Positions 1 to 64,000 of a stretch of DNA of 64,000 bases are shown here, in pieces. The notes under the pieces were generated by a model. That model did not search any database and was not told the origin of the DNA. It saw only the letters and a list, made by a program, of their open reading frames with translations. The DNA is taken from NCBI RefSeq assembly GCF_033441515.1, contig NZ_JAWQJT010000001.1, positions 1,922,001-1,986,000 of the forward strand, written 5' to 3'. Source of the DNA: Amycolatopsis solani (GTDB lineage Bacteria > Actinomycetota > Actinomycetes > Mycobacteriales > Pseudonocardiaceae). Positions within the stretch are counted from its first letter, which is position 1; each line of letters opens with the position of its first letter. A program made the translations under genes and the position numbers.

Positions 1-462
1 GCGTTCGGCTCGGGGATCGTGTCGCGCTTCCCGCTGAAGGAGGTCAACCTGACCGGCGATTCGGCGGCCAAGCAGCCGGGCGCACAGGCTGATCTGGGTG
101 ACGGCGTCGTGGCGGAGATCGTCGCCGTCCACCCGATCTCCCCGGACGTCGACACCCCGCAGTGGGAGCGCGAGATGAAGGACCTCTCCCGTGCGGCGGG
201 CGAGCACGGCCTGCGCATCCTGGCGGGCGACTTCAACGCGACCCTGGACCACGCGGCGTTCCGCACGGTGCTCTCCCGCGGCTACAACGACGCGGCGGAG
301 GAGCGCGGCTCGGCACTGGCCCCGACGTGGCCGTCGTCGCTGCCGGTGGTGACGATCGACCACGTCGTCGTCGACAACCGCGCGGCGGTGCTGGACTACC
401 GGGTGTTCGACGTCCCGGGCAGCGACCACCGGGCAGCGTTCGCCGAGGTCCGTTTGCCCTGA
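1..462 (+). CDS. Endonuclease/exonuclease/phosphatase family protein (3' part)
   Basis: The reading frame is open from the first base, so this is the C-terminal part (about 153 residues) of a gene that begins outside the window. It carries late motifs of the DNase I-like EEP metal-dependent phosphoesterase fold: LAGDFNAT (GDFN motif), IDHVV and the terminal SDHRA with the catalytic Asp-His pair. Substrate cannot be decided from this part; actinobacterial relatives include secreted or membrane-anchored EEP proteins. It converges on the Sir2 gene, and a perfect palindrome starts three bases after its stop. Confidence 0.85.
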   Translation, partial: AFGSGIVSRFPLKEVNLTGDSAAKQPGAQADLGDGVVAEIVAVHPISPDVDTPQWEREMKDLSRAAGEHGLRILAGDFNATLDHAAFRTVLSRGYNDAAEERGSALAPTWPSSLPVVTIDHVVVDNRAAVLDYRVFDVPGSDHRAAFAEVRLP

Positions 463-464
463 CG

Positions 465-510
465 CTCGTGAGTGTTTAGTCGGGTTAGAACCCGACTAAA
501 CACTCACGAG
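465..510. terminator. Perfect 22-bp-stem palindrome between convergent genes
   Basis: Arms 465-486 and 489-510 are exact reverse complements with a 2-base centre. The outer half contains CGTGAGTGTTTAG. It lies right after the EEP stop and overlaps the stop codon and last codons of the minus-strand Sir2 gene. It probably acts as a bidirectional terminator. A second member with the same outer arms but a different core lies at 58811-58856. Confidence 0.75.
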
Positions 511-1293
511 GGCTTGCAGGGTCTCGAGCGCGCCGGCCGCGATGGAGACGCCGCGGTGGTGGCGGATCTCGGGCTCGCGCGGGTTGACGCGGATCAGCGC
601 GCCGGTCGCCGCGCTCGCGAGTTCGCTGTAGCGGCGGACCGTCGGGACCGCCTGGCCGGCGCCCAGCTCCACCACGACGAGGTCGCGCGCGGTGCGGCGC
701 CACGCCGTCAGCTCGTCGAGCTGGGCCTGGCTGCGGTGCGGGACCCAGTCGTGGTCGCCGAACATCAGGATGTTGGGCCGGGCGAGGCCGCCGCAGCGCG
801 GGCAAGACGGCAGCGGCGGTAGCGCGCGCATGGTGTCTTCGTCCAGTGCGACTTCCGCGTCGGCGGGCCAGATGTCGGTGGTGCAGCCGGCCAGGCACTG
901 CAGGTGGTGGATCGAACCGTGCGCTTCGGCGACGTGCTCGAAGCCCGCCCGCTGGAACTGTCCGTCCACATTGGACGTGAAGACGCGGGTGCCGCCCGGT
1001 GGGTCGAGGTCGCGCAGCAGCCGGAACCCTTCGTGCGGCACGGTTTTCCGGTATAGCGAAAGCCGGTGCCCGTAGAAACCCCAGGCCAGTTCCGGGTCTT
1101 CGGCGAAGTGCCGCGGGTCGGCGAGCTCCTCGAACCGCAGCCCGAGCCGGGCGTACGGCGGGTACGCGCGCCAAAAGCCTTCGCCACCGCGGAAGTCCGG
1201 GAGGCCGGAGTCGACGCCCATGCCGGCGCCGGCGCAGATCAGGAGCGCGCCGGCGCCGTCGAGCAGCTTCGCGGCACGGGCGAGCTCACTCAC
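496..1293 (-). CDS. Sir2 family NAD-dependent protein deacetylase
   Basis: A sirtuin of 265 residues, expected to remove acyl groups from lysines using NAD. Visible motifs are the NAD-binding CAGAGMGVDSGLPDFRG near residues 19-35, SNVDGQ (family TQNVDG), the HGS catalytic histidine region, and two cysteine pairs (LQCLAGC and CPRCGG) of the structural zinc site. The start is GTG at 1293, where homology begins, overlapping the end of the upstream mhuD gene by 8 bp, so the two are probably co-transcribed and translationally coupled. The usual TQN is SN here, a mild departure in the active-site loop. Confidence 0.88.
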   Translation of the reverse strand: MSELARAAKLLDGAGALLICAGAGMGVDSGLPDFRGGEGFWRAYPPYARLGLRFEELADPRHFAEDPELAWGFYGHRLSLYRKTVPHEGFRLLRDLDPPGGTRVFTSNVDGQFQRAGFEHVAEAHGSIHHLQCLAGCTTDIWPADAEVALDEDTMRALPPLPSCPRCGGLARPNILMFGDHDWVPHRSQAQLDELTAWRRTARDLVVVELGAGQAVPTVRRYSELASAATGALIRVNPREPEIRHHRGVSIAAGALETLQALVSV

Positions 1294-1597
1294 CCGGCTG
1301 CGAACCGAGGACGACCTCGAACTCCAGGAGGTTGGCCCCGGTGGACACCGGCTTGGCCCGCTCGCCCGAGTGCGCCGCCGCGGCCGGGCCGCCCTTCGCC
1401 CAGGCCTGGTACGCCTCTTCCGTCTCCCACTTCGTGTACACGAAGTAGCGCGTCTCGCCGGAAACCGGGCGCAGCAGCTCGAACCCGAGGAACCCGGGCT
1501 GCTGGTCGACGGCGTGCATCCGCGCCGCGAACCGCTTCTCCAGCTCGGGGCCGGCACCTTCGGGAACTTCGATCGCGTTGATCTTCACGACACTCAT
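1286..1597 (-). CDS. mhuD: Heme-degrading monooxygenase, MhuD-like
   Basis: A 103-residue ABM-fold protein that closely follows the M. tuberculosis MhuD (Rv3592) sequence as I recall it. The N-terminus reads SVVKINAIEVPEGAGPELEK. The residues known to matter for heme cleavage are present: Asn7, Trp66 and His76 (His75 in MhuD, shifted by one inserted residue). MhuD enzymes open heme to release iron without producing CO. The gene is divergent from the AAA+ ATPase, and its 3' end overlaps the Sir2 start by 8 bp. In M. tuberculosis the gene is also in the mutY-radA neighbourhood, which supports orthology. Confidence 0.9.
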   Translation of the reverse strand: MSVVKINAIEVPEGAGPELEKRFAARMHAVDQQPGFLGFELLRPVSGETRYFVYTKWETEEAYQAWAKGGPAAAAHSGERAKPVSTGANLLEFEVVLGSQPGE

Positions 1598-1648
1598 GGG
1601 TGACAGCCTAGTTGGCTGCCGCCTGTGATCCGTGCCACTGTGAAACCC

Positions 1649-3034
1649 ATGGGGAGCACCGAGCGGGATCTCGCCGCCGACTTGCAGCGCATCATCCGGG
1701 CGACCGCCGACTCCGTGACCGGGAGCGCGGGCAACGAGCTGATCGACCGCGTGACCGGGCACGTCGGGCCGCTGCCGGGCGTGGTGGTCGTGACCCGCAA
1801 CTGGCCGATGTGGGAGCACGTGAACATCCAGTGCGGTGTCGACGCCTACCTCGCCGAGTTCGGCACCGACGTCGGCTGGTTCGGCATCGCGGGTGGCCAG
1901 CGCACGCACGAGGACCTGATCGGGATGCTCGTGATCGCGCGCAAGCAGGGCACGTTCGAGCTCGGCTCGGTCGACTACACGACGACGGCGACCGGCCCCG
2001 AAGACGCGACCGAGGCGGTGCAGCTCGGGCTCGTCGGCACGCGGGCGCCCGGCGGCGAGCCGGTGCTGCTCGCGATCCGCGGCGCGAACCAGCAGTGGGG
2101 GCAGATGGAGTGCCGGCTGGAGGTGCTGGCGACGTCGCGGGCGATCGCGACGGAGGTGCGTGACCGCGTCGAGCGCTCGATGGCCCGGCACGACGTGCTG
2201 CGCGGGCAGGTGCTGGCCTTCGGCGCCAGCGAGAACCGCGGCAACGACCTCCTGACGTTCTTGCCGCGGCCGACGCTGACCGGCGAGGAGGTGGTGCTCC
2301 CCGACGGCGTGCTCGACGCGATCGAGCGGCACACGGTCGGCATCGCCGAGCACGGCGAGCGGCTGCTGGCCGCCGGGCAGCACCTCAAGCGCGGCCTGCT
2401 CCTGCACGGCCCGCCCGGCACCGGCAAGACGCACACCGTCCGCTACCTGATGAGCCGCCTCCCGGACACCACGGTGATCATCCTGACCGGCACGGCGATG
2501 CGCTTCGTCGCCCGCGCGGCGGCGCTGGCCCGGCGGCTGCAGCCCAGCGTGGTCGTGGTGGAGGACGTCGACCTGATCGCCCAGGACCGCGGCATGGGCC
2601 CGGACGCGCACCCCTTGCTGTTCACCCTGCTCGACGCGATGGATGGCGTGGGCGGCGACGCCGACGTGACGTTCCTGCTCACGACGAACCGCGCGGGCGC
2701 GCTGGAGAAGGCGCTGGCCGACCGCCCGGGCCGGGTCGACCTGGCGGTGGAGATCCCGCTCCCGGACGCGGCGGGGCGGGAGGCACTGCTGCGGTTGTAC
2801 GCGCGGGGGTTGAAGCTGACGGCGGATCTCGAGCCGATCGTGGCGGCGACGGAGGGGGTGACGGCGTCCTTTGCGAAGGAATTGCTGCGGCGGGCGTCGT
2901 TGCGGTCGCTGGCTTCGCGGCCGGAGGAGGACGTGGTGGTCGGGGACGAGGAGCTGACCACGGCGTTGCGGGAGATGCAGGACGCGCGGAGTGTCCTGAC
3001 GCGGTCTTTGCTGGGCAGTTCAGCTGCGCAGTGA
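1649..3034 (+). CDS. AAA+ ATPase, Bcs1/26S-type
   Basis: About 461 residues. The N-terminal 200 residues are an uncharacterised domain; the AAA+ module follows, with Walker A GPPGTGKT at about residues 254-261, Walker B VVVVEDVD, sensor-1 TTNR and the arginine-finger segment RPGRVD. The domain order resembles actinobacterial ATPases annotated as Bcs1-like or proteasome-related, but no substrate can be inferred. The start is uncertain: ATG at 1649 is used, and an in-frame GTG lies at 1625. The final codons and stop fall inside a 27-bp sequence repeated exactly at 3924-3950. Confidence 0.82.
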   Translation: MGSTERDLAADLQRIIRATADSVTGSAGNELIDRVTGHVGPLPGVVVVTRNWPMWEHVNIQCGVDAYLAEFGTDVGWFGIAGGQRTHEDLIGMLVIARKQGTFELGSVDYTTTATGPEDATEAVQLGLVGTRAPGGEPVLLAIRGANQQWGQMECRLEVLATSRAIATEVRDRVERSMARHDVLRGQVLAFGASENRGNDLLTFLPRPTLTGEEVVLPDGVLDAIERHTVGIAEHGERLLAAGQHLKRGLLLHGPPGTGKTHTVRYLMSRLPDTTVIILTGTAMRFVARAAALARRLQPSVVVVEDVDLIAQDRGMGPDAHPLLFTLLDAMDGVGGDADVTFLLTTNRAGALEKALADRPGRVDLAVEIPLPDAAGREALLRLYARGLKLTADLEPIVAATEGVTASFAKELLRRASLRSLASRPEEDVVVGDEELTTALREMQDARSVLTRSLLGSSAAQ

Positions 3035-3043
3035 GCCCGGGAA
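3017..3043. repeat. 27-bp direct repeat, left copy
   Basis: Identical over 27 bases to 3924-3950. This copy spans the last codons and stop of the AAA+ ATPase gene. The right copy spans the stop and last codons of the M1 peptidase gene. The flanking bases differ, so the identity ends sharply at both sides. See the insertion finding. Confidence 0.9.
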
Positions 3044-3097
3044 TGCCTCCGGGAAACCACATGGCGTGTTTCGACGTTGCTGAGCGAGACTACCCGG

Positions 3098-3925
3098 ATG
3101 TCGAGCCTGGACAGCACCTGGTCACCTGCGGACAATCCCCATGCCATCGCGGTTTCGGAAGCGCAGTGGTGGTTCCGGTCGGCAATGTTGACCGGCCTCC
3201 GGATCCACGGCGAAGACGATTGCCGGGTGGGATTCAGTTCGCGTCAGATCGATGCCCGTCAGCTGGTCGTGGCGCTCTGGCAGCTTCGGCTAGCTGAGAA
3301 GTTGCAACAGCACGCGCTGCGCGAACTCGGGGTGGATCTGACCGTGATCGCCGCGCTCAGCCGGGCCCGCACGTCGTTCGACAAGGTGATGCCGGGGCTT
3401 CGGCACATGCGAGATGGAATGCTGCACTTCGACGAGTGGACACGAGGCACCGGTGCCGGGCCGCAGAGGAAGGCGGTCGTCGCGGGGACTGCTCCGCGGG
3501 AAGTTGCCGCCGAATACTCGCGTTTCGGTTATGACCCGGCCACTGACGAAGTGACGTTCGGGCCGTACACCTTCGAAGTCACCGCCGCGCTTGATGCCGC
3601 GAGAGGTCTGGCCGACGCGATATATACGGCTGCGTGCGCGGTGGACCTGCGAAACGCAGCTGCCTTGCGGACTCGAACCGCCGAGGTGCTCCGCTCCGCT
3701 GAGCTCGGAGGAGCGGCCGGGCGAGCCACACGAGTGGTGCTTGCGGCGGATACGCGGGTGTGGGTGTCGCTGGAGAATTCTGCGGAGCCGGATCGTGGGC
3801 TGGTGGCCGAGCGTGTTGTCGAGGCGCTTACCGCAGCGAATCTCAGGCTGGTCTCTTCGCGGGAACCGCAGAGTGAAGACTGGGCGGAACGGCTCGAGAA
3901 CGGCGAGGCTCTCTTCGTGGAGTAG
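3098..3925 (+). CDS. Uncharacterised protein with HEPN-like R-D-x3-H motif, on a repeat-bounded insert
   Basis: About 275 residues with no signal peptide or membrane segment. Residues 105-110 read RDGMLH, followed by FDEW. This matches the R-[NDH]-x3-H active-site pattern of HEPN-domain RNases, in a helical context, but the assignment to HEPN is only an inference. The start is ATG at 3098; an in-frame TTG lies at 3077. More codons end in A or T here than in the neighbours (for example GCGATATATACG near 3616), which suggests foreign origin. The gene fills the space between two perfect 27-bp direct repeats, between convergent genes whose ends otherwise fit together. It may be a toxin-like or defence-type cargo gene, or simply an unknown protein. 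Confidence 0.7.
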   Translation: MSSLDSTWSPADNPHAIAVSEAQWWFRSAMLTGLRIHGEDDCRVGFSSRQIDARQLVVALWQLRLAEKLQQHALRELGVDLTVIAALSRARTSFDKVMPGLRHMRDGMLHFDEWTRGTGAGPQRKAVVAGTAPREVAAEYSRFGYDPATDEVTFGPYTFEVTAALDAARGLADAIYTAACAVDLRNAAALRTRTAEVLRSAELGGAAGRATRVVLAADTRVWVSLENSAEPDRGLVAERVVEALTAANLRLVSSREPQSEDWAERLENGEALFVE

Positions 3926-3950
3926 TTCAGCTGCGCAGTGAGCCCGGGAA
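3924..3950. repeat. 27-bp direct repeat, right copy
   Basis: Exact copy of 3017-3043. It overlaps the stop of the inserted gene (TAG 3923-3925) and, on the minus strand, carries the last residues (PGSLRS) and stop of the M1 peptidase gene. Removing 3044-3950 would leave a single copy and place the ATPase and peptidase 3' ends in a short convergent overlap. Confidence 0.9.
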
Positions 3951-5333
3951 GAGGTCGGCGTCCGCGGGCAGTGTCGTGCCGTGGAACCACGCCGTGAAGA
4001 ACTCCTTCAGGTTCTTGCCGCTGATCTGCGTCGCCATCGCCTCGAAGTCCGCCCACGTCGCGTTCGCGTGGCGGTAGCGAGTGGGCCATTCGCGGAGCAG
4101 GCGGTCGAACGCCGGGTCGCCGATCTCGCGGCGCAACGCGTGCAGCGCCAGGATTCCCTTGTTGTACACGCCTTCGAACTCGTGGCCCTGGCCCATCGCG
4201 ACCAGCTTCTGCGCCCAGAAGTCCGTGCTGCCTCGGGTGATTTCGATGGCCGCGCGGTAGCGGTCGTCCAGGGTCTGGCCCTCGCGCTCGGCCCACAGCC
4301 ACTGCGCGTACGACGCGAAGCACTCGTTCAGGCAGATGTCGGACCAGTCGCGCAGCGATACCGAGTCGCCGAACCACTCGTGGGCGTTCTCGTGCACCAG
4401 GGTCGGGAGGTCGGCCCACTTCGCGTACGTCGGCCGGGTTTGCGTCTCCAGCGAGAAGTGGACGTCCTCGTTCAGGAAGATGCCGCCGGCCGCGGATTGG
4501 GGGTACGGGCCGAACTTGGCGCTCAGGAAGCCGAGCACCTCCGGGAGGCGGTCGCCGATCGCGCGGTGGCCTTCGGCGCCCGGTGCGTACGCCGAGACCA
4601 CCGGGGTGCCGTCCGGCAAAGTCGACTTGTCGATGCTGAACTTGCCGATCGCGATCGTCGTCAGGTAGCTCGCCACCGGGTTCGGCTCGGTCCACGTGCC
4701 CGGCGGGCCTTCGCGGCCGTTCGAAACCACCGTCCAGCCGGCCGGGACACGCGCGGTGAGCGTGAATGTCGCCTTGTCGCGCGGGGTTTCGTTCACGGGG
4801 TACCAGAACGCGGCCGAGTGCGGCTCGCCGACCATGAACGCGCCGCCGTCGGCCGAGTGCTGCCAGCCGTTCTCGCTGCCGCCTTCGTGCGGGGTCTTCG
4901 CCGGGTCGCCGTCGTACCGCACCCGCGTGCGGAACGTCGCACCGGCGCGGATCGGCGACGACGGCGTGATCGCCAGCTCGTGCGCCTTTTCCCGGCCGAA
5001 GCGCGCCGGCTGTCCGTCGACGTCGACGCTTCGCACGGTCAGCCCGCGCAGGTCGAGGTCGAAGCGGCTCAGGTCCTGGGTCGCCCGCGCGGTGACCGTC
5101 GTGTCGCCGTCGAGGTGACCGCTCGGCGGGTCGTAGGTCACGCCGACCTGGTAGCCGAGGGCGTCGTAGCCGCCGTTGCCGTCGTCCGGGTAGTACGGGT
5201 CGCCGGCGCCGGACGCACCCGGCGCGGGGTGCAGGGGCGGTGGCTGGGGCACGCCGGAGACGGCGTCACCGCTGCACGCCGCGGCGACGATCACCGCGGC
5301 GCAGACGGCGAGGGCAGCGAGTCGGCGGCGCAT
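3927..5333 (-). CDS. Secreted lipoprotein M1-family zinc metallopeptidase
   Basis: A 468-residue aminopeptidase-like protein. The N-terminus MRRRLAALAV... ends in the lipobox AAAC, so it should be lipid-anchored outside the membrane. The gluzincin signature is complete: HENAH at residues 314-318 with the third zinc ligand Glu337 in LNECFA, the HExxH-x18-E spacing of family M1. The exopeptidase GxMEN motif is replaced by a segment reading GGIFLNEDVHF. Length is shorter than classical PepN (about 850), typical of actinobacterial secreted M1 lipoproteins. ATG 5333 is chosen over ATG 5345 because it places the arginines at the very N-terminus. Confidence 0.88.
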   Translation of the reverse strand: MRRRLAALAVCAAVIVAAACSGDAVSGVPQPPPLHPAPGASGAGDPYYPDDGNGGYDALGYQVGVTYDPPSGHLDGDTTVTARATQDLSRFDLDLRGLTVRSVDVDGQPARFGREKAHELAITPSSPIRAGATFRTRVRYDGDPAKTPHEGGSENGWQHSADGGAFMVGEPHSAAFWYPVNETPRDKATFTLTARVPAGWTVVSNGREGPPGTWTEPNPVASYLTTIAIGKFSIDKSTLPDGTPVVSAYAPGAEGHRAIGDRLPEVLGFLSAKFGPYPQSAAGGIFLNEDVHFSLETQTRPTYAKWADLPTLVHENAHEWFGDSVSLRDWSDICLNECFASYAQWLWAEREGQTLDDRYRAAIEITRGSTDFWAQKLVAMGQGHEFEGVYNKGILALHALRREIGDPAFDRLLREWPTRYRHANATWADFEAMATQISGKNLKEFFTAWFHGTTLPADADLFPGSLRS

Positions 5334-5408
5334 GCCCACCACCATAGGTGATGGATTGCGATCACTTGGTCACGTTCCGGAGCAGGCCTTTTGTGGTTAG
5401 GTGGCCGC

Positions 5409-6155
5409 GTGCTCTGTTTCGGCGGCACCGGCGTGCCGATCGTTCTGCTCCACGGCCTGATGGGCCGCGCGCGCACCTGGTGGCGGGTCGCGGAGTGGCT
5501 CCGGCCCTACGGCGCGGTGTACGGCCTCGACGCGCGCGGCCACGGCAGCGCCCCGCGGGTCGGCCCCTGGACGACCGAGCGCTTCAGCGACGACATCGCC
5601 GAAGCGCTCCGGACCCTCGACGCGGGCCCGGCCGTGCTCATCGGGCACTCGATGGGCGGCCTGCACGCGTGGGCGACCGCCGCGCGGTACCCGGAGCTGG
5701 TGCGCGCGGTCGTGTCCGAGGACTTCGCGCCCGACCAGCGCGGCCGGACCGTCGAAACCTGGCGCGGGTACTTCGAGAGCTGGCCGGTGCCGTTCAAGTC
5801 GCTCGACCACGTCCGCGAGTTCTTCGGCGACGCGGGCGAGTACTTCGCGGACTGCGTCGAGGAGCGCGAAGACGGCTACCACCTGGTCGCCGACCTCGAA
5901 GACCTGTACGTCATCGCGGCCGAGTGGGGCCGCCGCGACTACTGGGACGTCGTCGACGCCATCCGCTGCCCGCTGCTGCTGGTCGAAGGCGAGCACACGG
6001 CGATGCCGTCCGGTCAGCAGGCCGCCGTCGCGGCGCGGGTGCCGGGCGCGAAGCACCTCGTGGTGCCGGGTTCGGCGCACCTGCCCCACGACGAAGCCCC
6101 GGAGACCTACCGCGGCGCGGTCGAGGCCTTCCTCAGCGACGTCCTGGGCCGGTGA
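5409..6155 (+). CDS. Alpha/beta hydrolase
   Basis: A 248-residue alpha/beta-hydrolase-fold enzyme. The oxyanion loop LLHGLMG, the nucleophile elbow GHSMGG and a late histidine in GSAHLPHD make up the usual catalytic set. Substrate unknown. GTG 5409 is preferred because a GGTGG sequence sits a few bases upstream; an earlier TTG at 5391 would put a rare TTA leucine codon in the protein. The gene converges on the amidase gene, and an inverted repeat fills the gap. Confidence 0.85.
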   Translation: MLCFGGTGVPIVLLHGLMGRARTWWRVAEWLRPYGAVYGLDARGHGSAPRVGPWTTERFSDDIAEALRTLDAGPAVLIGHSMGGLHAWATAARYPELVRAVVSEDFAPDQRGRTVETWRGYFESWPVPFKSLDHVREFFGDAGEYFADCVEEREDGYHLVADLEDLYVIAAEWGRRDYWDVVDAIRCPLLLVEGEHTAMPSGQQAAVAARVPGAKHLVVPGSAHLPHDEAPETYRGAVEAFLSDVLGR

Positions 6156-6159
6156 GCCA

Positions 6160-6227
6160 CGCGTGACCAGGCGGACGGCACACCGAGCGCGCCGTTGAGT
6201 CCGGTGCACCGACCGCCTGGTCACGCG
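6160..6227. terminator. 15-bp inverted repeat between convergent genes
   Basis: Arms 6160-6174 (CGCGTGACCAGGCGG) and 6213-6227 are exact reverse complements around a 38-base loop. The right arm runs into the stop and last codons of the amidase gene at 6221. It is probably a bidirectional transcription barrier, although the long loop makes it weaker than the other hairpins in the window. Confidence 0.55.
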
Positions 6228-7177
6228 CGAGACAGGTCCGCCCGCCAAGCCGCGGTCGAGCGGTCCGAGGGGACGATCAGCGGCCACACGTCGGCGCCGA
6301 GGAAGCCGGTCTCGTCGGCCGCCTTCGCCGCGGTGCACGTGTCCTTCTCCAGGCCCGCACGGGCCGCGAGCGCGGCGACGGCGTCCGTTGTGGACTTCCC
6401 GAAGACGCCGTCGGCCGGCACGTCGAAGCCGGCCGAGCGCAGGAACCGCTGCGCCAGCTGGACCTTCTTGCCGGTGGCGCCCGGCTTGAGCAGCGGCCAC
6501 TCCGCTTCGGCGCGCGCAACCGAGACGCCGAGGACGCGGCCCACCGCCGTCCGCAGCTCCGGCAGCCGGTCGTAGAGCACCTGGCCGCAGCACTCGGTCG
6601 AGTTGAAGTCGCGGTGGCCCTTGATGAACTCGGGCGTGATCGAGTACTGGTGCGCGATGTAGGCGACCAGGCCGACCAGCGAGTTCCACAGCGCCGTCGT
6701 GACGTCGACCGTGCTGTACAGGCCTTCGTTCTCGATGCCGATGCACTCGCTGTTGTGGTTGCCGACGTTGGCGCCCTGGACGTGCCGGGTGCCGCCGCGC
6801 AGGATTTCGAGGCTGCGGTGGCGTCCTTCGGTGATGTAGCCGCCGCGGCTGTTCGTGAACTGCTGGCCGGTGTCGATCCAGCCGCGCGTGTCCATGTGGA
6901 AGTTCTGGATGTCGCGCGAGATCTGGAGGGCGTGCGCCAGCGAGTAGTCGGTGTTGTTGCCCGGTTCCACCGTGTGGTGCACGACGATGTAGGTCGGCTT
7001 GTGGTTCTCCACCACGATCGTGCCGGTGGCGGGCCGGGCGCCCCACTCGGACGTCGGGTGGATCGTCGGTGTCGGCACGGCCGCCGCGGCCGTCCCCGTG
7101 GTCGTCATCCCCAGTGCGCCGGCCGCGGTCGCGGTCACCCCCGCCTTGAGCAGGGTCCGGCGGTCAACAGTGACCAT
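6221..7177 (-). CDS. Tat-exported peptidoglycan amidase with peptidoglycan-binding domain
   Basis: 318 residues. The N-terminus MVTVDRRTLLKAGVTATAAG carries a twin-arginine signal, so export should be folded via Tat. The central part (about residues 40-200) is an N-acetylmuramoyl-L-alanine amidase/PGRP domain with zinc-ligand-type histidines in IVVHHTVE and IKGHRDFNSTECCGQ. The C-terminal third (PLLKPGATGKKVQLAQRFL...DGVFGKSTTDAV) is a PG_binding_1 helical domain. It probably trims or recycles cell wall. ATG 7177 is used because the upstream in-frame start would bury the RR motif. Confidence 0.88.
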   Translation of the reverse strand: MVTVDRRTLLKAGVTATAAGALGMTTTGTAAAAVPTPTIHPTSEWGARPATGTIVVENHKPTYIVVHHTVEPGNNTDYSLAHALQISRDIQNFHMDTRGWIDTGQQFTNSRGGYITEGRHRSLEILRGGTRHVQGANVGNHNSECIGIENEGLYSTVDVTTALWNSLVGLVAYIAHQYSITPEFIKGHRDFNSTECCGQVLYDRLPELRTAVGRVLGVSVARAEAEWPLLKPGATGKKVQLAQRFLRSAGFDVPADGVFGKSTTDAVAALAARAGLEKDTCTAAKAADETGFLGADVWPLIVPSDRSTAAWRADLSRA

Positions 7178-7240
7178 GCGGAGAAAGGTAACTCCGCATC
7201 GCGCCGAAGACAACTATTGACCAACTTTGGTTGTAGTGCG

Positions 7241-8116
7241 TCAGTGTTCACCCGGCAGGGCGAAGAGACCGTCGCGGGTCTGTTCGAGGAGGCCGTCGGT
7301 CAGCAGGGAATCCAGGCAGCGGTCGCGCTGCCCGGCGTCGTGCCAGACGAGGTCCAGCTTCACCTTTTCGACCGGTCCTTCGCTGCCGCGCAGGACGTCC
7401 AGCAGCCGCCCGCGGACCTGCCGGTCGGTGCCGGCGAACTTCTGCACCGGCTTGGCCGGGCCGGCGTACTCCGGGCGTCCGGCCAGCTGCCACGCGCACT
7501 CGTCGTAGATCGGGCAGTCCGCGCACTTCGGCGAGCGCGCGGTGCAGATCAGCGCGCCGAGCTCCATGATCGCGGCGGAGAACTTCGCCGCGGGCGCGTC
7601 TTCGGCCGGCAGCAGCGCCTCGACGTCGGCCATGTCCCGGGTGTTCGACGCGGGACCGGCGTCCCCGGCCCCGTGCACCGCCCGCGCGACGACCCGCCGC
7701 ACGTTGGTGTCGACGACCGGGGCGCGCCGCCCGTAGGCGAACGCGGCGACGGCCCGCGCGGTGTAGGCACCGATGCCGGGCAGCGCGAGCAGGGTGTCCA
7801 CATCGGACGGGACGACGTCACCGTGGTCACGCGCGATCACGCCGGCGGCCTCGTGCAGCCGCAGCGCGCGGCGCGGGTAGCCGAGCTTGCCCCAGGCCCG
7901 CACGACCTCGCCCTGGGACGACGCGGCCAGCGCCGACGGCACCGGCCAGCGCGTCATCCACTCGCGCCAGATCGGCTGCACGCGGACGACGGGCGTCTGC
8001 TGCAGCATGATCTCGCTGACCAGCACGCCCCACGCCGAGCAGTCCGGCTCGCGCCACGGCAGGTCCCGGCCGTGCGCGGAAAACCAGTCGAGCAGTACGC
8101 CAGCGTCCACAGCCAC
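7241..8116 (-). CDS. mutY: A/G-specific adenine DNA glycosylase MutY
   Basis: 291 residues. MutY removes adenine mispaired with 8-oxoguanine in base excision repair. Visible features: SEIMLQQT with the catalytic glutamate, the helix-hairpin-helix LPGIGAYTA, the catalytic aspartate in VVDTNVRRV, and the 4Fe-4S cluster cysteines in CTARSPKCADCPIYDEC. The C-terminal MutT-like 8-oxoG recognition domain is short, as in other actinobacteria. Ten bases separate it from the carbonic anhydrase gene on the same strand, so they may share a transcript. Confidence 0.93.
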   Translation of the reverse strand: MAVDAGVLLDWFSAHGRDLPWREPDCSAWGVLVSEIMLQQTPVVRVQPIWREWMTRWPVPSALAASSQGEVVRAWGKLGYPRRALRLHEAAGVIARDHGDVVPSDVDTLLALPGIGAYTARAVAAFAYGRRAPVVDTNVRRVVARAVHGAGDAGPASNTRDMADVEALLPAEDAPAAKFSAAIMELGALICTARSPKCADCPIYDECAWQLAGRPEYAGPAKPVQKFAGTDRQVRGRLLDVLRGSEGPVEKVKLDLVWHDAGQRDRCLDSLLTDGLLEQTRDGLFALPGEH

Positions 8117-8126
8117 GCGGAAAAGG

Positions 8127-8618
8127 CTACTTCACCTCGGTGAGCTTCCCCGTCTTGACGTCGTACACGAACCCGCGCACGTTCTCCGTGTGCGGCAGGT
8201 AGGCACTGCGCCGCACGCGCTCCACCGACGTCCGGACGCTGTTCTCGACGTTGCGGAACGCCTCGACCGACCAGGTCGGGCGCAGGCCGGTGTCGCTCTC
8301 CAGCTCGTCCTTGAAGTCGTCCTCGGTGACCATCGACAGGCCGCACTCGGTGTGCTGCACGATCAGCACCTCGCGGGTGCCGAGCTTGCGCTGCGAAAGG
8401 GCCAGCGAGCGGATCATGTCGTCGGTCACCACGCCGCCCGCGTTGCGGAGGACGTGCGACTCGCCCTGCAGGAGGCCGAACAGCTCGAACACCCGGATCC
8501 GGGCGTCCATGCAGGTCAGGACGGCCACCTGGAGCGACGGCTTGGGGGACGACCGGTCACCGGGCGTCACCTCGCCGAGTTCCTGGTTGCGCTTGAGCAG
8601 TACGTCGATCGAGGTCAT
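8127..8618 (-). CDS. Beta-class carbonic anhydrase, Rv1284 type
   Basis: 163 residues, interconverting CO2 and bicarbonate. The zinc ligands are in CMDAR (Cys-x-Asp-x-Arg) and HTECG (His-x2-Cys). Length and sequence (VLRNAGGVVTDDMIRSLALSQ, GTREVLIVQHTECG, DFKDELE) match M. tuberculosis Rv1284 rather than Rv3588c, the carbonic anhydrase that sits beside mutY in that species. A different beta-CA subtype thus occupies a similar neighbourhood. It lies upstream of mutY on the same strand. Confidence 0.92.
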   Translation of the reverse strand: MTSIDVLLKRNQELGEVTPGDRSSPKPSLQVAVLTCMDARIRVFELFGLLQGESHVLRNAGGVVTDDMIRSLALSQRKLGTREVLIVQHTECGLSMVTEDDFKDELESDTGLRPTWSVEAFRNVENSVRTSVERVRRSAYLPHTENVRGFVYDVKTGKLTEVK

Positions 8619-8721
8619 CGGTCACCTTCCGGCCAGTGGCCCCGCGGCGCGGGTTCGTTCCCCTCCATTTGACCGGCCGGTGCGCGATCGAGCAATGCGG
8701 TACGAGCAATGTCACGGGTTT

Positions 8722-9822
8722 CTACCCGCCGAACCAGGGCTCCTCGACCGTCCGCGGCGGTGCCGACGTGCGCCCGATGCGCAGCTCGGTGGGCAGCGTG
8801 ATCACCTTCGGCGCGCTGCGCTCGGCCGAGCCGAGCAGCAGGCGACCGGCCGTCTTGCCCTTCTCGAGCACCGGCTGGTGGACCGTGGTGAGCCCGATCC
8901 GCTCGGCTTCGGCGATGCCGTCGAAGCCGGTGACGGTCAGGTCCTGCGGCACGCGCAGCCCACGCCGTTCGGCCTCGGCCATGGCACCGAGCGCGAGGAT
9001 GTCCGAGGTGCAGATCACGGCCGTGATCTGCGGGTACGCGTCCAGCAGCTGGCGGGCCGCGGACGCGCCGTCGTCCACCGTGTGGTCGAAGCGCTCGACC
9101 ACCGGGACACCCGCCCAGTCGACGCCGGCGGCCGAGAACGCCACCGCGAGCGCCTCGAGCCGGGTGCGCTGGACGTGGAAGTGCGCGCCGCTCTGGCGCG
9201 CCGGTGACACGAAGTCGTCGTTGCGCTCGCGGGCCAGCCGCATGCAGATGACGCCGACCTGCCGGTGCCCGAGGGAGACCAGGTGCTCGGCGATCTTGCC
9301 GACGGCCGCCGCGTCGTCCGGGCCGACGCGGTCGATGCCCTCGATGCTCGGCTGGTCGATGATCACCGTGGGCACCGGGCGTTCGAGCACGGCGGCCAGG
9401 TGCGGGTCGTCGTCCGGCACGGAGTAGACGACGAAGCCGTCGACGCCCGCGCGGTGCACCGCGGCGACGTCTTCGCGGCCCGGGCTGGCCGGCACCAGGT
9501 GCAGGCCGACGCCGGCGTCTTCGCAGGCCAGGGCCAGTCCTTCGAGCACGCCGACGGCGGCGGGGTCGCGGAACGCGTAGGAGAGGTTCTCGGTGAGCAG
9601 CAGGCCGACCGCGCCCGCCTTGCGCGTGCGCAGGGAGCGGGCGACCGGGTCGGGTCCGGGGTAGCCGAGCCGCCGCGCGGTCTCGAGGACGCGGCGGCGC
9701 AGTTCGGGGGACAGCTGGTCCGGCCGGTTGTAGGCGTTGGACACCGTGGTCCTGGACACACCGAGCTCCGCCGCGAGCGACGCCAGCGTCGCTTGCCTCC
9801 GGGTGCGAATAGGACGTCCCAT
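8722..9822 (-). CDS. LacI-family transcriptional regulator
   Basis: 366 residues. The N-terminal HTH reads ATLASLAAELGVSRTTVSNAYN with the LacI hinge LSPELRRRVLETARRLGY; the rest is a periplasmic-binding-protein-like effector domain. No sugar can be assigned. The ATG at 9822 fits the family's start. A 13-bp dyad AACCGTAACGGTT lies 5 bp upstream, the spacing expected of an autoregulatory operator. The gene is divergent from the metal ABC operon, but a LacI protein is not an obvious regulator of metal uptake, so the shared region may hold two independent circuits. Confidence 0.88.
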   Translation of the reverse strand: MGRPIRTRRQATLASLAAELGVSRTTVSNAYNRPDQLSPELRRRVLETARRLGYPGPDPVARSLRTRKAGAVGLLLTENLSYAFRDPAAVGVLEGLALACEDAGVGLHLVPASPGREDVAAVHRAGVDGFVVYSVPDDDPHLAAVLERPVPTVIIDQPSIEGIDRVGPDDAAAVGKIAEHLVSLGHRQVGVICMRLARERNDDFVSPARQSGAHFHVQRTRLEALAVAFSAAGVDWAGVPVVERFDHTVDDGASAARQLLDAYPQITAVICTSDILALGAMAEAERRGLRVPQDLTVTGFDGIAEAERIGLTTVHQPVLEKGKTAGRLLLGSAERSAPKVITLPTELRIGRTSAPPRTVEEPWFGG

Positions 9823-9827
9823 CAGCA

Positions 9828-9840
9828 AACCGTAACGGTT
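9828..9840. promoter_or_regulatory. Candidate LacI-type operator
   Basis: AACCGTAACGGTT forms a dyad with 5-bp half-sites (AACCG/CGGTT) around a 3-base centre. Its position immediately upstream of the LacI-family start codon suggests autorepression. The CG-rich centre is typical of LacI-family operators. Confidence 0.55.
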
Positions 9841-9961
9841 CAGATCGTTTTCCTGAAGAGACACCCCGGGTGGTCGATGTCTCGATCCGCATGCACGAAG
9901 ACGCATACACCCAATCGCGATCGGATGGCCAGGAAGTCATCCGGATGGGGTAAGGTGAATC

Positions 9962-9976
9962 TGACAACGGTTTCCA
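9962..9976. promoter_or_regulatory. Candidate Zur/Fur-type box upstream of the metal ABC operon
   Basis: TGACAACGGTTTCCA is an imperfect 7-1-7 palindrome (10 of 14 arm positions pair) followed by TTA. It resembles actinobacterial Zur boxes and ends 22 bases before the start codon of the substrate-binding protein. A ribosome-binding AGGAG follows at 9988-9992. Confidence 0.4.
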
Positions 9977-9998
9977 TTAGCGTCTTCAGGAGTCCCGC

Positions 9999-10916
9999 AT
10001 GAGTTCCCGCCGCAACCGCCGCACAGGCTTCGCGCTTGCCGCCGCTTCGGCCCTGTCCGTGCTCGCCCTGGCCGCGTGCTCCGGTGGAACCGCTTCCGAC
10101 GGCGGCGGGCAGCCCGGCGGCTCGGACAAGATCAAGGTCGTGGCTTCGACGGACGTCTGGGGCAGCGTCGTCAGCGCCGTCGGCGGCGACAAGGTCGAGG
10201 TCAAGTCGGTCATCCACGACCCGTCGGCCGACCCGCACTCCTACGAGACCACCGCCGACGACGCCCTGGCGGCGAAGGACGCGAAGCTGCTCCTGTCCAA
10301 CGGCGGCGGGTACGACGAGTTCTTCGACAAGCTCGCCGGCCAGGCCGGGGACGCGAAGAAGCTCGTCGCCTACGACATCGCCGCGACCGGGGACGAGAAC
10401 GAGCACGTCTGGTACGACCTGCCGGGCGTCGGCAAGGTCGCCGACCAGGTCGCGGCGCAACTCGGCGAGCTCCAGCCGGCGTCGAAGCAGGCGTTCACCG
10501 ACAACGCGACGGCGTTCAAGGCGAAGGTCGGCGACCTGGAGAAGCGCCTCGGCGAGCTGGGCGCGGCGCACCCGGGCACGAAGGTCGTCGTCACCGAGCC
10601 GGTCGCGCACTACCTGCTCCAGAGCGCGAAGCTGACGGACGCGACGCCGAAGGCCTTCGCCGACGCCGTCGAGAACGACACGGACGTGCCGGCCGGCGCC
10701 GTGAACGAGTACAAGCAGCTCATCGCCACCAAGCAGGTCAAGGCGCTGATCAACAACGCCCAGACGGTGACCCCGCTGACCCAGGACGTCGTCGGCCAGG
10801 CGAAGGCCGCCGGCCTCGGCGTCGTGGACGTGACCGAGACGCTGCCGCAGGGTGTGACCGACTACATTGGCTGGATGACCGGGGAAGTGGACGCGCTGGC
10901 GGGAGCGTTGAAGTAG
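9999..10916 (+). CDS. Zinc/manganese ABC transporter substrate-binding lipoprotein
   Basis: 305 residues. The signal peptide ends in the lipobox LAAC (residues 24-27), placing it on the outer face of the membrane. It belongs to the ZnuA/TroA cluster A-I binding proteins: an early VVASTDVWGSVV strand, a metal-site histidine in DPHSYE and another in NEHVWYDLP, a central helix, and a second lobe beginning VVVTEPVAHYLL. The usual third histidine position reads Glu-Pro. Metal is probably zinc, judging from the upstream box and the His-rich tail of the partner ATPase. The ATPase gene starts two bases after its stop. Confidence 0.88.
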   Translation: MSSRRNRRTGFALAAASALSVLALAACSGGTASDGGGQPGGSDKIKVVASTDVWGSVVSAVGGDKVEVKSVIHDPSADPHSYETTADDALAAKDAKLLLSNGGGYDEFFDKLAGQAGDAKKLVAYDIAATGDENEHVWYDLPGVGKVADQVAAQLGELQPASKQAFTDNATAFKAKVGDLEKRLGELGAAHPGTKVVVTEPVAHYLLQSAKLTDATPKAFADAVENDTDVPAGAVNEYKQLIATKQVKALINNAQTVTPLTQDVVGQAKAAGLGVVDVTETLPQGVTDYIGWMTGEVDALAGALK

Positions 10917-10918
10917 GC

Positions 10919-11770
10919 ATGCCTCCTGTCTCCGTCTCCGACGACGTACGCCCCGCGGTCCGGGTCCGCGGGGCGGGCCTGGCGTTCGGTCCCCGCACCC
11001 TCTGGTCCGGGCTGGACCTGGTCGTCGAGCCGGGCGAGTTCCTCGCCGTCCTCGGCCCGAACGGCTCCGGCAAGAGCAGCCTGCTGAAGGCGTTGCTCGG
11101 CATGCAGGGCCTGTCGGCGGGCACGGTCGAGATCGCGGGCGGGCGCCCGGGCGGCGCCAACCGCAAGATCGGCTACATCCCGCAGCAGCGCGCGATCGAC
11201 GAGTCGCTGACGCTGCGCGGGGTCGACCTGGTCGGGCTGGGCCTCGACGGCCACCGCTGGGGTCCCGGCCTGTTCGGCTCGGCGGCCCGGCGCCGTCTCG
11301 TCGCTTCGGCGATCGACGCGGTGGGGGCGACTCGGTACGCGAAGCAGCCGGTCGGGCGCCTGTCCGGCGGCGAGCAGCAGCGGCTGCGGGTGGCGCAGGC
11401 GCTGGTCGGCGACCCCGAGGTGCTGCTCTGCGACGAGCCGCTGCTGTCGCTCGACCTGGCGCACCAGCGCGCGATCAGCGAGCTGATCGACGCCCGGCGC
11501 CGGACGGCGGACACCGCGGTGCTGTTCGTGACGCACGAGATCAACCCGGTGCTGCCGTTCGTCGACCGCGTGCTCTACCTGGTCAACGGCTCGTTCCGGA
11601 TCGGCAAGCCGGACGAGGTCATGACCACGGAGACCCTGTCCGAGCTGTACGGGACCCGCGTCGAGGTGCTGAAGGTGGGCGGGCAGATCCACATCGCGGG
11701 CGCGCAGAGCGCGTTGTGCGAGGAGGAGCCGCACCACCACGAACACGACGTCGAAGAGCAAGTGGGCTGA
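10919..11770 (+). CDS. Metal ABC transporter ATP-binding protein
   Basis: 283 residues. Walker A GPNGSGKSS, Q-loop IPQQRAI, signature LSGGEQQRL, Walker B VLLCDEPLLSLD and the switch histidine in FVTHEIN are all present. The C-terminus carries an acidic histidine-rich tail (EEEPHHHEHDVEE) that could bind or sense metal in the cytoplasm. It starts 2 bp after the binding-protein gene and ends 3 bp before the permease, so it is part of one operon. ATG 10919 is required by the frame and the intergenic spacing. Confidence 0.9.
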   Translation: MPPVSVSDDVRPAVRVRGAGLAFGPRTLWSGLDLVVEPGEFLAVLGPNGSGKSSLLKALLGMQGLSAGTVEIAGGRPGGANRKIGYIPQQRAIDESLTLRGVDLVGLGLDGHRWGPGLFGSAARRRLVASAIDAVGATRYAKQPVGRLSGGEQQRLRVAQALVGDPEVLLCDEPLLSLDLAHQRAISELIDARRRTADTAVLFVTHEINPVLPFVDRVLYLVNGSFRIGKPDEVMTTETLSELYGTRVEVLKVGGQIHIAGAQSALCEEEPHHHEHDVEEQVG

Positions 11771-11773
11771 GTC

Positions 11774-12655
11774 TTGGATCTGTTCGACTTCGGCAAGACC
11801 TGGGAGCTGATCACCGAGCTTTCCGGGGTGCAGACCGCGCTGGTGGCGGCGTTGATCCTCGGCCTGGTGGCCGGCGTGATGGGCCCGCTGATCGTGATGC
11901 GGCGGATGTCGTTCGCGGTGCACGGCACGTCCGAGCTGGCGTTCACCGGCGGCGCGGCGGCCCTGCTGCTCGGCATCGGCGTCGAGTACGGGGCGTTGAT
12001 CGGCGCGGTGGCGGCGGCCCTGCTGCTGGGCATCCTCGGCGCGCGCGACGCGGACCGCGACTCGGTGATCGGCGTGATCCTGTCGTTCGGCCTCGGCATG
12101 GGCGTGCTGTTCCTGTCCTTCTACAAAGGACGGTCCGGGAACAAGTTCGGGATCCTGACCGGCCAGATCATCACGATCGACTCGACGAACCTGACGTTGT
12201 TCGTGGTCTCGTCGGTGGTGGTGCTGGCGGTGCTGGCGCTGGTGTACCGGCCGCTGTTGTTCGCGTCGGTGGACCGGAACGTGGCGGTCGCGCGCGGGGT
12301 CCCGGTGAAGACGCTGACGGTGGTGTTCGCCCTGCTCGTCGGCGTGTCGACGGCGCTGAGCGTGAAGGTGGTCGGGTCCCTGCTGGTGGTGGCGCTGATG
12401 GTGACGCCCGCGGCGGCCGCGGCCCGCGTGACGGCGTCCCCGCTGCGCGCGACGGTGCTCTCGATCGTGTTCGCCGAGGTGTCGGCGATCGGCGGGATCG
12501 TGCTGTCGCTGGCGCCGGGCCTGCCGGTGAGCGCCTTCGTGACGGCGATTTCGTTCCTGATCTACGTGGTCTGCCGCCTGATCGCCTGGCAGCGCGACCG
12601 CCGGACGAGAGTCCGGGCGGTGCAACCGGCCCCGGACCTCGTCGCGGCGACTTGA
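11774..12655 (+). CDS. Metal ABC transporter permease, ZnuB/MntB family
   Basis: 293 residues with about eight hydrophobic helices, the ABC-3 family permease layout. Typical stretches are GLVAGVMGPLIVMRRMSF near the N-terminus and VVGSLLVVALMVTPAAAA in the second half. The start is TTG at 11774, three bases after the ATPase stop, so translation is probably coupled. It completes a three-gene uptake operon and converges with one base separation on the next gene. Confidence 0.88.
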   Translation: MDLFDFGKTWELITELSGVQTALVAALILGLVAGVMGPLIVMRRMSFAVHGTSELAFTGGAAALLLGIGVEYGALIGAVAAALLLGILGARDADRDSVIGVILSFGLGMGVLFLSFYKGRSGNKFGILTGQIITIDSTNLTLFVVSSVVVLAVLALVYRPLLFASVDRNVAVARGVPVKTLTVVFALLVGVSTALSVKVVGSLLVVALMVTPAAAAARVTASPLRATVLSIVFAEVSAIGGIVLSLAPGLPVSAFVTAISFLIYVVCRLIAWQRDRRTRVRAVQPAPDLVAAT

Positions 12656-12656
12656 G

Positions 12657-13091
12657 CTACTGCACCTGGAGCGTGTCGCTGATCGCGGCGTTCCCCCCGC
12701 TGGGGTAGCCGACCGACTGGTAGGCGGCCCGGCTCCGCTGCAGGACGCACGCGTTGCTCGGCGTCTGCCGGACCGACTGGGCCGGCACCGCGTAGTTCGT
12801 GATGTAGGCGCAGAGGTAGTAGCTGCCGGACTTGTAGTAGCTGATGTTCACCCGCGACGGGATCCAGTTGTAGTTCGAGGCGTTGCCGAGGTGGACGGTG
12901 AAGTAGACCTCGTTGTTGTCCGCCCAGGCGCACGACTGCCAGTACAGCGCCGAGTTGCCGGGAGCGTACTGGTAGCCGCTGCAGACGTGCCCGAACTGCC
13001 CCGGAGCCACGATGACGTCGGCGGACGCGACGCCCGCGCCCGCGAACAGCCCGGTGAGCGAAAGAACGACCGCGGTGACGAACCGTTTCAT
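12657..13091 (-). CDS. Small secreted protein of unknown function
   Basis: 144 residues. The N-terminus MKRFVTAVVLSLTGLFAG...ASA is a Sec signal peptide cut near residue 24. The mature part is rich in Tyr, Ser and Asn and contains four cysteines (in HVCSGY, QSCAWAD, YLCAY, NACVLQ), consistent with two disulfides and a small beta-rich extracellular domain. I do not recognise a family. ATG 13091 is chosen as the start of the signal peptide. Confidence 0.7.
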   Translation of the reverse strand: MKRFVTAVVLSLTGLFAGAGVASADVIVAPGQFGHVCSGYQYAPGNSALYWQSCAWADNNEVYFTVHLGNASNYNWIPSRVNISYYKSGSYYLCAYITNYAVPAQSVRQTPSNACVLQRSRAAYQSVGYPSGGNAAISDTLQVQ

Positions 13092-13175
13092 GAGTTCCCC
13101 TCTGCTTGTCCCGATCGGCCGGTCGGCCGCCCGGAACACGCGTGGGTCCTCGCCGGGTTTAGCGGCGTCACCCGG

Positions 13176-14384
13176 TCAGCCCAGCATCAGCAGGACCTGC
13201 AGTTCGCCGACCAGGAAGCCGATCACCCCGCCGACGGCGATGAGCTTCCACTCGTCCTGGCGGAACGCCGGGCGCAGCAGTCCCTCGAACTCCAGCGGCG
13301 TCAGCGCCAGCATCCGCTGCTCGATCACCTTGGCGACGTCCATCGCCTCGGTCAGGTAGCCCTCGGCGTACCGGGCCGTGTCCGGGAGCTGCTCCAGCGC
13401 CTTCCGCGCCGCCGCGTGCTTCATCTCCCGCAAGCGCGTGCCGCCCACTGTCCACGAGAGCGGCATCTGCGTGTCCACCGCGGACGACACCATCTGCTCC
13501 ACCAGCGCCGCCAGGCGGTCGGCGCGGGGGCCGCGCAGCACCGCGTCCAGGAGGTTCTGGACGGTCAGGACCTCGGTCGCGATCAGCTCGCCGTACTGCC
13601 GGGCCACCTCCGCGCGCCGCCGCTGGAACTTGCCCTGGAAGATCACCCGGCCGACGCGGACCGGCTCGCGGGGGACGAAGATCAGCTTGATCGCCAGCCA
13701 GTCGGTGAACAGCCCGATCACGCCGCCGAACGCCGGCAGCACCCACGGCTCGCGGGTCAGCGCCCACACCACCGTCTGGACGACGCCGAGCCCGAAGCCG
13801 AAGTAGATGCCCATCCGCGCGATGAACGCCATCTCCGGGCGGGACGTCTCGCGGATCAGCCGGACCAGCAGCGCGCGGTCGCGCGTCAGCCGCTGGACCG
13901 TCATGTGCTGGACGTCGAGGACCTCGTCGAGGTTCTCGCGGACGTCGTCGAGGAACTCCCGCACCAGCCGCGGCGCGGACGCCTGGACCTGCTTGATCAG
14001 CATTTCCTGGGCGAGCGTCGGCATGACCTCCCACAGCCGCGGGTGGTGTTCGGCGAGCACCTCGCGCGCGATGTGGTCGACCGCGCGCAGCAGCGGCTGC
14101 TCCAGCTCGGTCGTGATGATCACCGGGTCGATCCGGTCGAGCACCTCGCGGAGATCGAGGAGGTTTTCCGTCAGCAGCTCGGTCGCGACCGCCGCCATCC
14201 GGCCGCCGTGCTTCGGGACGACGCCCTGCCAGCCGAGCAGCGGCGGGATCCCGACGAAGTCCAGCGGCCGGAACATCATCTCGATGGCGACGCGCTTGGT
14301 GACGTACCCGATCAGCGCCGCGACGAACGGCATCGCCGCGTAGACCGGCCAGTGCAGCGCGAGGTCGTGCAGGACAGCGTCCAC
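13176..14384 (-). CDS. DUF445 family membrane protein, paralogue 3 of a tandem trio
   Basis: 402 residues. The N-terminal hydrophobic helix (AAMPFVAALIGYVTKRVAIEMMF) is followed by a long helical region, a central hydrophobic hairpin (MGIYFGFGLGVVQTVVWALT...FGGVIGLFTDWLAIKLIF) and a C-terminal segment ending VIGFLVGELQVLLMLG. This is the DUF445 (YheB/YjiN-like) layout with duplicated G[FY]xTxxxAIxMMF-type motifs. Its cytoplasmic helical parts are long. Function is not known; some members are linked to the cell envelope. It is last in a three-gene minus-strand run; 40 bases separate it from the next copy. A GTG is used as start. Confidence 0.85.
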   Translation of the reverse strand: MDAVLHDLALHWPVYAAMPFVAALIGYVTKRVAIEMMFRPLDFVGIPPLLGWQGVVPKHGGRMAAVATELLTENLLDLREVLDRIDPVIITTELEQPLLRAVDHIAREVLAEHHPRLWEVMPTLAQEMLIKQVQASAPRLVREFLDDVRENLDEVLDVQHMTVQRLTRDRALLVRLIRETSRPEMAFIARMGIYFGFGLGVVQTVVWALTREPWVLPAFGGVIGLFTDWLAIKLIFVPREPVRVGRVIFQGKFQRRRAEVARQYGELIATEVLTVQNLLDAVLRGPRADRLAALVEQMVSSAVDTQMPLSWTVGGTRLREMKHAAARKALEQLPDTARYAEGYLTEAMDVAKVIEQRMLALTPLEFEGLLRPAFRQDEWKLIAVGGVIGFLVGELQVLLMLG

Positions 14385-14424
14385 CCCGACCTCCCTCGCG
14401 GTCCCGAGAGCGAAACCGTACCGG

Positions 14425-15633
14425 CTACCCGAGCAGGGCGAGCACCTGCAGTTCGCCGACGAGCCCGCCGATCACCGCGCCGACGGCGATCAGCTTCCAC
14501 TCGTCCTGCCGGAACGCCGGCCGCAGCAGCTGCTCGAACTCGAGCGCGCTCAGCTTCCGCATCCGGTCGACGATCGTGTTGCGCACGTCGAGGGCGTTGA
14601 TCGCGTAGTTCTCCGCGTACCGGATCGTCTCCGGGACGCGCTCCGCGGCCTTCGCCGCCGCCGTCTGCTTCATCTCCTGGAACTTCCGCGTCCCGACGGC
14701 GATGGCGACGAACGGCTTGACCACGCTGGCCTGCGCGTCGATCGTCTTCTGCACCTCGCGGGTGATCATCGCGAACAGCTTGTCGGACTTCGGCCCGCGC
14801 AGCACGGCTTCCAGCAGGTGGGGGATGGTGATGATCTCGCGCGCGATCATGTCGCCGTAGTCGGCGGCCACCTGGTCGCGGCGCTTCTGGAAGACGCCCT
14901 GCCAGGTGTAGAGCCCGAAGAACCGGCGGGGCTCGCGCGGCAGGAAGATCATCTTGAGCGCGAGCCAGTCGGTGAACCAGCCGATGAGCAGGCCGAACAG
15001 CGGGAGCACGATCGGCGACTTCGTCAGCGCCCAGACGACCAGTTGCACGCAGCCGAGGCTGAACCCGAACCAGATCCCGGAGCGGGCGATGAACCGCATC
15101 TCCGGCCGGGAGATGTCGCGGATCAGCCGGTTCAGCAGCGCCTTGTCGCGCACGAGGTTCGTCACGACCATGTGCTCGAGGTCGAGGACGTCCTCGATGT
15201 TGTCGGCGATCTCCCGCATGATCTTGGTGATCGCCTTCGGCGCTTCGGCCTGCACGCGTTTGAGCAGCAGTTGCTGCGCGCTGTTCGGCAGCACCTCCCA
15301 CAGCCGCGGCTGGTAGGTCTCCATCACGTCGCGGGTGACGTCCTCGACGACCCGCAGCAGCGGCTGCTCGATCTCCTTCGCCACCTGCGCCGGGTCGAGC
15401 CGCGCGAAGATCTCTTTGGGGTCGACGAGGTTCGTCGTCAGCATCGCGGTGGCGGTGGCGGCCATCCGCTCGGCGTTGGCCGGCAGCACGCCCTGCCAGC
15501 CGAAGGGTTTGACGCCGACGAACTCGAGCGGCCGGAACATCATCTCGATGGCGACGCGCTTGGTGACGTAGCCGATCAGCGCCGCGATGAACGGCATGGT
15601 GACGTACACCTGCCAGTGCGTGCCGAAGTCCAC
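14425..15633 (-). CDS. DUF445 family membrane protein, paralogue 2
   Basis: 402 residues with the same plan as its neighbours: MPFIAALIGYVTKRVAIEMMF near the N-terminus, a central GIWFGFSLGCVQLVVWALT...LLIGWFTDWLALKMIFLP block, and the ending VIGGLVGELQVLALLG. It is closer in sequence to the 15657-16877 copy than to the 13176-14384 copy (shared FQEMKQTAAAKAAERVPETI-like and VRNTIV stretches), suggesting the trio arose by successive duplication. The central loop REPRRFFGLYTWQGVFQKRR differs from the other two copies. Function unknown. Confidence 0.85.
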   Translation of the reverse strand: MDFGTHWQVYVTMPFIAALIGYVTKRVAIEMMFRPLEFVGVKPFGWQGVLPANAERMAATATAMLTTNLVDPKEIFARLDPAQVAKEIEQPLLRVVEDVTRDVMETYQPRLWEVLPNSAQQLLLKRVQAEAPKAITKIMREIADNIEDVLDLEHMVVTNLVRDKALLNRLIRDISRPEMRFIARSGIWFGFSLGCVQLVVWALTKSPIVLPLFGLLIGWFTDWLALKMIFLPREPRRFFGLYTWQGVFQKRRDQVAADYGDMIAREIITIPHLLEAVLRGPKSDKLFAMITREVQKTIDAQASVVKPFVAIAVGTRKFQEMKQTAAAKAAERVPETIRYAENYAINALDVRNTIVDRMRKLSALEFEQLLRPAFRQDEWKLIAVGAVIGGLVGELQVLALLG

Positions 15634-15656
15634 GCGCGCACGCTATCGGCCCGGCG

Positions 15657-16877
15657 TCAGTGCAGCAGGAGCAGCACCTGGAGTTCACCCACCAGGCCAC
15701 CGATGACCGCGCCGACCGCGATGAGCTTCCATTCGTCCTGCTTGAAGGCCGGCCGCAGGATGCCCTCGAACTCGATCGGCGTCAGCTGCTGCATCTTCTC
15801 GACGATCGTGTTCCGGACGTCGAGCGCGCCGGTGGCGTAGCTCTCGACGTGCTTCACCGTTTCGGGGAGGTAGGCGATGACCTTCTCGGCCGCCGCGCGC
15901 TTCATCTCCTGGTACTGCCGGCCGCCGATGGTCAGCGCGACCAGCGGTTTGGCGACGCTCGCCTGCTGGTCGACCGTGCGCTGGACCTCGCGGGTGATCA
16001 TCGCGAACAGCTTGTCGGCGCGCGGCCCGGTGAGCACGGCCTCCAGCACGTTCCGCACGGTGAGCACCTCGTCGGCGATCAGCGCGCCGTAGTCGGCGGC
16101 GACCTCCTGGCGCCGCTTCTGGAACATGCCCTGCCAGCGGAAGAAGCCGAACCTGCGCGGCTCACGCGGGTAGAAGATCATCTTGAGGGCGAGCCAGTCC
16201 GTGACGAAGCCCGTGACGAAACCGAAGATCGGCATGATCAGCGGCTCCTTCGTCAGCGCCCACGCGACGAACTGGACGAGCCCGATCACGAACCCGAACC
16301 AGATCCCGGACCGCGCGATGAACTTGAACTCGGGCGCGGCGACCTCGCGGATCAGCCGGCAGGTCAGCGACTTGTCGCGGACCATGGCCTCGATGAGCAT
16401 GGCGTTGACGTCGAGGACGTCGTCGATGTTGGTCGAGACCTCCCGCATGAGCCGCTTCACGACGGCCGGCGCCTGCGCCTGGACCTGCGCGACGAGCAAC
16501 CGCTGCGCGCGCGCCGGCAGGAGTTCCCAGAGCCGCGGCTGGTAGGTCTCCATGACTTCGCGGGTGACCTCTTCGACGGCCTTGAGCAGCGGCGGTTCGA
16601 GCTCTTTGACCATTTCTTCCGGATCGAGCCTGCTGAAGATCTCCTGCGGGTCGACGAGGTTGCGGGTCAGCAGGTCGACGGCGGTGGTGGCCATCCGCCG
16701 CGCGTTCGCCGGGATGACGCCCTGCCAGCCGAGGAACGGCCGGATCCCCCGGAATTCGAGGGGCCGGAACATCATCTCGATGGCCACCCGCTTGGTCAGG
16801 TAACCGATCAGGGCGGCGATGAGCGGCATGGTCGCGTAGACGTGCCAGTGCGCGCCGATGTCGGCGAGTATGTCCAC
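15657..16877 (-). CDS. DUF445 family membrane protein, paralogue 1
   Basis: 406 residues, the promoter-proximal member of the trio. The N-terminal helix MPLIAALIGYLTKRVAIEMMF, the central GIWFGFVIGLVQFVAWALT...FVTGFVTDWLALKMIFYP block and the ending VIGGLVGELQVLLLLH match DUF445. Between the hydrophobic parts are about 150 residues of predicted amphipathic helices. It reads away from the DivIVA-like coiled-coil gene across a 129-bp shared upstream region, so the two could be co-regulated envelope or polarity factors; that link is only inferred. Confidence 0.85.
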   Translation of the reverse strand: MDILADIGAHWHVYATMPLIAALIGYLTKRVAIEMMFRPLEFRGIRPFLGWQGVIPANARRMATTAVDLLTRNLVDPQEIFSRLDPEEMVKELEPPLLKAVEEVTREVMETYQPRLWELLPARAQRLLVAQVQAQAPAVVKRLMREVSTNIDDVLDVNAMLIEAMVRDKSLTCRLIREVAAPEFKFIARSGIWFGFVIGLVQFVAWALTKEPLIMPIFGFVTGFVTDWLALKMIFYPREPRRFGFFRWQGMFQKRRQEVAADYGALIADEVLTVRNVLEAVLTGPRADKLFAMITREVQRTVDQQASVAKPLVALTIGGRQYQEMKRAAAEKVIAYLPETVKHVESYATGALDVRNTIVEKMQQLTPIEFEGILRPAFKQDEWKLIAVGAVIGGLVGELQVLLLLH

Positions 16878-17006
16878 AATGGCCTCCTCGCCGTTAACCG
16901 CTGGTCAACAAGCTCAGGATGCCATGTGTGACCGGGGGTTCCAAAATCCGTGATGCATCCGTTTGGCGGTACGTGCGGACGGTCCCCGGCTCACTAAGGT
17001 GTGCCG

Positions 17007-17954
17007 ATGGTCGCGCCTGAGAAGCCCCAGTCCGCTCCGAAGACCACCCAGTTCGCGGTCGGTGTCCGCGGCTACAACCAGCGTCAGGTCGACGAGCGCC
17101 TCGCCGAGCTGACCAGGGAGATGCGCGAAACGTCGCGCAGTCGCGACGAAGCCGTCGCGACGTCCTCCGACCTCACGAAAGCCCTCGCGTACGCGCAGAA
17201 GGAACTGGCCGAGACGAAGGCCGCCCTCGCCAGGATGAGCTCGAGCCCGTCCGGCGCCGGCGCCATGGCCGAGCGCGTCCGCATGATGATGCAGCTCGCG
17301 GAAGAGGAGATCGCCGACCTGCGCGCGGCGGCGGAGGCGGACGCGGCGTCGACCCGCGACCAGGCCGACAAGTACGCGCACGAGACCCGCCGCACGGCCG
17401 ACAAGCTGGCGAAGGACGCGGAGGACGAGCGCGCCCGCCTGCTGTCGGAGGCCAAGGCCGAGATCGAGAAGCTGAACGCGGCAGCGGGCGCGAAGCGCGT
17501 CGAGCAGGCCGCGGCGGCCGAGCGCGCCCGCAAGGAAGCAGACGCGGCAGCCGAGGCGGCGGCCGCGGCCGCCCGCCAGGAGGCCGACCGGGTGGCGTCG
17601 GAGGAACTGGCCCGGAAGAAGAAGGCGTTCGAGGACGACTACGCCGGGAAGAAGAAGGCCTTCGACGAGGAGATCGCGCGCAAGCAGCAGGAGACGCAGT
17701 CGGCGCTGACGTCGGCCCGTGCCCAGCAGGCGGACGCGGACAAGAACCGGAAACTGGCCCTCGACCTGCGGAAGAAGGTCGCCGAGCGAATCGCGGCGAC
17801 GGATGTCGCGGTCCAGGAAGCGATGCGGTTGCTGGCTCCGGTGGAGGATGCTCCGGTGGCTGGGGAGCGGAAGCCTGCTCCTTCTCCTGCCCCCGCTTCT
17901 TCTCCGGCTTCCGCCCCGGCCGCTCCTGCCGCGAAGGCTGCGGTCAAGGGCTGA
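17007..17954 (+). CDS. DivIVA-like coiled-coil protein
   Basis: 315 residues. The N-terminal segment FAVGVRGYNQRQVDERLAEL matches the membrane-binding head of DivIVA/Wag31-type proteins (rGYd..qVD). The rest, about residues 40-270, is a long Ala/Glu/Lys/Arg-rich coiled coil, and the tail is a Pro/Ala-rich low-complexity linker. Actinobacterial DivIVA-domain proteins organise polar growth and septation; this is not the canonical Wag31, which sits in the ftsZ region. ATG 17007 is preferred over GTG 17001 because AAGG at 16996-16999 is correctly spaced for it. A hairpin terminator follows. Confidence 0.78.
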   Translation: MVAPEKPQSAPKTTQFAVGVRGYNQRQVDERLAELTREMRETSRSRDEAVATSSDLTKALAYAQKELAETKAALARMSSSPSGAGAMAERVRMMMQLAEEEIADLRAAAEADAASTRDQADKYAHETRRTADKLAKDAEDERARLLSEAKAEIEKLNAAAGAKRVEQAAAAERARKEADAAAEAAAAAARQEADRVASEELARKKKAFEDDYAGKKKAFDEEIARKQQETQSALTSARAQQADADKNRKLALDLRKKVAERIAATDVAVQEAMRLLAPVEDAPVAGERKPAPSPAPASSPASAPAAPAAKAAVKG

Positions 17955-17987
17955 GGCGGGCGCGCGACCCGCGGAGCTTTGCGGCCT

Positions 17988-18016
17988 GGCCCGGCGTCTC
18001 GTCGAGACGCCGGGCC
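17988..18016 (+). terminator. Hairpin terminator after the DivIVA-like gene
   Basis: Arms 17988-18000 (GGCCCGGCGTCTC) and 18004-18016 are exact reverse complements with a 3-base loop. It starts 33 bases after the stop codon. No T-run follows, as is common for actinobacterial hairpin terminators. Confidence 0.7.
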
Positions 18017-18042
18017 CACCGCTGTTCCGTGGCTCGCTGGGG

Positions 18043-18096
18043 TCGCGAATGACTCATTCGGGACCTGGGATGTCTCGAATGACTCATTCGCGACGT
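18043..18096. repeat. Paired GAATGASTCATTC repeat, unit 1
   Basis: Two GAATGACTCATTC 13-mers start at 18047 and 18077, exactly 30 bp apart, with outer TCGCG/CGCGA arms that make the whole unit roughly palindromic. One of five such pairs in the window. Confidence 0.85.
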
Positions 18097-18156
18097 GCGT
18101 TCCCCGGTGGCCCGGCGGCTGCCTCGGGTCCATCGCTGTTCCGTGGCTCGCCGAGG

Positions 18157-18210
18157 TCGCGAATGACTCATTCGGGACCTCGGAGGTCTCCAATGACTCA
18201 TTCGCGACGC
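18157..18210. repeat. Paired GAATGASTCATTC repeat, unit 2
   Basis: Copies of the 13-mer start at 18161 and 18191 (the second begins with C instead of G), 30 bp apart. Flanks such as GCTGTTCCGTGGCTCGC are shared with unit 1, so the two units arose by a longer local duplication. Confidence 0.85.
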
Positions 18211-18284
18211 GCGCGTTCCCCCGGTGGCCCCGGCCGCGGCCTCGGACCACCGCTGCTCCGCCGGCGAAAGCTCCCACCGGGGCA

Positions 18285-18335
18285 GAGTTGTCCACATCGC
18301 TCCGAGTTGTCCACATCGCTCCGAGTTGTCCACAG
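18285..18335 (+). promoter_or_regulatory. Three tandem perfect DnaA boxes (TTGTCCACA)
   Basis: A 19-bp sequence is repeated at 18285-18303 and 18304-18322, with a 13-base partial third copy to 18335. Each contains TTGTCCACA (18288-18296, 18307-18315, 18326-18334), the preferred DnaA box of high-GC actinobacteria. All three have the same orientation and are 19 bp apart, close to two helical turns. No dnaA or dnaN is nearby, so this is not oriC; DnaA titration or DnaA control of the downstream gene is more likely. Confidence 0.65.
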
Positions 18336-18434
18336 ATTTCCGACGGCGCCGTTTTTGCAGGTGGGAGCCGATAGACTGGACAAGGGCCGCCCCCCAGAGG
18401 AGGGCGGGGGCGGGTCTAGGCCAGAGTGGGGCGC

Positions 18435-19085
18435 ATGATCCTGGAGACCGAGCGGGCCGCCGTTTGTGCGTATGCCCGCCGGATGGTCGGTGACGGCCTG
18501 GTCGTCGGCACGTCCGGGAACGTGTCCGTGCGGGGTGGTGACCTCGTCGCCGTCACCCCGACCGGGGTCGCGTACTCGAGCATGACCCCCGCCGACGTCG
18601 CCGTCGTCGATCTTGGGGGGCAGGTGGTCGACGGGGTGCTCAAGCCGACCAGTGAGCTGCCGATGCACCTGTCCGTGTACTGGGACGTGCGTGACCCGGA
18701 CGGGGAGCCGGTGACTGCCGTCGTGCACACGCACGCGCCGCACGCCACCGCCGCTTCGACGCTCGTGCGGGAGCTGCCGCCGATCCACTACATCATCGCC
18801 ACGATCGGTCCCTCGGTGCGCGTCGCGCGCTACGCGACCTACGGCACGCCCGAGCTGGCCACCGCCGTCCTCGAGGCGCTCGAAGGGCGGCGGGGTTGCC
18901 TGATGGCCAACCACGGCACCCTCACCTACGGCGACGGCCTCGAAGCCGCCTACCACCGGGCGCAGCAGCTCGAGTGGGCGTGCCGCGTGTGGCTGCTCGC
19001 GCAGAGCGCCGGCCGGCCGAGCCTCCTGCCGCCGCCCGAGGTGGCGAAGGTGGTCGACCGGCTGCGCGGCTACGGGCAGGGTTAG
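18435..19085 (+). CDS. Class II aldolase/adducin family protein
   Basis: 216 residues of the fuculose-1-phosphate aldolase type, zinc-dependent enzymes that cleave phosphorylated sugars or act as epimerases. Seen: GTSGNVSVR phosphate-binding loop, TPTGVAYS, the SELPMH glutamate region, the zinc histidines in VVHTHAPH and a late ANHG histidine. Substrate unknown. ATG 18435 is used; a GTG lies three codons upstream at 18426. Its 3' end overlaps the convergent HD-protein gene by 4 bp. It is the first gene downstream of the DnaA-box triplet. Confidence 0.87.
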   Translation: MILETERAAVCAYARRMVGDGLVVGTSGNVSVRGGDLVAVTPTGVAYSSMTPADVAVVDLGGQVVDGVLKPTSELPMHLSVYWDVRDPDGEPVTAVVHTHAPHATAASTLVRELPPIHYIIATIGPSVRVARYATYGTPELATAVLEALEGRRGCLMANHGTLTYGDGLEAAYHRAQQLEWACRVWLLAQSAGRPSLLPPPEVAKVVDRLRGYGQG

Positions 19086-19765
19086 GACGCCAGCGCGTCC
19101 ACCTCGTGCACCGCGTCCAGCAACTCCACCACCGTCGGGTCGTCGACCGCCTCCTTGATGCACTGCCACAGCTGGAGGTTCGCCGTCGCCCAGCGCGAGT
19201 ACGTCGCGGCCGCCTCCGGGTTGTAGAAGTAATAACCCTCGTCGTGGACGTCGCACTGCTCGCCGACGATCTTGTCCGCCAGCTCGCGCAGGCTCAGCCC
19301 GTTCTCGCGCAGGTACCGGTGGGCCAGCACCACCGGCGTCACCGGCAGCGCCTTGAACAACGTGTCCGCGTCGCTCAGCGCCTGCGCCTCCAGCGAAATG
19401 TCCCGGCCGCGCGTGGCCATTTCCGCTTCGTCGACGATCTCGTCGATCCACCGCGCGACGTGCGGCGGCACGCCGCATTCGGCGAGGATCTCCAGGCGCA
19501 GGTTCCGGCCCGCGGACGCGGGCGAGTTCCGCAGCACCAGGTAGTTGACGTCGTGCACGAGCGCGGCCACTTCGACCACGGCGGGGTCGGCCCCGTTGTG
19601 GCGGGCGAAGCCGCCTGCTTTCGCGCGGACGAAACTGACGTGGTGCCAGCCGTGGAACTGCAGCCGCTCGGCGTACTGGCGGCAAAGCCGGTGGACCCTC
19701 TTTTCGACAGCACCGACGACGGCGTCGACGATCGCGTGGTCGATCGTGCTTTCCTGCGTGCGCAT
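19082..19765 (-). CDS. HD-domain phosphohydrolase-like protein
   Basis: 227 residues. The HD superfamily metal ligands appear as His in FHGWHH, His-Asp in ALVHDVNY and a distal Asp in LSDADTLF. The order H...HD...D is that of metal-dependent phosphohydrolases acting on nucleotides or phosphomonoesters. The C-terminal 60 residues are helical and end in DALAS. No nucleotide-binding or signalling domain is attached, so the substrate is open. Its upstream neighbour on the minus strand is the cupin-like gene 73 bp away. Confidence 0.8.
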   Translation of the reverse strand: MRTQESTIDHAIVDAVVGAVEKRVHRLCRQYAERLQFHGWHHVSFVRAKAGGFARHNGADPAVVEVAALVHDVNYLVLRNSPASAGRNLRLEILAECGVPPHVARWIDEIVDEAEMATRGRDISLEAQALSDADTLFKALPVTPVVLAHRYLRENGLSLRELADKIVGEQCDVHDEGYYFYNPEAAATYSRWATANLQLWQCIKEAVDDPTVVELLDAVHEVDALAS

Positions 19766-19838
19766 ACACCTCTCCCATCCCGGCCGTGGTGTTCAGACGG
19801 GTGGAGTAATGGTAAGCGCCGCTGACGTCGGTGTGTAG

Positions 19839-20477
19839 CTAGATGCGGTCGGCCAATTCCCCCAATCGGCTCTCTACCGGAACGTGACGATGGCCGATTC
19901 CGCTGGCCGGATCGAAAGAGAGGCTGAAACTGCTTACGGGCCGTGATTTCACCAGGAAAGTCATCGTTCCGGCGGCCGCTTCGGGGATCCGGTGGAATTC
20001 GTCGGCGAGCATGGTGGCGCAGTCCCCGGCCTGGCAGAGGGCCCGGCGGCGCAGCCGCGCGGACTCGATCAGGCCGGTTTCGGGGTGGATCGTCGTTTCG
20101 TACCTTTCGTGGAAGTAGTCGCCACGGAGAATGGTGGTGCAGAAGTGGTACCTGTGGTTGTGCACCGAATCCGCGTAACCCTCCCGCCAGTCCTCCTGGG
20201 CCTTGTATTCGTGCAGCCAGAAGGAAAACGGATCGGCCGGCGAATCCAGCAGGCACCAGGCGAAGTGCGTGGTCGTTTCCCTGGACGAGCGCAGCACCTT
20301 CGTGGCCTGCGCGCCGGACAGCGTGCGCAGCTGGGTCCGCAGCTCGTCGCGCAGGCCGGATTGCGCGGCCCACGGCCGGAACCAGCCGTCGACCGCGCGC
20401 CACTCGACGGCGAGCGGGAACCCGGCCGTGCGCAGGCGCGTGGCCAGTTCGGTGATGGGGGACAGACGGGTGAGCAA
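19839..20477 (-). CDS. Cupin-like protein of unknown function, partner of the two-TM protein
   Basis: 212 residues. A cluster near the middle, VHNHRYHFCTTILRGDYFHERYE, has the H-x-H...G pattern of cupin metal sites, and the C-terminal third is beta-rich (FSLSFDPASGIGHRHVPVE). The N-terminal 60 residues are helical. I cannot name a family. The start is TTG at 20477: it follows GGGAG by a correct distance and lies just past the stop (20480-20482) of the upstream gene, so the two are translationally coupled. The pair is therefore likely one functional unit. Confidence 0.7.
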   Translation of the reverse strand: MLTRLSPITELATRLRTAGFPLAVEWRAVDGWFRPWAAQSGLRDELRTQLRTLSGAQATKVLRSSRETTTHFAWCLLDSPADPFSFWLHEYKAQEDWREGYADSVHNHRYHFCTTILRGDYFHERYETTIHPETGLIESARLRRRALCQAGDCATMLADEFHRIPEAAAGTMTFLVKSRPVSSFSLSFDPASGIGHRHVPVESRLGELADRI

Positions 20478-20479
20478 GG

Positions 20480-21493
20480 TCAGCTCCCTAGCTCGGCGAC
20501 TTCGGAGAACTCCGCGCGGAAGGCGTGGAACTTCGCCTCCAGCTCGCGGAACTGCTCCTCGGACAACGGTGATCCGGTGATCTTTTCGAACAGCGCCAGG
20601 AAATCCGTCCGCGTCGTCGCGGACGTGATGCGGAAGTGGCGGCCGGTCCGGGACTGCGAAACGCGCACGAATTCGGCGCGCTCCATGTTGTAGAGGAAGG
20701 AACCCTCGGTGAACCGCAGTGACCGCGGGTACAGCTTCGTGGCGCCGCGGACGTCGCTGTAGAGCGACACCCACACGCTGTCGTCGAACAGCTCGAGCCG
20801 GTCGAGCGGCGGGTCGGCGACCACGGTGATGTCGACCGACGCGCAACGGCTGCGCGCCAGGAAGAGGCCGACGAGCCCGATCCGGATCTCTTCGTCGAGC
20901 CGGGTCTGGATTTGTTCGTAGTCGACGTCGCCCGCCTCGCGGCGCAACAGGTAGCGGGCGCGCCCGCTGATCGAAGTCGCGTCGCGCGGATCGGCGATGA
21001 CGGCTCGCAGTTCGCGTTCGGTGCGGGAAAGCAACAGGCGGGCGGCCGCGTGCCGCCCGGAGAAGCCGCGGAAGAAGTACTGCCGCGTGTGGTCGAGGTC
21101 GGCCATCAGTCCGCGGTTGAACGCGGGGTCGGGGTCGGTGGTCGCCTCGAACACGTCGGTGGGGAAGAACTCCTTGTTCAGCGCGCGGTATTCCGCGCTG
21201 AGATCTTCGAGCGCGCGCCTGCTCTCTTCGATCACCGGGGTCACCAGCGCTTTCTGCGAAGCGCTGGCGGTGATCAGTGTGGTGCCGAACCCCACGATCG
21301 CGGAGATCAGGGTGCCGGTGCCCAGCGACGTCACCAGGTTCTTCCCGGTGCCGGGGTCCATCAGGCCGGCGAGCCACAGGCTGAGGCCGGCGACGACGAC
21401 GAGCACCGTGAGGAGCAAGCTCGTCCTGGTCCAGAAGATCTCCTGCAGTGGGGTGCGGCGGCGGGGTCCGCCTTCCGCGGCCACTTGCTTCAC
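20480..21493 (-). CDS. Two-transmembrane protein with large unknown cytoplasmic domain
   Basis: 337 residues. Two hydrophobic helices lie at about residues 25-44 and 56-78; the remaining 255 residues follow on one side of the membrane, probably the cytoplasm. That part has a helical stretch with Arg/Glu, then a beta-rich core (VDITVVADPPLDRLELFDDS, VWVSLYSD, GSFLYNMERAEFVRVSQ) and an acidic helical C-terminus. The plan (membrane hairpin plus soluble sensor or effector) resembles membrane-linked immunity or signalling proteins such as SLATT-type modules, but I see no diagnostic motif. It is co-transcribed with the cupin-like gene downstream. Confidence 0.68.
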   Translation of the reverse strand: MKQVAAEGGPRRRTPLQEIFWTRTSLLLTVLVVVAGLSLWLAGLMDPGTGKNLVTSLGTGTLISAIVGFGTTLITASASQKALVTPVIEESRRALEDLSAEYRALNKEFFPTDVFEATTDPDPAFNRGLMADLDHTRQYFFRGFSGRHAAARLLLSRTERELRAVIADPRDATSISGRARYLLRREAGDVDYEQIQTRLDEEIRIGLVGLFLARSRCASVDITVVADPPLDRLELFDDSVWVSLYSDVRGATKLYPRSLRFTEGSFLYNMERAEFVRVSQSRTGRHFRITSATTRTDFLALFEKITGSPLSEEQFRELEAKFHAFRAEFSEVAELGS

Positions 21494-21676
21494 CTCCCTC
21501 GAACCACCCGAACGGACGAATGCAAATAGTGTCTGTTCGAGTGCGCGGAGTCACTTTACGCGCCTGAGGGGGCGTGCGAAATAAGAAGTTCGGGGGACAG
21601 CGAAGATCGCCGAACGTCACTCTGGGCAATAATTAACCGGATCGACGAGCTTCCCGAAAATGCCGGAAAACGAGGG

Positions 21677-22249
21677 TCAGAGCCGGGTCGGAAGCCCGTT
21701 TTCGTACCAGCCGGGGCCGGGCCGAGCGGTCATCAGGAAATCCACGACGACCGGTGCGGGTGCCGGGTGGATCTCCAGGAGATCGCGCTCGCCGCGCGCG
21801 GTGTCGACCCGCCAGGCCAGTTTCTCCTCGTCGAGCGAAAACTCCCCGTGCGCGCCCGTGCGGTTCCCGCGGGCGTCGAGACGCGACCATTTGCCGTGCC
21901 GGTGGACGCCGTTCAGCCCATGCAGCGCGGACAGCTCCTGGTAGCAGAACCCGGCCGGAATCCCTTGTGCCCGCAGCAAAGCGGCGAACAGGTGCGCCTT
22001 CGCGTAGCAGATCCCGACGCGCTCGCGGAGCACGTCCGACGCGCGCCAGGTGACCCGCGGATCGCGTGCGTCGATGACGTGTTCGACTTCGTCGCGCACG
22101 AACCGGAACGCGGCTTCGACGGGATCTTTTCCGGTGTCCCGCAAGGCGTCCACCCGCGCCCGGATCAGCGGGTGCCGATGATCGACGACGGCGTCGGCGC
22201 GGAGGAAGTCGCTCAGCCGATCGGACGTGGGCACTGGAACGGGACTCAT
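21677..22249 (-). CDS. Transglutaminase-like cysteine protein
   Basis: 190 residues. A papain-like/transglutaminase core is visible: RVGICYAKAHLFAALLRAQGIPA with the nucleophile cysteine, followed by a histidine in NGVHRHGKW. The expected third catalytic residue (Asp) would fall in RLDARGNR. Such small intracellular transglutaminase-like proteins act as peptidases or amidases on unknown substrates. ATG 22249 gives a compact N-terminus; further upstream frame is Pro/Arg-poor and not conserved in appearance. Lies 74 bases downstream of the phosphatase gene on the same strand. Confidence 0.82.
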   Translation of the reverse strand: MSPVPVPTSDRLSDFLRADAVVDHRHPLIRARVDALRDTGKDPVEAAFRFVRDEVEHVIDARDPRVTWRASDVLRERVGICYAKAHLFAALLRAQGIPAGFCYQELSALHGLNGVHRHGKWSRLDARGNRTGAHGEFSLDEEKLAWRVDTARGERDLLEIHPAPAPVVVDFLMTARPGPGWYENGLPTRL

Positions 22250-22322
22250 CCGGCCATCGTGCCAGGTACCTCCATTCGGGCGAGACGTGTTTTCCGCCGC
22301 GGACACGCTCCGCGTTGGGTGA

Positions 22323-22928
22323 CTACGGAACGTAGAAGTCGGGCGGAAACCCGGTCCAGCACAGTTCGGCGGGCAGGTGGCTCTGGTCGTTGTAGGTCAG
22401 CAACGCGGCGGGCCGCGCCGGCGAGTACCGGATGACGGTGAGGGCGGCGTTGGCGTGGTTGAGCGCGAGCCACCGCCACGGCGGCGCGTCCTGCGAAGCG
22501 CGCACGAGCCACCCGACGAGGAAGTTGTGCGTGACGACCACTTCGTACCGCGGCTCGGTCCCGGGCACCGGCCCGCTGAACCGCCGTTCAGCCTCGGCGG
22601 CGAGCTCTTCGTTCGCGGGCGGGAGGCTGCGGGCGAAGGCGAGGAGGACGCCGGCGGCGGTTTCGGGGAGCTCCTCGCGCTTGGGCACGTAGGGCACGAA
22701 GTCCCCGGCGGCTTCGTGCTCGTGAAGGGGAACCCCGGGCAACTGCGCGGCGATCAGCCCGGCGGTCTGCGCGGCCCGCGGGAGGGGCCCGTGGTGGATC
22801 GCGGTGACGGGGACGTCCCTCAGCCGTCGCCCGAGCAGAACGGCTTGGCGTTGCCCGGCTTCGGTGAGCTCGCCGGTCGGGGCCGCTTCGCCGTGCCGGG
22901 TGAGGAACAGGTACCGCGTGGTCAGCAC
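22323..22928 (-). CDS. Histidine phosphatase superfamily protein
   Basis: 201 residues. The N-terminal FLTRHGEAAPTG carries the RHG signature with the phosphorylated histidine, and a second catalytic histidine lies in VVVTHNFLVGWLVR. An arginine in HHGPLPRAAQTA completes the pocket. These enzymes dephosphorylate sugars, nucleotides or proteins; the specific substrate is not evident. It reads in the same direction as the MBOAT and small unknown genes upstream, with 13 bases to the latter. Confidence 0.88.
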   Translation of the reverse strand: MLTTRYLFLTRHGEAAPTGELTEAGQRQAVLLGRRLRDVPVTAIHHGPLPRAAQTAGLIAAQLPGVPLHEHEAAGDFVPYVPKREELPETAAGVLLAFARSLPPANEELAAEAERRFSGPVPGTEPRYEVVVTHNFLVGWLVRASQDAPPWRWLALNHANAALTVIRYSPARPAALLTYNDQSHLPAELCWTGFPPDFYVP

Positions 22929-22941
22929 GGGTCCCAGGCTT

Positions 22942-23304
22942 TCAGCCGACCGGGATGAGGGTGCCTTCGGGGCCGTGCGTCGGCACGAACTGCGCCTTCA
23001 GCCGCAGCGGTGCCGGGTGCGGCGAGAGGACCATCGACGCGAACGGCGTGATCGTGTGCTCGTAGCCGCTGTTCGTGTGGAGGTGGACGCTCACGTGGAC
23101 GTTGCGGTCCGCGGGGATCTCGAACGTCACCGAGCCCCACGAGACGATGTACTGCCTGCCGTCCACGCTCGCTATCGGGGCGTACGCGCGGACCGTGTGG
23201 CCCAGGTGCGGGATTTCCACGGTGAGCAAGCGGCGGGGGCCGGTGTGGTTGTCCACGTACGGGATCACGCCGGGCACCTTGGCCAGGTCGACGGGGTCGG
23301 TCAT
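22942..23304 (-). CDS. Small protein of unknown function following the MBOAT gene
   Basis: 120 residues, no signal peptide. The sequence is beta-rich with many His and Thr residues (DNHTGPRRLLTVEIPHLGHTVRAYAPI, VHVSVHLHTNSGYEHTITPF), suggesting a small soluble beta-sandwich or a metal-binding protein. I do not recognise the family. ATG 23304 is preferred over TTG 23316 because a GGAG sequence sits upstream of it. It starts 12 bases after the MBOAT stop and is probably co-translated with it. Confidence 0.65.
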   Translation of the reverse strand: MTDPVDLAKVPGVIPYVDNHTGPRRLLTVEIPHLGHTVRAYAPIASVDGRQYIVSWGSVTFEIPADRNVHVSVHLHTNSGYEHTITPFASMVLSPHPAPLRLKAQFVPTHGPEGTLIPVG

Positions 23305-23316
23305 GGGGCTCCGCAA

Positions 23317-24750
23317 TCAGAACTGGTAGTACAGGAACGGGCTGAACGTTCCCGTCGCGATCAGGATCGCCGCGTACAGCAGGCCCGCCGTCATCACGCC
23401 GATGCGCAACGCCGTCGCCGGGCGGCTGCGGGACGACTCCAGCAGCGGTCCGGTCACCGGGTGGGCCGGGAGCAGGAACACCACCAGCGCCGCCAGCAGG
23501 AGGACCAGGCGCTGGTTCGTGAACGCCTGTTCCACGCCCGCTCCCAGACCCTCGAAGTCGGGGATCAGCATGTGGCCGATCATCGACAACGCGTGGCCGA
23601 TGTCCTGGGAGCGGAAGAACACCCAGCCGAACACCACCAGGAGCATCGTCAGCGCGCGGCGCAGGTAACGCTGCCAGCGGACCGCCGGGTCCAGGTCGAG
23701 GCCGAAGCGGCGCTCGATCACCAAAAGGGCTCCGTGGTAGCAGCCCCACACCAGGAACGTCCACTGGGCGCCGTGCCAGAAACCCGTCAGGACGAACACT
23801 ATGCAGAGGTTGCGGTACGTCTGGGCCGCTCCATTCCTGTTGCCGCCCAGTGGGATGTACACGTAGTCGCGGAACCAGCGGCTGAGGCTCATGTGCCAGC
23901 GGCGCCAGAACTCCGTGATCGTCACCGACGAGTACGGCCTCGCGAAGTTCTCCGGGAGCCGGAAGCCCAGCATGCGGCCGAGGCCGATCGCCATGTCGGA
24001 ATAGCCCGAGAAGTCGAAGAACAGCTGGAGGGTGTAGCCGATCGCGCCGAGCCACGCCGTGGCGAACGTCATCTGGTCCGGGGGGACCTTGAAGCACGCC
24101 TCGACCAGTGGGCTCAGCGAGTCCGCGATGATCGTCTTCTTGCACAGGCCGAGCGCGAAGCGCGGGAAGCCCGCCGCGATGTCGTCCAGTCGATGAGACC
24201 TGGGCTGGGGGAGCTGGTCGGCGATCTCGCGGTAGCGGACGATCGGGCCCGCCACCAGCTGCGGGAACATCGCGATGTACGCGGCGAACGACACCGGGTT
24301 GCGCAGCGGCGGCCGCTCGCCGCGGTAGATGTCGACCACGTACGAGATGTGGTGGAACGTGTAGAACGAGATGCCGATCGGCACCACCAGGCTCGCCACC
24401 GGCACGCTGCCGCCGAACCAGTGCGCCACCGCCGCGATCTGCTGGGTCGCGAAGCCCGCGTACTTCCAGACCAGCAGCACCGCGACGTCCAGCGACACCA
24501 CCCCGATGAGGATGCGGCGCCGCCGGACGCCCTGGACGTCCCACGGGCTCGGGGCCAGCAGCGGGCCGGCCATGAAGTTCACGACCATGCAGCCGAGCAG
24601 CAGGAACACGAACCCGCCGGCGCCGATCGTGTAGAACAGCAGGCTGCCGACCGCGATGATGCCGTTGCGCCAGCTCCGCGGGCACACCAGCACGGCGATG
24701 AGCACCGCCGGCAGGAAGTACCACAGGAAAAGTGGCGATACGAACGACAT
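23317..24750 (-). CDS. MBOAT O-acyltransferase, AlgI/DltB type
   Basis: 477 residues and about eleven membrane helices. The AlgI-type core is clear: FDFSGYSDMAIGLGRMLGF, the ITEFWRRWHMSLS motif, WFRDYVYIPLGGNRNG, and TGFWHGAQW with the catalytic histidine. These proteins move an acyl group across the membrane to acetylate a polysaccharide or other secreted polymer. The SGNH/AlgJ-type partner that normally accepts the acyl group is not in the window; only the 120-residue unknown protein follows. What polymer it modifies is therefore not known. Confidence 0.9.
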   Translation of the reverse strand: MSFVSPLFLWYFLPAVLIAVLVCPRSWRNGIIAVGSLLFYTIGAGGFVFLLLGCMVVNFMAGPLLAPSPWDVQGVRRRRILIGVVSLDVAVLLVWKYAGFATQQIAAVAHWFGGSVPVASLVVPIGISFYTFHHISYVVDIYRGERPPLRNPVSFAAYIAMFPQLVAGPIVRYREIADQLPQPRSHRLDDIAAGFPRFALGLCKKTIIADSLSPLVEACFKVPPDQMTFATAWLGAIGYTLQLFFDFSGYSDMAIGLGRMLGFRLPENFARPYSSVTITEFWRRWHMSLSRWFRDYVYIPLGGNRNGAAQTYRNLCIVFVLTGFWHGAQWTFLVWGCYHGALLVIERRFGLDLDPAVRWQRYLRRALTMLLVVFGWVFFRSQDIGHALSMIGHMLIPDFEGLGAGVEQAFTNQRLVLLLAALVVFLLPAHPVTGPLLESSRSRPATALRIGVMTAGLLYAAILIATGTFSPFLYYQF

Positions 24751-24802
24751 CGGGTCCCCTCGGTTTATCCGACGGTGACCTTAACCCGACCGGGTGGTGG
24801 TG

Positions 24803-25759
24803 TCAGACCCGACCGGCGACACGGCGGCGTCGCGCCACCTCGGCGAGGAGCACGCCGGCCGCCACCGAGGCGTTCAGGGACTCCACGCCCGCCGCCATCG
24901 GGATCGACACCGTCGCGTCGCACGTTTCGCGGACCAGCCTCGACAGGCCGCGGCCCTCCGAGCCCAGCACGATGACCAGCGGGTCCGCCGCCAGCGCGAG
25001 CTCGTCGATGTCGACCGAGCCGTCCGCGTCCAGGCCGACCAGCATCATGCCCTCGTTCGCCCACGCCTTGAGCTGCCGCGTCAGGTTCGTCGCCACCGCG
25101 ATCGGGAGCTTCGCCGCCGTGCCGGCGCTCGTCCGCCACGCCACCGCCGTCATGCCCGCGCTGCGCCGCTCCGGCAGCAGGACGCCGTGCGCGCCGAACG
25201 CCGCCGCCGAGCGGATCACCGCGCCCAGGTTGCGGGGGTCGGTGACGCCGTCGAGCGCGACGAACAGGGGCACCTCGCCCGAGTTGCGGGCCGCCGCCAT
25301 CAGGTCGTCCGGGTGGGCGTACTCGAACGGCGGGACCTGCAGGCCCAGGCCCTGGTGCACGGCCCGGTTCGTCTTGCGGTCCAGCTCCTCGCGCGGGATC
25401 TCCAGGATCGAGATGCCCTTGTCGCCGGCCAGCCGGACGGCGTCGTTCACGCGGTCGTCGATCTCGATGTTCAGCGCCACGTACAGCGCCGTCGCGGGGA
25501 CGCCCGCGCGCAGCGCCTCGACCACCGGGTTGCGCCCGGCGATCAGCTCCGGCTTGTCGGCCTTCTTCTGCCGGGCCTGGTCGCGCTTCGTCTGGGCGTT
25601 CGCCTGGCGGTAGGCCTTGTGCCCGGGGCGGTCCTCCGCCTTCGGGGTCGGGCCCTTGCCTTCGAGGGCCTTGCGGCGCTGACCGCCCGAGCCGACGACG
25701 GCACCCTTCTTGGTGCCCGTCTTGCGGATCGCGCCCTGGCGCCGCGAATTGCCTGCCAT
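24803..25759 (-). CDS. 23S rRNA (guanosine-2'-O)-methyltransferase-like SpoU protein
   Basis: 318 residues. The first 70 residues are a Lys/Arg-rich basic extension; a SpoU substrate-binding domain ([16 protein letters not shown]) and the knotted SPOUT methyltransferase domain follow, with motifs [34 protein letters not shown] and [14 protein letters not shown]. It corresponds to M. tuberculosis Rv3579c (RlmB/TrmH family), which also lies next to cysS. ATG 25759 matches the start of the basic extension. It is the last gene of the cysS transcript. Confidence 0.9.
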
Positions 25760-25781
25760 GGTGAGAGTTTCCTTGCGTTGC

Positions 25782-27170
25782 TCAGTCGGACTTGACTGTC
25801 CACTGCGGACCGTTGGGTGTGTCCTCCACCGCGATGCCCGCCTGCTGGAGGCGGTCACGGGCGGCGTCCGCGCGGGCGAAGTCCTTCTCGGCGCGGGCCT
25901 GCTGGCGCTCGGCCAGCAGCCCTTCGACGATCCGGGACAAAGCTTCCTTGGTGGGCGTGTCGGAACCGCCCGCCTCGGACCAGCGCGCGGACAGCGGGTC
26001 GAGGCCGAGCACGTCGGTCATCGCGCGGACGGCCGCGGCGAGTTCGAGTGCCTTCGGTGTGTCGCCCGCGTCGAGGGCGGCGTTACCGTCGCGCACCGTG
26101 TTGTGCACCACGGCGAACGCCTGCGGGGTGGCGAGGTCGTCGTCGAGCGCGGCGCCGAACTCGACCGGCAGGGTCCCGAGCGGGACCTCGCCGGCCGCGG
26201 CGGCGCGGCGCAGGAACGTCTCGATCCGCCGGTAGCCCTGCGCGGCCTCGGAGACCGCGGCGTCGGAGTACTCGATGTTGGACCGGTAGTGCGGCTGCAC
26301 CAGGTAGTACCGCAGCTCGACCGCCCGGTAGCGCTCCAGCATCGCGGGGATCGCCACGGTGTTGCCCAGCGATTTCGACATCTTCTCGCCGGACATGGTG
26401 ACCCACGCGTTGTGCAGCCAGTAGCGGGCGAACGGGTCGCCGGCCGCGTTCGACTGGGCGCGCTCGTTTTCGTGGTGCGGGAAGATCAGGTCGATCCCGC
26501 CGCCGTGGATGTCGAACTCCGCGCCGAGGTACGCCGTGGCCATCGCCGAGCACTCGAGGTGCCAGCCCGGCCGGCCCGGACCCCACGGCGTCGGCCACGA
26601 CGGCTCGCCCGGCTTCGCGCTCTTCCACAGCGTGAAGTCGCGCGGGTCCTGCTTGCCGCGGGTCGGCGTCTCGCCCTGCTGGACGTCGTCGAGGCCCTGC
26701 CGCGACAGCTCGCCGTAGTGGTCGAACGACTTCACCGAGAAGTAGACGTCGCCTTCCGTCGCGTAGGCGTGGCCCTGGTCGATCAGGCGCTGCATCAGCT
26801 CGACCATCTGGGTGATGTGCCCGGTCGCGCGCGGGTTGATCGACGGCGGCAGGCAGCCGAGCCGGTCGTAGGCCTGCTCGAAGGCGCGCTCGTGCGTCGC
26901 CGCCCACTCCCACCACGGCCGGTCCGCGTCGGTGGCCTTGGCCAGGATCTTGTCGTCGATGTCGGTGACGTTGCGGACCAGCAGCACGTCCAGTCCATTG
27001 TGGACGAGCCAGCGGCGCAGGACGTCGTAGTTCAGCGCGCCCCGGACGTGCCCGATGTGCGGTACGCCCTGCACGGTGGCACCACACACGTAGATCGACG
27101 CCGTTCCGCTACGGACGGGGTGGAACTCCCGTACGCTCCGGGTCGCTGTGTCGAAAAGGTGAAGGGCCAC
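25782..27170 (-). CDS. cysS: Cysteinyl-tRNA synthetase
   Basis: 462 residues, charging tRNA-Cys. The class I signature appears as PHIGH (HIGH at residues 38-41) and [10 protein letters not shown]. The zinc-site Cys29 (YVCGATVQG) and further ligands ([16 protein letters not shown]) are present. The start is GTG 27170. Twenty-two bases separate it from the rRNA methyltransferase gene downstream. In M. tuberculosis cysS1 is directly followed upstream by ispF and ispD; here a HAD gene and two PPOX genes are interposed. Confidence 0.95.
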
Positions 27171-27212
27171 CCTGGAAGGGTACGGGGTGGGCGTGAGCGA
27201 CGTCGCAGGCCC

Positions 27213-27899
27213 TCAGGCGATGCCGAAGCCGCGCAACGCCGTGAGCAGGGCATCCGGCCGCTCGGCGGTCGGGAGCGGGTCGACCAGCGCGAACTCGCAG
27301 CCCAGGGCCCGGGCGCCGCCGTCGGCCTCCTCGCTGTCGCCGACCATCAGCGTCTCGGTGGCCGGCACGCCGAGGCCCTCGACCGCCTTGCGGAAGATCT
27401 CCAGCTCCGGCTTCACCGCCCCGACCTCGAACGACAGCACGAATTCGTCGACGTAGGCGTCCCACCCGCGGGCGGTGAAGGCGGGCCGGATGTCGAAGGC
27501 GATGTTGCTGAGCACGCCCACCTTGAGCCCCCGCTCGGACGCGGCCTTCAGCACGGCCTCGGTGTCCGGGTAGGGCGTCCACTGGCTGGGATCGATGAGC
27601 CGTTCGTACAGCGCGACGGCTTCCTCGCGCCGCGGGACGCCCGACTTCTTGAGCACCTCGAGGTACACCTTCCGGTGCAGCACGGGGTCGCGGTCGCGGT
27701 GCTGCCAGGCGTGCAGGTGCTCGGCGTCGAGCTCGACGACCTCGCCGACCGGGGCGGTCATCCGGCGCATCAGCTCGGTCTGCGCCTCGAGGTCGAGCGG
27801 CGAGCCGGTGTGGCCGGTGATGTCGGCGAGCCAGGACTCGTCCTGTTCCAACCGGAAAAGCGTGCCGGAGTAGTCGAACAACACCGCCCTGATCGTCAT
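27213..27899 (-). CDS. HAD-family hydrolase with altered motif I
   Basis: 228 residues. HAD motifs: FDYSGTLF (motif I), LSNIAFD (motif II), AVKPELEIF (motif III lysine) and MVGDSEEAD (motif IV). The second acidic residue of DxDGT, the general acid in phosphatases, is serine, so phosphatase activity may be reduced or a different hydrolytic reaction used, as in dehalogenase-type members. A four-helix cap is inserted after motif I. Forty-two bases separate it from cysS on the same strand. Substrate unknown. Confidence 0.85.
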   Translation of the reverse strand: MTIRAVLFDYSGTLFRLEQDESWLADITGHTGSPLDLEAQTELMRRMTAPVGEVVELDAEHLHAWQHRDRDPVLHRKVYLEVLKKSGVPRREEAVALYERLIDPSQWTPYPDTEAVLKAASERGLKVGVLSNIAFDIRPAFTARGWDAYVDEFVLSFEVGAVKPELEIFRKAVEGLGVPATETLMVGDSEEADGGARALGCEFALVDPLPTAERPDALLTALRGFGIA

Positions 27900-27920
27900 G
27901 GATTCAGCCTAACGGGAGCG

Positions 27921-28316
27921 TCAGGCCGAATGCCCTGTGATGTGTTCGGGCACCACGCGCACCAGCACGCGCACGACCTCCGGCGGCTCGGGCGGGAAGA
28001 CGTCGCCGGTGTACTTGCGGGCCAGCTCGTCGTTCAGCTCGGGGCCGCCCTCGGCGGTGACCTCGGCGCGGCCGCGGATCTCGACGTAGTTCTCCGGATC
28101 GGCCAGGTCGAAGACGGAGAGCGACACCCGCGGGTCGCGCCGGATGTTGCGCTCCTTGCGCCGGCCCTGGACGGTCACGAAGAGCACGGTGTCCCCGTCC
28201 CGCTTGGCCCAGACGACGGAGCTCTGCGGCGAGCCGTCGGCGTTGGTGGTGGCCACGACCGGGTAGTTGCGGCCGTCGAGCAGGGCCTTGGTGGCCTCGT
28301 TGAATGTCACACCCAT
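27921..28316 (-). CDS. PPOX-class F420/FMN-dependent protein, copy A
   Basis: 131 residues of the split-barrel flavin/deazaflavin family (pyridoxamine 5'-phosphate oxidase-like). Seen: VVATTNADGSPQSSVVW, the DGDTVLFVTVQGRRKERNIRRDPRVSLSV core and a C-terminal RKYTGD segment. Actinobacterial members of this size often bind F420. It lies 4 bases after copy B and has exactly its length, so the two arose by tandem duplication and probably form one transcript. Substrate unknown. Confidence 0.85.
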   Translation of the reverse strand: MGVTFNEATKALLDGRNYPVVATTNADGSPQSSVVWAKRDGDTVLFVTVQGRRKERNIRRDPRVSLSVFDLADPENYVEIRGRAEVTAEGGPELNDELARKYTGDVFPPEPPEVVRVLVRVVPEHITGHSA

Positions 28317-28320
28317 GACC

Positions 28321-28716
28321 TTATTTGACGTTCCCGGCGACCTTCTCGACTTTCAGCCGCACGACGACGCGCTCGGTCTCCGGACCTTCGGGCGGCGGGT
28401 CCTGGGCGAGGTACTTGTGGCTCAGCGTCCTGGGGAGCGCCTTGGCCGGGTCGGGGGTGAGCTCGGCGGTGCCGCGCAGCTGCGTGTGCCGGTACGGGTT
28501 TTCGGCGTCGGTGATCGAGACGCTCAGGCGGGGGTCGCGCCGCAGGTTGCGGACCTTCCGCCGGTCCTCGGTGGCGCTGAAGACGAGGTCGCCGCCGTCG
28601 AGCCCGATCCAGACGACGGAGGTTTGCGGCCCGCCGTCGGCGTCGAGGGTGGCGACGGTGGCGAAGTTCTTCCCGTCGATCAGGGCGCGGACGGCGTCCG
28701 AGAGGGTGAGGGGCAT
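28321..28716 (-). CDS. PPOX-class F420/FMN-dependent protein, copy B
   Basis: 131 residues, paralogous to copy A: TVATLDADGGPQTSVVWIG, DLVFSATEDRRKVRNLRRDPRLSVSI, then LSHKYLAQDPP. The shared DRRKxRNxRRDPRxSxS block lies where the phosphate-binding arginines of the family are found. ATG 28716 is chosen; an open frame extends upstream only through the repetitive intergenic DNA. No partner enzyme is linked, so its role is unassigned. Confidence 0.85.
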   Translation of the reverse strand: MPLTLSDAVRALIDGKNFATVATLDADGGPQTSVVWIGLDGGDLVFSATEDRRKVRNLRRDPRLSVSITDAENPYRHTQLRGTAELTPDPAKALPRTLSHKYLAQDPPPEGPETERVVVRLKVEKVAGNVK

Positions 28717-28776
28717 ATCACGCCGAACCGGTGCCGGGTCGGGGCTATTCCGCAGGCTGGGAGGGGCTGGGGGAGG

Positions 28777-28829
28777 TCGCGAATGAGTCATTCGGGGCGT
28801 TGGGGGTCCCGAATGAGTCATTCGCGACG
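28777..28829. repeat. Paired GAATGASTCATTC repeat, unit 3
   Basis: GAATGAGTCATTC starts at 28781 and 28811, 30 bp apart, with outer TCGCG/CGCGA arms as in units 1 and 2. Confidence 0.85.
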
Positions 28830-28960
28830 TTTGGGGCGGGGCGGCGCCGGGCGGGGCGGGTAGGGCGAGGTGGGGCGGGCAGCGGGGCGGGGACGCGTAA
28901 AGCGAGGCGAACCGGCACCGGTGCGGGCCTGTTCCGGGTGCTGGGTGGGTTTGGTGCGGG

Positions 28961-29013
28961 TCTCGAATGAGTCATTCGGGACGTCAGAGGTCCCGAATGA
29001 GTCATTCGCGACA
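28961..29013. repeat. Paired GAATGASTCATTC repeat, unit 4
   Basis: GAATGAGTCATTC starts at 28965 and 28995, 30 bp apart. The right outer arm CGCGA is kept; the left arm is TCTC instead of TCGC. Confidence 0.85.
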
Positions 29014-29090
29014 CTTGGCGGGGCAACGCTGGGCGGCGCGGGTAGGGAGGCGGAGCTGAGGCGGTGCGGGCCTATTCCGCGCGCACCCGA

Positions 29091-29145
29091 CGACAGGAAT
29101 GAGTCATTCACTACGCCAGACGACAGGAATGAGTCATTCACTACG
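29091..29145. repeat. Paired GAATGAGTCATTC repeat, unit 5 (direct form)
   Basis: GAATGAGTCATTC starts at 29097 and 29127, again 30 bp apart. Here the flanks repeat directly (CGACAG before and ACTACG after each copy), unlike the inverted outer arms of units 1-4. It overlaps the ispF stop codon at 29141-29143. Confidence 0.85.
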
Positions 29146-29608
29146 TCCGGGCGAGCAGCAGCGCAGTCGCGAAGGCCGCAATGCCTTCCCCTCGGCCCGT
29201 CAAGCCCAGCCCGTCCGAAGTCGTCCCCGACACGCTCACCGGGCCACCCACCGCTTCGGACAAGACCTCCTGCGCCTCTTCACGCCGCTTGCCCACCCGG
29301 GGGGCGTTGCCGACGATCTGGACCGTCGCGTTGCCGACGCGCCAGCCCGCTGCCTCGATCAGGCCCCTGACCTCGGTGAGCATGTCCGCGCCGTGGGCGC
29401 CGTCCATGCGGGGGTCGCCGGTGCCGAACACCGCGCCCAGGTCGCCCAGGCCCGCTGCGGACAGGAGGGCGTCGCACAGTGCGTGGGAGGCGACGTCGCC
29501 GTCCGAGTGGCCGGCGCAGCCGTCGGCCTCCGGCCAGTGCAGGCCCGCCATCCAGCACTCGCGGCCTGGTTCGATCGGGTGGACGTCGACCCCGTTGCCG
29601 ATCCTCAC
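29141..29608 (-). CDS. ispF: 2-C-methyl-D-erythritol 2,4-cyclodiphosphate synthase
   Basis: 155 residues. IspF closes the cyclodiphosphate ring in the MEP isoprenoid pathway. The divalent-metal ligands Asp8 and His10 (GVDVHP) and a third histidine ([11 protein letters not shown]) are present, as are the trimer-core segment [19 protein letters not shown] and the C-terminal [13 protein letters not shown] that lines the CDP pocket. It overlaps ispD by 4 bp, so the two are translationally coupled. Confidence 0.94.
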
Positions 29609-30228
29609 AGCGTCTCCTCGTTCTTCGGTGCCGCCGCGATCGCCTCGGCCAGTGAAAGTTCGAAATCGGTCGTGACGCGCATCGCGTCCGGGTGGCCCGG
29701 CACCGTCGCCGCGCCCATCGGGACCGTCGTCGTGAAACCGGCGGCGAGGAAGGCGTCGAGAGTGAAGCCGATCGGGGTTTGGGCCGTGCGCAGCCGGGCG
29801 CGGTCCTCCGTGCCGACGATGAACGATGCGTCGTCGGTCACCTTCACGGTGTCGGCCATCGGGAGCACCGGCACGACCACCTCGTGCTCACCGACGGCGT
29901 CGATCACGTCACGCACGGTTTGCGCAGGAATGAAGGCACGCAGAGCGTCATGGAGGAGTACAACTGAGTCACGGGGAACTTCGGGCTCGACGACGGCGAA
30001 GGCCTGCCGGAGCGAGCCGGGGACGACCCGGCACGGAAGCCCCTCGAGGGCTTCGGAATACGACTTCGCACACCGCTGGGGGGCCGCCACGAGCACCGTA
30101 GAGATTCCCGGTACGTCGAGCAGCCCCCTCACGGTGTGCGTGAGTAGCGCCTCACCATGGACCGGCGTGAGAGCGAGCTCCCAGTCGGAGGCATGATGTG
30201 CGACGGTCACGATCACGACGACGTTCAT
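29605..30228 (-). CDS. ispD: 2-C-methyl-D-erythritol 4-phosphate cytidylyltransferase, atypical
   Basis: 207 residues. Position (carD-ispD-ispF) and the segments [25 protein letters not shown] and [16 protein letters not shown] identify it as IspD. It is unusual: the N-terminal glycine-rich CTP loop with its catalytic Arg and Lys (family PAAGxGxR...K) reads [10 protein letters not shown], and the later TDDASxVE motif is replaced by MGAATVPG. Either activity is altered, the active site has been rebuilt, or another IspD works elsewhere in the genome. Confidence 0.82.
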
Positions 30229-30281
30229 CGGTTCGCGATCGTAGAGGCACCCACCCGCGAGGCGAGCGGGACGCCTTGGGC

Positions 30282-30773
30282 TCAGACCGTCGCGGTTTCC
30301 AGAACTTCGTCGAGGAGGACCTCAGCCTTGTCCTCGTCGGTGCCCTCCGCGAGCGCGAGCTCGCTGACCAGAATTTGCCGCGCCTTCGCCAGCATGCGTT
30401 TCTCGCCGGCTGAAAGTCCGCGGTCCTTCTCTCGCCGCCAGAGGTCGCGCACCACTTCGGCCACCTTGTTCACATCGCCGGAGGCGAGTTTCTCGAGGTT
30501 GGCCTTGTACCGACGAGACCAGTTGGTGGGCTCTTCGGTGTGGGGAGCACGCAGAACGTCGAAGACCTTGTCCAGTCCTTCTTGCCCGACGACATCGCGC
30601 ACGCCTACGATCTCGGCGTTGTCAGCGGGCACGCGAACCGTGAGATCCCCTTGCGCGACCTTGAGGACGAGGTACTTCTTTTCCTCGCCCTTGATCACGC
30701 GGGTCTCGATGGCTTCGATGAGTGCGGCACCGTGGTGCGGGTAGACGACGGTCTCTCCGACCTTGAAAACCAT
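30282..30773 (-). CDS. carD: CarD-type RNA polymerase-binding transcription factor
   Basis: 163 residues, nearly the same as M. tuberculosis CarD. The N-terminal Tudor-like RNAP-interaction domain ([17 protein letters not shown]...) binds the polymerase beta subunit; the C-terminal helical domain ([22 protein letters not shown]) contacts the upstream edge of the transcription bubble, with the wedge tryptophan in [11 protein letters not shown]. CarD stabilises open complexes and is usually essential. A -10-like TAGGAT on the minus strand lies at 30801-30806. ispD starts 53 bp after its stop. Confidence 0.95.
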
Positions 30774-31047
30774 GTGTCCTCTGCCCCTTTCGCTGACTCC
30801 ATCCTAGCACGAGCCGCCAGTGCCCACCTAGCGGGCCGGACTCGTCCTCGCAGGTCAGCGGCCTGAGCGGGGGTTGACAAACGTCGGACCCCCGTGCTCA
30901 CGCAGGTAGCGGGGAAGCGTTTCGGCGGGCTCGGGGAATCCATTTTGGACGGTTGATCTTGAGCGCAACGCGGACCGGTTCGGTGGCGGAGATCGACCCC
31001 GGCTAGTCTTCGCGGGGACGAGGCCGTGAAAAGGGAAGGACTGCGAC

Positions 31048-31719
31048 GTGAGGCTGCAGAATCGTCGCGTGCTCGGCGCGGGCGTGCTGGCGCTCGGTGC
31101 CGCGCTCGTGCTCGCCGGGTGCGGGGCCGGCCAGATCACCCAGACCGACTCGCAGCAGCCCGCGGTCAACGGCACGTACGCCCAGGTCAAGACCATTGTC
31201 CTGCGCAACGCCGCGGTCCAGTACCCGACGTCCGGCCCCGGTTACCCGGCGGGCGCGACCCCGGCGCTGACGCTGACGATCGTGAACCAGGGCACCCAGG
31301 ACGACTCGCTCGTCTCGGTCACGACCGAGGACGGCGCCCAGGCCACCATCAGCGGCTCGAAGGACATCGTCGCGGCGCACTCGCTGGTGATCGGCCCGGA
31401 CGACGCCGTCGAGTCCACCAACGAAGCGCAGCCGAGCTCCTCGGGCGCGCCGTCCTCGTCGGAGGCGCCGTCGTCTTCGGCGACCGCGACGGGCACCAGC
31501 TCGAGCTCCACCGCGACCGCGACCAGCACGCCGGAGGCGCCGACGTCGAGCGCGACGCCGACCGCCCCCGAGAAGGTCGGTCAGGCCACGGTGACGCTGC
31601 CCCCGCTGAAGCAGCCGCTGTGGCCGGGTCAGGTCATCAAGGTCACGTTCGTGTTCAAGAACGCCGGACCGGTCACCGTCGACCTGCCGGTCGCGGCGCC
31701 GGCGCACGCCAAGGAGTAG
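31048..31719 (+). CDS. LpqE-like lipoprotein
   Basis: 223 residues. A lipobox LAGC ends the signal peptide at residues 22-25, giving a lipid-anchored extracellular protein. The mature part has two beta-rich segments joined by an extended Ser/Thr/Pro/Ala linker (about residues 128-178), typical of a cell-wall spanner. It occupies the place of M. tuberculosis lpqE (Rv3584), between carD and radA, and is divergent from carD. Function in the family is not established; some relatives resemble copper-chaperone-type PCu(A)C folds, but no Met/His site is obvious here. Confidence 0.8.
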   Translation: MRLQNRRVLGAGVLALGAALVLAGCGAGQITQTDSQQPAVNGTYAQVKTIVLRNAAVQYPTSGPGYPAGATPALTLTIVNQGTQDDSLVSVTTEDGAQATISGSKDIVAAHSLVIGPDDAVESTNEAQPSSSGAPSSSEAPSSSATATGTSSSSTATATSTPEAPTSSATPTAPEKVGQATVTLPPLKQPLWPGQVIKVTFVFKNAGPVTVDLPVAAPAHAKE

Positions 31720-31758
31720 GTCCCCGGTTTTGTCGGTGGTCGCCGATAGCCTCGCGGG

Positions 31759-33117
31759 GTGAAGAAAGGGACCACCTACCGCTGCGGGAGCTGCGGCTAC
31801 GAAGCGGCCAAGTGGCTGGGCCGGTGTCCGGAGTGCCAGGAATGGGGCTCGTTCGAGGAACGCGGGGCCCCGGCCAGGCCGGCCATCCAGCGCGTCGCGG
31901 CCGGGGCGCCCAGCGCGCCGGCGCGGCCGATCGGCGAAGTCGACGTCGAAGCGGCGCGCGCCAGGAAGACCGGCGTCGCGGAACTCGACCGGGTGCTGGG
32001 CGGCGGCCTGGTGCCCGGCGCCGTGGTGCTGCTCGCGGGTGAGCCGGGCGTCGGCAAGTCGACGCTGCTCCTCGAGGTCGCCTACCAGTGGGCGAAGACG
32101 GTCGACCGCTCCTTGTACGTCACGGGCGAGGAGTCGGCGGGCCAGGTGCGGCTGCGCGCCGAGCGCACGGGCAACGTCCACGACCGGATGTACCTCGCCG
32201 CGGAAAGCGACCTCTCGGCCATCCTCGGGCACATCGACGACGTCAAGCCGGGTGTGCTGATCGTCGACTCGGTGCAGACGATGGCGTCCCCGCAGGTCGA
32301 CGGCTCGCCGGGCGGGGTGACGCAGGTCCGCGCGGTGACGTCCGGGCTGGTCGCGGTGGCCAAGGAGCGCGGGCTGCCGGTGGTGCTGGTGGGGCACGTC
32401 ACGAAGGACGGCTCGGTGGCCGGCCCGCGGGTGCTCGAACACCTGGTGGACGTGGTGCTGCAGTTCGAGGGCGACAAGCACTCGACGCTGCGGATGCTCC
32501 GCGGCATCAAGAACCGCTTCGGCGCGTCCGACGAAATCGGCTGCTTCGAGCTGCAGGAAGAAGGCATCGTCGGCGTCCCGGACCCGTCGGGGCTGTTCCT
32601 CAGCCACACCGCGGAGCCGGTCGCGGGCACGGCGATCACGGTGTCGATGGAGGGCAAGCGGCCCCTGCTGGGCGAGGTGCAGGCGCTGGTGTCGTCGACG
32701 TCGGCGCCCCAGCCGCGGCGCGCGGTCAGCGGCCTGGATTCGGCGCGGGTGGCGATGGTCCTCGCGGTCCTGGAGAAGCGCGGCGGGCTGAAGCTGGGCG
32801 ACAAGGACGTCTACACGGCCACGGTCGGCGGAATGAAGATCACCGAGCCGGGCATCGATCTGGCGGTGGTGCTGGCGCTGACGTCTTCGTTCGGCGACGT
32901 CGCTTTGTCGCCCCGGCTGGTGTCGGTGGGCGAGGTCGGCCTGGCGGGGGAGATCCGCCGGGTGCCGAGCGTGGGCCGGCGGCTCGCGGAAGCGGCCCGG
33001 CTCGGGTTCACGTACGCGCTAGTGCCGCCGGACTCGGGCAAGCCGCCGGCGGGGATCCGGGTGCTGGAGGTGGCCAACGTCGCGGACGCGTTGAACGCGG
33101 CCAGCCACGCCCGCTGA
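31759..33117 (+). CDS. radA: DNA repair protein RadA
   Basis: 452 residues. RadA processes recombination intermediates. A C4 zinc finger (Cys9, Cys12, Cys23, Cys26), RecA-like Walker A GEPGVGKST at residues 94-102, the KNRFG motif at 251-255 and a C-terminal Lon-like domain (VGGMKITEPGIDLAVVLAL...) follow in order. GTG 31759 is used. It lies 39 bp after the lpqE-like gene. disA, which follows radA in mycobacteria and many other actinobacteria, is replaced by unrelated genes. Confidence 0.95.
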   Translation: MKKGTTYRCGSCGYEAAKWLGRCPECQEWGSFEERGAPARPAIQRVAAGAPSAPARPIGEVDVEAARARKTGVAELDRVLGGGLVPGAVVLLAGEPGVGKSTLLLEVAYQWAKTVDRSLYVTGEESAGQVRLRAERTGNVHDRMYLAAESDLSAILGHIDDVKPGVLIVDSVQTMASPQVDGSPGGVTQVRAVTSGLVAVAKERGLPVVLVGHVTKDGSVAGPRVLEHLVDVVLQFEGDKHSTLRMLRGIKNRFGASDEIGCFELQEEGIVGVPDPSGLFLSHTAEPVAGTAITVSMEGKRPLLGEVQALVSSTSAPQPRRAVSGLDSARVAMVLAVLEKRGGLKLGDKDVYTATVGGMKITEPGIDLAVVLALTSSFGDVALSPRLVSVGEVGLAGEIRRVPSVGRRLAEAARLGFTYALVPPDSGKPPAGIRVLEVANVADALNAASHAR

Positions 33118-33147
33118 CCGGGGATCCGGGCGGTGCCGGACCCCCGG
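33118..33147. terminator. Hairpin between radA and the convergent gene
   Basis: Arms 33118-33129 and 33136-33147 pair over 12 bp with one mismatch around a 6-base loop. It starts directly after the radA stop and ends 4 bases before the stop of the convergent gene, so it can serve both. Confidence 0.6.
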
Positions 33148-33151
33148 GTGC

Positions 33152-34285
33152 TCAGCCGGCGGTGCGGGTGATCGCGTAGGAGTACACCGTCTCCGGAGCG
33201 CCCTTGAACTCCACGGGGAACGGGGCGTTCCCGCTGGTCATGGCCGGGGGCGGCAGTGGCGTGCTCAGCGGGAACTCCGCGGAGTTCGGCAGGTGCTCGA
33301 CCGAGCTCGGCGGGAACCCGCTCGGCCGGGTGGTGGTCTTCGCCGGGGTGACCGGGGGGAACTCCCAGGCCAGCAGCTGGGCCGTCGCCGGGTCGAAGTA
33401 CAGGCGCTGGCCCGTGTCCTTCGCGAACGTCACCGTGGCCGTGCGGCCGTCCGGGGTCGTCCCCGGGGCGGTGTAGACCCCGTCGACGCCGGTGAGCGCG
33501 TCGCGCAGTGCGAAGCGGACGTCCTTGGGGGCCAGGCCCAGCTCCAGCACCATCCGGACCATCGTGAGCGACTCCGTGGCGGAGTGCGCGCGGCCGTTGT
33601 CGGTGAAGTCGATGGTGTCGAACGTCAGGCGCTTGACGAGCGTCGTCCGATCCGGGGTCAGGGAAGCGACCAGTGCGGCGTCGGGGCTCAGCCAGTTCCG
33701 GAACGGCGTGTTCCACTTCGGGTTGGTCGCTCCGGCGTGGTCGGGCTCGCCGGGGAAGCGGCCGGCCGGGCCGTATTCGTCGGTGGGGCGCTGGTCGACC
33801 CGCACCACTTCGCCCGGGCGGAGGTCCTTCACCGCGCCCGTCCACATCGCGCGCCGGTGCCAGAGCCCCTTCGGGTCCGCGGGGATCCACAGCTCGACCT
33901 TGCGCTGGGCGTGGACCTGCTTCCCGCCCACGGTTTCCGGCACCCAGCTGAGCTTCTGCGCGTAGTGGAACTCGCCCGGCTCCAGCGGGCGGTCCAGGTC
34001 GGTGAGGGTGGCCGCCGGGGCGGCGGGCTCCGGGTCCGACGGCCGCAGCGAAGTCACCACCGCCAGGCCGCCGACCAGCGTGACGACCGCCGCTGCCACG
34101 GCGAGCCAGCGCCAGGTGCCGGTGCGCCGGGGAGCCGGTGCGGTCTCGGGCACGCCGGCCGCCGCCATCAGGGACGCGCGCGCGAACGCCAGCCCGTCCT
34201 CGCCGTCGACGTCGCCGTGCAGGTCGGACAGGGCCTCGTCGAGTTCGGCTTCGGACCAGATCTTCCGGACGTTGTCTTCACGCAA
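33152..34285 (-). CDS. CU044_5270-type membrane protein coupled to the ECF sigma gene
   Basis: 377 residues. An N-terminal cytoplasmic part (about 55 residues, with acidic helix WSEAELDEALSDLHGD) precedes one transmembrane helix (WLAVAAAVVTLVGGLAVVTS) and a large extracellular beta-rich domain. This is the actinobacterial CU044_5270 type, found downstream of ECF sigma genes, where it is thought to act as an anti-sigma or sensor; that role is known only by context. It overlaps the sigma gene by 8 bp (34278-34285), which implies coupling. Confidence 0.8.
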   Translation of the reverse strand: MREDNVRKIWSEAELDEALSDLHGDVDGEDGLAFARASLMAAAGVPETAPAPRRTGTWRWLAVAAAVVTLVGGLAVVTSLRPSDPEPAAPAATLTDLDRPLEPGEFHYAQKLSWVPETVGGKQVHAQRKVELWIPADPKGLWHRRAMWTGAVKDLRPGEVVRVDQRPTDEYGPAGRFPGEPDHAGATNPKWNTPFRNWLSPDAALVASLTPDRTTLVKRLTFDTIDFTDNGRAHSATESLTMVRMVLELGLAPKDVRFALRDALTGVDGVYTAPGTTPDGRTATVTFAKDTGQRLYFDPATAQLLAWEFPPVTPAKTTTRPSGFPPSSVEHLPNSAEFPLSTPLPPPAMTSGNAPFPVEFKGAPETVYSYAITRTAG

Positions 34286-34871
34286 GGTCCTGCACCTCCT
34301 CTGGGGCCGGGGCGGTCGTTCTGAGCCAGCGTCTGATCCGGTGCAACCGGGAGCGGACCGTACCCGGCGGGATGCCGAGGACCTCGGCCACCTCCGCCGG
34401 CTCCAGCCCGGCCCACGACACGAGGAGCAGCGTGTCGCGGTCGGCCGGGCTGAGCCGCGCCAGCGCGCCGGCCAGTTGCGCCGCCCGGACCTGGGCGTCG
34501 ACGCGCTCGGCGACGCGGCCGTCGTGCCCCGCGTGGCTCGTTTCGCCGGTGCGGGCCAGCCGTGCGGTGGCCTGCAGCCCGCGCAGCTCGGACCGCACGT
34601 GGTGGCGGAGCAGGTTGGTCGCGATGCCGTAGAGCCACGACCGGGCCGTGCCCAGCTCCGGCCGGTAGGTCTCGCGGCGGCGCAACGCCACCAGGAACGT
34701 CTCGGCCACGAGGTCGTTCGCCGGTTCGGGGCCGACCCGGCGGGCGAGGTAGCGGCGCAGCTGCGGGGCGTGGGCGTCGAAGAGCCGGCCGAACGCCGGC
34801 CCGGGCTCGGCTCCGCCCAGGTCCGGGCGGTCGTGCCCCCAGATCTCCGATCCCTCGTGGATCACCTGCAT
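34278..34871 (-). CDS. ECF (group 4) sigma factor
   Basis: 197 residues with sigma-70 regions 2 (FGRLFDAHAPQLRRYLARRVG...DLVAETFLVALRR, ARSWLYGIATNLLRHHV) and 4 (LARLSPADRDTLLLVSWAGLEPAEVAEVLGIPPGTVRSRLHRIRRWL). It should direct RNA polymerase to a small regulon, probably including its own operon. ATG 34871 is chosen as the first in-frame ATG near the region-2 start. The C39-like gene diverges from its start across 156 bp. Confidence 0.9.
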   Translation of the reverse strand: MQVIHEGSEIWGHDRPDLGGAEPGPAFGRLFDAHAPQLRRYLARRVGPEPANDLVAETFLVALRRRETYRPELGTARSWLYGIATNLLRHHVRSELRGLQATARLARTGETSHAGHDGRVAERVDAQVRAAQLAGALARLSPADRDTLLLVSWAGLEPAEVAEVLGIPPGTVRSRLHRIRRWLRTTAPAPEEVQDLA

Positions 34872-35027
34872 GCCCCCAGTTGCCCGCAGCCCCCGCGAGC
34901 GTTCACGGGCGAACCTACCTTCGGCGTGATCCATCCGGGGCGGGTGAGAGACAGCCGGTGGATCCTGCCGGGATCATGCCTCGGTGAGGCGTTGGCCAAC
35001 CGACGTCACCACTGGGGAAGGATCGTC

Positions 35028-35621
35028 ATGCGCAGATTCCGCTTGGGGTTCGTCACGCTCGTCACCGCCTTGGGGCTCGTCTCCCTGCCCGCGGTCGCGA
35101 GCGCCACCACCGAGGCCGTGCTCAACGTCCAGTACCAGGTCCAGGAGACCGGGTACTGGTGCGGCCCGGCCGCCACGCGGATCGCCATGTCCGCGCGGAC
35201 CGGGAACCTGCCGAGCCAGGGCACCCTCGCGGCCCAGCTCGGCACGACCACCAACGGCACCGACTGGATCGGCCAGGTCACCGGCGTCCTCAACCGCGAT
35301 CTCGGCACCTCCTGGTACGAGACCAAGGAGATGCCGAACGACCCGCCGACGCAGGCCCAGCGCGACCTGCTCTGGCGCGACATCGTGCTGGACATCAACA
35401 ACGGCTACGCGATCGTCGCCAACATCGTCGCCCCGGCGAACAACCACCCGCCGGGCTACCCGAACTACACGATCTACCACTACTTCACCGTCATCGGGTA
35501 CGACAGCTCCGACCGGACCGTCAAGATCGCCGACCCGGCGAACTTCGGCGGGAACCAGCTCTACTGGCTCAGCTTCGACCAGCTCGCGACGCTGATCCCG
35601 CCGAAGGGCTACTCCGCCTAG
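35028..35621 (+). CDS. Secreted C39-like cysteine peptidase family protein
   Basis: 197 residues. A Sec signal peptide ends near ASA (residues 22-24). The mature protein begins VLNVQYQVQETGYWCGPAATRIAM, where CGPA holds the expected nucleophile cysteine, and NYTIYHYFTVIGYDSSDRTVKIADPA supplies a histidine and an aspartate. The fold is C39-like, as in bacteriocin leader peptidases, but here it is a stand-alone secreted domain. GGGGAAGGA before ATG 35028 supports the start. It overlaps the convergent hydrolase gene by 4 bp. Confidence 0.82.
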   Translation: MRRFRLGFVTLVTALGLVSLPAVASATTEAVLNVQYQVQETGYWCGPAATRIAMSARTGNLPSQGTLAAQLGTTTNGTDWIGQVTGVLNRDLGTSWYETKEMPNDPPTQAQRDLLWRDIVLDINNGYAIVANIVAPANNHPPGYPNYTIYHYFTVIGYDSSDRTVKIADPANFGGNQLYWLSFDQLATLIPPKGYSA

Positions 35622-36889
35622 ATCCCCAGCAGTCCCCAATAGACCGCCCAGGGGACGAACACCACGCCGCCGGCGAGCAGCACGCCGAGCCGCGGGGTGC
35701 GGTGCCGCCACCACGCCACCGCCGTGCCGATGGCGGCGGCCACCGCGCCCAGCGACAGCAGCTGCAGTGCCAGCCACACCAGCGGACGTCCGGCGACCAC
35801 CGGGCCCAGCCCCCGGCCCGTGGTCACCTGGATCAGCACGGCCACGGCCAGGAAACCGACCACCGTGAGCAGCCCGGGCACGCCCGACCAGCGTGCGCCG
35901 CGGCCCAGCCCGAAGCCGAACGCCACCAGCAGGAACGCCAGGACGGCCAGCTGCAGCCAGGTCGACTCGTACCAGCGCAACGGCGTCAGCGCGACGCTCG
36001 GCCGGTCCTGCGCCGGCGGCGGATCGGCGCTCGACGTGGCGGGCGGGTGGTGCACCCAGGTGCCCACCAGCTCCAGGTAACCCGGCGCGTAGCCGGGCAG
36101 CTTGTCGTAGCCGTCGGTGGTGCGCCGCAACTGGTGCTGCGCGTCCGGGAAGACGCGCAAAGTGTGGTGCGCCAACGACTCCTGGAAGATCCGGACGGCC
36201 TCGCCCGGCGGGGTCAGGACGTCCTTCGCACCCCACAACCCCAACACCGGCTGGCGCAGGCTCTTCAGCACCGGCACCGGGTCGTGGTGCGCTTCCGGGA
36301 ACACGCCGCCGCCGACGAGCTGGCGCATCATCGTCCACGACGCCATCCGCACCATCGACCCGGCCATCCCCAGGCGCCGCAACTGGTTCTCGATCGCCCA
36401 CGCCTGCTGCCGCGACGGCTCGACGCCGTTCGCCCCCAGCGTGATGACGAAGGCGACGTCCGGCGACTTCGACGCGGCGAGCGGTGCCACCCAGCCGCCC
36501 TCGCTCAACCCCCAGACGCCGACCCGCGCCGGGTCGACGTCCGGCCGCTTCCGCAACACCTCGACCGCGGCGAGCGCGTCGTCCGCCAGCGTCGAGTAGG
36601 ACCGCTCGAACTGCGAGTAGCCTTCGGTGCGCTTGTCGTAGATGAGTGTCGCGATGCCTTGCCGCGCAAAGGCTTCCGCCTGATCGCGGTAGTCCTCCCG
36701 GCTGTGCGCCCCGGAGCCGTGGACCATCACCAGCCCTGGCAGCTTCGCGCCGCCGGGTGGTGCGACGACGGTGCCGTGCAAGGTCACCCCGCCGTTCGTG
36801 AACGTCACGTCCGAGCTGTCCGCGGCCGACGCGGGCGGCGCCGAGAGGGCCAGGATCACCCCGGCCAGTAGTAGAGCCCCTCTTCGCAT
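35618..36889 (-). CDS. Membrane-anchored alpha/beta hydrolase
   Basis: 423 residues. A signal peptide (MRRGALLLAGVILALSAPPASA) leads to an alpha/beta-hydrolase domain with VMVHGSGAHS and the nucleophile elbow GLSEGG. The C-terminal 130 residues hold about four transmembrane helices (for example LQLAVLAFLLVAFGFGLG). The catalytic domain is therefore probably outside and the tail anchors it. The dienelactone/acyl-CoA-type core does not reveal its substrate. It follows an ArsR regulator gene by 18 bp and is likely controlled by it. Confidence 0.83.
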   Translation of the reverse strand: MRRGALLLAGVILALSAPPASAADSSDVTFTNGGVTLHGTVVAPPGGAKLPGLVMVHGSGAHSREDYRDQAEAFARQGIATLIYDKRTEGYSQFERSYSTLADDALAAVEVLRKRPDVDPARVGVWGLSEGGWVAPLAASKSPDVAFVITLGANGVEPSRQQAWAIENQLRRLGMAGSMVRMASWTMMRQLVGGGVFPEAHHDPVPVLKSLRQPVLGLWGAKDVLTPPGEAVRIFQESLAHHTLRVFPDAQHQLRRTTDGYDKLPGYAPGYLELVGTWVHHPPATSSADPPPAQDRPSVALTPLRWYESTWLQLAVLAFLLVAFGFGLGRGARWSGVPGLLTVVGFLAVAVLIQVTTGRGLGPVVAGRPLVWLALQLLSLGAVAAAIGTAVAWWRHRTPRLGVLLAGGVVFVPWAVYWGLLGI

Positions 36890-36907
36890 GTGGATCCCCC
36901 TGTCATG

Positions 36908-37474
36908 TCATTCCCCTGGTTCCGGGAACGCGAGCAGGCGCACGAGCACGCGCCGCGCTTCCGGTGACCGGTCGTCCTCGGCTCGCCAGTACCGGCGGAA
37001 CAGCTCCATGTAGTCGTTCCAGAAGCTGTGCAGCTCCTCGGCGGTGAGCCAGGTGCCGCCGCGGGCGTAGAGCAGCGCGTCCGGCCAGTCGCCGGGCAGC
37101 TCGTCGCGCTTTTCCGCGAACCGGTTGAGCTTTTCGAGGTCTTCCTCGAACCCCTGGCGCTGCATGTCGTCGAACAGCACCCGGGATTCGGCGCTCTGCT
37201 CGCTGCGGCGCGGCCACCGGATGTCCCGCGGCCGCGTCCGCCACCACCGTTCTTTGCCCCGCGCGAGCTCCGGGGCGTCTTCGACGAACCCGAACCGGGC
37301 CAGTTCCCGCAGGTGGTAGCTGGTCGCGCCGGTGTTCTCACCCAGGGCTTGGGCGAGCTTCGTGGCCGTCGCCGGCCCGGTCGAGAGCACGCCGAGGATC
37401 CGGCGGCGCAGCGGGTGCGTGACGGCTTTGAGGGCGTCCGGGTCGAGCTCTTCCGGTGGTGGAGCGCTGGTCAT
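36908..37474 (-). CDS. ArsR-family winged-helix regulator
   Basis: 188 residues. The winged helix LDPDALKAVTHPLRRRILGVLSTGPATATKLAQALGENTGATSYHLRELARFGFVED is typical of the ArsR/HTH_20 type. No metal-ligand cysteines are visible, so it probably senses something other than metal. A charged helical C-terminal half (residues 95-188) may be the effector or dimer region. It is first in a two-gene transcript with the hydrolase. ATG 37474 is used, as the upstream frame is not conserved in appearance. Confidence 0.86.
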   Translation of the reverse strand: MTSAPPPEELDPDALKAVTHPLRRRILGVLSTGPATATKLAQALGENTGATSYHLRELARFGFVEDAPELARGKERWWRTRPRDIRWPRRSEQSAESRVLFDDMQRQGFEEDLEKLNRFAEKRDELPGDWPDALLYARGGTWLTAEELHSFWNDYMELFRRYWRAEDDRSPEARRVLVRLLAFPEPGE

Positions 37475-37567
37475 GACCCCAAGGTAGCCGTGCAAAGGAA
37501 ATTGTGCAAAGAAATCTCTGCAACTCTGCGCAGCCGGGTGCCGCGGAAGATGCTGTCTACAGTGGAC

Positions 37568-38095
37568 TCACCAGATCGGGTGGTCGCTGAACTTCCTGAG
37601 CGTCTGCACGCTCGGCCGCACGTAGAACATGCCCGCCAGGAAACCGACCGTGGCGAAGGCCAGGGTCGTGAGCACCGTGAGCAGGTCCGGGGCCCGGAAG
37701 TCCGGTGCGTCGTGCCACACCCGGAACACGATCGGCACCGCGAAGGACCCGAGGATCAGCACCAGCGTCAGCACGTACGTGAACAGCAGCGCGTGGCGGG
37801 CCGACGCGGCGCTCGCGACGACCAGGTAGTCACCCCGCAGGCAGCGCCGGGACGAAAGCACCAGCACCGCGATCGCGAGCACACCCAACGGCGGCAGCAC
37901 CGCCGCGGCCTTGCCGAGCAGCGTGTCGGGGAAGGCGTGGCCGTGGACGATGCCCTGCAGGAACGTCGTGAGCCCGAACAGGAGCGCCATCCCGGCGATC
38001 ATCGACGACCCGACGACCACCGATCCCCACCGCACGCGGGCGGCGAACCGGGGCGGCAGCGGTACGAACTCGACCTGCCCGAACGTCCCCTGCAC
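37568..38095 (-). CDS. Small polytopic membrane protein of unknown function
   Basis: 175 residues with four hydrophobic helices (SVVVGSSMIAGMALLFGLTTF, AAVLPPLGVLAIAVLVLSS, ALLFTYVLTLVLILGSFAVPIVF, VLTTLAFATVGFLAGMF). No known motif. An upstream GTG at 38104 also fits, but GGAGG overlaps that codon, while GTG 38095 lies 8 bases after GGAGG. The shorter start is therefore preferred. It is 93 bp from the ArsR gene and follows a palindromic terminator on its upstream side. Confidence 0.72.
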   Translation of the reverse strand: MQGTFGQVEFVPLPPRFAARVRWGSVVVGSSMIAGMALLFGLTTFLQGIVHGHAFPDTLLGKAAAVLPPLGVLAIAVLVLSSRRCLRGDYLVVASAASARHALLFTYVLTLVLILGSFAVPIVFRVWHDAPDFRAPDLLTVLTTLAFATVGFLAGMFYVRPSVQTLRKFSDHPIW

Positions 38096-38115
38096 CGCAC
38101 TCACCTCCGAACGCC

Positions 38116-38162
38116 GTGAAGGCCACCATAAGGAATTCGGGGTTCCTCAAGGTGGCCTTCAC
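38116..38162. terminator. 20-bp-stem palindrome downstream of the OtsB-GH15 gene
   Basis: Arms 38116-38135 and 38143-38162 pair in 18 of 20 positions around a 7-base loop. The outer sequence GTGAAGGCCACC is what I recall as a repeated intergenic palindrome of Amycolatopsis genomes. It lies 20 bases past the stop of the minus-strand trehalose gene and upstream of the small membrane protein. Confidence 0.7.
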
Positions 38163-38182
38163 GAAGATTCAGACCGAAAGGG

Positions 38183-40717
38183 CTAGCCCGCCGCGAGCAA
38201 GTTGGCGCACCGGATGAGCCCGATGTGCGAATAGGCCTGCGGGTGGTTGCCGAGCGAGCGTTCCGCGATCGGGTCGTACTGCTCCGGCAGCAGGCCCGTC
38301 GGGCCGGCCGCCGCGACGATCTGGTCGAACAGCTCCTGCGCTTCGGTGCGCCGCCCGGTGAGCAGGTACGCCTCGATCAGCCACGCCGCGCAGATGTGGA
38401 ACCCGCCCTCGCCGCCCGGGAGGCCGTCGTCGCGGCGGTAACGGTACACAGTGGACCCACTGCGCAGCTCCGCCTCGATCGCGGTCACCGTGTGCTGGAA
38501 GCGCTCGTCGGCCGGGTCGATCAGCCCGGTGAGCCCGACGAACAGCGACGCCGCGTCCAGGTCCGTGCCGTCGTAGGCCGTGGTGAACGCCTGGACCTCG
38601 TCGTTCCAGCCGTGTTCGAGCACGTCGTTCTTGATCTCGTCGCGCAGCGTGGGCCACGCGCCGGGCACGCCACGGCCGTACTGCTCGCCCAGCTTGACCG
38701 CGCGGTCGATGGTCACCCAGCACATCACCCGGGAGTAGACCCGGTGGCGCGGCACGTGCCGCTCCTCCCAGATCCCGTGGTCCGGCTCGTTCCAGCGCCG
38801 CGTCACGGCTTCCGCCATCGCGCGGACCATCTGCCAGTCCTCGTCACGCAGGTTGCCGCGCGCCGCGGCGAGCGTGCCGACCAGCTCGACGACCGGACCG
38901 AAGACGTCCAGCTGGACCTGGTGGTTCGCCAGGTTGCCGACGCGGACCGGGCGGGATCCGGCGTACCCGGGCAGCGACTCGATAACCGCTTCGGCGCCGA
39001 TCACGCTGCCGGCCAGGGTGTAGAGCGGGTGCAGCCGCTCCGGGCCGGCCAGCGTCGCGAGCACGCCGTGCAGCCAGCGCAGGTAGCCCTCGGCCTCTTC
39101 GATCGAGCCCAGGTGCACGAGCTCCCGCACGGTCATCGCGGCGTCGCGGATCCAGCAGTAGCGGTAGTCCCAGTTGCGGACGCCGCCGATCTCCTCCGGC
39201 AGCGACGACGTCGCCGCCGCCAGCACGCCGCCGGTGTCGGTGTTGACCAGGCCGCGCAGCGTCAGCGCCGAGCGCAGCACCAGGTCGGTCTGCACCTTCG
39301 GCAGCTGCAGCTTCGACGTCCACTCGCTCCAGTAGCGGCCGGCGCGGTCGCGTCGCTCCACTTCGGACAGTTCGTGCGGGCCGAGGTCCGTGGTGCCGCA
39401 GCGCAGCTCCAGCACGACCGGCTGGGTCGGCGTCGGCTGCACCAGCGCGGTCGCGGTGTCGTGCAGGCCGTCGGAGGTGATGGTCCACTCGACGCCCGGC
39501 GAGTACAGCACGAACGGTTCCGACGTCCCGAGCACCCGCACGCCGCCTTCGACGATCTCCAGCTTCACCGGCACGCCGCCGAACTCGGGCCTCGGCGCGA
39601 ACTTGACGCTCGCCACCGCCTCGCCCGAGATCACGCGGACCAGGTCCGTGCGGTGCTGCGGGCTCTCCGGCTCGAGGTAGTCGGTGACGAGCAGGCGCGA
39701 CCAGCGCGTCTCCACCGTCATCGTGTTCGGCAGGTAGCGCTGGCCCAGCGGCAGGCCGTTGCGGTGCGGCTTGATGGAGAAGTGGCCGGCACCTTCGCCG
39801 CCGAGCAGGTCGGCGAACACGGCGGGCGCGTCCGGCCCGGGGTGGCACAGCCAGGTCAGCTTCGCGTCCGGCGTGACCAGCGCGACCGAGCGCTCGTTGG
39901 CCAGCATCGACAGCCGCTCGATCGGCGGCGCCGACTCGCCGTACAGCCAGTTGCGCCGCTCCTCCAGCATGAACGCCAGCACCAGGGCGACGTCCACGGT
40001 GTCCGGGACGCGGTAGGCGGCCAGCGTCTCGCCGTCGCCGACCTTGATGCCCAGGTCCGGGCCGGAAAGCCGGGCGAACGCCTTCTCGTCGGTGACGTCG
40101 TCGCCGAGGAAGATCGCCGCGGTGGCCCCGACCTGGTGGCGCAGGATGTCCAGCGCGCGGCCCTTGTCCGTCTGGACGACCGCGAGCTCGACGACCTCCT
40201 TGCCGTCGGTGGTCGAGACGCCTTCCCACGTGGACGGTCCGGAGTGGACGGCGGCCAGCACGCGGCGCCCGGCCTCGTGCTCGGCGCGGCGCACGTGCAC
40301 CGCGATGCTCGCCGGCTTGACCTCCAGCGACACGCCCGGCACGTCCAGCACCAGCTGTTCGAGCTCGGCTTCGAGCCGTCGGTGCAGCTCACGCGCCTTT
40401 TCGTCGAGCGCGTGGATGAAGCCGATGTCGAACTCCGAGCCGTGGCTGCCGACGAGGTTCACCTCGGACGGCAGCCGCGACAGCGTCGCCAGGTCACGCA
40501 GCGCGCGACCGGAGATGACCGCGGTCGTGGTCTCGTGCAGGCCCGCGAGCGATCTGAGGGCGCCCACGGACTCGGGCAGCGGGCGTGCCTCGTCCGGGTT
40601 GAGGGTGATGGGTGCCAGCGTGCCGTCGTAGTCGCAAGCGACCAGCAGGCGCGGAGTACGGGCGATCTGGACGATCGCGCGCCGCAACTCGGCGGGCAGG
40701 GCCTCGGCAGTCAACAC
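38183..40717 (-). CDS. Trehalose-6-phosphate phosphatase fused to GH15 trehalase-type domain
   Basis: 844 residues, two enzymes in one chain. Residues 1 to about 255 are an OtsB-type HAD phosphatase: nucleophile motif CDYDGTLAPI (Asp29, Asp31) and the GDDVTDEKAF metal motif. Residues from about 265 to the end are a GH15 module: an N-terminal beta-sandwich (LTWLCHPGPDAPAVFADLLGG) and a helical (alpha/alpha)6 barrel with GVRNWDYRYCWIRDAAMT. GH15 bacterial members include trehalases. The protein would make trehalose from its 6-phosphate and could also cleave it. It follows otsA by 33 bp on the same strand. The start is GTG. Confidence 0.85.
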   Translation of the reverse strand: MLTAEALPAELRRAIVQIARTPRLLVACDYDGTLAPITLNPDEARPLPESVGALRSLAGLHETTTAVISGRALRDLATLSRLPSEVNLVGSHGSEFDIGFIHALDEKARELHRRLEAELEQLVLDVPGVSLEVKPASIAVHVRRAEHEAGRRVLAAVHSGPSTWEGVSTTDGKEVVELAVVQTDKGRALDILRHQVGATAAIFLGDDVTDEKAFARLSGPDLGIKVGDGETLAAYRVPDTVDVALVLAFMLEERRNWLYGESAPPIERLSMLANERSVALVTPDAKLTWLCHPGPDAPAVFADLLGGEGAGHFSIKPHRNGLPLGQRYLPNTMTVETRWSRLLVTDYLEPESPQHRTDLVRVISGEAVASVKFAPRPEFGGVPVKLEIVEGGVRVLGTSEPFVLYSPGVEWTITSDGLHDTATALVQPTPTQPVVLELRCGTTDLGPHELSEVERRDRAGRYWSEWTSKLQLPKVQTDLVLRSALTLRGLVNTDTGGVLAAATSSLPEEIGGVRNWDYRYCWIRDAAMTVRELVHLGSIEEAEGYLRWLHGVLATLAGPERLHPLYTLAGSVIGAEAVIESLPGYAGSRPVRVGNLANHQVQLDVFGPVVELVGTLAAARGNLRDEDWQMVRAMAEAVTRRWNEPDHGIWEERHVPRHRVYSRVMCWVTIDRAVKLGEQYGRGVPGAWPTLRDEIKNDVLEHGWNDEVQAFTTAYDGTDLDAASLFVGLTGLIDPADERFQHTVTAIEAELRSGSTVYRYRRDDGLPGGEGGFHICAAWLIEAYLLTGRRTEAQELFDQIVAAAGPTGLLPEQYDPIAERSLGNHPQAYSHIGLIRCANLLAAG

Positions 40718-40750
40718 TCCTCCTCAGGAGCTCGTGCATGGTCGTTCGGG

Positions 40751-42193
40751 TCAATCGACCGCTTCGGCACCCAAAGCCTGTAGGAAAGAGCGCGCCCAAC
40801 GATCGACATCGTGCGTGAGGACCTGGCGACGCATGGCGCGCATCCGGCGACGGCCCTCAGCCGGGTCGAGCGTAATGGCAGCCACTAGTGCGTCCTTCAC
40901 CCCGTCCAGGTCGTGGGGGTTCACGAGGAATGCGCTAGAGAGCTCCGCGGCCGCGCCGGCGAACTCGCTGAGCACGAGCGCGCCGCCCAAGTCGTGGCGG
41001 GCGGCCACGTACTCCTTGCACACGAGGTTCATGCCGTCACGCAACGGGGTCACGACCATGACGTCCGCGGCGGAGAAGAAGGCGGCCAGCTCGGTGCGGT
41101 TCACGGATTGGTGCAAATAGTGCACGACCGGGTGGCCCACCCGGGCGAACTCGCCGTTGATCCGGCCGACCATCTGCTCGATCTCGCCGCGCATCCGCTG
41201 GTAGTGCTCGACGCGCTCGCGGCTCGGCGTGGCCAGCTGGACGAACGTGACGTCGTCCGGCTGCAGCCTGCCTTCGTGCAGCAGCTCGTGCAGCGCCTGC
41301 AGCCGCAGGTCGATGCCCTTGGTGTAGTCGAGCCGGTCGACGCCGAGGATGACCGTCTTGGGGTTGCCGAGGTCGCGCCGCAGCTGCGCGGCCCGCTCCT
41401 GGACGCCCTTCGTGCGGGCGAGGGTGTCGAGGCCGGCGGCGTCGATGGAGATGGGGAAGGCGCCGACCCGGACGGTCCGGTCGCCGACCTGCATGGTGCC
41501 CGGCCGCGACCGGACGCCGACCGCGCCGCGCGTCGACTCGAGGCCGATCAGCTGGCGGCACAGCCAGAGGAAGTTCTGCGCCCCGCCGGGCCGGTGGAAG
41601 CCGACCAGGTCCGCGCCGGTGAGGCCGCGGATGATCGCGGCGCGCCACGGCATCTGCATGAACAGCTCGACCGGCGGGAACGGGATGTGCAGGAAGAAGC
41701 CGATGCGCAGGTCGGGTCTGAGCTCGCGCAGCATCGCCGGCACCAGCTGGAGCTGGTAGTCCTGGATCCAGACCGTCGCGCCCGGCGCGGCGACCTCGGC
41801 GCTGGCCTTCGCGAACCGCTGGTTCACCTTCACGTAGCTGTTCCACCACACGCGGTCGAACACCGGGCGCTCGACGACGTCGTGGTAGAGCGGCCAGAGC
41901 GTCGCGTTGGAGAAGCCTTCGTAGTAGTCGCGGACCTCGTCGGCGCTCAGGGAGACGGGGTGGAGCACGAGCCCGTCGTCGTCGAACTCCTCGACGTCGA
42001 CGTCCGGCACGCCGGGCCAGCCCACCCACGCGCCCTTGCGCGACCGCAGGAACGGCTCCAGCGCGGAGACGAGCCCGCCCGGGCTGGCCGTCCAGCGGCG
42101 TTCGCCGTCCGTCGTGCGTTCCAGGTCCACCGGTAGCCGGTTCGCCACCACGACGAAATCGGCCTGGTTCCCGTTCTCCTTCGGTTCACCCAC
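40751..42193 (-). CDS. otsA: Trehalose-6-phosphate synthase
   Basis: 480 residues, a GT20 enzyme joining UDP/ADP-glucose to glucose-6-phosphate. Features: [10 protein letters not shown] with the donor-loop region, [44 protein letters not shown] with catalytic lysine, and [18 protein letters not shown] for donor binding. Length matches the family. The GTG start at 42193 fits the conserved N-terminus. It is the upstream gene of a two-gene trehalose operon; the next gene supplies phosphatase and possibly trehalase activity. Confidence 0.94.
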
Positions 42194-42275
42194 GTCGACT
42201 GCTCCTCGCGTTCTGGGTCGCGGCCCCAGAGTGAAACCCTATCGCGTGAGCGATGAACAGCCGGTGACCGCGGTG

Positions 42276-43775
42276 TTACTCCAAGCTTCGTTCGGTCGGT
42301 TCGAGCGGACCAGCCATGCGTGGTCCGGCGAACCGCCGCTCCAGCCTGCCCAGGCCGGTGCGGACCGGCTGGGCGAGCCATTCCCCGAGTACCACGCCCG
42401 CTGCCAGCGCAAGCCCGATTGCGACGGCCGTCATGAGCGTCGAGATGTTGCCGCCCGGCTCGACGCCGATCTGGTACAGACCACGGTAGGTCGAGAGGCC
42501 CGGAAGCAGCGGAGTGATCCCGGACACGGCGACCACCAGTGGAGTAACGCCGAGTCGCCGCGCGAGCACGCCACCGCAGAACCCGACCAGCGTGGCGGCG
42601 ATCGCGGACGAGCTGACGCCGTCCAGCTGCGCCACGGTCAGTGACCCGTAGACGGCGGCGCCGATGCCCCCGGCGGCCGCCGCGACCAGCATCGCGCGCA
42701 TCTTCGAGTAGCTCGCGAGCGCGAAGCAGGCGGCGGCGCCGGCCCCGCCGACGACGACCATCGGCAGCTGCAGCGCGGTCGACGTCGGCACGTCCGGCAG
42801 CGGCGTGCGCTGCAGGCCGAGCATGACGGCGATGCGCAGGGCGAGCACGACCCCGGAGATCAGCCCGGCCGACATCAGCACGGTTTCCATGGTGCGGCCG
42901 GCGGCGGTGACGTTGTAGCCGGTGATGGCGTCCTGCACCGCCGAGACGGTGGACAGCCCGGACAGCAGCACGGTGACCGCGGCCGCGACGACGAGCGTCG
43001 GTTTGTCCGTGGTCAGGACGTTCATGCTGACGATGGCCATCGCCGAGAGCGTCGCGACCAGGCCCCCGATGACCTGCTGGAAGAAGAACGGCAGGCCGTA
43101 GCGGTTCACGTACCGCCCGATCCGGTCGATCACCCCGCTGATGACGAAGGCGACGAGCGCGATGTCGAGCCCGCCGCCGAGCAGCAGGGTGATGAAGGCG
43201 GCGACCCCGCCCCAGGCCAGCGTCGCGGTCCAGCGCGGGTAGGGGTGCGGCGCCGAGGTGATCCGCTCGAGCTCGGTCTGCGCCTGCTCGGCCCCGATGT
43301 GCCCGCGCACGATCTTCCGGACGAGCTTCTCGGTCTCGGTCAGCCGGGTGTAGTCGAGGCTCCGGCTCCGCACCACCCGCAGCGCGGTGACCGGCGCGAG
43401 CTCGGTCCCGCGGTGGCAGGTCACGGTGATCGACGTGAAGATGACGTCGACCTCGCAGTGCGGCAGCCCGAGCGCCCCGGCGATGGCGATGATCGTCGCG
43501 GTGACGTCCGACGCGCCGGCCCCGCTCGCCATCTGCACCTCGCCGATCCGCAGCGAGAGGTCGAGCACGAAGTTGACGGTGGTCTCATCGGGCAGCTGCG
43601 GCCCCATGGCCTCGTCGGCATCGACGGCGGGCAGCTCCCCGGTGGGCGCCTCGAGCACGTGCCACGGCCGGTGCTTCAGGAGGTTCGGGCGGTGGATCTT
43701 CGGCCGTCGTTCGGGCGGCTCCAGCAGGGGCCATCTGGCCGTCCCGCCCCCGTTGGTGCGCTCGTTGATCTTCAT
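42276..43775 (-). CDS. Threonine/serine exporter, ThrE type
   Basis: 499 residues. The N-terminal 190 residues contain the cytoplasmic ThrE/DUF1212 domain with a FVLDLSLRIGEVQMASGAGASDVTATI helix and HCEVDVIFTSITV. About ten membrane helices follow in two halves (ThrE and ThrE_2: AAFITLLLGGGLDIALVAFVISG... and VGFCGGVLARRLGVTPLVVAVSGITPLLPG). It probably exports threonine, serine or similar amino acids. ATG 43775 follows GAGGAGG at a normal distance. It is close to the divergent tRNA-Thr gene, a suggestive coincidence only. Confidence 0.87.
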   Translation of the reverse strand: MKINERTNGGGTARWPLLEPPERRPKIHRPNLLKHRPWHVLEAPTGELPAVDADEAMGPQLPDETTVNFVLDLSLRIGEVQMASGAGASDVTATIIAIAGALGLPHCEVDVIFTSITVTCHRGTELAPVTALRVVRSRSLDYTRLTETEKLVRKIVRGHIGAEQAQTELERITSAPHPYPRWTATLAWGGVAAFITLLLGGGLDIALVAFVISGVIDRIGRYVNRYGLPFFFQQVIGGLVATLSAMAIVSMNVLTTDKPTLVVAAAVTVLLSGLSTVSAVQDAITGYNVTAAGRTMETVLMSAGLISGVVLALRIAVMLGLQRTPLPDVPTSTALQLPMVVVGGAGAAACFALASYSKMRAMLVAAAAGGIGAAVYGSLTVAQLDGVSSSAIAATLVGFCGGVLARRLGVTPLVVAVSGITPLLPGLSTYRGLYQIGVEPGGNISTLMTAVAIGLALAAGVVLGEWLAQPVRTGLGRLERRFAGPRMAGPLEPTERSLE

Positions 43776-43944
43776 GATCCATCCACCTCCTCGCTCTGCT
43801 CCTCCCGGACCATCGACCCCCGTGTGGTGATCGTTGCAGTGGCGTTGACCACGTTCCTCCATAGTGGCCTGGAGCAGGGGATCATGCCTGTCGGCTCGAT
43901 CTCGCGAGCAGGCCGATACACTGTGATCGGCGCTCCGGCGCCAG

Positions 43945-44017
43945 GCCGCTATAGCTCAGCTGGTAGAGCATCTGTCTTGTAAACAGAAGGTCAGGGGTTC
44001 GAGCCCCCTTGGCGGCT
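43945..44017 (+). tRNA. tRNA-Thr, anticodon TGT
   Basis: A 73-base cloverleaf. Acceptor stem GCCGCTA pairs with TGGCGGC. The D-arm has the consensus AGCTGGTAGA, the anticodon stem TCTGT/ACAGA carries a loop with TGT, and the T-arm is AGGGG-TTCGAGC-CCCCT. The anticodon TGT reads ACA and by wobble other threonine codons. The 3' CCA is not fully encoded. A possible -10 element TACACT lies at 43917-43922, and a perfect 21-bp hairpin follows. Confidence 0.95.
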
Positions 44018-44027
44018 CCGAAACGAC

Positions 44028-44074
44028 GTGACGAGGGCCCGGACGGCACCGCTTGCCGTCCGGGCCCTCGTCAC
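44028..44074. terminator. Perfect 21-bp-stem hairpin terminator
   Basis: Arms 44028-44048 and 44054-44074 are exact reverse complements with a 5-base loop (CCGCT). It sits 10 bases after the tRNA-Thr gene and 6 bases before the convergent secreted-protein gene's stop, so it should terminate both transcripts. Confidence 0.88.
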
Positions 44075-44080
44075 TCCAGG

Positions 44081-44506
44081 TCACTGCGGCCAGATCACCC
44101 GGCCCTGGAAGTAGTTGCCGTCGTTGCCGCCGGTGCCGTACCAGGTCAGGACGAAGCACGTGTTCGGCAAGACGTCGGTCGCGATGTCCATGCGGCGCTG
44201 GCCGGTGTACTGGCGCCAGGACGAGAAGCGGCCGCCGCCGTTGCACTTCGCTGCCGCCACGAACAGCTGGCCGCCCGGCCAGATGCCGTTGCAGTCCGAA
44301 GTGCCGGTGTTCGCGTTGAGGTCCAGTGCGATGTTGCCCCAGGCGCTGGTGGTCCGCTGGGTGCTGCCGGTCTGCACGTAGGTGCGGACGGTGGCGCCCG
44401 CGCAATGGCCGGGCAGAAGTTCCGTCGACGCGGCCGCCGGGACCGCCGTGCCCAGTACCGCCGCCGCGGTCGCCGTGAGCGTGACTGCTGCTGCCGTGAA
44501 CTTCAT
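44081..44506 (-). CDS. Small secreted protein, end of the cell-wall hydrolase run
   Basis: 141 residues. The Sec signal peptide ends near AAA-S (residues 26-28). The mature 115 residues have four cysteines (GHCAGA, SDCNG, AKCNGG, NTCFVL), likely forming two disulfides, and are Gly/Asn/Thr-rich and beta-prone. I do not recognise a family. AGGAGG stands right before ATG 44506. It starts 20 bases after the M23-propeller gene and ends at the strong terminator, so it is probably the last cistron of that transcript. Confidence 0.72.
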   Translation of the reverse strand: MKFTAAAVTLTATAAAVLGTAVPAAASTELLPGHCAGATVRTYVQTGSTQRTTSAWGNIALDLNANTGTSDCNGIWPGGQLFVAAAKCNGGGRFSSWRQYTGQRRMDIATDVLPNTCFVLTWYGTGGNDGNYFQGRVIWPQ

Positions 44507-44526
44507 GATTCCTCCTCGTGGGTTGG

Positions 44527-45837
44527 TCACATCGCGTGGGTGAACGCGCCCCAGCCGGTGTCCAGCCGGCCGTAGGACGAGAGGGCGATGTTGTTGTTGG
44601 GGTAGTACAAGAGGTCGCCGTCCGCGTTCACGCCGAGCACGTCGGCGTAGCCGTCGCCGCTGAAGTCGGACGCGAACACGTGCTTGAACGGCTGCCAGCC
44701 GGTGCCGATCTGCCGCGACGTCGAGCGGGAGATCGTGAGCCCGTTGTTCGGGTAGTACAGGAGGTCTCCGGCCGCGTTCACGCCCAGGACGTCGGCGTAG
44801 CCGTCGCCGCTGAAGTCGGCGGCCATCACGTGCCGGAAGGTGCCCCAGCCCGTGTCCAGGCGCTGGGCCGTCGAATCCGAGACGGCCAGTCCGTTGTTCG
44901 GGTAGTACACGAGCTCGCCGGCGGCGTTGACGGCCAGCACGTCCGCGTACCCGTCGCCGCTGAAGTCCCCCGCCGTGACCTGGAGGAAGGCACCCCAGCC
45001 GGTGGCCAGGCGGACCGCCGGGGAGAGCGCCAGGCCGTTGTTGGGGTAGTACACGAGCTCACCCGCGGCGTTGACGCCCAGGACGTCGGCGTAGCCGTCG
45101 CCGCTGAAGTCGGCGGCCGTCACGTGCCGGAAGGTGCCCCAGCCCTGGCCGATCCGCTGGGCGGTCGAGTCCGAGACGGCCAGTCCGTTGTTCGGGTAGT
45201 ACACGAGCTCGCCGGCGGCGTTGACGCCGAGCACGTCCGCGTAGCCGTCGCCGCTGAAGTCGGAAACCCGTTCCCGGTCACGGCAGTTGCGGCTGGCGAC
45301 GTTGCGCCAGGTGGCCGACGAGCCGGTGTACGTCACGCCGTTGAACGACGCCGGCACGCGTTCCGCACCCGCGAAGCCCCACGTCACGCTCCCGTTGCCG
45401 TTGCTGTCGAAACCCTGCTCGTAGTGCAGGTGCGGGTGGCCGTTCGAAGTCGGGCCGGTCGCGCCGACCCGGCCGATCAGCTGGCCCTGCCGGACCTGCG
45501 TGCCCGCCGAAACCTGGCGGGACTGCAGGTGCAGGTAGGTCGTGAAGTGGCCGCCGCCGTGGTTGATCTGGATCACGTTGCCCGCGTTGTCGTGGTAGAA
45601 GGACTGGTTGACGGTGCCGCTCGCCGGGGCCAGCACGGCGGCGCCTTCGGTGCCGGTCTGGTTGGGCTCGCGCACCATGTCCAGCGCCGGGTTGTGCCCC
45701 CAGGTGTCCAGCCGCCACTGCTGGCCGCACTCGAACGGGAGCTGGAACGACGGCGCCGCCTGCGCTTGCGGTCCACTGAGGACGGTCAGGCCGGTGGCGA
45801 TGCCCCCGAGGACGAGGAGAACTCGTCGGAGAAACAT
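44527..45837 (-). CDS. Secreted M23 endopeptidase with five-repeat propeller domain
   Basis: 436 residues. After a signal peptide (MFLRRVLLVLGGIATGLTVL...AQA) comes an M23/LytM-type zinc peptidase: His48 and Asp53 (GHNPALD) and HPHLHYEQG supply the metal ligands, so it should cleave peptidoglycan cross-links. From about residue 195 to the end are five tandem repeats of about 48-50 residues, each with DFSGDGYADVL (an FG-GAP-like calcium loop), YYPNNGLA and a GWGxF turn. The number and length fit a five-bladed tachylectin-like propeller, which could bind wall sugars. It begins 10 bases after the NlpC/P60-like gene. Confidence 0.88.
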   Translation of the reverse strand: MFLRRVLLVLGGIATGLTVLSGPQAQAAPSFQLPFECGQQWRLDTWGHNPALDMVREPNQTGTEGAAVLAPASGTVNQSFYHDNAGNVIQINHGGGHFTTYLHLQSRQVSAGTQVRQGQLIGRVGATGPTSNGHPHLHYEQGFDSNGNGSVTWGFAGAERVPASFNGVTYTGSSATWRNVASRNCRDRERVSDFSGDGYADVLGVNAAGELVYYPNNGLAVSDSTAQRIGQGWGTFRHVTAADFSGDGYADVLGVNAAGELVYYPNNGLALSPAVRLATGWGAFLQVTAGDFSGDGYADVLAVNAAGELVYYPNNGLAVSDSTAQRLDTGWGTFRHVMAADFSGDGYADVLGVNAAGDLLYYPNNGLTISRSTSRQIGTGWQPFKHVFASDFSGDGYADVLGVNADGDLLYYPNNNIALSSYGRLDTGWGAFTHAM

Positions 45838-45847
45838 GGCGGGCCTC

Positions 45848-47158
45848 CTATTCGGCGTGGGTGAACGAAGCCCAGCCGGAGGCCAGCTGGCGCGAAGCGG
45901 ACAGTGCGAGGCCGTTGTTCGCGTAGTACTGCAGGTTTCCCGCCGCGTCGACGCCGAGGACGTCGGCGTAGTCGTCGCCGCTGAAGTCCGAGGCGAACAC
46001 CTGGCTGAACGATCCCCAGCCGGCGCCGATCTGCTGCGCGGTGGACGAGGAGATGGCGAGCCCGTTGTTGGGGTAGTAGATGAGGTTGCCCGCCGCGTTC
46101 ACGGCGAGGACGTCGGCGTACCCGTCGCCGCTGAAGTCCGCGGCCATCACGTGCTTGACCGTGTCCCAGCCGGTGTCCAGCCGGACCGGCGAGGAGAGCG
46201 CGAGCCCGTTGTTGGGGTAGTACAGGAGTTCGCCCGCGGCGTTGACGCCGAGGATGTCCGCGTGCCCGTCGCCGCTGAAGTCGCCGGCCGCCACGTGCCG
46301 GAAGGAGCCCCAGCCGCTGCCGATCTGCTGCGCGGTCGACGAAGAGATCGCCAGGCCGTTGTTGGGGAAGTAGACGAGCGCGCCGGCGGCGTTGACGCCG
46401 AAGAGGTCCGCGAAGCCGTCGCCGCTGAAGTCGCCCGCCGCCACGTGCGAGTAGGCGCCCCAGCCGGTGTCCAGACGCCGTGCCGTCGAGTCCGAGACGT
46501 TCAGGCCGTTGTTCGGGTAGTACATGAGGTCACCGGCGGAATTCACACCGAGCACGTCCGCGTACCCGTCGCCGCTGAAGTCGGAAACCCGTTCGCTGTC
46601 GGCTTTCCGGTAGCGGATGAACGTGTATTCGTCCATTTCCCCGGAGCTGTCCTTGCCGAGCAGGCCGGCGTTGTTCTTGGCGTACGGGTTCTGCACGGTC
46701 TGGCCCGTCTTGTTGAACGAGTAGACGTACGCACCGTCGCCGTGGTGGGCCGCGTTGACCCAGTGCGAGAACAGTTCGATGTGGCCGCCGCTCCCGCCGC
46801 CGTCGTCGTCGCGGACCATCGCGTCACCCGGCCGCAGCGAGTCGCGGGGGATGACTTGCATCCCGTTGCCCGCGCGGGCTCTGGCGAGGAACTGGTCGGT
46901 GGTCAGGCTCGAGCCCAGGTGCCAGGCCATCGACACGAGACCGGAACAGTCGCGGCGGTAGGAGTGGGTGCCGTCGGCGTCGGTCGCGAACGGCCCGTCC
47001 ATGTCGTAGGTGAGCCCGCGGTTCACCCAGTTCTGGGCCCTGGCCATGATTTCCGGGCGGCTGACCGCGGTGTTCAAGGTGGACGCCGACGCGGGTGCCG
47101 GCGCGGCGACGAGCGGCACGACGAGGGCGCCCAGCAAGGCGGCGAGGAAGATTCGCAT
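45848..47158 (-). CDS. Secreted NlpC/P60-like hydrolase with five-repeat propeller domain
   Basis: 436 residues, the same length as its neighbour. A signal peptide (MRIFLAALLGALVVPLVAAPAPASA) is followed by a catalytic domain of about 160 residues with the nucleophile in DCSGLVSMAWH and a histidine in GHIELFSHW, an NlpC/P60 fold arrangement that cleaves stem peptides or amide bonds. Residues from about 195 carry five repeats like those of the M23 protein (DFSGDGxADxLGV...YYPNNGLAIS). The C-terminal halves are clear paralogues, while the catalytic halves are unrelated. It is separated from the VanX-like gene by 101 bp. Confidence 0.86.
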   Translation of the reverse strand: MRIFLAALLGALVVPLVAAPAPASASTLNTAVSRPEIMARAQNWVNRGLTYDMDGPFATDADGTHSYRRDCSGLVSMAWHLGSSLTTDQFLARARAGNGMQVIPRDSLRPGDAMVRDDDGGGSGGHIELFSHWVNAAHHGDGAYVYSFNKTGQTVQNPYAKNNAGLLGKDSSGEMDEYTFIRYRKADSERVSDFSGDGYADVLGVNSAGDLMYYPNNGLNVSDSTARRLDTGWGAYSHVAAGDFSGDGFADLFGVNAAGALVYFPNNGLAISSSTAQQIGSGWGSFRHVAAGDFSGDGHADILGVNAAGELLYYPNNGLALSSPVRLDTGWDTVKHVMAADFSGDGYADVLAVNAAGNLIYYPNNGLAISSSTAQQIGAGWGSFSQVFASDFSGDDYADVLGVDAAGNLQYYANNGLALSASRQLASGWASFTHAE

Positions 47159-47259
47159 GGCTGATCACGCTTTCTGCGGAGTGGAGCGGAATCCGGTGAC
47201 GGGTGCCAGCATCGGCGCACCGGCTGGAAGTTCTCCGCAATTCCCCGGGGAACGCGCTG

Positions 47260-47682
47260 TCAGGGGATGACGTCGTACAACGGCGCGGGCGCGCCGGTGC
47301 CCGCGGACCAGCGGTCGTCGCCGAACGACCAGTGCCACCACCGGTCGCCGCCGACCATGCCCATGGACCGCAGCGCGTGTTCGGCGGTCGGCCACAACGG
47401 CGGGGGCGTGGCGGACCACAGCGCGGGTTCCGGCTCGCCGGTGACGTGGAGGGTCAGGTCCGCCGCACCGCCGGTGGCGTGGCCGGCCACGTGCGGACAG
47501 GGTGCCGGGGCGCGGTGCCCGGCGATGACCAGGAAGCGGAAGGCCCGGGGCAGCAACGTCTGCGCGACCGTCAGCCGGTCGACCAGGCCCGAGCGGAGCC
47601 GTACCGGGTGCGGGCCGGCGGTGCGCAGCGCGTGGGCGAGCGCGAGATCGCGAAGCGGCTCGTCGCGCCGGCTGCTGGACAC
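47260..47682 (-). CDS. VanX/M15-like protein lacking the expected catalytic glutamate
   Basis: About 140 residues, short for D-Ala-D-Ala dipeptidases (about 200). The zinc-binding HATGGAADLTL (H-x6-D) and the C-terminal WWHWSFGDD match VanX-like M15D proteins. At the position of the catalytic Glu in E-W-W-H there is Arg (RWWHW), so normal activity is doubtful. The N-terminal part may be missing or reduced. GTG 47682 is preferred, with GGAG a few bases upstream. It lies between the SARP regulator and the propeller hydrolases, all on the minus strand. Confidence 0.72.
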   Translation of the reverse strand: MSSSRRDEPLRDLALAHALRTAGPHPVRLRSGLVDRLTVAQTLLPRAFRFLVIAGHRAPAPCPHVAGHATGGAADLTLHVTGEPEPALWSATPPPLWPTAEHALRSMGMVGGDRWWHWSFGDDRWSAGTGAPAPLYDVIP

Positions 47683-47740
47683 CGCTCCACGCTGACCGGG
47701 GGCGCTGCAAGAACGCTGCAAGTCCGCTGTAAGGACTCGA

Positions 47741-50700
47741 TCAGCGCTCGTCCTGTTCCCGGACGCCGTAGAGGCGGAACACCTCGGCCATCTCGGCTCG
47801 CAGCGCCGCCGCCGCGGCGACGTCTCCGGCGGCCTCCAGGGTGTCGGCCAGATCGCGCTGGGTACGGGCTTGGTGCAGCGGCAGGTCGATCGCCCGCCAC
47901 AGCCGGATCGCGGCCCGCAACCGCCGCTCCGCGTCCGCCAGCCGGCCCAGTGCGAGGTCGCGTTCACCCGTGGTGCGCAACGACATCGCCTCGCCCCACC
48001 GGTCACCGAGGGACCGCGAGGTGCGCACCGCCCGCGCCAGCAACGCGTCCGTCTCCGCGGCGCGGCCGAGCCGGACGAGCGCCTTGGCCACCGACCGCGC
48101 GCTGTAGGCCTCGAGCAGCTGGTCCCCGGTCTCCTCGAAGATCGTGCGGGCCTGCTCGCCGAGCTCGTACGCCCGCCGGTACTCCCCGCGGGCGCGGTGC
48201 ACCAGGCTGAGCGTGCGCAACGTCATCCCCTCGCCGCGGCGGCTGCCGAGCCGCCGGAACGCCTCCAGCGCCCGCGTGACCAGCCGCTGCGCGTCGGCCA
48301 GCTCCCCGAGCTCCAGCTGGACCAGGCCGGCGAGCCGGCTCGAGTAGGCGAGCGACGAGTCGTCGCCGAGCTCGTGGAACACGGCGTCGGCCAGCTCGAA
48401 GAAGTGCAGTGCTTCGGACAGGTAACCCTGCTCGTGGTTCGCCGTGGCGAGGGCCGCGAGCGTCAGCGCCTCGCCCCGCCGGTCCCCGAGCTCGCGGAAC
48501 ACCTGCAGGGCCTGCATCAGGTAGGTGCGGGCCTCGGCGAGCCGGTCCTGCTTGTACCGCAGCTGCCCGAACTCGGCGAGCAGCATGGCCTCCGCCTGCC
48601 GGTCACCGCTGCGGCGGGCCGCGGCCAGCGCCGAGTTGTGCGTCTGGGTCCACGCCTCGAACAGGTTGCTGACCGCGAACGACGCGGCGAGGGCCGAGGC
48701 CAAGTCACCGGCGAGCTTGCCGAGGTCCAGCGCCGCCGCTCGTTCGACGCCGGCCACCAGCGAGTGGTGCTCGGTCGTGAACCACGTGCGCGGCTCGGCG
48801 AGCGCCGCGCGGACGGCGGGCACCAGCCAGGGCCACGGATCACGTTCGGTGGCCGCCCGCTGGGCACGCAGCGTCAACCCGCCCGGCGGCCGGCTGGCCA
48901 GCACCGTGTCGACCACGTACAGCCAGCCCGTCACCACCCTGGTCACCGCGGCGGCCACGACGTCGGGCGCGTCCTCCGCGGCGGCCCGTTCCGCGGCGAA
49001 GATCCGCAGCAGGTCGTGCACCTCGAACCGGCTCTGCCCGCACGCGTCCACCCCGCCGAAGGTGAGCAGGTGCGCGTCCAGCAGGTCGTCGACCACCCGG
49101 TCGACGACGTCGTCGGGCGCGTCCAGCAGCGCGCCGATCACCCACACCGGGAACGTCGGCAGGCCGAGGGCGCCCAGGTGGCGCAACGTCGTCCTGGCGT
49201 CCGGGCCGAGCGCGTCGTAGCTGATGCCGAAGGAGACCCGCACCTGCTGGTCGCCGGCGGACAGCTCGTCGAGCCGGCGGGTCTCGTCGTCGAGCCGGGC
49301 GGACAGCTGCGCGAGCCGCCAGTGCCGCCGGGTGGCCAGCCGGACGCCGATGATCCGCACCGCCAGCGGCAGCCGGGCCGACTGGTCGACCAGCCGTTCC
49401 AGCGCGGCCGGTTCGGCCGCCGCCCGGTCGTCCCCGGTGATGCGGACGAGCAGCTCGCGTGCTTCGGCGTCCGCCAGCACGTCGAGTTCGATGCGCCGGG
49501 CGCCGACGAGCCCGGCCAGCCGGTTGCGCGAGGTCACCAGCACCGCGCAGCCGGGTGTGCCGGGCAGCAGCGGGCGCACCTGCGCCTCGGTGGCGGCGTC
49601 GTCGAGGACCACCAGCACCCGGCGCCCGGCCAGCACCGACCGGTACCGCTCGGCCTGTTCCTCCACAGTGGACGGTGTGTCGCCGGGTGCGTCGCCCAGC
49701 GCCTTGAGGAAGCGCGCGAGGATCGCGTCGATCGACGCCGGGGTGCTGGTCGTGCCGTGCAGCTGGGCGAACAGCTGACCGTCGGCGAACGCCGCGGCCA
49801 GCTCGTGGGCGGCCCGCAGCGCGAGCGTCGACTTGCCGACGCCGCCTTGCCCGGACACCACCCAGACCGGCACGGTGCCGTCGGCCGGGACGAGCCCCTC
49901 GGTCACTTCCGCGAGCTGACGCCCGCGTCCGGTGAAGTCCGGTGGCACCGCCGGGAGCTGCGCGGGCCGCGGGCCGGCCTTCGACGCGCGGCCCGGTGCC
50001 GGCGGGCCCGGCCGGTCCGCGATCCCGAGCGCCTCGGCGTCGGACCGCAGGATCGCGTCGTGCGCGGCCCGCAGCACCGGTCCCGGCTCGACCCCGTGCT
50101 CGTCGACCAGGAACTGCCTGCCCTCCCGGTAGACCGCGAGCGCGTCCGCCTGCCGGTCGAGCGCGAACAACGCGACCATCAGGTGGCGGCGCAACGCTTC
50201 CCGCGCCGGGTGCTGCCGGACCGCGGCGGTGAGCTCGCCGACGAGCGCTTCGTAACCACCCAGCGCGAGTCCGACGGCGGCGCGCTCCTCCAGCACCGAC
50301 AGCCGGGCTTCGTCCAGCCGCGCCGCCTCGGCGGCGAGCGTGGACCGGCCCAGCTCGCCGAGCGCCGGCCCCCGCCACAACGACAGGGCCTCGTCGAAGA
50401 GTTCCGCGGCCCGCGCGGTGCTGCCGCGCGCCACCTCGGCCCTGGCCTCGGCGACCAGCCGCTCGAACCGCAGGTGGTCGACGGCGTCCGGCTCGACCCG
50501 CAGCACGTACCCCGGCGGCCGCGTCTCGATCACCTCGCCGCCGCCGGGCAGCTTCCGGCGCAGGGTCGACACGTAGGACTGGACGAGATCGGTGGCGGTG
50601 GCGGGCGAGTCGGCGCCCCACACGACGTCGACGAGGCGTGACACCGAGCAGACGTGCCCGGGGACCAGCGCGAGTGCCGCCAGCAGTGCCCTCGGCTTGC

Positions 50701-50767
50701 TGCCGCCGACCGGCACGGGCGCGGCACCGGCCCAGACCTCGACCGAGCCCAGCACCCGGATATCCAT
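47741..50767 (-). CDS. SARP/AfsR-type regulator with NB-ARC and TPR domains
   Basis: 1008 residues. The N-terminal OmpR-like winged helix (MDIRVLGSVEVWAGAAPVPVGGSKPRALLAALAL...) and bacterial transcriptional activator domain (to about residue 245) are followed by an NB-ARC ATPase with Walker A GQGGVGKST and Walker B VLVVLDDAA, and then TPR-type repeats over the last 300 residues. These are large ATP-dependent activators of operons, often for secondary metabolism or development. Genes downstream on the strand are the cell-wall proteins, which it may control. ATG 50767 matches the winged-helix start. Confidence 0.9.
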   Translation of the reverse strand: MDIRVLGSVEVWAGAAPVPVGGSKPRALLAALALVPGHVCSVSRLVDVVWGADSPATATDLVQSYVSTLRRKLPGGGEVIETRPPGYVLRVEPDAVDHLRFERLVAEARAEVARGSTARAAELFDEALSLWRGPALGELGRSTLAAEAARLDEARLSVLEERAAVGLALGGYEALVGELTAAVRQHPAREALRRHLMVALFALDRQADALAVYREGRQFLVDEHGVEPGPVLRAAHDAILRSDAEALGIADRPGPPAPGRASKAGPRPAQLPAVPPDFTGRGRQLAEVTEGLVPADGTVPVWVVSGQGGVGKSTLALRAAHELAAAFADGQLFAQLHGTTSTPASIDAILARFLKALGDAPGDTPSTVEEQAERYRSVLAGRRVLVVLDDAATEAQVRPLLPGTPGCAVLVTSRNRLAGLVGARRIELDVLADAEARELLVRITGDDRAAAEPAALERLVDQSARLPLAVRIIGVRLATRRHWRLAQLSARLDDETRRLDELSAGDQQVRVSFGISYDALGPDARTTLRHLGALGLPTFPVWVIGALLDAPDDVVDRVVDDLLDAHLLTFGGVDACGQSRFEVHDLLRIFAAERAAAEDAPDVVAAAVTRVVTGWLYVVDTVLASRPPGGLTLRAQRAATERDPWPWLVPAVRAALAEPRTWFTTEHHSLVAGVERAAALDLGKLAGDLASALAASFAVSNLFEAWTQTHNSALAAARRSGDRQAEAMLLAEFGQLRYKQDRLAEARTYLMQALQVFRELGDRRGEALTLAALATANHEQGYLSEALHFFELADAVFHELGDDSSLAYSSRLAGLVQLELGELADAQRLVTRALEAFRRLGSRRGEGMTLRTLSLVHRARGEYRRAYELGEQARTIFEETGDQLLEAYSARSVAKALVRLGRAAETDALLARAVRTSRSLGDRWGEAMSLRTTGERDLALGRLADAERRLRAAIRLWRAIDLPLHQARTQRDLADTLEAAGDVAAAAALRAEMAEVFRLYGVREQDER

Positions 50768-50993
50768 GCGGTCCCCCCGGACGACCTGCGTCCCTCCGCC
50801 CGCGAGTCTACCCAGCGTCACCGGCGGGAGGAACCGGCAAAGCGCCCAAAGCCGTCCGCGGCCGGCGTCCATTTCGGACCGCCGCGCCGTCCGGCTCCGG
50901 CCCGGGCGCTGTCCGCCGAACGGCCGCTACCCCTCCTCCCGGAACCGGCATAGAGTCCGCGCAGGCCCGTTCTGGGGTCCTTGGGGGGAACAC

Positions 50994-53264
50994 ATGGTCT
51001 TGTCACGTCCGCTCGCGCTCGTCGTCGCCCTGGTGGCCGCGCTCGTCCCGGCAGTAGCCGCACCAGCTGCTCAAGCCGCCGTCACCTCGCCCGCTTCCTC
51101 CTTCACCGCCGTGCAGCCCACGCGGTTCCTCGACACCGTTCGCGGGGTCGGGATCGCGATCGGGCCGGTGGGGGCGAAGACCACCGTGACCGGCAGCGCG
51201 GCCTCGCTCGCGCCCGTCAACAGCACCGCCGTCGTCGTGAACCTCTGGGTCGAGAGCCCGACCGCCGACTCCGCGGTCACCGCCTTCACGCACGGGCAGG
51301 CCCGGCCGGCGCTGCCCAGCATGCAGGTGCAGGCCGGCAAGCGGCGGTCCAACCAGGTCACCGTGCAGGTCGGGGCCGACCGGACTGTCGACTTCTACAA
51401 CGAGGCCGGCTCCGTCCACCTCATCGCCAGCATCGTCGGCTACTACACGACCGACGCCGGCTCGCGGTACACGCCGGTCAGTCCCTCGCGGCTGCTCATC
51501 AGCTCGCTCGGGAACGGCACCACGACCAAGCTGAGCCTGGTCGACGAAGTGCCCGCCACGGCCACCGCCGTGACGTTCGCCCTCACGCTGACCAACCCGT
51601 CCGCGGCCACCTACGCCTCCGTGTTCCCGCACAGCACGCCGCGGCCGACCATGGCCAGCGTCGCCGCCTACCCCGGTGGGCAGGGCACGAACCTGGTCAC
51701 CGTCAAGATCGGCGCGGACCGGTCGATCGACTTCTACAACCTGGCCGGTCAGGTCGAGGTGTACGCCGACCTCGTCGGCTTCTACGCCACCGACTACGGC
51801 GCCTTCTTCACCCCGGTCGCCCCGGAGCGGGTGCTGGACAGCCGCAGCGGGCTCGGGACGTGGGACGGTCAGCCCAAGAAGATCGGCGCGAACAGCGACC
51901 TCGCGTACCGGCTGCAGCCGTCGATCCCCTCGAACGCGCTCGCCGTCGTCCTGAACGTGACCGGCTATTCGGCGACCGCGACCACCGCCGTCACGGCGTG
52001 GGACCGCCCGTCGACCACCCAGCCCGACCCCGGCCTGTCCCTCGCACCGGGACAGACGATCTCGGTGGCGGCCGCGCCCGTCGTGTCCGCGGTCGGCCCG
52101 GCGGTCAACGCCTCGTCCGACACGGACCGCTCGGTCTACGTCCACAACCGCGCCGGCACGGTCGACGTGTCGGCCGACCTCGCCGGCTACTTCACCCTGC
52201 CGGCCGCCGACTGCCTCAACCAGTGCGTTTCGACGTGGAGCAGTTACTCGTGGCACCAGGGCACCGGGTACATCGGGACGCCGAAGCCGATGGCCGGCCT
52301 GAGCGACGTCGTCGCCATCGCCGGCTGGACCTCGCACGGCTACGCGCTGCGCGTCGACGGGACCGTCCGGGCGTGGGGCTCCAACTCGTCCGGCCAACTG
52401 GGCAACGGCTGGTACAGCGGGGCGTCGCGCGCGCCGGTCCCGGTCGTCGGGCTGACCTCGGTCACGGCCATCGCGGCCGGTGAGATCGAAGGGTTCGCCC
52501 GGCGCTCCGACGGCACCGTGTGGCGGTGGGGGAACGCCGTCAACGCACCCGCGCAGGTCGCCGGCCTCACCGGGGTCACCGCCATCGCGGCCGCGCGAAA
52601 CACCGCGTACGCGCTGAAGTCCGACGGCACCGTGTGGGCCTGGGGCAGCAACGAACGCGGCGAGCTGGGCACCGGCTCGACCGCGGCGAGCTCCGCCACG
52701 CCGGTGCGCGTCTCCGGCCTGAGCGGCGTCCAGACGATCGGCAGCGGCGACGGGTACAGCGCCTATGCCGTGAAGGCCGACGGCACCGTGTGGGCCTGGG
52801 GCGACAACAGCCACAACCAGCTCGGCACCGGCGTCGCGTGCCCGACCTCGAGCTGCCTGTCCCGCACGCCGGTGCCGGTGGCCGGCCTGACCGGCGTCAC
52901 CGCCGTGACCGGCAACTACGGGGCGGCCTACGCGCTGAAGTCCGACGGCACCGTCCACTCCTGGGGCGACAACGACCGCGGCCGGCTCGGCAACGGCGTG
53001 AGCTGCGAATCGGCGGGCCCGAACTGCACGTCGGCGGTCCCGGCCCCGGTGCGCGACCTCACCGGCGTCAAGGCGATCGGCTTTTTCAACGGCGGTGGGT
53101 ACGCCGTCAAGACCGACGGCACGGTCTGGGGCTGGGGCGACAACCACGAGCTCGAGCTCGGGCAAGGGGTCACGGCGTACCCGTGGTGGGCCGCGGCCCC
53201 GGTCCAGGTGCCCGGCCTCAGCCGTGTCAAGGCCATCGCGAGCGGGCTGGCCCTGGGAGAGTGA
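50994..53264 (+). CDS. Secreted protein with RCC1-type repeats
   Basis: 756 residues. A signal peptide (MVLSRPLALVVALVAALVPAVAAPAAQA) is followed by an N-terminal region of about 400 residues of repeated beta-sandwich character (three segments each with RxLDxRxGxG or VGYYxTxxG-like endings), then at least six RCC1-like blades with the marks SDGTVWAWGSN, GQLGNG and GLTGVTAIA. Extracellular RCC1-like propellers bind ligands or proteins, but no specific function is known. Cysteine pairs such as DCLNQC suggest extracellular stability. It starts 4 bases before the hydrolase gene ends its leader. Confidence 0.84.
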   Translation: MVLSRPLALVVALVAALVPAVAAPAAQAAVTSPASSFTAVQPTRFLDTVRGVGIAIGPVGAKTTVTGSAASLAPVNSTAVVVNLWVESPTADSAVTAFTHGQARPALPSMQVQAGKRRSNQVTVQVGADRTVDFYNEAGSVHLIASIVGYYTTDAGSRYTPVSPSRLLISSLGNGTTTKLSLVDEVPATATAVTFALTLTNPSAATYASVFPHSTPRPTMASVAAYPGGQGTNLVTVKIGADRSIDFYNLAGQVEVYADLVGFYATDYGAFFTPVAPERVLDSRSGLGTWDGQPKKIGANSDLAYRLQPSIPSNALAVVLNVTGYSATATTAVTAWDRPSTTQPDPGLSLAPGQTISVAAAPVVSAVGPAVNASSDTDRSVYVHNRAGTVDVSADLAGYFTLPAADCLNQCVSTWSSYSWHQGTGYIGTPKPMAGLSDVVAIAGWTSHGYALRVDGTVRAWGSNSSGQLGNGWYSGASRAPVPVVGLTSVTAIAAGEIEGFARRSDGTVWRWGNAVNAPAQVAGLTGVTAIAAARNTAYALKSDGTVWAWGSNERGELGTGSTAASSATPVRVSGLSGVQTIGSGDGYSAYAVKADGTVWAWGDNSHNQLGTGVACPTSSCLSRTPVPVAGLTGVTAVTGNYGAAYALKSDGTVHSWGDNDRGRLGNGVSCESAGPNCTSAVPAPVRDLTGVKAIGFFNGGGYAVKTDGTVWGWGDNHELELGQGVTAYPWWAAAPVQVPGLSRVKAIASGLALGE

Positions 53265-53268
53265 CCCC

Positions 53269-54126
53269 ATGACGACGACGCACACCCTGGAAACGCCCGA
53301 GGCCGACATCGTCTACGACGTGCACGGCCCGGCGTCCGGCGGACGGCCGCTGCTGCTCATCGGGCAGCCGATGGCCGCCGACGGCTTCGGCACGCTGGCC
53401 GGGCTCTTCCCCGACCGGACCGTGGTCACCTACGACCCGCGCGGGCTCGGGCGCAGCGTCCGCAAGGACGGCCGCGAGGACCACGTGCCGGAGGTCCAGG
53501 CCGGGGACGTCCACGCCGTCATCGAGGCGCTCGGCGCGGGCCCGGTCGACGTGTTCGGCAGCAGCGGGGGCGCGGTCGCCGCGCTCGCGCTGGTCGAGGC
53601 GCACCCGGAAGACGTCGTCACGCTTGTGGCCCACGAACCGCCGCTGGCCGCCTTACTGCCCGACGCGGCCGCGGCCGAGCGCGCCTCGAAGGCGATGCGG
53701 GACGCCTACCAGGCCAAGGGTTTCGGCGCCGGGATGGCCGCGTTCATGGTGCTGGCGTCGTGGAAGGGCGAGTTCACCGACGCCTACTTCGCGCTCCCGC
53801 CGGCGGACCCCGCCCAGTTCGGCCTGCCGACCGAGGACGACGGCCGCCGGGACGACCCGCTGCTGTCCGAGCGCTCCCTGGCGGTCACGGCTTTCCGGCC
53901 GGACGTCCCCGCGCTGACGGCGGCTCCGACGCGGATCGTCGTCGGCGTCGGCGAGGAGTCCATCGACGAGATGACCGGGCGGGCCGGCCTCGCGACGGCC
54001 GCGGCGCTGGGCCAGGAGGCCACGGTGTTTCCCAGTCACCACGGTGGTTTTCTGGGCGGGGAACACGGGTACGCCGGGAAGCCGGAAGCCTTCGCGGCGA
54101 AGCTGCGTGAGGTGCTGGCGGGCTAG
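53269..54126 (+). CDS. Alpha/beta hydrolase
   Basis: 285 residues. The alpha/beta-hydrolase fold is shown by LLLIGQPM (oxyanion loop), YDPRGLGRS, and the nucleophile elbow GSSGGA instead of the usual GxSxG with Gly-rich flanks. A late catalytic histidine lies in SHHGGF. It begins 5 bases after the RCC1 gene's stop and could be co-transcribed with it. Its end overlaps the convergent TetR gene by 4 bp. No specific substrate is implied. Confidence 0.84.
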   Translation: MTTTHTLETPEADIVYDVHGPASGGRPLLLIGQPMAADGFGTLAGLFPDRTVVTYDPRGLGRSVRKDGREDHVPEVQAGDVHAVIEALGAGPVDVFGSSGGAVAALALVEAHPEDVVTLVAHEPPLAALLPDAAAAERASKAMRDAYQAKGFGAGMAAFMVLASWKGEFTDAYFALPPADPAQFGLPTEDDGRRDDPLLSERSLAVTAFRPDVPALTAAPTRIVVGVGEESIDEMTGRAGLATAAALGQEATVFPSHHGGFLGGEHGYAGKPEAFAAKLREVLAG

Positions 54127-54746
54127 GCCCCGAGGTGTTCGACCAGCTTCGCGAGCTGGTCCGCGTACTGCCGCACGAAGTCCGGGGACGCCGGGTCCAT
54201 CCCGGTCAGTCCTTCGGCCACGTGCGGCAGGGTCACCGGGGCCATCGCGGCCGACATCAGCAGCACCGTGAAACACGCCGGGTCGATCCACTCCGGGAGG
54301 CGGCCCGCTTCCTTCAGCTCCGCGATCCGCGCCACCGTGCCGGTCAGGCGCTGCGTGCGGGGTCCGTGGTCGGGGTCCGACTCGGCGCCTTCGTACTCCA
54401 GCCCGGACCACGCCACCAGCCGCATGCCGTCGCGGCCCGTCGTGGCTTCGAGCGCGTGGCGCCGGATCTGCTCCGACAGCGGCATGTCCGGCGAGACCAG
54501 CTCGCCCTGCCGCTCGGTCCACTGCTCCGACAGCGCCCGGTACAGGCCTTCCTTACCGTCGAAGTAGTACGAAATCAGCTGCTGGTTCACCCCGGCCCGT
54601 GCCGCGATCGCCGCGATCCGGGCGCCCGCGTAGCCCTTCGCCGCGAACTCCGCGCCCGCCGCGTCGAGGATCAGGCGGCGGGTGCGTTCCGGATCCCGTT
54701 GCCGCTCTTGGGGCTTCGGCGAACGGCGGGGCTTCGAAGCGGTCAC
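54123..54746 (-). CDS. TetR-family regulator, partner of the MFS pump
   Basis: 207 residues. N-terminal HTH: DPERTRRLILDAAGAEFAAKGYAGARIAAIAARAGVNQQLISYYFDGKEGLYRAL. The C-terminal ligand domain is helical. The start is GTG. It is 7 bp downstream of the MFS gene on the same strand, so the two form one transcript. A dyad at 56184-56199 over the operon promoter is a likely binding site, giving autorepression relieved by a pump substrate. Confidence 0.88.
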   Translation of the reverse strand: MTASKPRRSPKPQERQRDPERTRRLILDAAGAEFAAKGYAGARIAAIAARAGVNQQLISYYFDGKEGLYRALSEQWTERQGELVSPDMPLSEQIRRHALEATTGRDGMRLVAWSGLEYEGAESDPDHGPRTQRLTGTVARIAELKEAGRLPEWIDPACFTVLLMSAAMAPVTLPHVAEGLTGMDPASPDFVRQYADQLAKLVEHLGA

Positions 54747-54753
54747 GCCGCGA

Positions 54754-56130
54754 CTATACGTCAGCCGGTTGCTTGACCTTGTTCACCGAAAGGATGAGAG
54801 CGACGACCAGCACGCCCGCGCTGACCAGCAGCGCTCCAGTCGTCGCCGACGCCGATCCGGCGTCGAGCCGGGCGAAGAACACCGTGCCGGACAGCGCGAT
54901 CCCGGTCGCCGTGCCGAGCTGGACGGTGGTGTTGACGACGCCGGACGCCGCCCCCGCGAGCTCCGGCCGGACTTCGGCCATCGACGCGGCGAACAGCGCG
55001 TTCAGCACCGCGCCCATCCCCAGCCCGACGGCGATCACCGGCACCAGCAGCTCCCAGCCGCGCAACGCGGGATCCCCGGCCACAAAGGCGATCGCGACCA
55101 GCCCGGCCAGCAGCACGCCGAGGGCGCCCGCCGTGAACGCCCGGCCGAAGCGGGCCGCCAGGCGCAGGGCGAGGACGTTGCCCGCGACGATGCCGAGCGT
55201 CGACGGCGCGAACGTCAAAGCCGCTTCCCACGGGGAAAATCCGAGCCCCAGCTGCAGGTGCAGGGTCAGGACGAAGAACACGCCGGTCGCCGTGGTGACG
55301 CAGAACAGCACCGCCTGACCGACGGCGAGCCGGCGCAGCAGTTCCGGCGGGACCAGCGGTTCGCCGCCGCGGCGGAACTGGAACCGTTGGTGCAGCACGA
55401 ATACCCCGAACAGGGGGACGGCCGCCACCAGCAGCGCGACCGTCCACATCGGCCAGCCCAGCTCGCGGCCCTGCACCAGCGGGTAGAACACGGCGGCCGA
55501 CGCGGCGGTCAGCAGCGCGAGGCCCACCGGGTCCGTGCGGTGCCGGCGGAACCCCGGCCGGCCGGCCATGGTGGCCAGCGCGCCGAGGAGCGCGAGCACC
55601 CCGATGGGGACGTTCACCAGGAAGATCGCCCGCCAGCCGGTGCCGAACAGGTCCGCTTCGGTCAACGCGCCACCCAGCAGCGGCCCGGCGAGCCCGCCGA
55701 CCGGGAACGCGCCCGCGTACCAGGCCATCGCCTTCGGCCGCTCCCGCTCGTCGAACTCCGCGTGGATGAACGACAAGACCTGCGGCACCATCAGGCCGGA
55801 GCCGACGCCCTGTACCACGCGCGCGGCGATCAGCACGCCGACGTGCCCGGCGAGGCCGGCGACCAGCGACGCGGTGGTGAACACGAGCATGCCCGCCACG
55901 AACAGCTTCTTCGTCCCGTGCCGGTCGCCGAGGCGGCCGCCGGTGATCAGCGTGAGCGCGAACCCCAGCGCGTAGCCCGCCGAAATCCACTGCAGGGCGG
56001 CTTCGCCGGTGCCGAGTTCGCGCCGGATCGTCGGCAGGGCCACCGCCACGATCTGGTTGTCGATCATGTCCACCAGGACGGCGAGCACGGCGACCGCCAG
56101 TCCCCACCACCTGAGTGCGTGCTTTTCCAC
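54754..56130 (-). CDS. MFS drug efflux transporter, DHA2 type
   Basis: 458 residues and about 14 membrane helices. Motif A-like GRLGDRHGTKKL and motif C-like VVQGVGSGLMVPQVLSF fit the DHA2 (EmrB/QacA) drug:proton antiporters. The GTG at 56130 is chosen as start: the longer frame from TTG 56187 would begin inside the TTGACA -35 element of the operon promoter, so that reading is not possible on the transcript. GGGGA lies 4 bases before the GTG. It probably exports toxic compounds, under TetR control. Confidence 0.87.
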   Translation of the reverse strand: MEKHALRWWGLAVAVLAVLVDMIDNQIVAVALPTIRRELGTGEAALQWISAGYALGFALTLITGGRLGDRHGTKKLFVAGMLVFTTASLVAGLAGHVGVLIAARVVQGVGSGLMVPQVLSFIHAEFDERERPKAMAWYAGAFPVGGLAGPLLGGALTEADLFGTGWRAIFLVNVPIGVLALLGALATMAGRPGFRRHRTDPVGLALLTAASAAVFYPLVQGRELGWPMWTVALLVAAVPLFGVFVLHQRFQFRRGGEPLVPPELLRRLAVGQAVLFCVTTATGVFFVLTLHLQLGLGFSPWEAALTFAPSTLGIVAGNVLALRLAARFGRAFTAGALGVLLAGLVAIAFVAGDPALRGWELLVPVIAVGLGMGAVLNALFAASMAEVRPELAGAASGVVNTTVQLGTATGIALSGTVFFARLDAGSASATTGALLVSAGVLVVALILSVNKVKQPADV

Positions 56131-56158
56131 TTCATCCCCGTCCGTCTCGGTGCCACCG

Positions 56159-56199
56159 ATAATCATGCAGACGAGAGACTGTGTCAACCATCTGTTTGA
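56159..56199 (-). promoter_or_regulatory. Promoter with overlapping TetR-type operator for the MFS-TetR operon
   Basis: On the minus strand, TTGACA (56182-56187) and GATTAT (56159-56164) are separated by 17 bases, a sigma-70-type promoter. The dyad TCAACCATCTGTTTGA (56184-56199; 12 of 16 positions symmetric) covers the -35 element. Binding there would block polymerase. Transcription would start about 22 bases ahead of the GTG start codon. Confidence 0.7.
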
Positions 56200-56254
56200 T
56201 TAGCCGCGCCGGTGGCGAAGCGGCTGATCGGGCGGGTGCGTGCCATGATCGGGC

Positions 56255-57109
56255 ATGGCCACCCTTCGCGACGCCCGCGAGCCGGAGCTCAACAGCGGGA
56301 TCCTGCCCGGGAACGTGCGGGCCGACGACTGGATCATGCTCATCCTCGCCGCCGGGTCGGTCGGGTTGCTGGGGTTCATGGTGCTCAGCCCGCCCGCGCG
56401 GGACGTCGGGCTGGTGATCTTCTCCGTCGACTGCGCGATCTGCGGGGTGTTCCTCCTCGAGTTCCTGTGGCGGTGGCGGAAACGCCGGTGGGCCAAGAAG
56501 TTCCTGGTGCGCAACTGGTACGAGTTGTTCGCCATGATCCCGGTCGCGCACCCCGCGATGGCCGCGCACAAGTTCGTCAGCGTCGTGCTGCTGCTGATCC
56601 GGATCGGGCGGGCCGCGGACCGGGCCGTCGGGGAGCAGTTCACCTACCGGCTCGTCGACAAGCTGTCCGAGCCGATCGTGAAGGCCATCAAGAAACCGGT
56701 CACCATCGCGGTGCTCGACGAGGTCGTCAAGGTGCTGGAAACCGGGAACTACCCGGAAAACCTCGCCAAGTCGCTCGGGGCCAACAAGGAAGAGCTGCGC
56801 GCGATCATCACCGAGAAGATCGCCGCCGACCCGCAGCTCGGGAAGCTCAAGCGGCTGCCGTTCCACGACGAGATCGTGCGGACGTGCGTCGACACGTCGT
56901 TCCGCGTGCTGCTCGAAGTCCTGCTGGACCCGCGGATCGACGACTTCTTCTCCGCCGTCGTGCGCGACAACCGCGAGCAGATCCGGCTGGCCGTGCAGCT
57001 CGGGCTCAACGAAACGGACGACGAGGAGAGGGAGAAGTCCCTGCCCGTGCGCACCCAGCACACGGCCGCGCTCGAATACGACCGCCTGCACCCGAGGTCA
57101 CGGCCGTGA
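56255..57109 (+). CDS. Membrane protein resembling a voltage-sensor domain without pore
   Basis: 284 residues. The first half has about four hydrophobic helices (WIMLILAAGSVGLLGFMVLS, VIFSVDCAICGVFLLEFLWRW, ELFAMIPVAHPAM, FVSVVLLLIRIGRAADRA), with acidic residues in the second and an Arg-containing fourth helix, as in S1-S4 of potassium channels. No selectivity-filter (TVGYG-type) sequence follows. Instead, a 150-residue helical cytoplasmic region continues. It may be an ion-transport-superfamily relative with a different job. It overlaps the convergent MerR gene by 12 bp. Confidence 0.7.
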   Translation: MATLRDAREPELNSGILPGNVRADDWIMLILAAGSVGLLGFMVLSPPARDVGLVIFSVDCAICGVFLLEFLWRWRKRRWAKKFLVRNWYELFAMIPVAHPAMAAHKFVSVVLLLIRIGRAADRAVGEQFTYRLVDKLSEPIVKAIKKPVTIAVLDEVVKVLETGNYPENLAKSLGANKEELRAIITEKIAADPQLGKLKRLPFHDEIVRTCVDTSFRVLLEVLLDPRIDDFFSAVVRDNREQIRLAVQLGLNETDDEEREKSLPVRTQHTAALEYDRLHPRSRP

Positions 57110-57799
57110 CCGCACGTACTCCCCGAGCCGGGCGGCCGCGTCGAGCATGGCCAGGCCCCGCCGCGTGAGTTTTTCCTGCCAGCCGGCCAGCGCGCCGGCC
57201 AGTGCATCGGTGCCGCCCGCCGTGCGGACCTGTTCGACCACCGTCGCGATGTGCGCCAGCGGGTAGCCGCCGCGGCGGAGGAGGTGGGCCAGCTCGGCGT
57301 CGCGGATGTCGGCCGCCCGGAAGACCCGGTAACCGGTCGCGCGGTTCCGTTCGGGCACGAGGATCCCGGCGCGTTCCCACGCCCGCACGGTCGCCGCCGT
57401 GACCTCGAGCCGGTGCGCCAGCTCCCCGATGGACCACCCGGCGCTCGCCGGTTCCGGGGCCGGCCCGGTCGTCACCTGGCTGATCGCCGTGCGCACCGCG
57501 TTGAGAGTCGCGCGATCGCGGGACAGCTGCGCGTGGCCGCGGTCGACCAGCTCCAGCGCGCGGTCGAGGTCGTCGGCGTTGACGGCGGCCATGATGCCGC
57601 CGGCCGTGGCGTGCCCGTGGGCCGGGATCAGCGCGAGGAACGCCCGCAACGCCTTCGCGTGCACGTCGGTGTAAACCCGGTATCCGCTCTCGGTGCGCGC
57701 GGCGGGCGGGAGGAAGCCGTCACGCTCGTAGTTGCGCACGGCCTGCGTGGAGAGGCCGTGCTCGCGGGCCAGATCGGCGGGTCTCAACCGGGTGTTCAA
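57098..57799 (-). CDS. Transcriptional regulator with two MerR-type HTH domains
   Basis: 233 residues. One MerR head occupies residues 5-45 (LRPADLAREHGLSTQAVRNYERDGFLPPAARTESGYRVY). A second is at about residues 121-160 (WSIGELAHRLEVTAATVRAWERAGILVPERNRATGYRVF). Both keep the helix-turn-helix and wing residues, making a tandem double head in one polypeptide, as in the TioE type. The start is TTG 57799. It is divergent from the erythromycin esterase gene, with only 17 bp between the starts, so it is the probable regulator of that gene. Confidence 0.82.
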   Translation of the reverse strand: MNTRLRPADLAREHGLSTQAVRNYERDGFLPPAARTESGYRVYTDVHAKALRAFLALIPAHGHATAGGIMAAVNADDLDRALELVDRGHAQLSRDRATLNAVRTAISQVTTGPAPEPASAGWSIGELAHRLEVTAATVRAWERAGILVPERNRATGYRVFRAADIRDAELAHLLRRGGYPLAHIATVVEQVRTAGGTDALAGALAGWQEKLTRRGLAMLDAAARLGEYVRSRP

Positions 57800-57816
57800 G
57801 GATACGATTCAACCAC
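57797..57816 (+). promoter_or_regulatory. Divergent MerR/esterase promoter region
   Basis: A -10-like TACGAT lies at 57803-57808, nine bases before the esterase ATG (57817), so its transcript would be almost leaderless. No clear -35 is visible, as expected for a MerR-activated promoter with altered spacing. The MerR start (TTG 57799) is inside the same short region, so one bound regulator could affect both genes. Confidence 0.45.
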
Positions 57817-58800
57817 ATGGAGCTCACCGACTTCACCGCCGAACTGCTCGCGCTCGGCGAGCCGACCCACTTCGAACCCGCCTTCGCGCGCATCCGCAAC
57901 GACTTCTTCGCGCGGCTGACCGCGCACGGCTTCCGCTCGATCGCGCTGGAGACCGACCGCGTCGCGGCGCTCGACGGCGGGTTCTCCCACGGTTTCGGCG
58001 AGCTGGCCGCCAACCGGCAGCTGCTCGCCTGGCTGCGCGAGTACAACGAGACCGCCGAAGAACCGCTGACCTTCCACGGCTTCGACGCCCCGACCGAGAT
58101 GTTCAGCGCGCCCAGCCCGCGCCGTTACCTCGAGCACGTCCGCGACTACCTGGGACTCGACGTCGACCTCCCGGCGGGCGACGACGAGCGCTGGAGCCGC
58201 TCCGAAGCGATCCTCGACCCGGCTCAGTCGCCCGGCGCCACCCCCGAGGCTCGTGAGCTGCGGATCCTCGCCGACGACCTGCTGACCGCCCTCCACGCGG
58301 AGGCACCCCGGCTCATCGCGGCGACTTCGCGTGCCGCGTGGGACCGCGCCCGGATCCACGCCACCGCCGGGCTCGACCTCCTGCGCTACCACGCGGCGTC
58401 GGCGGTGCCCGGCGACCGGGACACGAGGATCGCGCGCCTGGCAGGCGCCCGCGCGGTCATCATGGCCCGGAACCTCCTCGACATCCACGCGTCGGGACCC
58501 GGCCGGACGCTGGTGTTCGCGCACAACGCCCACCTGGGCTCCGGCGCCGGCACGATCGTCGCGTCCCGGCTCGGCGACCGGTACGCCTTCATCGCCGGCA
58601 GCCTCGGTCACAGCGACGCCCTCGGCCTCGGCGAGCCGGCCGCGGACACCTACGAAGGGCGCCTGCAGCGCGACACCGCCGACTGGCGGCTGACCGCCGA
58701 GGTCCCGGCCGGTCGCACCCGGGACGACCACGACCACCGGTACGCGCCGCTCACCCGGGAACTGCTCGACGCCGCCGACGCCGTGCTGCACGTCGCCTGA
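57817..58800 (+). CDS. Erythromycin esterase-like protein
   Basis: 327 residues, shorter than EreA/EreB (about 410). Erythromycin esterases hydrolyse the macrolide lactone ring. Seen: LGEPTHFEPAFARIRNDF with the catalytic histidine region, FRSIALETDRVAAL, FHGFDAPTEMF and FAHNAHLGSGAG near the C-terminus. Many relatives act on other esters, so macrolide resistance is a possibility, not a proof. It is divergent from the double-MerR gene; a palindromic terminator starts 11 bases after its stop. Confidence 0.86.
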   Translation: MELTDFTAELLALGEPTHFEPAFARIRNDFFARLTAHGFRSIALETDRVAALDGGFSHGFGELAANRQLLAWLREYNETAEEPLTFHGFDAPTEMFSAPSPRRYLEHVRDYLGLDVDLPAGDDERWSRSEAILDPAQSPGATPEARELRILADDLLTALHAEAPRLIAATSRAAWDRARIHATAGLDLLRYHAASAVPGDRDTRIARLAGARAVIMARNLLDIHASGPGRTLVFAHNAHLGSGAGTIVASRLGDRYAFIAGSLGHSDALGLGEPAADTYEGRLQRDTADWRLTAEVPAGRTRDDHDHRYAPLTRELLDAADAVLHVA

Positions 58801-58810
58801 ACGCACGGGG

Positions 58811-58856
58811 GTCGTGAGTGTTTAGGACGGTTCTAACCGTCCTAAACACTCACGAC
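58811..58856. terminator. Perfect 22-bp-stem palindrome, second copy of the family
   Basis: Arms 58811-58832 and 58835-58856 are exact reverse complements with a 2-base centre. The outer CGTGAGTGTTTAG is identical to that of 465-510, and the core differs (GACGGTT against TCGGGTT). It lies between the convergent esterase and glucanase-like genes. Confidence 0.78.
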
Positions 58857-58873
58857 CGGTCGCGGCAGCGTGC

Positions 58874-61198
58874 TTACGGGTAGCTGACCACGTTGACCGG
58901 CACCGTGCCCGAAGGCGTGACACCGCCGGTGTCGTTGATGACGTGCGTGATCGTGCCGCGGTAGTTGAGCGACACCGACAGCAGGCTGTGGAACTTCACG
59001 CCGCTGGTGTTCGGCACCTCGAACGCGTGGTAGCTGGACACCGCCGGGTTCGTGTCGAAGAAGCAGTAGCTCCCGAGACCCCAGGCCTCATGCGACGTCA
59101 CGTTCGACGCCACCTTGTAGGCCGCGTACCCGGCGACGCCGGACGGCGCGTTCCACGACGCCTGGTTCGGCACGTCGTAGGGCATTTCGTTCTGGAAGAA
59201 GATCGTCCTCCCGCCCTGGCCGTTCCAGATCACCTGGTACTTCTGGTAGTGCTCGACGAACAGGCCGGTGGCCAGCACGTTCGCGCCGTTCACCACGAGC
59301 CCGGTGTCGGCCGTGTTCGTGTTCCAGCCGTACGTGCCCGCGTTGCCGTGGTCGGCCCGCCACGCCCAGATGTGGTCGATGATCGTGTCGGAGCTGTTGA
59401 CGATCAGGCTGTTCGTCGCCTTGCCGGCGATCGCGCCGCCGATCCGGAAGAACACGTCCTGGACCGTCGTCGGGTTCGACGCGTGCGACGCCGACGAGCC
59501 GGACTGGCCCACGGTGAGCAGCGCCTGCGAGTTCGTCGTGCCCGCGTCGAAGAGCAGGCCCTTGAGCCGCACGCCGTCCACATCGGACACCTGCATCGCG
59601 TTGACGCCGTTGTCGGGCACCAGCGTCGGGTAGCCGATGCCGAGGATCGTCGTGTTCGCCTTGGTCACGTTGAGCGTCTGGTTGAGGTGGTAGACGCCCG
59701 GCGTGAAGAACAGGTTGCAGCCCGCGGCGAGCGCGTTGTTGATCGACGAGGCCGTGTCACCGGACTTGACGACGTAGAACTGGCTCATCGGCGCCGACGT
59801 GCCCGGCGTGCTGCCGTTCGCCCAGCTCGGGCCGGACGCGTTGGTGCGCAGGGAAGGCAGGAACACGCGGTACTTGCCGGAGCCGTCGACGTAGAGGTAA
59901 GGCACGTCGCGGGAGACCGGGGTCGTCGCCAGCGTGGTCTCCGGCGGGTTCGGGAACGTGGTCGCCGGCGCGCCGCTGGTGCCGGAGAAGACCATGTTCC
60001 AGACGCCGCCGTTCCAGCTGCCGAGCTGGGAGTCGCGGGTGTACCACTGCTGCTGCGACACCGACGCGGCCTGGCCGGCCACCTTCGTGTCGGCGATGTA
60101 GCCGCCGCTGGCGAAGCCGTAGCTCGCCGGGTACAGCTGCAGCCCGCCGCGGACGTCCATCCGGCGGAACGGCGCGGCCTGCGCGACCGCCCAGCGCTCC
60201 TGGCCACCGGAGGGGTTGACCGCCATGTTTTCCGCCGAGCGCCAGAAGTTCTGCAGCGCGACGCCGTTGTCGGAGGCGTTGAAGGCGTCGACCGTGACGT
60301 CACCGTTGATCAAGACGTCGCCGGGGTTCTGGCCGAGCCCGGCCACCGAGGTGTAGAAGCCGACGTTGTCGTGCACGTTGTTGTACGTGCCCGGCTTGAA
60401 CAGGTGTGCGACGCGCCGGTCCGCCATCTGCGCGGTCAGCGTGTCCTTCTGGTTGTTGAAGTCGGTGTCGAGCTGCGCCTGGATCGTCGCCGCCGACATG
60501 CTCGGGTCGAAGATCCGCACGTTGGACCCGAAGTTCGGGGTGTCCGACTGGGTCGGGCAGCCGGCCTGGGTGCCGATCGTGTAGCTCGCGCTGGACACCG
60601 GTGACGTCGTCGACCCGGACTTGAGCGCGATCGCGTTGACCGTGCGGGAGTTCGGGACGCTGATCGGTCCGCTGTAGAGCGTCGAGGACGCGGTCGGCGT
60701 CGAGCCGTCCACCGTGTACCGGATCGTCGCGCCCGAGGTGGCGCTGCTGATGGTCACCGTCTGCGCGGACGAGTACGTGCCGCCGGGCGGGCTGAACGTC
60801 GGCGCCGCGACCGTCGTCGAGCTGCCGCCGACGGTGTAGCTGAAGTGCGGGGTGTCGTACTGCGGGCCGCTCTTCTCGTAGGTGAACCAGTAGTCGAGCG
60901 TGTTCCCGGTGCTCAGGCCGCTGACGGTGGTCCGCCAGGTGCCGGAGCCGTTGGTCATCCGCACGTTCTGCTGGCCGACGCCGGGGACGCCGGTGTAGTG
61001 GACGTCCACGTACACCGCGGGGGTCGTCGGGGTGAAGTTGAGCTGCAGCTGAGTGGAGCTGAGCTGGGTGACGCTCTGGGTGTAGTCGTCGGCCGCGAAG
61101 GCGGCGGGGGCGCTGAGCCCGGCCGCCACCAGCAGTGCCGAGGCGACGAGCGCGAACCTCGGGCCGCGTCGTCGTAGCTTGTTCAGGGTCCGGTTCAC
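58874..61198 (-). CDS. Secreted beta-helix carbohydrase with CBM56-like and chitobiase-type domains (GH55-like)
   Basis: 774 residues. A signal peptide ends at AFA (about residue 35). Residues 37-125 resemble a CBM56 beta-1,3-glucan-binding module (VDVHYTGVPG, RMTNGSGTWRTTVSGL, WFTYEKSGPQYDTPHFSY). A CHB_HEX_C-type beta-sandwich follows (SPPGGTYSSAQTVTIS, IRYTVDGSTPTASSTLYSG). The rest is a right-handed beta-helix domain with NVRIFDPSMSAATIQAQLD and a second half with NSSDTIIDHIWAWRADHG, most like GH55/laminarinase-type proteins. It probably attacks fungal or plant glucan. GTG 61198 opens the signal peptide. Confidence 0.72.
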   Translation of the reverse strand: MNRTLNKLRRRGPRFALVASALLVAAGLSAPAAFAADDYTQSVTQLSSTQLQLNFTPTTPAVYVDVHYTGVPGVGQQNVRMTNGSGTWRTTVSGLSTGNTLDYWFTYEKSGPQYDTPHFSYTVGGSSTTVAAPTFSPPGGTYSSAQTVTISSATSGATIRYTVDGSTPTASSTLYSGPISVPNSRTVNAIALKSGSTTSPVSSASYTIGTQAGCPTQSDTPNFGSNVRIFDPSMSAATIQAQLDTDFNNQKDTLTAQMADRRVAHLFKPGTYNNVHDNVGFYTSVAGLGQNPGDVLINGDVTVDAFNASDNGVALQNFWRSAENMAVNPSGGQERWAVAQAAPFRRMDVRGGLQLYPASYGFASGGYIADTKVAGQAASVSQQQWYTRDSQLGSWNGGVWNMVFSGTSGAPATTFPNPPETTLATTPVSRDVPYLYVDGSGKYRVFLPSLRTNASGPSWANGSTPGTSAPMSQFYVVKSGDTASSINNALAAGCNLFFTPGVYHLNQTLNVTKANTTILGIGYPTLVPDNGVNAMQVSDVDGVRLKGLLFDAGTTNSQALLTVGQSGSSASHASNPTTVQDVFFRIGGAIAGKATNSLIVNSSDTIIDHIWAWRADHGNAGTYGWNTNTADTGLVVNGANVLATGLFVEHYQKYQVIWNGQGGRTIFFQNEMPYDVPNQASWNAPSGVAGYAAYKVASNVTSHEAWGLGSYCFFDTNPAVSSYHAFEVPNTSGVKFHSLLSVSLNYRGTITHVINDTGGVTPSGTVPVNVVSYP

Positions 61199-61464
61199 GC
61201 CGTGACACCTCCGCCGTTGGGGATCCACGAGCATTCGTTGTGAGTCACAACAAATTAGCTCCCGGTTACCGGTACTTCGGTCACTTTTTGGTAACACTTG
61301 TCTGGACCAATCACTCGGGTGAGTGAGTCACTTCGTGACTGTTCGTCCGTTTGGCGGTGCAGTGGGCGAATGACTGAACCGAGAAACATCCGTCGAGCGG
61401 GTGACCCCGGACGAGTGACATGCGACGATCCCGTGCCACACCCGGTCCCCTACCGAGGAGTAGC

Positions 61465-62700
61465 ATGGCCCGTTCGCGTGGACTCGTTCGCACTCTCACC
61501 GCCTTGTGTCTGGTCACGGCCCCGCTGTCGGTGGCCGTCGCCTCGCCCGCCGCTGCCGCGCCGCTCAAGAGCGGTGGCGTCGTCAACTTCGGCTGCGCCA
61601 CCTCCGGCAAGCTGCACTGCCTCGGCAAGTCGATCCGTTCCCCGAAGGGCTCCGGCCCGTTGCTCACCTCCACCCCGGTCGGGTACGGCCCGGCCGAAAT
61701 CCAAGCGGCGTACAACCTCGGCGGGTTGCACGCGAACGGCAAGACAGTGGCCATTGTGGACGCCCAAGACGCGCCGACGGCCGAAGCGGACCTGGCCAAG
61801 TTCCGGTCCGCGCGCGGGCTTTCGCCGTGCACGACGGCCAACGGCTGCTTCAAGAAGGTCAACCAGAACGGCGCGGCGAGCCCGCTGCCCGCGCCGGACT
61901 ACGGCTGGGCGATGGAGATCAGCCTCGACCTCGACGCGGTGTCGGCGACCTGCCCGGACTGCAAGATCCTGTTGGTGGAAGCCGATTCGCCGGACACGGA
62001 CCCGCTGATGACGGCGGTCGACACGGCGGCCGCGACGCCGGGCGTGGTGGCGATCTCCAACAGCTACGGCGGTACCGAAGATTCGACGATCCTCGCCGCG
62101 GACGCCCACCTGAACCACCCGGGCATCGCGGTCACCGCGTCCTCGGGCGACTCCGGCTACGGCGTCAGCTGGCCGGCCTCGTCGCCGTACGTCACGGCGG
62201 TGGGCGGCACCACGCTGAAGAAGTCGACGACCGCCGCGCGCGGCTGGACCGAGACGACGTGGAAGGGCAGTGGCAGCGGGTGTTCCGCCCTGGAAGCGAA
62301 ACCCGCGTGGCAGCACGACACCGCGTGTGCGAAAAGGACGGTCGCGGACGTCTCGGCGGTCGCGGACCCGGCCACCGGGCTCGGCGTCTACGACACGTAC
62401 AACAGTTGCGGCAGCTCGTCGTTCTGCGACCTGTTGCTGTCGCTGGGGCTCGCCCAGGGCGCGGACGGCTGGATCCAGGTCGGCGGTACGAGCCTGTCGT
62501 CGCCGGTGATCGCGAGCGTCTACGCGCTGGCGGGCAACTCGGTGACGTCGGGGTCCTACCCGTACGCGCACGCTGACGGGCTCTACGACGTGACGTCGGG
62601 TTCGAACGGCAGTTGCGGTGGGACGTACCTCTGCACGGCGGGTCCCGGTTACGACGGGCCGACCGGGCTGGGCACCCCGCACGGGACGGCCGGGTTCTGA
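61465..62700 (+). CDS. Secreted S53 (sedolisin) family serine peptidase
   Basis: 411 residues. A signal peptide (MARSRGLVRTLTALCLVTAPLSVAV...) is followed directly by the catalytic domain: GWAMEISLDLDAV holds the Glu and Asp of the catalytic set, TASSGDSGY gives the oxyanion Asp region, and GGTSLSSP carries the catalytic serine. The long propeptide of typical sedolisins is missing, so it is a short form that may mature differently. Cysteines (CPDC, NSCGSSSFC, GSCGGTYLC) suggest disulfides. GAGGAG precedes ATG 61465. A hairpin terminator follows the stop. Confidence 0.85.
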   Translation: MARSRGLVRTLTALCLVTAPLSVAVASPAAAAPLKSGGVVNFGCATSGKLHCLGKSIRSPKGSGPLLTSTPVGYGPAEIQAAYNLGGLHANGKTVAIVDAQDAPTAEADLAKFRSARGLSPCTTANGCFKKVNQNGAASPLPAPDYGWAMEISLDLDAVSATCPDCKILLVEADSPDTDPLMTAVDTAAATPGVVAISNSYGGTEDSTILAADAHLNHPGIAVTASSGDSGYGVSWPASSPYVTAVGGTTLKKSTTAARGWTETTWKGSGSGCSALEAKPAWQHDTACAKRTVADVSAVADPATGLGVYDTYNSCGSSSFCDLLLSLGLAQGADGWIQVGGTSLSSPVIASVYALAGNSVTSGSYPYAHADGLYDVTSGSNGSCGGTYLCTAGPGYDGPTGLGTPHGTAGF

Positions 62701-62706
62701 GGGCCG

Positions 62707-62734
62707 GTGGCCCCGGCGAGCGCGCCGGGGCCAC
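62707..62734 (+). terminator. Hairpin terminator after the S53 peptidase
   Basis: Arms 62707-62718 (GTGGCCCCGGCG) and 62723-62734 are exact reverse complements with a 4-base loop. It starts 7 bases after the peptidase stop codon. Confidence 0.75.
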
Positions 62735-62799
62735 TGTCCACTTGCCACGGACGGGTGACCTTTGCGTGCGGGCTCCCGGTGCGGGGTAAGGATGACTGC

Positions 62800-63420
62800 A
62801 TGCTGGACACCGAGCTGCTGTCGCGGACGCCCTCGAGGGTGCTCGACGTCGTCACCCCGCTCGGGGACGTGCGTTTCGCCGTCCGCGTAGGGGGTTGGGA
62901 CGTGCCGGCGAGACCGGAGCTGACCTGGGGCCTCGACGCCGGCGCGCGGCTGTGCCGGTGGCGGCACCAGTCCGTGCGGCTCGATGTGCTCTCCGGGCGG
63001 ACCACGCCCGAGCAGCCCGGCGTAACCAGGGAAACCGCCATCTTCCGCGTGCTGGCCAGGGAAGCGCTCAGCGAGTTCGTCGTCCAGGCCGAGCTCGCCG
63101 ACCCGCCGGCCGAGGTTCGCGACGGAGAAGGCGCTTTCACCGCCCGGACCGCCGACGCCGTGGTGGGCGTCGGCGGCCCCGGCGCCGAAATGCTGCTGCA
63201 CTGCTCGCGCACCGGGCAGCACGTGCCGCCCTACTGGTCGGGGCGGCTCGAGGACGCCGTCGAACTCGACGGGGCGCGGCTCACCTGGCAGCTGCCCGGC
63301 GTCGACCGCGGTGACTACGCCGAACTGTGGGTCTCCGTCGCCTGGAGCGGGCCGGGCGGGGACCCGGGCCGCGCCGTCGACATCGACCCGGCCCGGGTGC
63401 TGCGCGAGCTAGCCCAGTGA
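62800..63420 (+). CDS. Soluble protein of unknown function
   Basis: 206 residues with no signal peptide or membrane segment. It is Arg/Leu/Asp-rich with alternating strands (VLDVVTPLGDVRFAVRVGG, LTWQLPGVDRGDYAELWVSVAW) and looks like a beta-sandwich, but I recognise no family. ATG 62800 follows AAGGA and gives a compact start. Its 3' end overlaps the convergent glycosidase gene by 12 bp, so they cannot both have separate terminators there. Confidence 0.68.
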   Translation: MLDTELLSRTPSRVLDVVTPLGDVRFAVRVGGWDVPARPELTWGLDAGARLCRWRHQSVRLDVLSGRTTPEQPGVTRETAIFRVLAREALSEFVVQAELADPPAEVRDGEGAFTARTADAVVGVGGPGAEMLLHCSRTGQHVPPYWSGRLEDAVELDGARLTWQLPGVDRGDYAELWVSVAWSGPGGDPGRAVDIDPARVLRELAQ

Positions 63421-64000
63421 AATCCGGTCCAGATCCGGCGCACCGGCGCGGTCGTTGCCGATCCGGATCGCGTTGGCGCCCGCGGTCAGCGTCACCGGGA
63501 CCGAAGTGGTGTACGGGGTGCTGTTCCCCGCGCCGCTGACCTTCACCTCCACCGGCGCGCCGCCGTTCACCGACACGAAGTACGACCGGTCGCCGTTGAC
63601 CGTGAAGTCGAGGAACAGCTGGTAGTTCCCGGCCGATGGCACCGTCACGCCGGGGAAGGTCACCGCCGCCCCCGCGCCGCCGCCGATGTTGCGGACCTTC
63701 TGCCCGCCCGAGCACGACCCGCAGCTCGTGACACCGGCGTCGCCGATGTCGTTGGCCGAGTCCTCCGCTTCGCGCATGAACACCCGGTCCGCCGGGCGGA
63801 CCTTGACCGGCACGGGTTTGCTCGCCGACTTGACTCGGCCGAGCGTGCGGAAGGACGCCGTCACCGGGATGGTCACGTCCTGGGCCGCCGGGGCGGTCAC
63901 CGTCCACGATCCACTCAGGACTTGACCGAGCCGCAGGTTCGCGGCGGTCACGGGTGCACCGCTGATCGTCCAGCCCGGCGGGACGACCGGCGCGAGCACC
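63409..64000 (-). CDS. C-terminal part of a secreted glycosidase with NEW3 and CBM35-like domains
   Basis: The frame is open to the window end, so only the C-terminal 196 or so residues are seen. The first 60 (PPGWTISGAPVTAANLRLGQ, WTVTAPAAQDVTIPVTASFR) resemble the NPCBM-associated NEW3 domain of alpha-galactosidases. The remainder is a CBM35-type module (FMREAEDSANDIGDAG, VRNIGGG, GNYQLFLDFTVNGDRSYF and the ending LDRISLG). This pairing is typical of actinobacterial GH27 alpha-galactosidases, but the catalytic domain lies outside the window. The first usable GTG inside is 63999; the real start is further upstream on the minus strand. Confidence 0.8.
   Translation of the reverse strand, partial: VLAPVVPPGWTISGAPVTAANLRLGQVLSGSWTVTAPAAQDVTIPVTASFRTLGRVKSASKPVPVKVRPADRVFMREAEDSANDIGDAGVTSCGSCSGGQKVRNIGGGAGAAVTFPGVTVPSAGNYQLFLDFTVNGDRSYFVSVNGGAPVEVKVSGAGNSTPYTTSVPVTLTAGANAIRIGNDRAGAPDLDRISLG

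Follow-up and report, generated by a model that had tools for sequence, protein, structure and literature searches.

A single gene between duplicated overlapping 3' ends of convergent ATPase and M1 peptidase genes in Amycolatopsis

Convergent genes with overlapping 3' ends ought to be poor targets for insertion, since one of the two would be broken in most cases. In Amycolatopsis solani such a site is nonetheless filled, without damage, by a gene that we call X, and the question that this locus raises is how X came to lie there. A preliminary description had taken the perfect 27-bp direct repeat that bounds the insert as the mark of a recent gain, either by duplication of a 27-bp target or by recombination into a site at a gene 3' end. 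In this work, we analyzed the locus within a window of 64,000 nucleotides (the whole stretch of DNA studied, to which all coordinates refer) and compared it with related genomes and with X homologues at other places. The features concerned are the following.

1625..3034, plus strand: AAA ATPase gene, open reading frame of 469 aa (PF00004, E 3.3e-16); host gene with its 3' end inside the left repeat copy
3017..3043, plus strand: left repeat copy, exact; final 18 bases of the ATPase gene plus 9 bases past its stop
3098..3925, plus strand: gene X, the insert, 275 aa from the ATG at 3098; R-x4-H motif protein of a family without a name
3924..3950, plus strand: right repeat copy, exact; 3 bases outside the M1 gene and the last 24 bases of that gene
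3927..5345, minus strand: M1 peptidase gene, open reading frame of 472 aa (PF01433, E 2.5e-19; PF17900, E 3.2e-6); convergent with the ATPase gene

The two copies at 3017-3043 and 3924-3950 (AGTTCAGCTGCGCAGTGAGCCCGGGAA) are identical, and the bases on both sides of them differ immediately, so that the repeat is as exact and sharp-edged as first described. A third copy was found neither in the window nor in the genome of 10,277,369 bases, with up to three mismatches allowed, and 100 shuffled windows gave no such repeat; with two copies only in the genome, an ordinary genomic repeat was ruled out. A longer repeat of 46 nt at 83% was also discarded, its right-hand part encoding the conserved C-terminus of X. 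The copies had been equated with the 3' ends of the two host genes, which is correct insofar as the left one holds the ATPase end and the right one the M1 end, but the left copy continues beyond the ATPase stop and the right one starts outside M1, its first two bases being the end of the X stop codon. Only 15 bp of the repeat are doubly coding, for ATPase and M1. When the flanks are joined with a single copy, both host frames end intact and overlap by 15 bases, the same as in relatives; excision would leave a compact convergent pair, as had been predicted, although what the two genes would share is this 15-bp coding overlap and not the whole repeat. Thanks to the duplicated overlap each host gene owns a complete tail and neither neighbour is damaged, and it is this provision of separate tails to ATPase and M1 that would have allowed the insertion event to survive. 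Scanning 2900-4050 for promoters and terminators yielded a single promoter-like match, within X, and no terminators.

Other repeats were observed in the window. Non-perfect repeated blocks around GAATGACTCATTCG-like palindromes lie at 18011-18213 and 28705-29145, a stretch of ~1.25 kb occurs in three tandem copies at 13183-16863 (69-87% alike in the parts listed), and repeat arrays with spacings of about 150 nt and about 110-270 nt, probably repeats within proteins, are found at 44535-46642 and 52333-53168.

The comparison with 80 Amycolatopsis genomes, including that of the window (G000), supports the proposed insertion. An M1 match was present in all 80 and its 3' end was read in every one: in 44 there is no adjoining ATPase gene, and 36 hold the convergent ATPase-M1 pair. 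Thirty of these 36 pairs have overlapping ends without an insert, three carry X (G000, G025 and G040) and three have other spacers, namely a tandem duplication of ~385 bp in G012, ~105 bp in G059 and 2 bp in G079. The overlap computed for the 30 empty pairs is 15 bases in 17 and 18 bases in 2, and 11 more distant ones differ; the values for G033 and G036 (950 and 89) are not meaningful, the ATPase match being only partial there. A scan of named loci for the ATPase gave 12, all from Amycolatopsis and partly overlapping the 80-genome set, with nine empty convergent pairs, one locus with an insert (sp. NBRC 101858, L051) and two without M1 beside the ATPase. The single-copy empty site expected of an insertion thus exists in relatives. 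A strong X match was obtained in 4/80 genomes, a count from which the weak partial matches of G027 and G029 (E about 8e-4) were left out; in the fourth, G056, the ATPase-M1 site is empty and X is located elsewhere. A pairing of ATPase and X was also considered and found no support, 33/36 ATPase-M1 pairs being without X. The ATPase gene adjoins M1 in just 36/80 genomes and may itself be accessory; it resembles the IetA models of PADLOC weakly (best E 1.6e-13). In several genomes without the ATPase (L083, L084, L086, L092, L093 and others), an inverted repeat like GCATTTAGAGGACTAAATGC was seen just past the M1 end.

What, then, was inserted? Between the copies we found one convincing gene, with its stop at 3925 and ATG 3098 as the best start, a form of 282 aa from TTG 3077 being possible. 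That it uses more A/T-ending codons than its neighbours was confirmed (GC3 of 0.74 vs 0.93-0.96 in four neighbours). R105 and H110 of X are invariant across 73 aligned sequences and make up an R-x4-H motif that fits the R-x4-6-H motif of HEPN RNases, which the consulted part of PMC11087260 gives as a hallmark of HEPN domains. Its motif and neighbours make X a probable HEPN-type RNase, acting by abortive infection. The protein had zero matches in Pfam, PADLOC and PHROGs at E up to 1 and zero among PDB sequences, and fold searches with Foldseek against PDB and viral models stayed without a match at E 0.001; NCBIfam returned a single weak and unlikely match for one of 4 X proteins, and the 73 family members hit 13 Pfam families weakly, most often DUF3584 (12/73, best E 0.0038). 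By tblastn at E 1e-5, X had no match in the annotated records of 72,556 plasmids and 50,697 phages. The family is present in 6 IMG/VR contigs, 1 of which had been caught with a single-protein query. Neighbours of X homologues include phage structural, integrase, transposase and CD-NTase genes. In G056 and L059, family members sit as single genes amid phage structural genes according to PHROGs, and for the other 5 viral contigs the phage context was judged from the shared start of a portal-type open reading frame. The copy of the window is not in a prophage, its neighbours being the ATPase and M1 genes. We regard X as a candidate phage-borne defence gene.

Neither the recent origin ascribed to this insert nor a 27-bp target is supported by the other filled sites. 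First, three species have the site filled, and over most of the gene their X alleles are only 58-69% identical, a difference of 31-42% of bases. Second, the repeat is not constant: it is exact over 27 bp in G000, ~38 bp with 2 mismatches in G025 and ~28 bp with 1 mismatch in G040, at odds with the duplication of a 27-bp target. In G040 (L067) we also observed that the X copy is broken, with shifted frames and the middle part missing, and that both repeat copies are retained. Third, the alleles and their flanks are not equally apart. Between G000 and G025 the flanks are 93.5% (ATPase) and 93.9% (M1) identical, as against 61-69% for X, measured in three parts; between G000 and G040, X is a mosaic, 88% identical in its 5' part and 58-66% in the remainder, with flanks 84-89% identical, the ATPase value for G040 being that of the best-matching part only. 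As three species share the filled site, with repeats of variable length and X alleles far apart relative to the flanks, a fresh duplication of a 27-bp target does not account for the locus. The joint explanation that we find best, and consider probable, is the capture of X together with an old duplication of the gene overlap, which would have been kept in part by coding constraint, the alleles being exchanged between species. For the window itself, the 12 bp by which the repeat exceeds its doubly coding part have all stayed intact; taken alone, this would suit a recent event, and the window's own X copy may be a recent re-acquisition.

The relationships among alleles bear on how the three sites came to be filled. 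On the flank tree, built from 21 ATPase + M1 sequences taken from the 36 pairs, X must have changed between present and absent at least 3 times. A quick tree of 58 X proteins, comprising G000, G025, a G040 fragment and 55 of the listed homologues, placed the site alleles together in a single 7-row clade (SH-aLRT 100). The other rows of this clade are P0064, which is the G025 protein in shorter form, P0003, P0007 and P0022. Taken together, the single clade, the divergence and the tree changes suggest that the filling of the site would date far back or stem from a single source lineage, and that its alleles have moved since. Alternatively, there could have been a single ancestral insertion inherited vertically, with a very fast-evolving X and many exact losses, for which the repeats supply a route. 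The one clade would agree with this, as would the GGCGTG found at a similar place after the left copy in all three sites and the 5' part of X, whose identity between G000 and G040 about equals that of the flanks (with the limit on the ATPase value given above). Such a history is doubtful, however: between G000 and G025, 31-39% of X bases are different, compared with about 6% of flank bases, and the 5' part of X places G000 nearer to G040 than to G025, contrary to the flank tree.

The junctions themselves were also compared. In G000 and G040 the matching of the left copy ends after GGGAA, and at all three filled sites GGCGTG comes no more than about 30 bases further on. This fits a single ancestral duplication, 38 bp or longer, that has since eroded in its non-coding parts. 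There may instead have been two or more separate left junctions. X may have been inserted independently into the same overlap in each lineage, with left junctions of its own, from a donor X already joined to an M1 tail, and to this we give a small but appreciable chance. It would explain that the left copies end differently on their right-hand side and that the X frame of G025 lacks the leader of G000 and G040, its GTG start lying directly where the left copy ends. Furthermore, P0003 ends by reading through a tail that resembles the repeat and is of M1 type, with no ATPase stop, and judging from this protein end it probably lies at an M1 end. Against independent insertions, the common GGCGTG may mark one ancestral junction.

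Comparison of G025 with 25 empty sites showed that the 40 bases before its overlap are as in the empty sister G017 (40/40) and that its right copy is as in G077 (36/36). Of the informative sites, 4 in the final 300 bases of M1 join G025 to G000 and none to G017 or G069, and 3 in the final 150 bases of the ATPase gene join it to G017 and none to G000; 150-300 bases from the ATPase end, 2 sites favour G000 and 1 favours G017. These data give a hint that X arrived together with the M1 side of G025. M1 as a whole leans to G000, though (12 sites, with 5 for G017 and 5 for G069), perhaps reflecting the history of the M1 gene rather than that of the insert, and the hint is therefore a weak one. As a signal of recombination in the flanks, the informative sites are few, and M1 and ATPase favour different partners.

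Is there any sign of a recombinase? As already stated in the preliminary description, the insert contains none (between 3044 and 3923); recombination into a 3'-end site had been considered there, with a recombinase in trans as something to look for. Integration by such an integrase at a gene 3' end, with the repeat as att core as at tRNA genes, would explain why the repeat restores the end of a gene and why three species are filled at the same site, and a tyrosine integrase gene does adjoin the X homologue of G315. However, the repeat ends differ among the three filled sites, so that a constant att core is not seen, and the 27-mer has no further copy in the genome. Moreover, the X homologues at other places (n=25: 6 viral contigs, 13 genomes of the family of G772, 5 of the family of the window and G561) have no exact flanking repeat of at least 15 bp within 600 or 1000 bases, the longest having 14, where G056 and G561 contribute just 107 and 87 bases of one flank and some X copies are partial or broken (G212, G189, G882, G844). 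Thus, the repeat belongs to this site and not to the element, and a site-specific integrase appears highly improbable.

We return to the capture of X with duplication of the overlap, the history that we favour, and to how it might proceed. X, an accessory gene of a phage-associated family, would have been captured in Amycolatopsis at the overlapping ATPase and M1 3' ends. This event would have doubled the overlap, probably over about 38 bp or more, with no dedicated recombinase involved. The simplest way would be one-sided recombination, homologous on the M1 side and with a join at a few shared bases opposite. Such homology-facilitated illegitimate recombination yields a duplication of this kind in a single step. 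End joining might also have served, as might a prior tandem duplication of the overlap such as that of G012 (L079, about 2379-4124), which spans the ATPase-M1 overlap and is without X. The proposal that the overlap was duplicated in tandem first, X entering the spare spacer afterwards, draws on this very case; G012 belongs to a different lineage, though, and no further ATPase or M1 remnant was seen between the copies of the filled sites, and we hold this order of events to be unlikely. After the capture, the filled locus would have been passed between species, most likely through homologous recombination in the flanks, with exact loss possible through recombination between the repeat copies, and the 27 bp of today would be the remainder after coding constraint and limited erosion. 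An insertion in overlapping ends without duplication of the overlap would break a gene, and so selection alone would keep only the events that duplicate it.

It is tempting to speculate, as a tentative and on balance improbable extension, that phage-borne defence genes land singly at convergent overlapping ends: X, pre-joined to an M1 tail, would find homology there and a few shared bases opposite, the overlap being duplicated as a by-product and the host genes left intact. If this were true, X would move between species with a core gene tail as handle and no recombinase, and repeats of 27-38 bp would let one-sided recombination be recognized in nature.

With regard to known systems, the locus is an insertion with long target duplication, a kind already described for restriction-modification genes of Helicobacter pylori (Nobusato et al. 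2000, as cited in passages of PMC1643837, PMC3031569, PMC4978471 and PMC3154945). As in those accounts, there is a long direct repeat of the target with variable length, relatives have the empty site with a single copy, and neither transposase nor integrase is present in the insert or needed. The cases from H. pylori, as cited there, differ in that here a single non-restriction gene lies at overlapping convergent ends and its alleles are far more diverged than the flanks. The association of such insertions with restriction-modification, a tendency and not part of their definition, does not extend to X, which had no restriction-modification match in the family library searches. A limited literature search on insertions at convergent gene overlaps retrieved nothing on point, and the overlapping convergent target and the X family seem to be new. 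Integrase-free hotspots with recombination in flanking core genes, as outlined in PMC5635113, likewise turn over genes between conserved neighbours without a mobile element, whereas here one gene only is concerned, a direct repeat is present and flank recombination is inferred. The circle model for moved genes of Arabidopsis, in the portion of PMC2869330 consulted, shares the repeats derived from the target and the loss or gain by recombination between them, but deals with a plant genome and with moves within it. The filled, empty and tandemly duplicated versions within one genus constitute a small natural record of gene gain and loss without a mobile element. As to X itself, the closest likeness is with Tha, a prophage-borne HEPN defence protein of Staphylococcus aureus, going by the passages at hand of PMC11087260: both are single phage-carried proteins, of ~300 aa in the case of Tha, with an Arg-x4-His motif, which reads R-N-S-I-M-H near the C-terminus of Tha and R-D/N-x3-H in the middle of X, so that the likeness consists of motif, size and phage carriage. 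With its presence in phage contigs and beside a CD-NTase gene, its invariant R-x4-H and no convincing match in four family libraries, the X family is a defence gene candidate that can be put to the test.
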